33,738 bases of DNA from Rhizobium sp. Q54 (GTDB lineage Bacteria; Pseudomonadota; Alphaproteobacteria; ATCC43930; CGMCC-115725), in the NCBI GenBank assembly GCA_945861155.1, contig CAMATN010000046.1, positions 1-33,738 of the forward strand, written 5' to 3'. The notes under the pieces were generated by a model. The model worked only from the letters and a program-made list of their open reading frames with translations. It was not told the origin of the DNA and searched no databases. Shown in pieces: positions 1 through 33,738 of this stretch (positions are counted from its first letter, which is position 1; each line of letters begins with the position of its first letter). Both the position numbers and the translations under genes were made by a program.

Positions 1-63
1 GCGCCGCGTCTGCCTCTTCTTGCCGGCGTATTCCGCTTGCGAAAAGCTCCCCTGGCGCTGCAT
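1..63 (-). CDS. IS5-family-like transposase, N-terminal fragment cut by window edge
   Basis: Reading leftward from an ATG at 61-63, the frame stays open to the window edge and gives 21 residues, including the stretch AEYAGKKRQTRR. From memory, this lysine/arginine-rich opening is typical of one group of IS5-family transposases, whose N-terminus reads roughly F...YA.KKR.TRRE.FL before the DDE domain. An AAGGGG ribosome-binding site lies about 8 nt upstream of the ATG. The rest of the protein is outside the window, so integrity and the DDE residues cannot be judged. The element's terminal repeat should lie between this start and about position 120, but only one end is present, so I cannot define it. 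Family assignment rests on a short stretch and is tentative. Confidence 0.5.
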   Translation of the reverse strand, partial: MQRQGSFSQAEYAGKKRQTRR

Positions 64-127
64 CGTCCCGCCCCTTGGTCTCCATCCCCACAGCAGATTC
101 TACCCGATGCGAGTGGCGGAATGCGCC

Positions 128-238
128 TTATTTCAGTGTTTCCTTAAGGCTATTCATAAGATACCCGTACGTAAAAATTGAGATTAGTCCAAGAATGATA
201 CACAGAAAAAGAACATACGGGGTCGATGGCGGCGTCAT
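128..238 (-). CDS. possible 36-residue single-pass membrane peptide
   Basis: A short frame runs from an ATG at 236-238 to a TAA at 128-130. It encodes 36 residues: a short polar N-terminus (MTPPSTPY), a hydrophobic run of about 20 residues (VLFLCIILGLISIF and onward), then a polar, lysine-containing tail ending NSLKETLK. A GAGGAG ribosome-binding site sits 7 nt upstream, which is good support for so small a frame. Base composition is clearly more AT-rich than the rest of the window, suggesting recent acquisition or a non-coding origin. It lies between the IS fragment and a dispersed inverted-repeat element. I recognise no family. It could be a small membrane protein or chance. Confidence 0.35.
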   Translation of the reverse strand: MTPPSTPYVLFLCIILGLISIFTYGYLMNSLKETLK

Positions 239-285
239 CGGACGCTCCTCGCAATATTTACATTATTGGGCATTTGCAGGATGAC

Positions 286-443
286 ATTGTCATTCCGGGG
301 CTGCCCGGAGGGCGGAACCCGGAATCCATTCACACCGGCCTCTGGAATACGGATTCCGGGTTCGCCGCCCCTCTCGGCGCACGCGTAGGTGCGCCTGCCG
401 GGTGGCGCATCTTCGATGCGCCAGGGCGCCCCGGAATGACAAT
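286..443. repeat. 158-bp palindromic element with perfect 16-bp terminal inverted repeats
   Basis: The ends are perfect 16-bp inverted repeats: ATTGTCATTCCGGGGC at 286-301 and its reverse complement at 428-443. Inside are further hairpins, including CCCGGAATCC at about 317-326 against GGATTCCGGG at about 352-361, and TGGCGCATC/GATGCGCCA at about 403-423. This is the architecture of a small non-coding MITE/REP-type element; the CATTCCGGGG/CCCCGGAATG ends resemble dispersed repeats common in proteobacterial intergenic DNA. No reading frame inside looks coding. It ends about 70 bp downstream of the comM stop. Confidence 0.7.
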
Positions 444-510
444 TCCCCAGAATATCCTGATGATGCGCCCCTCACGAAGGAGCCGCACAATAAGCCTTTT
501 GATTTGCGCC

Positions 511-2049
511 CTATCTGTTCGCCGCGCTTTCCGACACGCCAATCGGCTGGCGGTAGCTCAGCGCTTCGGCGATGTGATGGCGGGCGACCGTGGCGGCTCC
601 TTCCAGATCGGCCAGAGTGCGGGCGACCCGCAGCACCCGGTGATAGCCGCGCGCCGAGAGGCGCAGCCGCTCCGCGGCGCGCTGCAACAGGGCGCGCCCG
701 GCTGCGTCCGGCGTCGCGATCTCGTCGAGGAGGCCGCCATCGGCCTCGGTATTGGTGCGGATCCGGCGCTCAGCCGGCAGCGCGGCGTAACGCGCGCTCT
801 GCCGCGCCCGCGCCGCGGCGACCCGGCTTGCCATCTCGGCGCTCGCCTCGGCCGGCGGCGGCAGCGCGAGATCGGCCGACGACACGGCCGGCACGTCGAT
901 ATGCAGGTCGATGCGGTCGAGCAGCGGCCCCGAGATGCGCGACTGGTAATCCTGCGCGCAGCGCGGCGCCCGGCTGCAGGCCCGGCCCGGCTCGGACAGA
1001 TAGCCGCAGCGGCACGGGTTCATCGCCGCGACGAGCTGCACCCGTGCCGGAAAGGTGACATGGCTGTTGGCGCGCGCGACGCTGATCCGGCCGGTTTCGA
1101 GCGGCTGGCGCAAGGCTTCGAGTGCGGCCCGGTTGAATTCGGGCAGTTCGTCGAGAAACAAGACGCCGCAATGCGCCAGGCTGATCTCGCCGGGGCGGGT
1201 GCGCATGCCGCCGCCAACCAGCGCCGGGAGCGAGGCGGAATGGTGCGGGTCGCGGTACGGCCGCTCGCGCAGCAGGCCGCCGCCGCGCAAGCCGCCGGCG
1301 ACCGACAGGATCATGCCCAGTTCGAGCGCCTCGGCCGGTTCGAGCGGCGGCAGGATGCCGGGGAGGCGCGCCGCCAGCATCGATTTCCCCGAGCCCGGCG
1401 GCCCGACCATCAACAGATTGTGCCCGCCGGCGGCGGCGATTTCGAGGGCGCGCTTGGCGCTTTCCTGGCCCTTGACGTCGCGCAGGTCGAGCCCGGCGGC
1501 GCGCGCCGGCGCCAGCTTGGCCTCGGGCGGCGGCAGCAGCTGCGTTCCCTTGAAGTGGTTGACGATCGCCAGCAGGTTCGGCGCGGCGATGATCTCAACC
1601 TCGCCCGCCCACGCCGCCTCGCCGCCGCATTCCAGGGGGCAGATCAGGCCGCTGTCGCGCGACGCGGCGGCGAGCGCGGCGAGCAATACCCCGGGAACCG
1701 CGGTCAGCGACCCGTCGAGCGCGACCTCGCCCAAGGCGGTGTAGCCGGCCAGCTCGTCCAGCGGCAGCACCCCCATTTCGCCGAGCAGCCCGAGCGCGAT
1801 CGGCAGGTCGAAATGGCTGCCTTCCTTCAATACGTCGGCCGGGGCGAGGTTGACCGTGATGCGGCGCGGCGGCAGCGACAGGCCGAGCGCGGTCAGGGCC
1901 GAGCGCACGCGTTCGCGCGATTCGGCGACCGCCTTGTCCGGCAGGCCGACGATCGTGAAGGCCGGCAGCCCCGAGGCAATCGTCACCTGGGTCTCGACAT
2001 CGACGACCTCGACCCCGTGAAACGCCACGGTGCGAACCCGCGCCACCAT
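511..2049 (-). CDS. comM: YifB/ComM family Mg-chelatase-like AAA+ ATPase
   Basis: A 512-residue protein of normal family length. Order of parts: an N-terminal ChlI-like domain beginning MVARVRTVAFHG with the conserved GLPDKAVAESRERVRSAL segment (about residues 35-52); Walker A GPPGSGKS at 216-223; Walker B GVLFLDELPEF at about 295-305; a cysteine cluster CRCGY...C...C typical of the family; and a C-terminal helical Mg-chelatase domain. ComM is a hexameric helicase that drives branch migration during natural transformation in some Gram-negatives; in others it is simply a conserved protein of unknown role. The start is set at the ATG at 2047-2049 because it matches the family N-terminus, though GGGAG directly abuts it, so the adjacent GTG (2044-2046) is a possible alternative. 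No other competence gene is nearby. Confidence 0.93.
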   Translation of the reverse strand: MVARVRTVAFHGVEVVDVETQVTIASGLPAFTIVGLPDKAVAESRERVRSALTALGLSLPPRRITVNLAPADVLKEGSHFDLPIALGLLGEMGVLPLDELAGYTALGEVALDGSLTAVPGVLLAALAAASRDSGLICPLECGGEAAWAGEVEIIAAPNLLAIVNHFKGTQLLPPPEAKLAPARAAGLDLRDVKGQESAKRALEIAAAGGHNLLMVGPPGSGKSMLAARLPGILPPLEPAEALELGMILSVAGGLRGGGLLRERPYRDPHHSASLPALVGGGMRTRPGEISLAHCGVLFLDELPEFNRAALEALRQPLETGRISVARANSHVTFPARVQLVAAMNPCRCGYLSEPGRACSRAPRCAQDYQSRISGPLLDRIDLHIDVPAVSSADLALPPPAEASAEMASRVAAARARQSARYAALPAERRIRTNTEADGGLLDEIATPDAAGRALLQRAAERLRLSARGYHRVLRVARTLADLEGAATVARHHIAEALSYRQPIGVSESAANR

Positions 2050-2226
2050 CTCCCTGGCCCATTCGTTGATCGCGCAGGAGTTTAGGCCGCGGCGGCGGCC
2101 GGCGCTAGGCGGGCGGAAGCTCGCTCGCCTGGCGGCCCCCAGCTGGACGCCAGGCGGGGGGCGGCGTTGCACGCCGCCGGACGTGTCGTTAGTCTGCCCC
2201 TCCCGCCAGGGCGACAACGGCGGCGC

Positions 2227-2316
2227 GGAGGGGTGGCCGAGCGGTTGAAGGCGCACGCCTGGAAAGTGTGTATGGGGGCAACTCCATCGCGGGTTCGAAT
2301 CCCGCTCCCTCCGCCA
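2227..2316 (+). tRNA. tRNA-Ser (GGA), CCA encoded
   Basis: A class II tRNA. The acceptor arm GGAGGGG (2227-2233) pairs with TCCCTCC before discriminator G2313, and CCA is encoded at 2314-2316. The anticodon loop CTGGAAA carries GGA, flanked by the stem CACGC/GTGTG. A long variable arm (TATGGGGGCAACTCCATCG region) and the T loop GGTTCGAAT are present. It is read opposite to its two flanking protein genes, so it needs its own promoter in the 177 bp upstream, where I saw no clear consensus. Confidence 0.97.
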
Positions 2317-2348
2317 CCTTGCGGCTGATTATAAGAGCCAAATTTCCG

Positions 2349-3512
<1,164 letters not shown>

Positions 3513-4024
3513 TGATACGGTTCTTTCTGGAGTGCGGCCGGTCGAGCGACTACGGCGCCCGATTTGATCGGGCGGGCGCACCGGCGGTGTTCGCGGAGGT
3601 TAGTCGTCGATCGACCGGTGGCAGCTTCCGCTTGTATGCCGCGATGTTGATCGACCCTCGCTCGGAGGGCCGGCGCAGCTTCTGCTTCCCGTAAAAGAGC
3701 GTGACGCTCTGGGAAAGGAGATGAGCCGCACCCACATCAAAGTCAAGCCGCGCTTTGCCGCGCCCTCCCTGAACGAGCCGCGCCTGCATGTCCCGCGCCG
3801 TTGCACGCCCCGCGTGGATGAGGCAAGCTGACGCAGTCGCAATCCTGATCTGCGACAAGCGGCGACAGGGAGGGATGACGCTCGGGCCGAGTCCGGGTAT
3901 AAGGCGCGGCCGCGTACGGTCTTTAGCAGCCGAACGGCCGGAGTTGGCGGCTCGGTGCGGCGAGCGAGCCCTTCCCCACGCGAGCGAGTTCGGGTCGGGA
4001 TAGCCGACCGGCAGGAGAAGCGTA
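3513..4024. other. 512-bp divergent intergenic region, no convincing gene
   Basis: This separates the helicase (leftward) from the oxidoreductase module (rightward) and should hold both promoters. The last 20 bp carry AGGAG before the TTG start at 4025. A small hairpin, AGAGCG-TGA-CGCTCT, lies at about 3696-3710. A possible 35-codon frame on the plus strand (3721-3828, starting MSRTHIKVKPRF) has G/C-rich third positions like real genes here, but its AAGGAG directly abuts the ATG and I recognise no homologue. A longer overlapping minus-strand frame (3550-4041) has poor third-position bias. I leave both uncalled. Confidence 0.4.
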
Positions 4025-5818
4025 TTGCACCCCACCGACATCAGTAACCCAGATTATTTCCATAAGGTCGTCGATTGCCAATGGGCCTGCCCGGCGCATA
4101 CGCCGGTGCCCGAATACATCCGCCTGATCGCCGACCGGCGCTTTGGCGACGCCTGGGCGATCAATTGGGAGTCGAACGTCTTCCCCGGTATCTTGGGGCG
4201 CACCTGCGACCGCCCGTGCGAGCCGGCCTGCCGCCGCGGCCGGGTCGAGAAGGAGCCGGTCGCGATCTGCCGGCTGAAGCGCGTCGCCGCCGACAACAAG
4301 GGCGACATCAGCCGCTATTTGCCGGCGATCCCGACCCAGAAGAACGGCAAGCGAATCGCGCTGGTCGGCGCCGGCCCGGCGTCGCTGACCGTGGCGCGCG
4401 ACCTGATGCCCTTGGGCTATCACTGCGTGATGTTCGACGGCGATTCGAAGGGCGGCGGCATGATGCGCTCGCAGATCCCGCGGTTTCGCCTGCCCGAGAC
4501 GGTGACCGACGAAGAAGTCGACATCATCGTCGACATGGGGGTCGAGACCAGGTTCGGGCCGGGCGGGTATGTCGACAGCCTGAAGTCGCTGCTCGCCGAG
4601 GGCTGGGACGCGGTCTTTGTCGGCTCGGGCGCGCCGCGCGGCCGCGAAATCGAGATTCCCGGCCGCCAGGAGGCCGGAGCCCACATCCATATCGGCATCG
4701 ACTGGCTGTCGAGCGTCTCGTTCGGCCATGTCGATAAGATCGGCCGTCGCGTCATCGTGCTCGGCGGCGGCAACACGGCGATGGATTGCTGTCGTTCGTC
4801 GCGCCGGCTCGGGGGCGAAGAGGTCACCGTCGTCGTGCGCTCGGGCTTCGAGGAGATGAAGGCCTCGGCCTGGGAGAAAGAGGACGCGCAGCACGAGGGC
4901 ATCCCGATCCTCAATTTCCTCGTGCCGGTCGAGTTCACCCACGACAGCGGCAAGCTGACCGGGGTTCTGTTCGAGAAGGTCAAGGCCGAATACGACGAGA
5001 AGGGCCGGCGCAATCTTGTGCCGACCGGCGAGCCGCACACGCATGTGCCCTGCGACGACGTGCTGGTCGCAATCGGCCAGGAAAACTCCTTCCCGTGGAT
5101 CGAGCGCGACATCGGCATCGAGTTCGACCGCTGGGGGATGCCCAAGGTCGATCCGAAGACGATGCAAGCGAGCCTGCCACACGTGTTTTTCGGCGGCGAT
5201 TCGGCGTTCGGCCCGAAAAACATCATCTGGGCGGTCGCCCACGGCCACGACGCGGCGATCTCGATCGACAAATTCTGCCACGGCGAGGATGTCGCCGAGC
5301 GGCCGGCGCCCGGGGTCACCTTGGTCAGCCAGAAGATGGGCATCCACGAGTGGAGCTACGACAACGACATCTCGAACGATCTGCGCTACAAGGTGCCGCT
5401 GCGTGACCTCAAGGTCGCGCTCAAGGACATCCGCACCGAGGTCGAGCTCGGCTATGACGACAAATTGGCGTTTCTCGAGGCCGAGCGTTGCCTGAATTGC
5501 GACATCCAGACAGTTTTCGCCGGGCCGCTATGCATCGAGTGCGACGCCTGCGTCGACATCTGCCCGATGGATTGCATCACCTTTACCGACAATGGCGCGG
5601 AAGCCGAGCTGCGCACCCGTCTTAGCGCTCCGGCAACCGATTTCGAGCAGGATCTGTACATCGGCGACTCGCTGAAGACCGGGCGCATCATGGTCAAGGA
5701 CGAGGATGTCTGTCTGCATTGCGGGTTGTGCGCTGAGCGCTGCCCGACCGGAGCCTGGGACATGAGTAAATTCCTGATCAACATCACACAGGCTGGCACG
5801 GCATGCCGCAGCCGATAA
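4025..5818 (+). CDS. GltD-like FAD/NAD(P) oxidoreductase with C-terminal 2x[4Fe-4S] ferredoxin domain (KorC-like)
   Basis: A 597-residue flavoprotein expected to pass electrons between NAD(P)H and the downstream 2-oxoacid oxidoreductase. An N-terminal GltD-type iron-sulfur region has C18, C22, C61, C65 and C69. A first Rossmann fold has GAGPAS at 115-120 (FAD), and a second has GGGN at 247-250 (NAD(P)H). The GDSAFGPKNI segment near 391-400 closes the FAD site. A bacterial ferredoxin domain near 485-580 has CIECDACVDICP (C503, C506, C509, C513) and CLHCGLCAERCP (C563, C566, C569, C573). The start is TTG with AGGAG 7 nt upstream; no ATG fits, because conserved cysteines begin at residue 18. It overlaps the next gene by 16 bp. 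The combination resembles the KorC subunit described for 2-oxoglutarate:NADP oxidoreductase of Thauera/Azoarcus; the substrate here is inferred. Confidence 0.88.
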   Translation: MHPTDISNPDYFHKVVDCQWACPAHTPVPEYIRLIADRRFGDAWAINWESNVFPGILGRTCDRPCEPACRRGRVEKEPVAICRLKRVAADNKGDISRYLPAIPTQKNGKRIALVGAGPASLTVARDLMPLGYHCVMFDGDSKGGGMMRSQIPRFRLPETVTDEEVDIIVDMGVETRFGPGGYVDSLKSLLAEGWDAVFVGSGAPRGREIEIPGRQEAGAHIHIGIDWLSSVSFGHVDKIGRRVIVLGGGNTAMDCCRSSRRLGGEEVTVVVRSGFEEMKASAWEKEDAQHEGIPILNFLVPVEFTHDSGKLTGVLFEKVKAEYDEKGRRNLVPTGEPHTHVPCDDVLVAIGQENSFPWIERDIGIEFDRWGMPKVDPKTMQASLPHVFFGGDSAFGPKNIIWAVAHGHDAAISIDKFCHGEDVAERPAPGVTLVSQKMGIHEWSYDNDISNDLRYKVPLRDLKVALKDIRTEVELGYDDKLAFLEAERCLNCDIQTVFAGPLCIECDACVDICPMDCITFTDNGAEAELRTRLSAPATDFEQDLYIGDSLKTGRIMVKDEDVCLHCGLCAERCPTGAWDMSKFLINITQAGTACRSR

Positions 5819-7644
5819 AGAGCGTCAACGACTTCGTCGTCAAATTCGCCAACGTCAACGGCTCCGGCTCGGCGAGCGCCAACGCGCTGTTCGCCAAATC
5901 GGTGCTGCGGATGGGGATCCCGGCGAGTTCGCGCAACATCTTCCCGTCGAATATCCAGGGTCTGCCGACCTGGTTCGAGGTGCGGATCAACGACCACGAC
6001 CATCTGGGCCGGCGCGGCGGCGTCGACATGATGGTCGCGATGAACCCGCAGACCTGGGAGCAGGACATCGCCGAGATCGAGCCCGGCGGCTACCTGCTCT
6101 ACGATGCGACCAAGCCGATGCCGGCGTCGCGCTTTCGCGACGACATCAACGTGATCGGCGCGCCGCTGACCGAGATCTGTAACCGCACCTACAGCGACCC
6201 GCGGCAGCGCCAGCTGTTCAAGAACATCATCTATCTGGGCGTCCTGTCGGCGCTCCTCGACATGGACGTACCGGCGATCGAAACGCTGATCGGCGAGCAG
6301 TTCCGCGGCAAGGATTCGCTGATCAAGCCCAATCTGCACGCGCTGCAGCTCGGGCGCGACTGGGCGATCCAGGCGCTCGATTGCCCGCTCGGGCTGCGGC
6401 TCGAACCCCGCGACAAGGTCGGCGACCGAATTTTCGTCAGCGGCAACGACGCGGCGGCGCTGGGCGCGGTCTATGGCGGCGCGACGGTGTGCGCGTGGTA
6501 CCCGATCACCCCGTCTTCCTCGCTCGCCGAGGCGTTCCAGGCGCATTGCCAGCGCATGCGCCGCGAGCCCGACAGCAAGAAACGCCGTTACGCGATCATC
6601 CAGGCCGAGGACGAGCTCGCCTCGATCGGCATGGTGATCGGCGCCGCGTGGAACGGCGCGCGGGCGTTTACCGCGACCTCGGGCCCCGGCATCTCGCTGA
6701 TGCAGGAATTTATCGGCTTGGCGTATTTCGCCGAGATCCCGGCGGTCATCTTCGACATCCAGCGCGGCAGCCCGTCGACCGGAATGCCGACCCGCACCCA
6801 GCAGGCCGACATCATCTCGGCGGCCTACGCCTCGCACGGCGATACCAAGCACGTGCTCTTGTTCCCGCAGGACCCGAACGAATCCTTCACCTTCGCCGCC
6901 GACGCGCTCGACCTCGCCGACCGGCTGCAGACCCCGGTCTTCGTGATGATGGATCTCGACATCGGCATGAACGACTGGCTGGTGCCGCCGCTCAAATGGG
7001 ACCCCGCGCGCCAATACGACCGCGGCAAAATCATGAATTTCGAGGATCTCGATTCCGGCAAGGAGTTCGGCCGCTATCTCGATGTCGATGGCGACGGCAT
7101 CCCCTACCGCACGCTGCCCGGCACGCATCCGACGCGGGGCGCCTATTTCACCCGCGGCACCACCAAGGACCGCTACGCCCGCTATACCGAGGAAGGGCCG
7201 GCCTACGTCGACAACATGCAGCGGCTCCTGGAGAAATTCGAGACCGCCAAGCGCATCGTGCCGCGGCCGATAAGGCGCGACGCAATCGAGCAGACGCGGT
7301 ACGGCGCGATCTATTTTGGCTCGACCGCGCCGGCCATGGAAGAGGCGCTCGATCTATTGGAGGCACGCGGCATCCATCTCGACACGCTGCGCGTCCGGGC
7401 CTTTCCGTTCCATGACGACATCCTTGATTTCATCACCAGCCACGAGCGGATCTTTCTCGTCGAGCAGAACCGCGACGGCCAGATGCGCACGCTGGTGACG
7501 ACCGAGTTGGAGGTCGATCCGGCCCGGCTCGTGCCGATCCTGCATTACGACGGCACCCCGATCACCGCCCGCTTCATCGTCAAGGCGATCGCCGACATGC
7601 TCGCCGTCGTGACCCTCGCCCCGCTGCGCAAGGCATTGCCGTAG
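5803..7644 (+). CDS. korA: 2-oxoacid:ferredoxin oxidoreductase, fused gamma-alpha subunit (KorA-like)
   Basis: A 613-residue subunit of a thiamine-diphosphate enzyme that oxidatively decarboxylates a 2-oxoacid to its acyl-CoA, probably 2-oxoglutarate to succinyl-CoA. The gamma domain comes first (about 1-195, starting near FANVNGSGSASANALFA), followed by the alpha pyrimidine-binding domain with YPITPSSS at 233-240, the GPGISLMQEFIG segment and RGSPSTGMPTRTQQAD. The C-terminal part (about 490-600) has the transketolase-C-like fold region (FLVEQNRDGQM). Length and domain order match two-subunit KorAB enzymes. It starts inside the 3' end of the flavoprotein gene, implying translational coupling. 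After its stop lies a 192-bp gap occupied by a repeat, then the beta subunit. 2-oxoglutarate is the most likely substrate but pyruvate or another 2-oxoacid cannot be excluded. Confidence 0.88.
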   Translation: MPQPIKSVNDFVVKFANVNGSGSASANALFAKSVLRMGIPASSRNIFPSNIQGLPTWFEVRINDHDHLGRRGGVDMMVAMNPQTWEQDIAEIEPGGYLLYDATKPMPASRFRDDINVIGAPLTEICNRTYSDPRQRQLFKNIIYLGVLSALLDMDVPAIETLIGEQFRGKDSLIKPNLHALQLGRDWAIQALDCPLGLRLEPRDKVGDRIFVSGNDAAALGAVYGGATVCAWYPITPSSSLAEAFQAHCQRMRREPDSKKRRYAIIQAEDELASIGMVIGAAWNGARAFTATSGPGISLMQEFIGLAYFAEIPAVIFDIQRGSPSTGMPTRTQQADIISAAYASHGDTKHVLLFPQDPNESFTFAADALDLADRLQTPVFVMMDLDIGMNDWLVPPLKWDPARQYDRGKIMNFEDLDSGKEFGRYLDVDGDGIPYRTLPGTHPTRGAYFTRGTTKDRYARYTEEGPAYVDNMQRLLEKFETAKRIVPRPIRRDAIEQTRYGAIYFGSTAPAMEEALDLLEARGIHLDTLRVRAFPFHDDILDFITSHERIFLVEQNRDGQMRTLVTTELEVDPARLVPILHYDGTPITARFIVKAIADMLAVVTLAPLRKALP

Positions 7645-7652
7645 TCAATCAA

Positions 7653-7817
7653 ATTCACCACGGAGGCACGGAGTTCACGGAGAGACCGTCACCCCCGCGC
7701 AAGCGGGGGTCCAGAGTAACCGCCCGGTCTGGCATCCTGGATTCCCGCTTTCGCGGGAATCACTTGCCGTTTGACGCAACAAATCGTCTCTGTGTCCTCC
7801 GTGCCTCTGTGGTGAAT
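7653..7817. repeat. 165-bp MITE-like element between the two oxidoreductase subunit genes
   Basis: The outer arms are 31-bp imperfect inverted repeats (7653-7683 and 7787-7817; 4 mismatches), opening ATTCACCACGGAGGCACGGA. Inside are two separate perfect hairpins: ACCCCCGC/GCGGGGGT around a GCAA loop (7689-7708), and ATTCCCGC/GCGGGAAT around a TTTC loop (7741-7760). The arms belong to a widely scattered TTCACCACAGAGGCACAGAG-type proteobacterial repeat and the inner hairpins look like REP units. It fills nearly the whole korA-korB gap and must be transcribed if the three genes share a message. Confidence 0.8.
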
Positions 7818-7836
7818 CTTCCTTTTTGAGGTCCGC

Positions 7837-8892
7837 ATGACCTACATCGTCAAGCCCCGGCTCCATCACCCGAAATTGCCGACCAACGCGCTGGGGTACA
7901 CCCACCGCGACTACGAGGGCTCGGTCTCGACCTTGTGCGCCGGGTGCGGTCACGATTCGATCAGCGCCGCGATCATCCAGGCGTGTTTCGAATTATCCCT
8001 GCCGCCGCACCGCATCGCCAAATTGTCGGGCATCGGCTGCTCGTCGAAGACGCCGACCTATTTCCTCGGCCAGTCGCACGGCTTCAACAGCGTGCATGGG
8101 CGGATGCCGTCGGTGCTGACCGGCGCCAATCTCGCCAACCGCGACCTGATTTATCTCGGCGTGTCGGGCGACGGCGACTCGGCTTCGATCGGGCTCGGCC
8201 AGTTCGCCCATTGCATCCGCCGCGGCGTCGACATGGTCTATATCGTTGAAAACAACGGCGTATACGGGCTGACCAAGGGCCAGTTCTCGGCGACCGCCGA
8301 CAAGGGATCGAGCGCCAAGCGGGGCGCGGTCAATTCCGATTCGCCGATCGACCTCGTCGCGATGGCGTTGCAGCTTGGCGCGTCCTACGTCGCGCGCAGC
8401 TTTTCCGGCGACAAGGCGCAGCTCGTGCCGCTGATCAAGGCGGCGATCCAGCACAAGGGCGCGGCGTTTATCGATGTCGTGTCGCCGTGCGTCGCGTTCA
8501 ACAACCATCCCGGCTCGACCAAGAGCTTCGATTATGTGCGCGACCACAACGAGGCGGTCAACCAGCTCGATTACATGGTCGAGCGCGACGCGATCGTCGC
8601 CGATTACGCGCCCGGCACGGTCGAGACCGTCATGCAGCACGACGGCTCGATGCTGCGGCTGCGCAAGCTCGCGCTCGATTACGATCCGCACGAGCGCATC
8701 TCGGCGCTGACCTATCTGCAACAGCGCCAGGCCGCCGGCGAAGTCGTGACCGGCCTCTTATTCGTCGAGGCCGATCACGGCGACATGCACGGGTACCTCG
8801 ACACGGTCGACAGCCCGCTCAATACGCTCGGTGAAGCCGAATTGTGCCCCGGACCCGACCTCCTCGAACGCTACAACGCCGCCCACCGGTAA
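7837..8892 (+). CDS. korB: 2-oxoacid:ferredoxin oxidoreductase beta subunit (KorB-like)
   Basis: A 351-residue subunit that binds thiamine diphosphate and one [4Fe-4S] cluster. Visible features: CAGCGHDS (C34, C37), GIGCSSKTP (C68) and SPCVAFNNH (C218), the four cysteines expected to hold the cluster; and the diphosphate/Mg motif GDGDSASIG (111-119) ending in ENNGVYGLTKGQ (138-149). A GAGG ribosome-binding site lies 7 nt before the ATG. It completes the enzyme encoded by the two genes upstream, although a repeat element separates it from korA. The downstream 250 bp to tRNA-Arg hold only a short hairpin. The module would let the cell run the 2-oxoglutarate step with ferredoxin or NADP instead of the NAD-linked dehydrogenase, or supply low-potential electrons. 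Confidence 0.9.
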   Translation: MTYIVKPRLHHPKLPTNALGYTHRDYEGSVSTLCAGCGHDSISAAIIQACFELSLPPHRIAKLSGIGCSSKTPTYFLGQSHGFNSVHGRMPSVLTGANLANRDLIYLGVSGDGDSASIGLGQFAHCIRRGVDMVYIVENNGVYGLTKGQFSATADKGSSAKRGAVNSDSPIDLVAMALQLGASYVARSFSGDKAQLVPLIKAAIQHKGAAFIDVVSPCVAFNNHPGSTKSFDYVRDHNEAVNQLDYMVERDAIVADYAPGTVETVMQHDGSMLRLRKLALDYDPHERISALTYLQQRQAAGEVVTGLLFVEADHGDMHGYLDTVDSPLNTLGEAELCPGPDLLERYNAAHR

Positions 8893-8941
8893 CCTGCGAG
8901 TCCGGCCGACACCCTGGGCCGGCCCACACCCCTGTTCGGGC

Positions 8942-8961
8942 GCGGAGGTTTGAGCCTCCGC
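8942..8961 (+). terminator. weak candidate hairpin downstream of korB
   Basis: GCGGAGG (8942-8948) pairs perfectly with CCTCCGC (8955-8961) around a 6-nt loop, 49 bp after the korB stop. There is no T-run after it, so intrinsic termination is uncertain. Nothing else recognisable occurs between korB and tRNA-Arg. Confidence 0.3.
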
Positions 8962-9142
8962 TATCGTTCGTCAATGGCGCGCCGACCATCCCGATCAGTC
9001 GGCGCGAGGGCGAGCGCGATATCCTTGCAAACCGCACCGGGTTTTGATCTAACAGCGGCCCGCGCGGGAGCCGTCCCTCGCGGCGAGCCTGTGCTCCGTA
9101 AGAACGGATGGACAGCGATGCGCGTCACGGCCGGATGGCTAA

Positions 9143-9219
9143 GCGCCCGTAGCTCAACTGGATAGAGCACCAGACTACGAATCTGGGGGTTGGGAGTTCG
9201 ACTCTCTCCGGGCGCGCCA
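9143..9219 (+). tRNA. tRNA-Arg (ACG), CCA encoded
   Basis: The cloverleaf is complete: acceptor GCGCCCG (9143-9149) with CGGGCGC (9209-9215), discriminator G9216, CCA at 9217-9219. The D arm is AGCTCAACTGGATAGAGC, the anticodon stem CCAGA/TCTGG encloses the loop CTACGAA with anticodon ACG, and the T arm contains GTTCGACTC. The A34 is expected to be deaminated to inosine by TadA. No integrase or attachment-site duplication was seen beside it. Confidence 0.97.
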
Positions 9220-9302
9220 TTCTTTCAAGGGTTTAGCGGAAAACATAAGACGGCGAAAAAGCCGAGCCGACGACGAGACGGGTAAGCCAGGGTGGTGGGA
9301 TC

Positions 9303-9527
9303 ATGGCAGGCAAAAATCAGCATGTAGTGCCGCACCAGGACAAGTGGGCCGTCAAGGGTGAAGGCAACCAGCGGAACACATCTGTTCACGACACACAGGC
9401 AGCCGCGATCGAGAAGGCTCGCGAGATTGCGCGCCGAGAAAAGAGCGAGTTGTTGATCCACGGTCGCGATGGGGAGATCCGGTCCCGCGATTCCTATGGG
9501 AACGACCCCTTTCCGCCGAAAGGCTGA
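9303..9527 (+). CDS. DUF2188 domain protein
   Basis: A 74-residue cytosolic protein matching the DUF2188 pattern: an N-terminal strand HVVPHQDKWAVKGEG, a helix DTQAAAIEKAREIARREKSEL, then LLIHGRDGEIRSRDSYGNDPFPP. The family is small and widespread in bacteria, with no established function. It stands alone, 83 bp after tRNA-Arg, and is followed by an oppositely oriented gene. The start is the first ATG and gives the expected family length; a GGTGGTGGGAT stretch upstream serves as a modest ribosome-binding site. Confidence 0.85.
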   Translation: MAGKNQHVVPHQDKWAVKGEGNQRNTSVHDTQAAAIEKAREIARREKSELLIHGRDGEIRSRDSYGNDPFPPKG

Positions 9528-9593
9528 CGGGCCGGACTTTCGCGCCGCTACCGTCCCTACCTCACCACACCGCACCGCACCCTTGCATCGGCC

Positions 9594-9878
9594 TCAGAAC
9601 TGCACCTTGCCGTCAGGCGGAGGCAGACGGGCGGGCGGCTGGCTGATGGGCTGCGTCGGCCGCATAGGCGGCGCTTTCCGGCGGATCGCAGGAGCTGACG
9701 CCCTCGGCGGTTCCGGCGCCATCGGTGGGGGATCGGCGACGGCCGGCACAGCACGCGGAGGGGTAAGCCATCCTCCCGGAACCAACCGGCCGGGCTCGGC
9801 CGCGATCCCCTGATCGGCGACGCCCGACAGGATGAGCACCAGGATCATAACAATGGAAAAAATCGATAATCGTCGCAT
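9594..9878 (-). CDS. small secreted proline-rich hypothetical protein
   Basis: A 94-residue protein with a clear signal peptide: MRRLS, a hydrophobic core IFSIVMILVLILSGVA, and a cleavage region near GIAAEP (about residue 27). The mature part is short, basic and very proline-rich (PPPMAPEPPRASAPAIRRKAPPMRPTQPISQPPARLPPP), so probably unstructured in the periplasm. GGAG sits about 9 nt before the ATG. I recognise no family. It points away from the ABC transporter genes and toward the DUF2188 gene. Low-complexity GC-rich sequence can mimic coding, but the signal peptide plus ribosome-binding site support a real gene. Confidence 0.55.
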   Translation of the reverse strand: MRRLSIFSIVMILVLILSGVADQGIAAEPGRLVPGGWLTPPRAVPAVADPPPMAPEPPRASAPAIRRKAPPMRPTQPISQPPARLPPPDGKVQF

Positions 9879-10124
9879 CCGTCAGCACTCCGGATCTCGT
9901 GACACCGCATAATGATCAAAAAGCCAGACTGTGACGGCCTCGTTGGTTTATCGCCCACCCGCATCGCGAGTGGAAGCCCCGCCGGTCGCGAGCGGGCCAA
10001 TCGCAAAGCACGCCGACGCGCTGCCGACGCGCAACGTCATTGACAGGATTAAGGCATATTGAGACTATATCAAATTGTGCGCATGTCATTGAACATTAAA
10101 CATAATCATAACGGAGGCGGTTCC
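9879..10124. promoter_or_regulatory. divergent region upstream of the ABC importer, weak promoter candidate
   Basis: The stretch between the secreted protein (minus) and the importer (plus) becomes noticeably AT-richer from about 10030. A perfect TTGACA occurs at 10040-10045. The best -10 at 17-bp spacing (GACTAT, 10063-10068) matches only three of six consensus bases, so the assignment is weak. GGAGG lies about 7 nt before the ATG at 10125. Confidence 0.3.
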
Positions 10125-11786
10125 ATGAGGGATCGGCAGATCGTGAGCGTGTGGGCACTTGCGGTCACGATCGCGGTGTCGCTGTCGCAACCTCTCGCGG
10201 CCCAGACCCAAAAGGCTACGCCGGCCCAAAAGGGAACGCTGGTGTTCGCGGTCGAGTCGCTGTCCGCGCAAACCCTGGACCCGATCCTGGAAGGGCGGCC
10301 GGGCAACGCGACCTATCAGGCCGCGATGTATGATTCGCTGGTCGGGTTCGACATCGCCAAGGGCGGCGTCGGCCCGGGGGTGGCCGAACGCTGGGAGTTG
10401 TCCGATGACGGGCTGACCTGGACCTTCCACATCCGCGCCGGCCAGAAATTCCACAACGGCGACAAGGTGACCGCGCACGACGCGAAGTTCAGCCTGGAGC
10501 GCCAGATGGCGCCGACCTCGCTGGCGTCCGCCGCGGCCACGCTGCGCCGCACCATCAAGAGCATGGAGGTCGTCGACGACCTGACCCTGCGGATCAAGAC
10601 GGACGGCCCGCAGATCGGCCTGCCGGCGTCGCTCAGCCGGGCGGTGGCGCCCGAGGGCGCGATCATGCCGAAGGCCTATATCGAGAAAGTCGGCGAGGAG
10701 GAGTTCCGCAAAAAACCGATCGGCAGCGGCCCCTGGAAGTTCGTGCGCAGCGTGCCCGGCGACCGGCTCGAGTTCGAGGCGATCGACTATCCGCATTTCC
10801 GCGGCACGCCGCGTTTCAAGAACCTGCACATCCTGCTCGTGCCGGAGGAAAGCACGCGCGTGTCGATGGTCCGCACCGGCGAGGCGGCAATCGCCTCGAT
10901 CGGACCCGAAACAATGCGCAGCGCGGCGCGCGGCGGGCTCGAAGTCCTCTCGGTCCCCGGCACGATGCAGGCGCTGTATCAGTTCTGGGGAGCCTTCCGT
11001 CCCGACCAGAAGGACAGCCCGATCGCCAAGCCGCGGGTCCGCGAGGCGTTGTCGCTGGCGATCGACCGCCAGCAGATCATCGAGCATGTGATGAACGGCA
11101 AGGCGAGCATGCCCCATCCGTTCGCCGCATTCGAATACACCGAATACTTCAACGCCAAGACCTGGAAGGCATGGGCGGACAAGGCGTACCGCTACGACCC
11201 GGTCGCGGCAAAGAAGATGCTGGCCGAGGCGGGCTATCCGAACGGGTTCGAGCTGAACTTCGCCAACACCGCGCTGCCGGGCACGCAGTTCATGGTCGAT
11301 GTCGGGACCGCAGTCGCCGACATGTGGACGAAAATCGGGGTGAAGGTCAACATCAAGACCTATGAGTGGGGTTCGTTCTCGCCGCTGCAGATGGGCGAGC
11401 AGGCGCAATTGGCAGGCGTCGCCTCGATGTACCGAACCGTCGGCCGGCCCGACATGCCGTGGCGCTACAACGGGGCGTTCGGCTCAAAAAGTCAGCAGCA
11501 TTTGTTCGGCGAGAAGGAACATTGCGGCGTCGAATGCCAGGAATTCGACAAGATCTACGCCGCTCTGCTGGCCGAGCGCGACGGTGAGAAGCGCACCGAA
11601 TTGACCGACCGCATGGTCAAGCTCGTCGCCGATACCTGGATCGCGATCCCGATCATCGAAGGCATGGGCTACTATGCGATCAATCCGCGCAAGGTCGGGC
11701 AGTTCGCGGCCATTCCGGGGCGGCATGAGCTCGGCGATGTGTTCGAGCGCATGCCGTCTGCCGACGAAAAGCCGTGGAAGAAATAG
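10125..11786 (+). CDS. ABC transporter substrate-binding protein, peptide/nickel (SBP_bac_5) family
   Basis: A 553-residue periplasmic binding protein. The signal peptide runs over about residues 1-26 (MRDRQIVSVWALAVTIAV..., cleavage near PLAAQ). The family signature follows: AQTLDPILEGR, a VAERWELSDDGLTWTFHIRAGQKFHNGDKVTAHDAKFSLER block, GSGPWKFV, and KPRVREALSLAIDRQQI in the second lobe. The ATG at 10125 is chosen for its GGAGG and because it opens the signal peptide; an upstream in-frame start would put non-signal sequence before it. It heads a cluster with two permeases and two ATPases. This class binds di- and oligopeptides but also nickel, opines, glutathione and other compounds, so the ligand is open. 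The CoA-transferase at the end of the cluster hints at a carboxylic-acid-type ligand. Confidence 0.93.
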   Translation: MRDRQIVSVWALAVTIAVSLSQPLAAQTQKATPAQKGTLVFAVESLSAQTLDPILEGRPGNATYQAAMYDSLVGFDIAKGGVGPGVAERWELSDDGLTWTFHIRAGQKFHNGDKVTAHDAKFSLERQMAPTSLASAAATLRRTIKSMEVVDDLTLRIKTDGPQIGLPASLSRAVAPEGAIMPKAYIEKVGEEEFRKKPIGSGPWKFVRSVPGDRLEFEAIDYPHFRGTPRFKNLHILLVPEESTRVSMVRTGEAAIASIGPETMRSAARGGLEVLSVPGTMQALYQFWGAFRPDQKDSPIAKPRVREALSLAIDRQQIIEHVMNGKASMPHPFAAFEYTEYFNAKTWKAWADKAYRYDPVAAKKMLAEAGYPNGFELNFANTALPGTQFMVDVGTAVADMWTKIGVKVNIKTYEWGSFSPLQMGEQAQLAGVASMYRTVGRPDMPWRYNGAFGSKSQQHLFGEKEHCGVECQEFDKIYAALLAERDGEKRTELTDRMVKLVADTWIAIPIIEGMGYYAINPRKVGQFAAIPGRHELGDVFERMPSADEKPWKK

Positions 11787-11820
11787 CATCGATCTTTATT
11801 GCCTGGGCGGCGTCCGATAG

Positions 11821-12738
11821 ATGAAGCGCTACATCGTTTATCGAATGCTGCAAGGCGTCGTGCTGCTCTGCATGGTGGCGACGATCGTCTTCTTTCTCGG
11901 ACGGCTGACCGGCAACCCGGTCGATTTGATGCTGCCCGAGGACGCCACCGCCGAAGACCGCGTGTCGATGATCAAGGCGCTCGGGCTCGACGGTCCGCTG
12001 CACGAGCAATTCCTGATTTTCGTCAACAACGCCTTGCACGGCGATCTCGGGACCTCGATCCGCATGAGGCAGCCGGCGGTCGAGGCGTTCTTCGACCGAC
12101 TGCCCAACACGCTCGCGATCATCCCGTGGGCGCTTCTAATGGCGATGGTGATCGGGATTCCGCTCGGGGTCATCGCGGCGCTCAATCGCGGCAACATGAT
12201 CGACCGCGCCGCCGGCAGCGTCGCCGTCCTCGGCATCGCGATGCCGAGTTTCTGGCTCGGCATTCTGTTGATCTATGTCTTCAGCGTCGAACTCGGCTGG
12301 CTCCCTTCCGGCCGGATGGGCGGGCCGGCGCATTACGTGCTGCCGGTCATCACCTTGGGCGCCTTTCTGGTCGCCGGCTTTATGCGGCTGATCCGCTCCA
12401 GCATGCTGGAAGTCATGGAAAGCGAGTTCGTCAAGCTCGCCCGCATCAAGGGAATGAGCGAAGCCGTGGTGGTGTGGAAGCACTGCCTGCGCAACGCACT
12501 CATTCCTGTGCTGACGCTGTGGGGCGTGTTCGTCGGCAATCTGATCACCGGGGCCATCGTCACCGAAACCGTGTTCGCCTGGCCCGGCGTCGGCCGCTTG
12601 ACTTACGAGGCGGTGATCTTTCGCGACTTTCCGCTGTTGCAGGCCGTCATCATCCTGAAGGCGGTGCTGATCCTCTCGATCAACCTGTTCGTGGACATCC
12701 TTTACGCCTATGTCGATCCCCGCATCCGTCTCGCCTAA
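11821..12738 (+). CDS. ABC transporter permease, DppB/OppB type
   Basis: A 305-residue inner-membrane protein with about six membrane spans; the first is near residues 9-27 (MLQGVVLLCMVATIVFFLG). The LGLDGPLHEQFLIFVNNALHGDLGTSIRMRQPV-like segment is typical of the first permease of peptide importers. The cytoplasmic EAA loop, EFVKLARIKGMSEAVVVWKHCLRNALIPVL, contacts the ATPases. It starts 34 bp after the binding protein and overlaps the next permease by 29 bp, indicating one operon. No clear ribosome-binding site precedes the ATG. Confidence 0.93.
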   Translation: MKRYIVYRMLQGVVLLCMVATIVFFLGRLTGNPVDLMLPEDATAEDRVSMIKALGLDGPLHEQFLIFVNNALHGDLGTSIRMRQPAVEAFFDRLPNTLAIIPWALLMAMVIGIPLGVIAALNRGNMIDRAAGSVAVLGIAMPSFWLGILLIYVFSVELGWLPSGRMGGPAHYVLPVITLGAFLVAGFMRLIRSSMLEVMESEFVKLARIKGMSEAVVVWKHCLRNALIPVLTLWGVFVGNLITGAIVTETVFAWPGVGRLTYEAVIFRDFPLLQAVIILKAVLILSINLFVDILYAYVDPRIRLA

Positions 12739-13636
12739 GCCGGTCTCCGAGACCCTGAGGCCGCTGATCCCCGCATTCGCGGGGCTGAGCAGGTTTCGTC
12801 GCGCGTCGCGGCGGCGCGGGGTGCCGTGGATCCCGATCTTCATCATTACAGTGATGGTGTCGATGGCGCTGTTCGCGCCGCTTCTCGCGCCCTATTCGCC
12901 GATCGACCAGACCCTGCGCGACAAGCTCATTCCGCCGTTCTGGGTCGAGGGCGGCAGCATGCAATATCTGCTCGGCACCGACGCGTTCGGGCGCGACATC
13001 CTCAGCCGGCTGATCTACGGCGCCCGGGTCAGCCTGCTGGTCGCGCTGTTGGCGCTGATCGCGGGCGGCGGGGTCGGCCTCCTCGTCGGCATTGTCGCCG
13101 GCTATGTCGGCGGCGCGGTGGACCATGTGCTGATGCGGCTGGTCGACGCCGCCTTCACCTTTCCGGCGATCCTGTTCGCGCTGCTCCTATCGGTGACGAT
13201 GGGTCAGGGGCTCGGCACCCTGGTCCTCGCGATCAGCCTGCTCTTATGGGCGAGCTTCGCGCGCGTGCTGCGCGGTGAGGTGCTGGCGCTCAAGCAACGC
13301 GATTTCGTGGCGCTCGCCAAGGTGCGAGGATGTTCGTCGGCGCGCATCATGCTGACCCACATCCTACCCAATGTGCTGAACACGTTCATGGTGCTGGTTA
13401 CGCTCAATATCGGGGCCGTGATCATCGCCGAAGCCTCGCTTAGTTTTCTGGGCGCCGGCATTCCGCCGCCGACCCCGACCTGGGGCGGGATGATTTCCGA
13501 CGGGCGCGGCCGCATCGCCGAGGCGTGGTGGGTGGCATTGATCCCGGGGATCGCGATCACGCTGCTCGTGCTCTCGGTCAACGTGTTCGGCGACTGGCTG
13601 CGCGACCGTCTCGACCCGAGGCTGCGGCAATTGTGA
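12710..13636 (+). CDS. ABC transporter permease, DppC/OppC type
   Basis: A 308-residue inner-membrane protein with the second-permease signature: an N-terminal cytoplasmic stretch, a first span near 45-65, then LGTDAFGRDILSRLIYGARVSLLVAL, and an EAA loop DFVALAKVRGCSSARIMLTHILPNVL. A PPPTPTWGGMISDGR segment near the C-terminus is also diagnostic. It starts inside the 3' end of the first permease. The leader contains LIPAFAGLSR, which is what a CCCCGC-ATTC-GCGGGG hairpin repeat encodes (12769-12784). An in-frame repeat may therefore have lengthened the N-terminus. The last base pairs overlap the first ATPase gene as GTGA. Confidence 0.93.
   Translation: MSIPASVSPKPVSETLRPLIPAFAGLSRFRRASRRRGVPWIPIFIITVMVSMALFAPLLAPYSPIDQTLRDKLIPPFWVEGGSMQYLLGTDAFGRDILSRLIYGARVSLLVALLALIAGGGVGLLVGIVAGYVGGAVDHVLMRLVDAAFTFPAILFALLLSVTMGQGLGTLVLAISLLLWASFARVLRGEVLALKQRDFVALAKVRGCSSARIMLTHILPNVLNTFMVLVTLNIGAVIIAEASLSFLGAGIPPPTPTWGGMISDGRGRIAEAWWVALIPGIAITLLVLSVNVFGDWLRDRLDPRLRQL
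12767..12786. repeat. short REP-like hairpin inside the permease leader
   Basis: CCCCGC (12769-12774) and GCGGGG (12779-12784) enclose an ATTC loop. This echoes the hairpin at 7741-7760 (ATTCCCGC-TTTC-GCGGGAAT). In this frame it encodes LIPAFAGL. The stem is only 6 bp, so chance is possible. Confidence 0.4.
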
Positions 13637-14649
13637 GCATCGCCGAGCAGGGCGTCGCGATCGCCGAAGCACCGAGCGATGACATCGTCCTCGATGTCCG
13701 CGACCTGCAAACCTATTTTTTCCTGCGCCGCGGCATCGTGAAGGCGGTCGACGGCGTCAGCTTCGCGCTGCGCCGCGGCGAGGTCTTGGGCTTGGTTGGC
13801 GAGTCGGGCTGCGGCAAGAGCCTGACCGCGCTTTCGATCATGCGGCTTTTGCCCAAGGGCAGCGCCCGCACGATCCACGGCGAGGTGCTGCTGAACGGCG
13901 AGGACATCCTGGAGAAGACGCCGAACGAGATGCGCGAAATCCGCGGCCGCAAGATTTCGATGATCCTCCAGGACCCGCAGACTTCGCTCAATCCGGTGTT
14001 TACGATCGGCGAGCAGCTGCGCGAGGCGATCTTCCGGCGCACCCGAGGGCGCACCCGCGAGGTCATGCGCGAGGCCGTCGCGGCGCTGCGGCGGGTCGAC
14101 ATCGCGGCGCCCGAACAGCGGCTCGGCCAATTCCCGCACCAGATGAGCGGCGGCATGAAGCAGCGGGTGGTCGGCGCGATCTCGATCAGCGGACGGCCCG
14201 AGGTGTTGATCGCCGACGAACCGACGACCGCGCTCGACGTTACGATCCAGCTGCAATACCTCAAGCTGCTGAAGCGGCTGCAAGAGGAAACGCGAATGGC
14301 GATCCTGTTCATCACGCATGATTTCGGGGTCGTCGCGCGCATGTGCGACCGGGTCGCGGTGATGTATGCCGGGCGCATCGTCGAATGCGGCCCGGTCGAT
14401 CAGGTGTTCGACAACCCGTCCCATCCCTACACGCAGGCGCTGATCGCCTCGGTCCCGAAAATGACCGGATCGACCGAGCGCCTCTACACGATCGAGGGCC
14501 AGCCGCCGTCGCTGATGGATTTGCCGGTCGGTTGCCGGTTCGCGCCGCGCTGCCCCTACGCCGATCAGCGCTGCCTCGCGGCCTATCCGCCCTCCTTCAC
14601 GGTCGGCGCCGAGCATACCGCGGATTGCTGGCGGATGACCGCCGCATGA
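13633..14649 (+). CDS. ABC transporter ATPase, DppD/OppD type
   Basis: A 338-residue nucleotide-binding subunit. Walker A GESGCGKS is followed by a Q-loop at ILQDPQTSLNP, an ABC signature reading MSGGMKQRV (as in peptide importers), Walker B VLIADEPTTALD and the switch histidine in LFITHDFGVVARMCD. The C-terminal oligopeptide-transporter domain has GCRFAPRCPYADQRC, whose cysteines bind a [4Fe-4S] cluster in some relatives. The start is a GTG overlapping the permease stop as GTGA, since this gives the expected N-terminus (VLDVRDLQTYF near residue 20); a longer upstream frame runs through the permease gene and looks spurious. It is paired with the second ATPase just downstream. Confidence 0.93.
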   Translation: MSIAEQGVAIAEAPSDDIVLDVRDLQTYFFLRRGIVKAVDGVSFALRRGEVLGLVGESGCGKSLTALSIMRLLPKGSARTIHGEVLLNGEDILEKTPNEMREIRGRKISMILQDPQTSLNPVFTIGEQLREAIFRRTRGRTREVMREAVAALRRVDIAAPEQRLGQFPHQMSGGMKQRVVGAISISGRPEVLIADEPTTALDVTIQLQYLKLLKRLQEETRMAILFITHDFGVVARMCDRVAVMYAGRIVECGPVDQVFDNPSHPYTQALIASVPKMTGSTERLYTIEGQPPSLMDLPVGCRFAPRCPYADQRCLAAYPPSFTVGAEHTADCWRMTAA

Positions 14650-14667
14650 CCGCCGCATGACCGCCGG
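14635..14667 (+). repeat. threefold 11-bp tandem repeat at the junction of the two ATPase genes
   Basis: ATGACCGCCGC occurs at 14635 and 14646 and, with its last base changed, at 14657. The first copy encodes the MTA before the last residue of the upstream protein. The second overlaps its TGA stop as ATGA but reads into a stop after four codons. The third supplies the start of the next ATPase. Confidence 0.85.
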
Positions 14668-15706
14668 ATCTCTCGGCGAATTTGAGGGCCAACCGCTGCT
14701 GCGGGTCGAGCGGTTGCGCAAGTACTACCCGTTCACCAAGGGCATTCTGTTCGCCAAAACCCTCGGCCAAGTCAAGGCGGTGGACGACATTTCCTTTACG
14801 ATAGCGGCGGGCGAGACACTCGGCCTCGTCGGCGAATCCGGTTGCGGCAAGACGACGACGTCAAAGCTGATCCTCAATCTGGAGGAGCCGAGCGAGGGGC
14901 GGATCCTGCTGCGGGGCAAGCCGATCCACGGCCTCGCCGGCGATGCGCTGCGCGAATATCGCGCCCGGGTACAGGCGGTGTTCCAGGACCCGTGGTCGTC
15001 GCTCAATCCGCGCATGATGGTGGGCCGGACCATCGCCGAATCGCTGATCGTCACCGGCTGGGGCAATCGCACGGATATCGCCGAGCGGGTGCGCGAATTG
15101 CTCGAGCAGGTCGGGCTGCGGCAGGACCAGGCGACCCAGTATCCGCATGAGTTCAGCGGCGGCCAGCGCCAGCGCATCGCGCTCGCCAGCGCGCTCGCCT
15201 CGGAGCCGCAACTGATCGTGCTCGACGAGCCGGTGTCCGCTCTCGATGTCTCGATCCGCGCCCAGATGATGAACCTGTTGAAGGACATCCAGGCGCGCAG
15301 CAACGTCGCCTATCTGCTGGTCGCGCACGACCTCGCCACGGTGCGCCATATGGCCGATCAGACCGTCGTCATGTATCTCGGCAAGATCGTCGAATATGCC
15401 GCGACCCAGACGCTGTTCGATAATGTGCTGCATCCCTATACGAAGGCGCTGTTTTCCGCCGTGCTGCGGCCGCGTCCCGATCGGCGCGAGGAAGAGATCG
15501 TCCTCGCCGGCGAGGTGCCCTCGCCGCTCAACCCGCCAAGCGGCTGCCGCTTCCACACGCGCTGCCCGTTCGCGATGGCGCATTGCTCGCGCGAGGAACC
15601 GCCGCTGCGCGAGGTCGAGCCCGGCCACTTGGTGGCGTGCCATTTGTATGACGCGGCGGCGGCGCCGGCATTCGCGAGAATGAAAGAGGAGATTGTGCCG
15701 ACATGA
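14657..15706 (+). CDS. ABC transporter ATPase, DppF/OppF type
   Basis: A 349-residue nucleotide-binding subunit, the partner of the preceding one. LRKYYPFTKGIL opens the family-specific N-terminus. Walker A is GESGCGKTTTSK, the Q-loop VFQDPWSSLNPRM, the signature FSGGQRQRI, Walker B LIVLDEPVSALD and the switch histidine LLVAHDLATVRHM. The C-terminal oligopeptide domain has SGCRFHTRCPFAMAHC. It lies 7 bp after the upstream stop, with its start in the third copy of an 11-bp repeat, and overlaps the CoA-transferase start as ATGA. With both permeases and the binding protein, this completes an importer with no missing subunit. Confidence 0.94.
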   Translation: MTAGSLGEFEGQPLLRVERLRKYYPFTKGILFAKTLGQVKAVDDISFTIAAGETLGLVGESGCGKTTTSKLILNLEEPSEGRILLRGKPIHGLAGDALREYRARVQAVFQDPWSSLNPRMMVGRTIAESLIVTGWGNRTDIAERVRELLEQVGLRQDQATQYPHEFSGGQRQRIALASALASEPQLIVLDEPVSALDVSIRAQMMNLLKDIQARSNVAYLLVAHDLATVRHMADQTVVMYLGKIVEYAATQTLFDNVLHPYTKALFSAVLRPRPDRREEEIVLAGEVPSPLNPPSGCRFHTRCPFAMAHCSREEPPLREVEPGHLVACHLYDAAAAPAFARMKEEIVPT

Positions 15707-16944
15707 GCCAGCCACACGGTTCGCCCCCGGGACCGCCACATGGCCCGCTGCAGGGCGTCAAGGTCGTCGCCTGCTCGACCGCGCAGGCCGGCACGGTGCC
15801 GTACATGCTGATGGCCGATCTGGGCGCCGAGGTGGTCAAGATCGAGGTTCCTGAAATCGGCGATAATTCGCGCGGTTCGACCGTCCTGCCCGGCATGCCG
15901 AGCACCTATTTCGAGACCAATAATCGCGGCGTCAAGAGCGTCACCTTGAACCTGAAAACCGCCGAAGGCCGCGAGATCCTGCGCAAGCTGGTCGCGAAGG
16001 CCGACATCTTCGGGCAAAATTTCAGGCCCGGCGCGGCCGAGAAGAATGGCTTCGGCTACGAAGAGCTCCGCAAGGTCAACCCCAGGCTGGTCTACGTGTC
16101 GGTCTCGGGCTATGGCCCCAAGGGGCCCAATGCCGCGCTGCCGGGCACCGATTCGATGGCGCAGGCGCTGGGCGGCATCGCCGAGGCCTACTCGACCCCC
16201 GGCGAGAAGCTGCGCACCGGCATCGTCTCGGTCGCCGACGAAACCTGTGCGATCCTCGCCTTTGGCGGCGCGCTCGCCGCGCTGACCCATGCGCGCGCGA
16301 CCGGCATCGGCCAAAAGGTCGATTGCTCGCTGCTCGGCGGCCAAGTCCGGCTGATGGGCTGGACCCTGACGACCGCGATGTGGCGCAACCGCGATCCGGT
16401 CACCGGCCAGGCCCGCATCACCGGCACGGTGGAGCGCCCGGGCATCAGCGCCAGCTTCAACGACCGCGACGGGAAGCCCCTGGTGTTCCAGCTGAACGGC
16501 GCCCGCCACTGGCGCTCCGCGATGACCGCGCTCGGCTTTTTCGAGGCGCTCGAGCGGGCCGGTTTCGGCGATCTCGGAATCATCATCTCGTCCGATGCGA
16601 AGCGCGTCGAATTGCTCGGCCTGCTCGACGAATTGTTCGCGACCGGCTCGCGCGACGATTGGGTGGCGCGGCTGCGCGGCGCCGACATCGTCTCGGCGCC
16701 GATCAACACATTGCTCGAAGCCTCCAACGACCCCGACGTGCTGGCCAACGGGTACGTGACCGAGATCGAATACCCAAAGCACGGCAAGACGCTGAAAGTG
16801 CACGGCTCGCCGTGGCATTTCTCCGAGACGCCGGCCCAGATCGGCCGCGCTCCCGAACTCGGCAACCACAACGACGCCGCCCTCGCCGAACTCGGCTACA
16901 CCCCGGCGCAGATCGAGGATTTGCGGGCACGAAAGATCATCTGA
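15703..16944 (+). CDS. CaiB/BaiF family (class III) CoA-transferase
   Basis: A 413-residue cytosolic enzyme that moves CoA between carboxylic acids through an aspartyl-CoA thioester intermediate. The family fold is visible from LQGVKVVACSTAQAGTVPYMLMADLGAEVVKIE. The catalytic aspartate is D150 in LPGTDSMAQALGG, aligned with D169 of formyl-CoA transferase. NNRGVKSVTLNLKTAEGREIL and SGYGPKGPN are also typical. It overlaps the ATPase gene by 4 bp, so it is co-translated with the importer and probably activates the imported acid or a breakdown product of it. Substrate cannot be read from sequence; the subgroup includes carnitine, oxalate, succinate and racemase-type enzymes. It faces rmuC convergently across a repeat. 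Confidence 0.92.
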   Translation: MSQPHGSPPGPPHGPLQGVKVVACSTAQAGTVPYMLMADLGAEVVKIEVPEIGDNSRGSTVLPGMPSTYFETNNRGVKSVTLNLKTAEGREILRKLVAKADIFGQNFRPGAAEKNGFGYEELRKVNPRLVYVSVSGYGPKGPNAALPGTDSMAQALGGIAEAYSTPGEKLRTGIVSVADETCAILAFGGALAALTHARATGIGQKVDCSLLGGQVRLMGWTLTTAMWRNRDPVTGQARITGTVERPGISASFNDRDGKPLVFQLNGARHWRSAMTALGFFEALERAGFGDLGIIISSDAKRVELLGLLDELFATGSRDDWVARLRGADIVSAPINTLLEASNDPDVLANGYVTEIEYPKHGKTLKVHGSPWHFSETPAQIGRAPELGNHNDAALAELGYTPAQIEDLRARKII

Positions 16945-16970
16945 CGCCGCTTTATGCCAGCCATCCAAAT

Positions 16971-17079
16971 CAATGACTCGTCATGCCCGGCCTTGTGCCG
17001 GGCATCCACGTCTTCAACTGGCTCAGAAAATCGAAGGCGTGGGTGGCCGGGACAAGCCCGGCCATGACGAGAGGTCATT
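16971..17079. repeat. 109-bp inverted-repeat element between convergent genes
   Basis: Long imperfect arms (16977-17010 and 17038-17071) contain CGTCATGCCCGGCC...GCCGGGCATCCACG on the left and its near complement CGTGGGTGGCCGGG...CCCGGCCATGACG on the right. CAATGA flanks each end outward (16971-16976; TCATTG at about 17075-17080). This GTCATG(C/G)CCGG type is a familiar dispersed repeat of alphaproteobacteria. Its position between two converging stops fits a two-way terminator, though without a T-run that is only an inference. Confidence 0.75.
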
Positions 17080-17095
17080 GTCTCAGCCACTGGTA

Positions 17096-18490
17096 TTAGC
17101 CGTCCGCGGCGGCGTCGACGGCCCATTCGGTCGCAGCCCCTTCAACCAGCATCGCCGGCATCGGTCGCTTGGTTTTGACGCCGAGCTGGCGGATGTGCTC
17201 GCCGATCGCCAGCGCGTTGCCGCGGCCGGTCGACAGCCGCTTCAGGGCTTCGTTGTGCGCCGTCTCGGCGCCGGCCAGCTTCTCGCCGACAACCATCAGA
17301 TCGGCGACGCTCATGCTGAGCTTGTCGATCAGCTCGCCGGCCAGCCGCGCGATTTCCTGGGTGTTCTGGCCCTGCCGCTCGTAGCGCCAGATCGAATCCA
17401 CCGTGCGCATCGTCATCAGCAGGGTTGACGGCCCGACCAGCACGACGCGGCGGTGCCAGGCATAGGAGAACAGATCCGGCTCGCTGGTCAGCGCGGCGGC
17501 GAGCGCACCCTCGATCGGCACGAACATCAGCACGCAGTCATGCGCCACGAGCTTGCTGTTCTCCTGATAGCGCTTGCCGGCCAGCCCGTCTATATGGCCC
17601 TTTACGTCGCGCACGAACTGGTTGCCGGACCGGGTCTTCTCGCCTTGGTCATTGGCGGCGATCAGGCGCTCATAGCCGGTCAGCGACACTTTCGAATCGA
17701 TGATCATCGTGCGATCTTCCGGCAGCTTGATCACGATGTCGGGCTTTTGCAGCGTGCCCTCGGCGTCCCGGAGGCTCATGCCGCGGCCCTGCGCGATGTA
17801 ATCCCGGCCGGGGCTGAGCCCCGCTGCTTCGAGGATGCGTTCGAGCGCGATCTCGCCCCAGCGGCCGAGCAGTTGCGAATCGCCCCGCAGCGCCTTGGCA
17901 AGACCGTCGGCCTGGCTGCCGACCGCGTCGCTGGTCTTGAGCACCAGGCTGATCAGTTCCTTGAGCGACAGCACCTCGCGGGTTTCCGCCTCGTAAGTGG
18001 TCTCGACCTTTTTCTGAAAATCCTGAATGCGCTCGCGCAGCGGTTCGAGCATCGCGCCCAACGCTTTTTGCGAGCCCTCCGACAATTCCGACGCGTTCGC
18101 CTTCAGGATACGGTTGGCGATGTTTTCGAATTCGCCGGTCAGCCTGACTTGCATGTCGGCGAGTTGCGCCGCCTGCTCGGCGATTTTGCCGGCAAGATCG
18201 GCTTCGCGCGTCTGCAGCCGCGCGACTTGCTCGGCGGCCGATTTGGACTCGCGCTCGGCGGCCGCGCGCTGCGCATCGACGTCGCGGACCCGCTCGCCTG
18301 CGTCGGCGAGCTGACGCTCCAGCATAGCCGCGCGCTCCCCGAGCCGGGCGGCATCGACCCGCGCGGCTTGCAGCAGAGCCGGGTCGTCGCCGCGAATCGC
18401 CGGCCATGCATAGCGGCCCAACGCCAGCCCGAGGAGACCTCCCAGTGCCGCGATGATACAGGCGGCGAGCACGAAAATGGCGGCGTCCAT
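17096..18490 (-). CDS. rmuC: DNA recombination protein RmuC
   Basis: A 464-residue protein. The N-terminus holds a membrane anchor (about 4-26, IFVLAACIIAALGGLLGLALG). A long coiled coil follows (about 40-135), rich in Ala, Glu, Arg and Gln. The RmuC nuclease-like domain then spans roughly 190-430, with LLGRWGEIALERILEAAGL, KPDIVIKLPEDRTMIIDSKVSL (a PD-(D/E)XK-like DxxxxL...IDSK core) and VLMFVPIEGALAAAL. RmuC limits inversions at short inverted repeats in E. coli, which is notable in a window so rich in such repeats, though no direct link is shown. The start at 18490 has GGGAAG about 6 nt upstream and opens the membrane anchor; the longer frame upstream is not needed. Confidence 0.93.
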   Translation of the reverse strand: MDAAIFVLAACIIAALGGLLGLALGRYAWPAIRGDDPALLQAARVDAARLGERAAMLERQLADAGERVRDVDAQRAAAERESKSAAEQVARLQTREADLAGKIAEQAAQLADMQVRLTGEFENIANRILKANASELSEGSQKALGAMLEPLRERIQDFQKKVETTYEAETREVLSLKELISLVLKTSDAVGSQADGLAKALRGDSQLLGRWGEIALERILEAAGLSPGRDYIAQGRGMSLRDAEGTLQKPDIVIKLPEDRTMIIDSKVSLTGYERLIAANDQGEKTRSGNQFVRDVKGHIDGLAGKRYQENSKLVAHDCVLMFVPIEGALAAALTSEPDLFSYAWHRRVVLVGPSTLLMTMRTVDSIWRYERQGQNTQEIARLAGELIDKLSMSVADLMVVGEKLAGAETAHNEALKRLSTGRGNALAIGEHIRQLGVKTKRPMPAMLVEGAATEWAVDAAADG

Positions 18491-18693
18491 CTGGCTTCCC
18501 TTCTCGCGACAGGCACCCCGCGACATCCCCGCTCGGAGCGACACGCGCCCGCGACCGCAGTTCCTGATATGTTCATGTTAGCCCGAACGCCGCGCCGAGC
18601 GAAGCAAAACCGATGGAGCCTTGCCGGTCGGGTATTTAGGGGACGCCTCGCCGGACCGCGGGAGACGGTTGCGGCGACTCGATTCGCGTTTCC

Positions 18694-19812
18694 CTACACG
18701 CTGCCGCCTTCGACCGGGTGGCCCTCGGCGCGCCAGCGCAGCATGCCGCCGGTCAGATTGGCGACATCCTTGAACCCGGCCTGAGCGAGAATGAGCGTCG
18801 CCTGCGCCGAACGGCCGCCGGCGCGGCACACCGCGACGATCGGGCGGTCGCGCGCGAGTTCGCCGACGCGCTCAGCCAGTTCGCCGAGCGGGATCAGCAC
18901 CGCGCCGACGATATGCCCGAGCGGGCCGGTGAACTCGTCGGGTTCGCGCACGTCGAGGATCTGCGCGGCGCCGGGGTGTTCCGGGGCGTGCTCCCCGACA
19001 TGCTCTTCCAGGCCGTGCGGGTCGATCTCCCACACCCCGGCGAAACTGTAGCGCAGCGCCGCCCATTCCGGCTCGGCGAGCGGTCCCGTGGCGCCGTCGG
19101 CGGCGTTCTCGTCGCCTTCAGGCCGGCCGCAGCGCAGATTGCCCGGCACCGCGACGTCGATCATCTTCGGGTGCGCCAGCCGCAGGTTCTTCATGTACCC
19201 GGAAAAATCGCCGATGCCGATCTCGCCGCCGATCCGCGGGTTGAAGCGGCGCTCCTCGGCGACGCTGGTCACGGTCAGCCCGCGATAATCGTGCGCCGGA
19301 TAGATCAGGCATTCGTCGGGCAGGGTGAAGATCTGCTCATGGATCGAGCGGTACATCGCCGCCGGATCGCCTTCTTGAAAATCGGTGCGGCCGCTGCCGC
19401 GGATCAGCAGGCAATCGCCGGTAAACGCCATGCTGTGGTCGTCGAGCACATAGGTTAGGCAGCCGTTCGTGTGACCCGGGGTCGCCCGGACCAGCAGCCG
19501 CCGCCCGCCGAACGCGACGACGTCGTCCTGCGCCAGGGTGCGGTCGGCGCACTCGGCGCCGCACGCCGCCGATAGCATGATCCGGCTGCCGGTGCGGCGC
19601 TTCAAGAGCCACGCGCCGGTGACATGATCGGCGTGGATATGGGTGTCGAGCGTTGCGACCAGCCTGAGGCCGAGTTCGCCGAGCAGGGCCGCGTCGCGCC
19701 GCACCTGCTCGAAGACCGGATCGATCAACAGCGCCGCGCCGCTGCTGCGGTCGGCAAGCAGATAAGTGTAGGTCGAGGATTGCGGATCGAACAGCTGACG
19801 GAACACCAGCAT
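18694..19812 (-). CDS. persulfide dioxygenase-rhodanese fusion (ETHE1-like MBL plus rhodanese)
   Basis: A 372-residue two-domain enzyme for sulfide/persulfide detoxification. The metallo-beta-lactamase domain (1-~240) has THIHADH (H58, H60, D62, H63), TPGHT (H114) and FTGD (D133). H58, H114 and D133 show the same spacing as the iron ligands H79, H135 and D154 of human ETHE1. The C-terminal rhodanese domain (~255-370) starts near WEIDPHGLEE, contains ILDVREPDEF and has the catalytic cysteine C329 in VCRAGGRS. Such fusions are known (the PRF type): the rhodanese makes persulfide from thiosulfate, or the reverse, and the dioxygenase oxidises glutathione persulfide to sulfite. It is divergent from the GNAT gene across 89 bp. 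No sulfide:quinone reductase or CsoR/BigR-type regulator is within view. Confidence 0.9.
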   Translation of the reverse strand: MLVFRQLFDPQSSTYTYLLADRSSGAALLIDPVFEQVRRDAALLGELGLRLVATLDTHIHADHVTGAWLLKRRTGSRIMLSAACGAECADRTLAQDDVVAFGGRRLLVRATPGHTNGCLTYVLDDHSMAFTGDCLLIRGSGRTDFQEGDPAAMYRSIHEQIFTLPDECLIYPAHDYRGLTVTSVAEERRFNPRIGGEIGIGDFSGYMKNLRLAHPKMIDVAVPGNLRCGRPEGDENAADGATGPLAEPEWAALRYSFAGVWEIDPHGLEEHVGEHAPEHPGAAQILDVREPDEFTGPLGHIVGAVLIPLGELAERVGELARDRPIVAVCRAGGRSAQATLILAQAGFKDVANLTGGMLRWRAEGHPVEGGSV

Positions 19813-19901
19813 CGCACCCCTCCCCTTTTGGCGGCCCGGCTCGATGCTGCCACCATCCTTGCCGGCATGAAGATGATTATGCTGCCGACGGGAGGGATGC
19901 C

Positions 19902-20360
19902 ATGACAGAAATCGTCATCACCGAATTGCGGCCCGCCGACAGCGAGCGCTGGAGCGAGCTATGGCGCCTCTATCTCGAATTCTACGAGACGACGCTGCCG
20001 CCCGAGAGCTACGCCGAGGCGTGGGAGCGGCTGCTGAAGCCGGACGAGGCGGTGCGCGGCTTTGGCGCGCGCCGGGGTAGTCCGGACGCGCCGCTCGTCG
20101 GCATCGCGCATTACCTCTTCCACGCGCATGGCTGGATGCCGCAGGAGGTTTGCTATCTGCAGGATTTGTTCGTCGATCCCGGCTTACGCAGCCAGGGATG
20201 CGGCCGCGCCCTGATCGAGCGGGTCGCGGCGGCGGCGCGCGAGCGCGGCTGTGCCCGTCTCTACTGGACAACCAAAGAAGATAACGCCGTGGCGCGCCGG
20301 CTCTACGACCGGATCGCCCGCTTCAATGGCTTCATCCGCTACGACTACGAGATCGGCTGA
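19902..20360 (+). CDS. GNAT family N-acetyltransferase
   Basis: A 152-residue acetyl-CoA-dependent acetyltransferase. ITELRPADSERWSELWRLYLEFYE forms the first strand and helices; YLQDLFVDPGLRSQGCGRALIERVAAAARERG contains the strand beta-4 and the acetyl-CoA-binding loop (RSQGCGRA); YWTTKEDNAVARRLYDRI is motif B. GGAGGG lies about 7 nt before the ATG. GNAT proteins of this size modify small amines, antibiotics or proteins; the substrate cannot be told. It is divergent from the persulfide dioxygenase gene and lies 78 bp before hemB. Confidence 0.9.
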   Translation: MTEIVITELRPADSERWSELWRLYLEFYETTLPPESYAEAWERLLKPDEAVRGFGARRGSPDAPLVGIAHYLFHAHGWMPQEVCYLQDLFVDPGLRSQGCGRALIERVAAAARERGCARLYWTTKEDNAVARRLYDRIARFNGFIRYDYEIG

Positions 20361-21452
<1,092 letters not shown>

Positions 21453-21487
21453 GTAGTAGCCCTCTTCTGCGTTGATCGGGCATATCG

Positions 21488-21736
21488 ATGCCAACGATAG
21501 CTATCGTCGACGGGGTCACAATTCAGATGTTTTACGATGACCATGCCCCGCCGCACTTTCACGCGATCATCGGTGGTGACGAGGCGCTGATTGCGATCCG
21601 CAGTCTTGACGTGATCCGGGGGTCGCTACCACCTGCCAATCTCCGGCGCGTGCAGGCATGGGCGCGAGACCATCAGGGCGAGCTGGCGTTGAACTGGATC
21701 AAGTGTCAGGACCAACAGCCCCCGGCGAGGATCTAG
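21488..21736 (+). CDS. DUF4160 domain protein (possible toxin-antitoxin partner)
   Basis: An 82-residue protein with the DUF4160 signature: MPTIAIVDGVTIQMFYDDHAPPHFHAIIGGDEALIAI, including the conserved HxPPHFHA, followed by PPANLRRVQAWARDHQGELALNW. It lies 35 bp after hemB and its stop is 2 bp before the start of a DUF2442 gene. This DUF4160-DUF2442 order is common across bacteria and has been proposed as a type II toxin-antitoxin pair, but the mechanism is not established. The HFH cluster could bind a metal or nucleic acid. Confidence 0.85.
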   Translation: MPTIAIVDGVTIQMFYDDHAPPHFHAIIGGDEALIAIRSLDVIRGSLPPANLRRVQAWARDHQGELALNWIKCQDQQPPARI

Positions 21737-21738
21737 GG

Positions 21739-22053
21739 ATGCCAAAGGTACTCGATAACATCATTGTCGCTGCCGTCCCCGACCCGAACACCCACACTGT
21801 TGCCCTGACCTGGGCGCACGGCGAGACGACCGTCAACAGCTTCCGCCATCTGGTCGGCAAGGGAGTTTTTGCCGCCTTCAGTGATCCCGCGTTCTTCGCC
21901 CAAGCCCAAGTCGGCGACCGCGGGCGAAGCCTCGAATGGCCGGGAGAAATCGATTTTTGCGCCGATGCTTTGTGGTTCGAGGCGCGCCCCGAAGACGCCC
22001 CAGAGCAACCGCGCCCGTTCGCCGATCGGCCGGCGCAGCATTCGACCCCTTAG
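21739..22053 (+). CDS. DUF2442 domain protein (possible toxin-antitoxin partner)
   Basis: A 104-residue protein. Residues about 8-80 match DUF2442: VAAVPDPNTHTVALTWAHGETTVNSFRHLVGKGVFAAFSDPAFFAQAQV, then LEWPGEIDFCADALWFE, the usual GRSLEWPGEIDLCADALW block. The last ~20 residues (EDAPEQPRPFADRPAQHSTP) go beyond the domain and look unstructured. It follows the DUF4160 gene with a 2-bp gap, so the two are translationally coupled; GGGAT just upstream may serve the ribosome. The 226 bp to ileS carry no recognised gene. Confidence 0.85.
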   Translation: MPKVLDNIIVAAVPDPNTHTVALTWAHGETTVNSFRHLVGKGVFAAFSDPAFFAQAQVGDRGRSLEWPGEIDFCADALWFEARPEDAPEQPRPFADRPAQHSTP

Positions 22054-22279
22054 CCGCTCCCTGCGCAAGCAGGGCAACTCCAACAGCCTGCCGGGTTCGG
22101 GCAACAGCGCGGGCGAATGCACCGCACCACCATCTATCCGCTCGAATTCGCCCCTCGCCGCTGCTATATCGTGCCCCACGATGGCGAGCCGTGGGAAGAT
22201 GCTGCGAATTACGGGCCCGGTCCTCGGCTGAGGATCGGGGCGCCTGCGTCTTTTGCTGCATTTCATCCCGGGGCTGACG

Positions 22280-25200
22280 ATGCCGACGGATTACCGTCCG
22301 ACCGTTTTTCTTCCCAAGACCGATTTCCCGATGCGCGGCGGCCTGCCGGTGCTCGAACCGCAGCTCGTCGAGCGCTGGCGGGCGATGGGGCTTTACCAAA
22401 AGCTGCGCGAGGCCGCGCGCGGGCGCGAAAAATTCGTGCTGCATGACGGGCCGCCTTACGCCAACGGCGACCTTCATCTCGGGCACGCGCTGAACAAGAT
22501 CCTGAAGGACGTGATCAACCGCGCCCAGCAGATGAGCGGCAAGGACGCGCCCTACGTGCCGGGCTGGGACTGCCACGGGTTGCCGATCGAGTGGATCGTC
22601 GAGGAGAAGTACCGCGCCAAGAAGCAGTCGAAGGACAGCGTGCCGATTGCGCAATTCCGCCAGGAATGCCGCGACTTCGCCGCCCATTGGGTCGAGCAGC
22701 AGAAGGCGCAGTTCCAGCGCCTCGGCGTGATCGGCGACTGGGACAACCCCTATCTGACGATGAGCTTCGACGCCGAGGCGCAGATCGTGCGCGAGATCGG
22801 CAAGTTCCTGGTCAATGGCGGGCTCTACAAGGGCGCGAAGCCGGTGCTGTGGTCGGTCGTCGAGCAGACCGCGCTCGCCGAGGCCGAAGTCGAGTACCAC
22901 GACCACCGCTCGAACACGGTCTGGGTGCGCTTTCCGATCGTGACCCCGAGCCTGCCGGCGCTCGCCGGCGCTTCCGTGGTGATCTGGACGACGACGCCGT
23001 GGACCCTGCCCGGCAACCGCGCGATCGCCTACAGCGCCGATCTCGAATATGCCGTCCTGCGGGTCGAGCGCGCTGGCGAGAAGAGCCGGGCGCGGCCGGG
23101 CGAGCGGATCGTCGTCGCGGTGCCGCTGATCGAGGAAATCGCGGCGCGCGCCGGGATCGAGGCTCATACGGTCGAGGCGCGCTTTTCCGGCGCGGCGCTG
23201 GCCGGCACGCTCGCGCGCCACCCGCTGAGCGGCCAAGGCTATGATTTCGACGTGCCGCTCCTCGCCGCCGATTTCGTCGTCGCCGACACCGGCACCGGGC
23301 TCGTCCATATCGCGCCCGGCCACGGCGCCGACGACTGGGAACTCGGCCAGGCGAACGGGCTGCCGGTGCCGGACACGGTCGGACCGGACGGGGTCTACCT
23401 GCCGCAAGTGCCGCTGTTCGCCGGCCGCGCGGTCTATCGCCCCGATGGCAAGGCGGGCGATGCCGATGCGACGGTCATCGCGGCGATCGAGGCGGCGGGC
23501 GGGCTGTTGGCGCGCGGCACGCTGACCCATTCGTACCCGCATTCCTGGCGCTCGAAGGCGCCGCTGATTTTCCGCAACACGCCGCAATGGTTCATCAGCA
23601 TGGCGGCGAACGATCTGCGGCAGAAGGCGCTCGCCGCGATCGACGAGACCATTTGGATCCCGCCGCAGGGCAGGAACCGCATCCACGCAATGGTCGAGGG
23701 CCGGCCCGATTGGTGCGTGTCGCGCCAGCGCGCCTGGGGCGTGCCGATCCCGGTCTTCGTCAACCGCAAAACCGGCGAGCCGCTGCGCGATGGCGCGGTC
23801 GTCGAGCGGGTCGCCCAAGCGGTCGAGCGCGAGGGGGCGGACGCGTGGTATGCGACCGAGGCGTCGGTGTTCCTCGGCAATCAATACGACGCGGACGAGT
23901 GGGACAAGGTCACCGACATCATCGAGGTGTGGTTCGATTCGGGCTCGACCCATGCCTTCGTCCTCGAACAGCGGCCCGAATTGAAATGGCCGGCATCGCT
24001 CTATCTCGAAGGCTCCGACCAGCATCGCGGCTGGTTTCATTCCTCGCTGCTCGAATCCTGCGGCACGCGCGGTCGCGCGCCTTACGATGCGGTGCTGACG
24101 CACGGCTTCGTGCTCGACGAGGACGGGCGCAAGATGTCGAAATCATTGGGCAACGTCATCGCGCCGCAAGATGTGATGAAGCAAAGCGGCGCCGACATCC
24201 TGCGGCTCTGGGTCGTCGCCTCGGATTACGCCGAGGATCTGCGGATCGGACCCGAGATCCTGAAGCACATGGGCGACGCCTATCGCCGGCTGCGCAACAC
24301 GCTGCGCTACCTGCTCGGCGCGCTCGCCGTCTATTCCCCGGCCGAAGCCGTGCCGGCCGACGACATGCCCGAACTCGAACGCTGGGTGTTGCACCGCCTG
24401 TCCGAACTCGACCGGGTGGTGCGGCGCTCGATCGACGAATACGACTTCCATGCGTTGTTCACCGCGCTGCATAATTTCTGCGCGGTGGATTTGTCGGCGC
24501 TCTATTTCGACGTCCGCAAGGACCGGCTGTATTGCGACGGGGTCGACGATTTGAGGCGCCGCGGGACGCGCATGGTGATGGACCGAACCTTCGATTGCCT
24601 GGCGCGCTGGCTCGCGCCGGTGCTGTGCTTCACGGCCGAGGAAGCCTGGCTCGCCCGTCACGGCGATGCGCCCGGGCGCAGCATCCATCTCGAACTGTTT
24701 CCCGAGGTGCCGGGCGCCTGGCATGACCCGGCGCTCGGCGCGCGCTGGGCCGAGTTGCGCGAGTTGCGGCGGGTCGTCACCGGCGCGATCGAGGTCGAGC
24801 GCGCCGCCAAGCGCATCGGGTCGAGCCTGCAGGCCGCGGTCGAATTATACGTGCCGGGGCCGCTCATCGCCCTGTTGCGCGATGTCGATCTCGCCGAATT
24901 GTGCATCGTTTCAGCCGAGACGGTCGTGGCCGGGTCGCCCCCGGACGGCGCCTTCACCCTGCCCGATGTGCCCGGCATCGGGGTTGTCGTCGTGCCGGCG
25001 GCGGGGGCTCGGTGCGAGCGTTGCTGGCGGGTGTTGCCGGAAGTAGGCCACGTCCCGGGCCACGACGATCTCTGCGGTCGCTGCGGCGATGTTCTCGACC
25101 GCGGCGCCAGTGCGGCCCAAAGCCCTTCCGGCAGCCTGCCGGCCGCCACCCCCTCCCTCACCCTCCCCCGCAAGTGGGGGAGGGTGAGGGAGGGGGTAAT

Positions 25201-25702
25201 GCTTGGGCGCGGCCTCGCCGTGGCGGCGGTCGTCGCGCTGCTGGATCAGGCCAGCAAGGCGCTGGTGCTGGCCTTTTTCGGCGAGACCGGATGCGCCGCC
25301 CACCGCCTTGCGGTAAATTCGTTCCTCGATCTCGTGCTGACCTGCAACAGCGGCGTCAGCTTTGGCCTGTTTAGCCGGACCGGCATCAATTCGCTGATCT
25401 TCTCGCTCGCCGCCGCGGCGATCGTCGTCGTCTTGATCGTTTGGCTGAGCCGTGTCCGCACGAGCTTGCTGGCGGTAGCGCTCGGCCTGATCATCGGCGG
25501 CGCGATCGGCAATATCATCGACCGGCTGCGTTTTGACGCAGTGGTTGACTTCCTTTATTTTCACGCCGGGGCATGGTATTGGCCGGCGTTCAATCTTGCT
25601 GATAGCGCCATCTGCGTCGGGGTCGGGGTAATGTTGCTGGACAGCCTGCTGTCGCGGCGCGCGGCGCCGCAAGAAAACCGGGGAGAAGATGTTTCGCCAT
25701 GA
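22280..25702 (+). CDS. ileS-lspA: isoleucyl-tRNA synthetase fused in frame to lipoprotein signal peptidase (IleS-LspA)
   Basis: One uninterrupted frame of 1140 residues. The IleS part covers about 1-945: HIGH-type motif HLGH (66-69), the editing domain after about residue 200, KMSKS at 618-622, an anticodon-binding domain, and the C-terminal zinc pairs C912/C915 and C932/C935. This is normal class length for IleS. Instead of a stop, about 30 residues follow ([20 protein letters not shown] and on), largely encoded by a 50-nt palindrome. A full LspA then begins at M974 (ATG 25199). In most proteobacteria ileS and lspA are adjacent but separate, so this looks like a repeat insertion or stop loss joining them. 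The start is ATG 22280; the upstream TTG is unlikely. An assembly error could also produce this. Confidence 0.85.
25148..25197. repeat. 50-nt near-perfect palindrome at the ileS-lspA junction
   Basis: Two 24-nt arms (25148-25171 and 25174-25197) are complementary with a single mismatch that can pair as G-U in RNA. The core is CCCTCCCCCGC...GTGGGGGAGGG. In the ileS frame the left arm reads TPSLTLPR and the right arm WGRVREGV. The right arm ends 1 nt before the lspA ATG and contains GGGAGGGGG, a strong ribosome-binding site that the hairpin would hide. Confidence 0.95.
25199..25702 (+). CDS. lspA: lipoprotein signal peptidase (signal peptidase II), possible internal translation start within the fusion
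   Basis: From ATG 25199 the frame gives 167 residues, the normal length of LspA, the aspartic peptidase that removes signal peptides from diacylated prolipoproteins in the inner membrane. The four membrane spans and conserved blocks are present: [10 protein letters not shown] near the start, [21 protein letters not shown] and FNLADSAI. The catalytic aspartates are D108 and D135 (numbered from this start), 27 residues apart as in E. coli. The whole gene is the C-terminal part of the ileS frame. It may be made as a separate protein from this ATG, whose ribosome-binding site is supplied by the palindrome, or only as the fusion. Its stop overlaps the lipoprotein gene by 4 bp (ATGA). Confidence 0.85.
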
Positions 25703-26169
25703 TCGGCAATGATAGGGTTGTTGCTGGACGGCCCACTATCCCTTTGCTGACGATTGCTTGCCTTTCGGCGATGCTGCTGGCGCCGGGCTGCAGCGATCTG
25801 CGCGTAGCCCTTGGCATGGACCGGGTCGGACCCGACGAATTCGTGATCGAGTCGCGGGCGCCGCTGACGATCCCGCCCGATTTCAATTTGCGCCCGCCAA
25901 ATCCGGGCGCGCTGCGGCCGCAGGAGACCACCGCGGCGGAGCGGGCGCGCAAAGTCATCGACACCGCCGGCCCCGGCGAGCCGGGCAAGCAGGCGACCTT
26001 CGCGTTGAGGGCGTCCGGCAGCGGTGCGGTCGCCGGACCGCAAAGCGATCCGAGCCAGCAGGTCGGCGACCAAAGCCTCGCGAGCAAGCTGCTCGGCTCG
26101 ACCGACAGCGCCCCTGGCAGCGCCCCGATCGAGAAGCGCGAGACCACGCCCATCAAGGGTGTCTATTGA
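25699..26169 (+). CDS. DUF3035 domain lipoprotein
   Basis: A 156-residue outer-envelope lipoprotein. The signal peptide has the lipobox LAPGC (cysteine near residue 31), so it is a predicted substrate of the LspA encoded just upstream, whose gene it overlaps by 4 bp. The mature part opens with [39 protein letters not shown], the DUF3035 core. The C-terminal half is Gly/Ser/Pro-rich and probably flexible. The family is largely alphaproteobacterial and its role is not settled. The order lspA-DUF3035-M16-M16 is conserved in many members of the class. Confidence 0.88.
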
Positions 26170-26180
26170 TCGGGGTTCGG

Positions 26181-27590
26181 ATGAAGGATTTTTTAGCAAC
26201 CCTCCCTCGCTCTGCGGGAGAGGGGATAGTTGCACAGCTAGCATCGGCGCGGCGGGGCTGGGTGGGGCTGTTCGTCGCGCTGGTTCTTCTGATGTCGGGC
26301 GCGAACCCGCCGGCGCAGGCCCAGCATTTCGGGGCCGAGACCTTCACCCTGGCCAACGGGCTCCAGGTCGTCGTGCTGCCGAACCACCGGGTGCAAGCGG
26401 TCACCCAGATGGTCTGGTACAAGACCGGCGCCGCCGACGACCCGCGCGGCAAGTCCGGCATCGCCCATTTTCTTGAACATCTGATGTTCAAGGGCACGGA
26501 GGCGTATCCGCCGGGCGAATTCACCACGCAAATCGCGCAGATCGGCGGGCGCGACAACGCCTTCACCGGCGCAGACTACACGGCCTATCACGAGACCGTG
26601 GCGCGCGACCGGCTCGGTTTGGTCATGCGGCTTGAGGCTGACCGCATGACCGGGCTCCGGCTCAACGATGCGGTCGTGCTGCCCGAGCGCGACGTCATCC
26701 TCGAAGAGCGCCGCACGCGGGTCGACAACGACCCCGCCGCCCTGCTGCGCGAGCAGCTGATGGCGACTCTGTTTCAGAACGGGTCCTACCGCATTCCGAC
26801 AATCGGCTGGGAAGCCGAGATCCGGCGGCTCGGCACGGCCGATGCGCTGGCCTTCTATCGCGACTGGTATGCCCCGAACAATGCGATCCTGATCGTCGCC
26901 GGCGATGTCGAGACGGCGGAGGTCCGCCGGCTCGCCGAAGCGGAATTCGGGAAGCTGGCAGCGCGCCCGGTCCCGGCGCGGCTGCGCCTCGACGAACCGC
27001 CGCATCACGCCGCAATCCGGATCGAGATGAAGCACCTGCGCGTCGCGCAGCCGAGCTGGCGCCGGCTCTATGTCGCGCCAAGCTATCGCGCCGGCGAAAC
27101 GAAACACGCCTACGCGCTGCAGGTCCTCGCCGAGCTGCTCGGCGGCGGCACCGTCTCGCGGCTCTATACGAGCCTCGTGCTAAAGGACGGGCTCGCGCTG
27201 TCGGCGAGCGCCGATTATGGCGCGACCGCACTCGGGCTTACCGCATTCGCGGTCCATGCGACGCCGAAAGCCGGGGTTGCCGTCGCCGATCTCGAAGCGG
27301 CGATCGACGCGCAACTGCGCCGCATTGTCGAGGAGGGGGTCGACGCCGACGAAGTCTCGCGGGCGCAACGGCGCATGCGGGCAGCCTCGGTCTACGCGCA
27401 AGACAGTCTGACTGGCCCCCCGAATATCGTCGGCGCCGCGCTCGCGGTCGGGCAAAGCCTGGCCGAAATCGCCGCCTGGCCCGATCGCATCGGCGCGGTC
27501 ACGCCGGCCGAAATCGATGAAGCGGCGCGCGCCGTGCTGGTCGAGCGCAACTCGGCGACCGGGATATTGCTGCCGGAGCGTACCTCATGA
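26181..27590 (+). CDS. M16 family zinc peptidase (active-type subunit)
   Basis: A 469-residue periplasmic or membrane-anchored protein. The inverted zinc motif HFLEH (in SGIAHFLEHLMFKGT) with the downstream glutamate in TAYHETVARDRLGLVMRLEADRM marks a catalytically competent M16 peptidase; the C-terminal M16 domain begins near EIRRLGTADALAFYRDWYAPNNA. The signal peptide core is VGLFVALVLLMSGANPPAQA. The leader is unusually long (about 48 residues) because the ATG at 26181 is followed by a stretch encoding TLPRSAGEG, the product of a palindromic repeat. It lies 11 bp after the lipoprotein gene and overlaps the second M16 gene as ATGA. Together the two probably form one heterodimeric protease. 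Confidence 0.9.
   Translation: MKDFLATLPRSAGEGIVAQLASARRGWVGLFVALVLLMSGANPPAQAQHFGAETFTLANGLQVVVLPNHRVQAVTQMVWYKTGAADDPRGKSGIAHFLEHLMFKGTEAYPPGEFTTQIAQIGGRDNAFTGADYTAYHETVARDRLGLVMRLEADRMTGLRLNDAVVLPERDVILEERRTRVDNDPAALLREQLMATLFQNGSYRIPTIGWEAEIRRLGTADALAFYRDWYAPNNAILIVAGDVETAEVRRLAEAEFGKLAARPVPARLRLDEPPHHAAIRIEMKHLRVAQPSWRRLYVAPSYRAGETKHAYALQVLAELLGGGTVSRLYTSLVLKDGLALSASADYGATALGLTAFAVHATPKAGVAVADLEAAIDAQLRRIVEEGVDADEVSRAQRRMRAASVYAQDSLTGPPNIVGAALAVGQSLAEIAAWPDRIGAVTPAEIDEAARAVLVERNSATGILLPERTS
26200..26225. repeat. degenerate palindromic repeat in the M16 leader sequence
   Basis: CCCTCCCTCGC, TCT, then GCGGGAGAGGGG forms an imperfect palindrome of the same kind as those in ileS-lspA, the aldolase and pyrC. 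It encodes TLPRSAGEG in the pre-signal part of the M16 protein. Arms are less well matched than in the other copies, as expected of an older insertion. Confidence 0.6.
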
Positions 27591-29020
27591 ACCTTTTGAA
27601 CCGGAACCGTGTGAACCGGAACCTTGTGAACCGGCATGCTCGCATGGTGCTGGCCATGCTGTTTGTCGCGGCCCTGTCGACCGTCGCGGGGAGCGCGCGT
27701 GCCGCAACTCTGCCGATCCAGCAGGTGACCGGCGCGAGCGGGATCGAGGCTTGGCTCGTCGAGGACCATTCGCTCCCGATCGTGACGCTGCGCTTTGCCT
27801 TTGCCGGCGGCGCCGCTCTCGACGCACCCGGCAAGGAGGGCACCGCCGCGATGACTGCCGCGCTGCTCGATGAAGGCGCCGGCCCCCACGACGGCATCGC
27901 CTTTCACCGCCAGCTCGACGAGCTTGCGGTCGAACTGAGTTTCACCGCCGGGCACGACGAGTTCAACGGCAGCCTCAGAGTTCTCAAGCTCAATTTGGCG
28001 CCCACCGCCGAGTTGCTGCGCCTCGCGCTGATGGAGCCGCATTTCGCGGCCGAGCCAATTGAGCGCATCCGCGCCGACACGATCGCGATGCTGGCGCGCC
28101 AGGAACGCAACCCGCGCTCGCTGGCCGGTCGGCTGTGGATGCGCGACGCGTTCGAACATCACCCTTACGGCAAGAACGCCGCGGGGAGCGCGGCAACCGT
28201 GGCGGCGGTCGCGCACGCCGATTTCGCCGGCTTCGCCAGCCGCCAATTTCAGCGCAGCCGCCTGGTGATCGGCGCCGTCGGCGCCGTGACGGCCGGGGAG
28301 CTGTCGGCGCTCGTCGACCAGGTGTTCGGGACCCTTCCGCAAGGCGACCCGCCCGGAGATCAGCCACGGCGTCAAACCGGCGGCGCCGATGTCGTCATTT
28401 CGCAGGCAAACCCGCCCGAGCGCGGCGCGCTGATTGTCAGCCGCACGGCGGTGCCGCAAAGCGCGGTGACCTTTGGTCAGGCCGGGCCGAAACGCGATGA
28501 CCCGGATTGGTACGCCGCGCTGGTCCTCAACGAGATTCTCGGCGGCGGCGGCTTCCGCGGCCGCCTGATGAAGGAAATCCGTGAAAAACGTGGCCTTGCC
28601 TACGGCGTCTCGACCGAGCTGGTGCCGTATCGCCATGCCGGGCTGATCCTCGGCAGCGTCGCCACCGAGAACGGCCGGGTCGCCGAGTCGATCGGACTGA
28701 TCCGCCAGGAGTGGCAGCGCATGCGCGAGGAGGGCCCGACCGAGGCCGAGTTGCGCGACGCCCAGACCTATTTGACCGGGTCCTTTCCGCTCGGGCTCGA
28801 TTCGACCCGGCGCATCGCCGGGCTGCTCGTCCGGATGCAGGTCGATCGCCTCGGCGTCGATTACCTCGACCGCCGCGCCGGGCTGATCGGCGCCGTCACC
28901 CTGGAAGAGGCGCGCGCGGTGGCGCGTCGCCTGTTCGATCCGACGCGGCTCAGTTTCGCGGTGGTCGGCGACCCGGCCAATTTGCAGCCGACCCGCCCGG
29001 CCCAAGACGCGCCGAACTGA
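27587..29020 (+). CDS. M16 family peptidase-like protein lacking the zinc motif (non-catalytic partner)
   Basis: A 477-residue secreted protein with two M16 domains. In the first, the place where HxxEH should be reads TAAMTAALLDEGA, so it cannot bind zinc in the usual way. The second domain keeps the FEHHPYGKNAAGS and GGGGFRGRLMKEIREKRGLAYGVS blocks typical of the regulatory partner in two-gene M16 systems. The signal peptide core is MVLAMLFVAALSTVAGSARA. Before it lie about 19 odd residues (NLLNRNRVNRNLVNRHAR) from a 15-bp tandem repeat. ATG 27587 has CGGAG 8 nt upstream and overlaps the first M16 stop; M20 (27644) would give a conventional signal peptide but has no ribosome-binding site. 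Confidence 0.9.
   Translation: MNLLNRNRVNRNLVNRHARMVLAMLFVAALSTVAGSARAATLPIQQVTGASGIEAWLVEDHSLPIVTLRFAFAGGAALDAPGKEGTAAMTAALLDEGAGPHDGIAFHRQLDELAVELSFTAGHDEFNGSLRVLKLNLAPTAELLRLALMEPHFAAEPIERIRADTIAMLARQERNPRSLAGRLWMRDAFEHHPYGKNAAGSAATVAAVAHADFAGFASRQFQRSRLVIGAVGAVTAGELSALVDQVFGTLPQGDPPGDQPRRQTGGADVVISQANPPERGALIVSRTAVPQSAVTFGQAGPKRDDPDWYAALVLNEILGGGGFRGRLMKEIREKRGLAYGVSTELVPYRHAGLILGSVATENGRVAESIGLIRQEWQRMREEGPTEAELRDAQTYLTGSFPLGLDSTRRIAGLLVRMQVDRLGVDYLDRRAGLIGAVTLEEARAVARRLFDPTRLSFAVVGDPANLQPTRPAQDAPN
27597..27641 (+). repeat. 15-bp tandem repeat at the N-terminus of the second M16 gene
   Basis: Three units of the form TGAACCGGAACCNTG start at 27597, 27612 and 27627; the last is diverged after TGAACCGG. 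They encode LNRNR, VNRNL and VNRHA, lengthening the n-region of the signal peptide with Asn/Arg pentapeptides. Being a multiple of three, copy-number change would keep the frame. Confidence 0.8.
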
Positions 29021-29055
29021 CCCCTCGTCCCAGATCGTAGGTTTGGGGGCATACC

Positions 29056-31251
29056 ATGCGTAGCCTGTGGTCGGACTCCGATGCCGAGGCGACGGTCGCA
29101 CGCTATTATGGCGCGAGCATCGGCCGCGACCTGGCGCTGCGCGTCTACACCTCGCGCCTCCTCGGCGGCGATCCGCGCCTGGTGCTGCACGGCGGCGGCA
29201 ACGTGTCGGTCAAGACCGTGTTGCCGGACCTGATGGGCGACCCGGTCGAGGTGCTGTGCGTCAAGGGCAGCGGCTGGGACATGGGCGATATCGAGCCGGC
29301 CGGGCTGCCGGCGGTGCGCCTCGCGCCGCTGCGCCGGCTGCGCTGGCGCGACGCGCTGTCCGACGAGGACATGGTGCGCCTCCAGCGCGCCAACCTGATT
29401 GATCCGGGCGCGCCCACCCCATCGGTCGAGACGCTGCTGCACGCGTTTTTGCCGCACAAATTCGTCGATCATACCCATGCCACCGCGGTGTTGAGCCTCG
29501 CCGACCAGCCCGACGCGGCCGAGCGCGTCGCCGATCTCTACGGCAAGCGGGTCGGGATCGTGCCCTACATCATGCCGGGCTTCCTGCTCGCCAAGAAGGC
29601 GGCCGAAATCTACGAGGCCGATCCGGCGGTCGAAGGCCTCGTGCTGCTAAAGCACGGGGTTTTCAGCTTCGGCGACAGCGCGCGCGAGGCTTACGAACGG
29701 ATGATCGCGATCGTCTCGGCAGCGGAGGAGCGCCTGTCGCGCGGCCGCAGGCGCGTATTCGCCGCGGCAAAGCTGCCGGCTGAAGTGGCCGGCGCGGCCG
29801 AGGTCGCGCCTGTCTTGCGCGGCGTCAGCGCGCTCGCCGACCCGGCGGCGCCGGGTCTCTACAAGCGCTTCGTGCTCGATTTCCGCGGCGGGCCGGAGGT
29901 GCGCAATTTCGTCGACGGGGCCGATTTGCAGCGCTACGGGCTTGCCGGGGTCGCCACCCCCGACCACACGATCCGCACCAAGAATTTTCCGCTGATCGTG
30001 CCGGCGCCGGAACCCGGGCGGCTCGACGCGTTCGCCGCCACCGCGCGGGTGGCCGTCGAGCGCTTCATCGCCGAATACCACGCCTATTTCGCCCGCCATA
30101 ACGCAGGCTCGGCGGACCCCACACTTGCCTCTCCGGCAAACCCCCACCCCTTCCCTCCCCCGCTTGCGGGGGAGGGAGATCCCGGTGCTCGCCCGAACAA
30201 CCCTCCCCCGCAAGCGGGGGAGGGCAGGGTGGGGGTGGGCGCAGGAGGCGCGGGGCGAGGAAAACGCGAGCTCGATCCGGCGCCGCGGGTGATCCTGGTG
30301 CCGGGGCTCGGGCTGTTCGGGCTCGGGCGCAGCGCCAGGGACGCGGCGGTCGCGGCCGACCTCGCCGAAAGCTGGGTCGCGACGGTAACCGGCGCCGAGG
30401 CGATCGGCACGTTCGAGTCGCTGAGCCCGGCCGAGTTGTTCGAGATGGAATACTGGTCGCTCGAACAGGCCAAGCTCGGCAGTGCCGCCGAAAAACCGCT
30501 CGCCGGCCAGGTTGCGCTGATCACCGGCGGCGCCGGCACGATCGGCCTCGCCACCGCGCGCGCCTTGAAGAACGCCGGCGCCGAGATCGCACTGATCGAC
30601 CGCGACGGCGCCGGAGTGGAGGGCGCGGCAGCAAAATTGGGTGGGCTCGGCCTCGCCGCCGACGTGACCGACACGGCCGCCTTGCGCGCCGCGTTCGACC
30701 GGGTCGCGGTGCGCTTCGGCGGGCTCGACATCGTCGTGTCGAACGCCGGCGCCGCCTGGCAGGGCCGCATCGGCGAGATCGACGACAAGACCCTGCGCGA
30801 CAGCTTCGAATTGAACTTCTTCGCCCATCAATCGGTCGCGCGGAACGCGGTGCGGATCATGTTGGCGCAGGGCACCGGCGGGTGCCTGTTGTTCAACGTG
30901 TCGAAGCAGGCGCTCAACCCCGGCGTCGATTTTGGCCCCTACGGCGTGCCGAAGGCCGCCACCTTGGCGCTGATGCGGCAATACGCGCTCGATTACGGCG
31001 CTATCGGCATCCGCGCCAACGCGGTCAATGCCGACCGCATCCGCGGCGGCCTGCTGACCCCCGAGATGATCGCGGCGCGCGCCCGGGCGCGCGGGGTCGG
31101 CGAGACCGAGTACATGGGCGGCAATCTGCTGCGCCGCGAGGTCACCGCCGGGGATGTCGCGCAGGCCTTTGTCGAGCTGGCGCTGGCCCGCACCACGACC
31201 GGGGGAATCGCCACCGTCGATGGCGGCAACATCGCCGCCGCGCCGCGCTGA
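29056..31251 (+). CDS. bifunctional class II aldolase / short-chain dehydrogenase (RhaD-like fusion)
   Basis: A 731-residue cytosolic two-domain protein. The class II aldolase/adducin domain (about 10-350) has HGGGNVSVK and KGSGWDMG near the phosphate/substrate site, and zinc-binding histidines at H139, H141 (FVDHTHATA) and H200 (LLKHGVFSFG). The NAD-binding SDR domain (about 480-731) has TGGAGTIG at 490-497, the NAG motif, and Y629/K633 in YGVPK. The family splits sugar 1-phosphates such as rhamnulose-1-phosphate and oxidises the aldehyde made. Between the domains about 50 residues (351-402) are extra and encoded by a palindromic repeat; they separate YFARHNA from KRELDPAPRVILVPGLGLFGLG, which I would expect to be nearly contiguous. 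A G-rich ribosome-binding site precedes the ATG. Confidence 0.9.
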   Translation: MRSLWSDSDAEATVARYYGASIGRDLALRVYTSRLLGGDPRLVLHGGGNVSVKTVLPDLMGDPVEVLCVKGSGWDMGDIEPAGLPAVRLAPLRRLRWRDALSDEDMVRLQRANLIDPGAPTPSVETLLHAFLPHKFVDHTHATAVLSLADQPDAAERVADLYGKRVGIVPYIMPGFLLAKKAAEIYEADPAVEGLVLLKHGVFSFGDSAREAYERMIAIVSAAEERLSRGRRRVFAAAKLPAEVAGAAEVAPVLRGVSALADPAAPGLYKRFVLDFRGGPEVRNFVDGADLQRYGLAGVATPDHTIRTKNFPLIVPAPEPGRLDAFAATARVAVERFIAEYHAYFARHNAGSADPTLASPANPHPFPPPLAGEGDPGARPNNPPPQAGEGRVGVGAGGAGRGKRELDPAPRVILVPGLGLFGLGRSARDAAVAADLAESWVATVTGAEAIGTFESLSPAELFEMEYWSLEQAKLGSAAEKPLAGQVALITGGAGTIGLATARALKNAGAEIALIDRDGAGVEGAAAKLGGLGLAADVTDTAALRAAFDRVAVRFGGLDIVVSNAGAAWQGRIGEIDDKTLRDSFELNFFAHQSVARNAVRIMLAQGTGGCLLFNVSKQALNPGVDFGPYGVPKAATLALMRQYALDYGAIGIRANAVNADRIRGGLLTPEMIAARARARGVGETEYMGGNLLRREVTAGDVAQAFVELALARTTTGGIATVDGGNIAAAPR
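30139..30240. repeat. 102-bp double palindrome inserted in the aldolase/SDR coding sequence
   Basis: Two perfect 24-nt palindromes (30153-30176 and 30201-30224), each with arms CCCTCCCCCGC and GCGGGGGAGGG, face each other across 24 nt. Outside them, CCCCCACCC on the left and GGGTGGGGG on the right extend the symmetry, so the whole unit is a large inverted repeat of about 38-bp arms with a one-base length difference. The frame is kept: the left half reads [13 protein letters not shown] and the right half [13 protein letters not shown]. Confidence 0.93.
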
Positions 31252-31339
31252 GCGATTTCTCGCTAATCCGCTATGCTGCATTGCTCGGATTTGGCTGCCG
31301 CGGGGGCCGCCGACCCGGCAACAGAGCGAGGTCAGTCAG

Positions 31340-32437
31340 ATGCCCGCTATCGCCACCGATACCACGATCCCGGCGCGACGCTCGCCGTCGCGGCGGCTGA
31401 TCGAGGGCCCCGCCGCCTGGATCGGGGCGGACATGCGCGGCCGCGACGCGGAGTGGAGCTACCGTCTTTCGCCACCGGAGATCGCCGAGATCGAGGGCGC
31501 GGTGCGGGCGGTGCGGGCAAGCGGTCGCGACCTCGCCGAAATCCGCCGCGAGGATTTTCCGCTGCCGACGCTCGGGCCGGTGCTCGACCGGCTGCGCGCC
31601 GAGGTGCTCGACGGCCGCGGCTTTGTCTTGCTGCGCGGGATGCCGGTCGCAGACCGCCCGATCGTCGACAGCGCGACGGGCTATTGGGGGATCGGCACGT
31701 ATTTCGGCAGCGCCCGTTCGCAGAACGCGAAAGGCCATCTGCTCGGGCATGTCTACGATCTCGGCCAGGGGCTCAGCGCGACCAACCCCAATCTGCGCAG
31801 CTATGCGACCGCGGAACGTCAGAATTTCCATATCGATCGCTGCGACGTCGTCGCGCTGCTTTGTTTGCGGCGCGCTAAGTCGGGCGGGCTTTCGACGATC
31901 GTCAGTTCGATGAGCGTGCACAATGCGATGGCGGAACGCCGGCCCGATCTGCTGGAGCGGCTTTACCGAACTTTCCCGATCGACCGGCGGGGCGAAGTCC
32001 CGGAGGGCAAGGCGCCATTCTACGAGGCGCCGGTGTTCAACGAGCATGCCGGCACCGTCTCGGTGCTGTATTCCCGGCTCCACATCGGGTCGGCGCAGCG
32101 CTTTCCCGAGGCGCGGCGGCTGACGCCGGAAGATTTCGAAGCGCTCGACATGCTCGGCGAACTGGCGGCCGACCCCGAATTGCGGCTCGACATGAATTTC
32201 ATGCCGGGCGACATCCAGTTCCTGCACAACCACACGATCCTGCACGCCCGCTCCGCCTATGAAGACTGGTCGGACATCGAGCGCAAGCGGCATTTGTTGC
32301 GTCTGTGGCTAGCGCCGCCGGAGGCTCGCGAATTGCCGCCGATCTTCGCCGAATGTTACGGCGGCATCGCGATCGGCGATCGCGGCGGCATCATCTGCCC
32401 CGGAACCCGCCTCCACGCACCGCTCGCGCCCGGCTGA
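31340..32437 (+). CDS. TauD/TfdA-like Fe(II)/2-oxoglutarate-dependent dioxygenase
   Basis: A 365-residue protein of the TauD/gamma-butyrobetaine-hydroxylase-like class, which couples 2-oxoglutarate decarboxylation to hydroxylation of a small substrate. The iron-binding HxD is FHIDRCDVVALLC; the distal histidine is in FLHNHTILHARSAYED, followed by the arginine for 2-oxoglutarate in KRHLLRLWL. ARSQNAKGHLLGHVYDLG and SIVSSMSVHNAM-like blocks are typical of the less characterised TauD subgroup. The ATG at 31340 has GAGG 8 nt upstream; the longer frame upstream overlaps the SDR gene and lacks support. Substrate unknown. It lies 88 bp after the aldolase/SDR gene and 28 bp before the lactonase. Confidence 0.9.
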   Translation: MPAIATDTTIPARRSPSRRLIEGPAAWIGADMRGRDAEWSYRLSPPEIAEIEGAVRAVRASGRDLAEIRREDFPLPTLGPVLDRLRAEVLDGRGFVLLRGMPVADRPIVDSATGYWGIGTYFGSARSQNAKGHLLGHVYDLGQGLSATNPNLRSYATAERQNFHIDRCDVVALLCLRRAKSGGLSTIVSSMSVHNAMAERRPDLLERLYRTFPIDRRGEVPEGKAPFYEAPVFNEHAGTVSVLYSRLHIGSAQRFPEARRLTPEDFEALDMLGELAADPELRLDMNFMPGDIQFLHNHTILHARSAYEDWSDIERKRHLLRLWLAPPEARELPPIFAECYGGIAIGDRGGIICPGTRLHAPLAPG

Positions 32438-32465
32438 GCGCCCCATTTGCCCCAGGAGTAAAAAG

Positions 32466-33512
32466 ATGCCGAATGTCCTTTTCGTTTGCCTGCAAGACGA
32501 CGACAAGATCGCCTCCTTCGCGATCGATTCCGGAACCGGCCAACTCACGCCGAAAGCGAGCGTATCTGCGGCGGGCGGACCGTCGGTGCTGGCGATCAGC
32601 CCGGACCGGCGCACCCTCTACGCCGGCTACCGCACGGTGCCGGCGATGACGAGTTTCCGGATCGACCCTGCCACCGGAGGCCTGACGCCGCTGGGAACGG
32701 TCGCGCAGGCGCACGCGCCGACGTTTCTGGCCGCCGACCGCACCGGCAAGTATCTGCTCGCCGCTTATTATCAGGGCGGCGGCACCGCCGTTTATCGGAT
32801 TGGCGAGGATGGCGCGGTCGGCGCCCCATCGCACGATTGGCTGGCGACCGCCGAGGGCGCCCACGCGATTGCGACCGACCCGTCCAACCGGTTTGCCTTT
32901 GTGCCGCACATCGCCCGCCTCCAAGACAACGTGATGGAGCCACCCCGCGACAACCCCGGCCCCAACATGATTCTACAGTTCAAATTCGATGCCCAAACCG
33001 GGCGCCTGGAGCCAAATTCGCCATTCCGGATCGACCCGGCGGAAGGCGTTGGCCCGCGTCACTATTGCTTTCATCCGACATTGGACCTCGTCTATTTCTC
33101 GAACGAGCAGGGCTGCAGCGTCACGGCCTATCGCCTGGATCGCGCGACCGGCGCCCTCGCCTCCGCGCAAACGATCACGACCCTGCCGGCCGGGCAGACG
33201 GCGCGGAATACCTGCTCGCAGATCCATCTGACCGCGTCCGGGCGGTTCCTCTACGTCGCCAACCGCGGCCACAACAGCATCGCGGGGTTCGCCGTCGACG
33301 CCGCCACCGGGCATTTGACGCCTGCCGGTCATGTGCCGACCGAAGCGGTCCCCAGCGCCTTCGCCGTGGACCCCGACGGAAAATACCTGTTCGCCGCCGG
33401 CACTGCGTCCGGTCGCCTGGCGTCATACCGCATCGACGGCCAGACCGGCGCGCTGACGCCGCTGGCGACCTATGCGGTCGGCCAGCGCCCCGCGGCCGTG
33501 CTGGCGGTATGA
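32466..33512 (+). CDS. seven-bladed beta-propeller lactonase (Pgl/YbhE family)
   Basis: A 348-residue protein with no signal peptide, made of repeating propeller blades: [63 protein letters not shown] and [13 protein letters not shown] mark successive strands. PRHYCFHP and the NRGHNSI segment are characteristic of the 6-phosphogluconolactonase/carboxy-muconate cyclase type. Members hydrolyse sugar or aromatic lactones. AGGAG lies just upstream of the ATG. Its neighbours (an aldolase/SDR and a dioxygenase) suggest sugar or aromatic catabolism, but the last gene overlapping it is pyrC, so a specific pathway cannot be fixed. Confidence 0.92.
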
Positions 33513-33738
33513 TTGACACGCTGACGCTGCGCCGGCCTGACGACTGGCATGTGCATTTCCGCGACGGCGCAATGCTGCGGAGTGTGCTGCCGTGGACCGC
33601 GCGGCAGTTCGCTCGCGCGGTCGTGATGCCGAATCTGGCGCCGCCGGTCGGCGATGTCGCGGCGGCGCGCGCCTATCGCGAGCGCATCGTCGCGGCGTTG
33701 CCGCCCCCACCCTTCCCTCCCCCGCTTGCGGGGGAGGG
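33509..33738 (+). CDS. pyrC: dihydroorotase, 5' part, interrupted by a palindromic repeat (partial at window edge)
   Basis: The first 76 codons of an E. coli-type dihydroorotase, which closes carbamoyl-aspartate to dihydroorotate in pyrimidine synthesis. [16 protein letters not shown] gives the zinc ligands H14 and H16 and substrate arginine R18; [14 protein letters not shown] is the next conserved block. Around residue 65 the family sequence (usually ...YR.RI..A.P, then a stretch leading to a conserved TCYLTD) gives way to [13 protein letters not shown], encoded by the same palindrome found in the aldolase/SDR gene and in the same reading frame. Whether the frame recovers beyond the window is unknown, so the gene may carry an in-frame insert or be broken. 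The start overlaps the lactonase stop as ATGA. Confidence 0.88.
33704..33738. repeat. palindromic repeat inside pyrC, cut by window edge
   Basis: CCCCCACCC followed by a perfect 24-nt palindrome (33715-33738) with arms CCCTCCCCCGC/GCGGGGGAGGG. It is nearly identical to the left half of the element at 30139-30176. A matching right half would be expected beyond the window if it is a full unit. Confidence 0.9.

Follow-up and report, generated by a model that had tools for sequence, protein, structure and literature searches.

Palindromic repeats lying in frame within open reading frames that likely encode functional proteins are described from Rickettsia, where they are termed RPE (PMC3733652). 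The same source describes REP and REPIN sequences as short, high-copy palindromes with GTAG or CGTC tags that occur singly or as doublets near gene 3' ends and sometimes, in several genera, within genes, including tRNA synthetase genes; its section 15 mentions no fusion of neighbouring genes. Membrane-associated aminoacyl-tRNA synthetases are described from cyanobacteria, in which class I enzymes acquire transmembrane helices through the CAAD domain, a CURT1 homologue of two helices that is inserted in the enzyme; for ValRS the anchoring is well demonstrated, and CAAD is listed in the IleRS of 11 species (PMC4893482).

The window analysed here, a 33,738-nucleotide stretch that constitutes contig C46 of the Rhizobium sp. 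Q54 assembly, carries ileS and lspA in one open reading frame joined by a palindromic repeat. The likeness to the Rickettsia elements, sequence relation left aside, is that palindromic repeats sit in frame within genes in both systems; whereas an RPE lengthens one protein, the ileS-lspA copy unites two neighbouring genes. As with REPs, the repeat is a short, dispersed, high-copy palindrome found both singly and as doublets, and its 24-nt core CCCTCCCCCGCNNGCGGGGGAGGG has 146 exact occurrences in the genome against none for a reversed-pattern control. Unlike REPs, the family shows no conserved GTAG or CGTC terminal tag when 65 copies are aligned to a consensus, and a PF01797 search found no Y1 transposase in the genome. 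The present case works like an RPE insertion; judged by the two features tested, it does not belong to the tagged REPs. With the CAAD enzymes IleS-LspA shares the pairing of a class I synthetase, IleRS included, with membrane helices; those enzymes bear an inserted two-helix domain, whereas here a whole membrane protease is added at the C terminus. Palindromes in frame inside genes are thus known, and the new element, within the literature searched, is the joining of two neighbouring genes. Our searches of the literature found no report of an IleS-LspA fusion and no repeat that joins neighbouring unrelated genes by shifting an overlapping stop.

A single open frame is confirmed to encode a complete IleRS plus a complete LspA. 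The frame is open from TTG 22253 or ATG 22280 through the stop ending at 25702 (Table 1). HLGH starts at residue 66 (22475), KMSKS at residue 618 (24131), and the two cysteine pairs CERC and CGRC at residues 912 and 932 of the fused frame, while residues 4-939 align with the solved IleRS chains 8c9e and 1ffy. The features that define an IleRS, namely HIGH-like and KMSKS motifs, an anticodon domain and a zinc finger, were all found (PF00133, PF08264, PF06827), and TIGR00392 scores 846.8 bits on the IleS part against a cut-off of 621.4. The top-scoring model, NF040702 (IleRS with GNAT domain), reaches 918.5 but lies far under its cut-off of 1999, and we do not claim that identity. From Met974 onward the fused frame aligns with the LspA structures 9emz and 5dir; PF01252 (Peptidase_A8) scores 115.5 bits and TIGR00077 113.7 against a cut-off of 73.95, and the structural model contains four long helices. 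Asp1090 and Asp1108, which we take to be the two catalytic aspartates of LspA, occupy invariant columns in an alignment of 33 sequences. Pfam domains at E up to 0.001 comprise the synthetase domains, the zinc finger and Peptidase_A8 only; the CAAD/CURT1-type two-helix domain is absent. These results bear out the preliminary description, which had read from the DNA a complete IleS with HLGH, KMSKS and both zinc pairs, a complete LspA with both aspartates, and a stop-free frame that a palindrome joins and within which LspA has its own start.

Table 1. Positions in the window of the fused gene, its junction and other copies of the repeat.
Feature	Position	Strand	Description
Fused ORF, IleS + linker + LspA	22280..25702	+	1140 aa, ~125 kDa
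ileS part up to insertion point	22280..25150	+	957 residues; PDB alignment; break after ...GCCACC in congener alignment
C-terminal zinc-finger Cys pairs, CERC + CGRC	25013..25084	+	zf-FPG_IleRS, 22.1 bits vs 21.3
Perfect inverted repeat	25148..25197	+	22-bp arms, 6-nt loop; -55.2 kcal/mol
Inserted DNA, 43 nt	25151..25193	+	alignment to congeners G005 and G006
GGAGG, Shine-Dalgarno-like	25189..25193	+	5 nt before lspA ATG, within hairpin 3' arm
Relic ileS stop TAA	25197..25199	+	out of ileS frame; overlaps lspA ATG as TAATG
lspA (signal peptidase II)	25199..25702	+	ATG within fused frame; PF01252, PDB 9emz/5dir, alignment, AlphaFold2 model
Asp1090 codon, in VVDF	25547..25549	+	invariant
Asp1108 codon, in NLAD	25601..25603	+	invariant
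Aldolase/short-chain dehydrogenase gene	29056..31251	+	interrupted in frame by two repeat copies
Doublet first half, in aldolase-dehydrogenase gene	30140..30179	-	repeat copy of inverted doublet
Doublet second half, in aldolase-dehydrogenase gene	30200..30236	+	repeat copy
Partial repeat copy	33704..33738	-	end of contig C46

The palindrome at the junction has arms of 22 nt each (25148-25169 and 25176-25197) that are 100% complementary, so that the 50-nt structure earlier called near-perfect is in fact perfect. The further statement that it makes up almost the entire joining segment was too strong, since 38 residues separate the last zinc-finger cysteine (935) from the LspA methionine (974) and the palindrome reaches into 17 of them. 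As RNA the palindrome folds at -55.2 kcal/mol, compared with a mean of -27.4 for shuffled sequences; a chance palindrome is ruled out by this fold energy and by the copy number of the family. The loop of the junction copy is GCAAGT, the commoner loop of the family being GCAAGC. Among known RNA families, only two tRNAs in the window reach the Rfam threshold.

Alignment of the window to congeners G005 and G006 reveals one clean 43-nt insertion around the junction, between ...GCCACC and GGGTAATG (ACC|GGGT), and a separate 15-nt length difference upstream, within the end of ileS. All seven congeners lack the palindrome at the junction, and in each an in-frame ileS stop touches, overlaps or closely precedes the lspA start; relatives that have the same palindrome together with a separate ileS stop, the observation named beforehand as fatal to the fusion, were thus not encountered among them. 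The relatives share with the fused locus the order of ileS and lspA and a stop and start that touch or overlap, and TAATG is retained in the fused frame; in the relatives read, ileS stops before or at the lspA start, whereas in the fused frame that stop is out of frame. Because 43 = 14 x 3 + 1, the old TAA has left the ileS frame and the lspA ATG (25199-25201) has entered it, the ileS frame reading GTA ATG at this point. Of the three downstream phases, the first stops immediately at the TAA, the second reaches a stop after 59 codons and the third is lspA. One insertion of length 1 mod 3 therefore both hides the ileS stop and merges the two frames. The dispersed repeat family, the insertion absent from seven congeners and the out-of-frame TAATG relic are all features that the preliminary description missed.

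We consider it likely, from the insertion relative to congeners and the frame arithmetic, that insertion of a REP/RPE-like repeat made a real fused gene. A 43-nt copy of the dispersed palindromic repeat would have inserted between ileS and lspA, three bases before TAATG; with the repeat open in the frame entered by ileS, ribosomes would bypass the TAA and continue into lspA. The insertion is probably recent. The fusion would then represent the gene-joining outcome of a genome-wide multiplication of the repeat, in which copies inside genes keep the frame. It is known from one draft assembly (4.88 Mb, 226 contigs, 96.9% complete, 2.3% contamination), and the best named DNA match of the window is an alphaproteobacterial metagenome genome with 70% identity in the best segment.

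The same fusion, whose search in related genomes had been proposed at the outset, was absent from every set examined. None of 61 loci with both genes contains it; these were drawn from 80 loci, the other 19 having either no LspA match in the stretch or an incomplete ileS. Nor is it present in any of 25 relatives read at the junction, seven congeners included, all of which have an in-frame ileS stop. Two of the 25 (G008 and G018; L110, L112) do not have lspA beside ileS, their LspA match lying more than 100 kb away on the same contig. Among 141 other members of the class, drawn evenly from a larger group, 133 have an LspA match (E <= 1e-15), none of them in an open frame above 740 aa. The genome sets behind these counts overlap. 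Of the long open frames flagged among these genomes, six were inspected (G017, G020, G026, G039, G040, G167), and each of them has an ileS stop of its own. For the 61 loci, 25 relatives and 133 class members, a conserved fusion is accordingly rejected, and the earlier remark that no described IleS-LspA fusion was known holds for the relatives examined and the literature searched.

In G020 (L184, contig C279), a genome of the same taxonomic family, another kind of palindromic repeat separates the ileS TGA from lspA, and lspA lies in the ileS frame. This palindrome of its own at the junction indicates that the spot has been hit more than once, the stop having survived in G020.

The repeat is expanded in this species, without a recognised transposase. 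Exact cores number at most 13 in the congeners (1-13 in each of seven genomes that are 74-99% complete, the congener with 13 being 74% complete), against the 146 in the source genome, and the ileS-lspA copy falls outside the 146 because one base differs from the core. A DNA query with the whole repeat (E <= 1e-9) matches three of eight genomes of the genus, with 24 matches in the source genome and two each in G001 and G006. Some copies stand alone, measuring about 47-50 nt with a tail on either side, and others form inverted doublets; their length varies. A PF01797 search for a Y1 (RAYT-type) transposase returned none in the source genome and was positive in five of 14 control genomes; with the genome about 97% complete, this absence is not absolute. 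Five plasmid records, four from Azospirillum and one from Deinococcus, contain DNA that matches part of the repeat at 80-90% identity. Two contigs terminate within repeat copies, C46 (33704-33738) and C8 (L176 2218-2264), which indicates that the assembler broke at some copies.

Other copies of the repeat were examined in 54 stretches besides the window, a selection by similarity or list order that is neither random nor complete: 39 were chosen as best matches to the window copy, with similarity scored for 40 of 141 first-look candidates, and 15 were the first listed matches to the core. Merging yielded 60 sites, of which 58 were classifiable. At 13 of the 58 the repeat lies in frame with coding sequence on both sides, that is, as an RPE-like in-frame insertion into ordinary protein genes, coding being judged by a codon score trained on long frames of the same loci and not by a gene finder. 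The other surveyed sites comprise 28 with coding on one side, 15 with neither side coding, two between opposite strands and two at contig ends. None of the 58 has same-strand coding on both sides in different frames or with an intervening stop; frame-breaking insertions may be present among the 43 sites where at most one side is coding.

By a whole-open-frame criterion, 13 ORFs besides IleS-LspA carry the repeat, 11 of which are among the 13 sites of the stricter test. The remaining in-frame ORFs, L116 and L138, fall below the stricter test, as does the ileS-lspA site itself, whose left flank did not score as coding; L114 and L145 passed it and are not among the identified genes. The repeat-carrying ORFs match acyl-CoA ligase, BoxC, a YdiJ-like oxidase, ETF-ubiquinone oxidoreductase, a molybdopterin hydroxylase, an amidase, an alpha/beta hydrolase, CobN, LigD, CobW, CtaA, Mfd and an aldolase-dehydrogenase; the last two names are presumptive assignments that we base on domain make-up. 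In 12 of the 13 the family match spans the repeat or flanks it on both sides (weakly upstream in L121); in L126, the amidase, it lies upstream of the repeat only. IleS-LspA is the only surveyed case in which the repeat unites two genes.

Relatives were compared for two of the 13 repeat-carrying ORFs. The insert in the aldolase-dehydrogenase gene is missing in all six aligned congeners, the seventh, G007, giving no match. The Mfd insert is missing in four of six congeners. At the same linker the insert of G003 is longer and that of G007 short; G006 gave no match. Inserts of differing sequence and length thus occupy the Mfd linker in the source genome, G003 and G007 (L151, L162, L166). This pattern suggests that the Mfd linker may be a tolerant or favoured insertion site.

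Against the insertion reading itself count the Mfd insert, which as the second case set beside relatives proved not to be confined to the species, and the search of the genome for a Y1 (RAYT-type) transposase, which found none. Against it also stands the view that the fused frame is a sequencing or assembly error, the palindrome truly being one base shorter or two bases longer, such that IleS would gain a short repeat-encoded tail and stop at the relic TAA, with lspA starting at the overlapping ATG as in the relatives. We judge this improbable though worth weighing: the assembly is a draft in which a palindrome misread by 1 or 2 bases would leave no fused frame, the hairpin is strong, with stretches of five C and of five G, contigs C46 and C8 break off within other copies, TAATG is intact, and other copies of the family vary in length, so that length alone provides no check on the junction copy. 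The arms, however, are perfectly complementary over 22 nt, a perfection that a one-sided indel would have to create, and in the same assembly the frame is kept at every one of the 13 sites that have coding on both sides of one strand, a sign that indels are not frequent at hairpins of this kind. A misjoin is unlikely, since the junction copy has its own loop sequence as well as the expected gene neighbours.

Somewhat more plausible than a base error, yet still rather doubtful, is that the DNA is as read but the cell makes mainly separate enzymes, with internal initiation at ATG 25199 giving LspA, and with free IleRS coming from linker proteolysis, from stalling at the hairpin or from slippage on GGGGG (25192-25196). 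The GGAGG 5 nt ahead of this ATG, the kept TAATG and a linker with no predicted secondary structure before residue 965 are consistent with such an outcome, and a +1 slip on the G-run would, by sequence, read the TAA next. Conversely, a 22-bp stem hides the Shine-Dalgarno-like site, ribosomes elongating along the ileS frame encounter no stop, and no relative read shares the site of the putative slippage signal. By far the least probable account is a selected fusion, in which tethering IleRS to the inner membrane, or producing it in a fixed 1:1 ratio with LspA, would benefit the cell. Both halves are intact, and membrane-anchored aminoacyl-tRNA synthetases exist, as in the CAAD-bearing ValRS and the IleRS of 11 cyanobacterial species (PMC4893482); set against this, the fusion is absent from the relatives examined, was created by a repeat also present in unrelated proteins, and retains a perfect palindrome at its junction with no sign of refinement. 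The fusion is most simply explained as a by-product of the repeat, and a selected membrane-tethering role is less likely given that the repeat also sits in frame in unrelated genes.

If the repeat insertion did produce a fused gene, a 125-kDa protein is the simplest expectation, since ribosomes that enter at ileS find no stop until lspA ends. This main product would place IleRS in the cytosol and LspA in the inner membrane, connected by a basic linker. The N terminus of LspA normally lies inside, and the arrangement is therefore topologically possible. An AlphaFold2 model of the last 209 residues, computed with LspA relatives, keeps the four-helix LspA fold with a mean pLDDT of 84.8 (50-73 over the first 40 residues and about 70 or lower over the linker, a part that has no alignment behind it). 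In this model the repeat-encoded KWGRVREG continues into helix 1 and is preceded by no secondary structure. Some free LspA may in addition start at ATG 25199 behind the new GGAGG; the GGAGG would favour free LspA, but the stem would bury it unless passing ribosomes open the stem.

The source genome gave one match to a query of the IleS C terminus plus LspA and one to an LspA query, and no spare copy was therefore seen. We suggest, tentatively and at somewhat less than even confidence, that the sole IleRS found in this genome is a membrane-tethered IleRS-LspA, the one-step product of a mobile palindrome beside a stop/start overlap. More generally, such repeats could be a gene-fusion device: at an overlap of the TAATG type, one in three insertion phases would join the genes, as long as the repeat has no stop in the frame that enters it. 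The locus offers a concrete path by which operon neighbours can become one fused protein, and the fusion would show whether confinement to the inner membrane is tolerated by a central synthetase. The genome also lends itself well to the question of where in proteins a repeat-encoded insert of about 16 residues or more can be accommodated.
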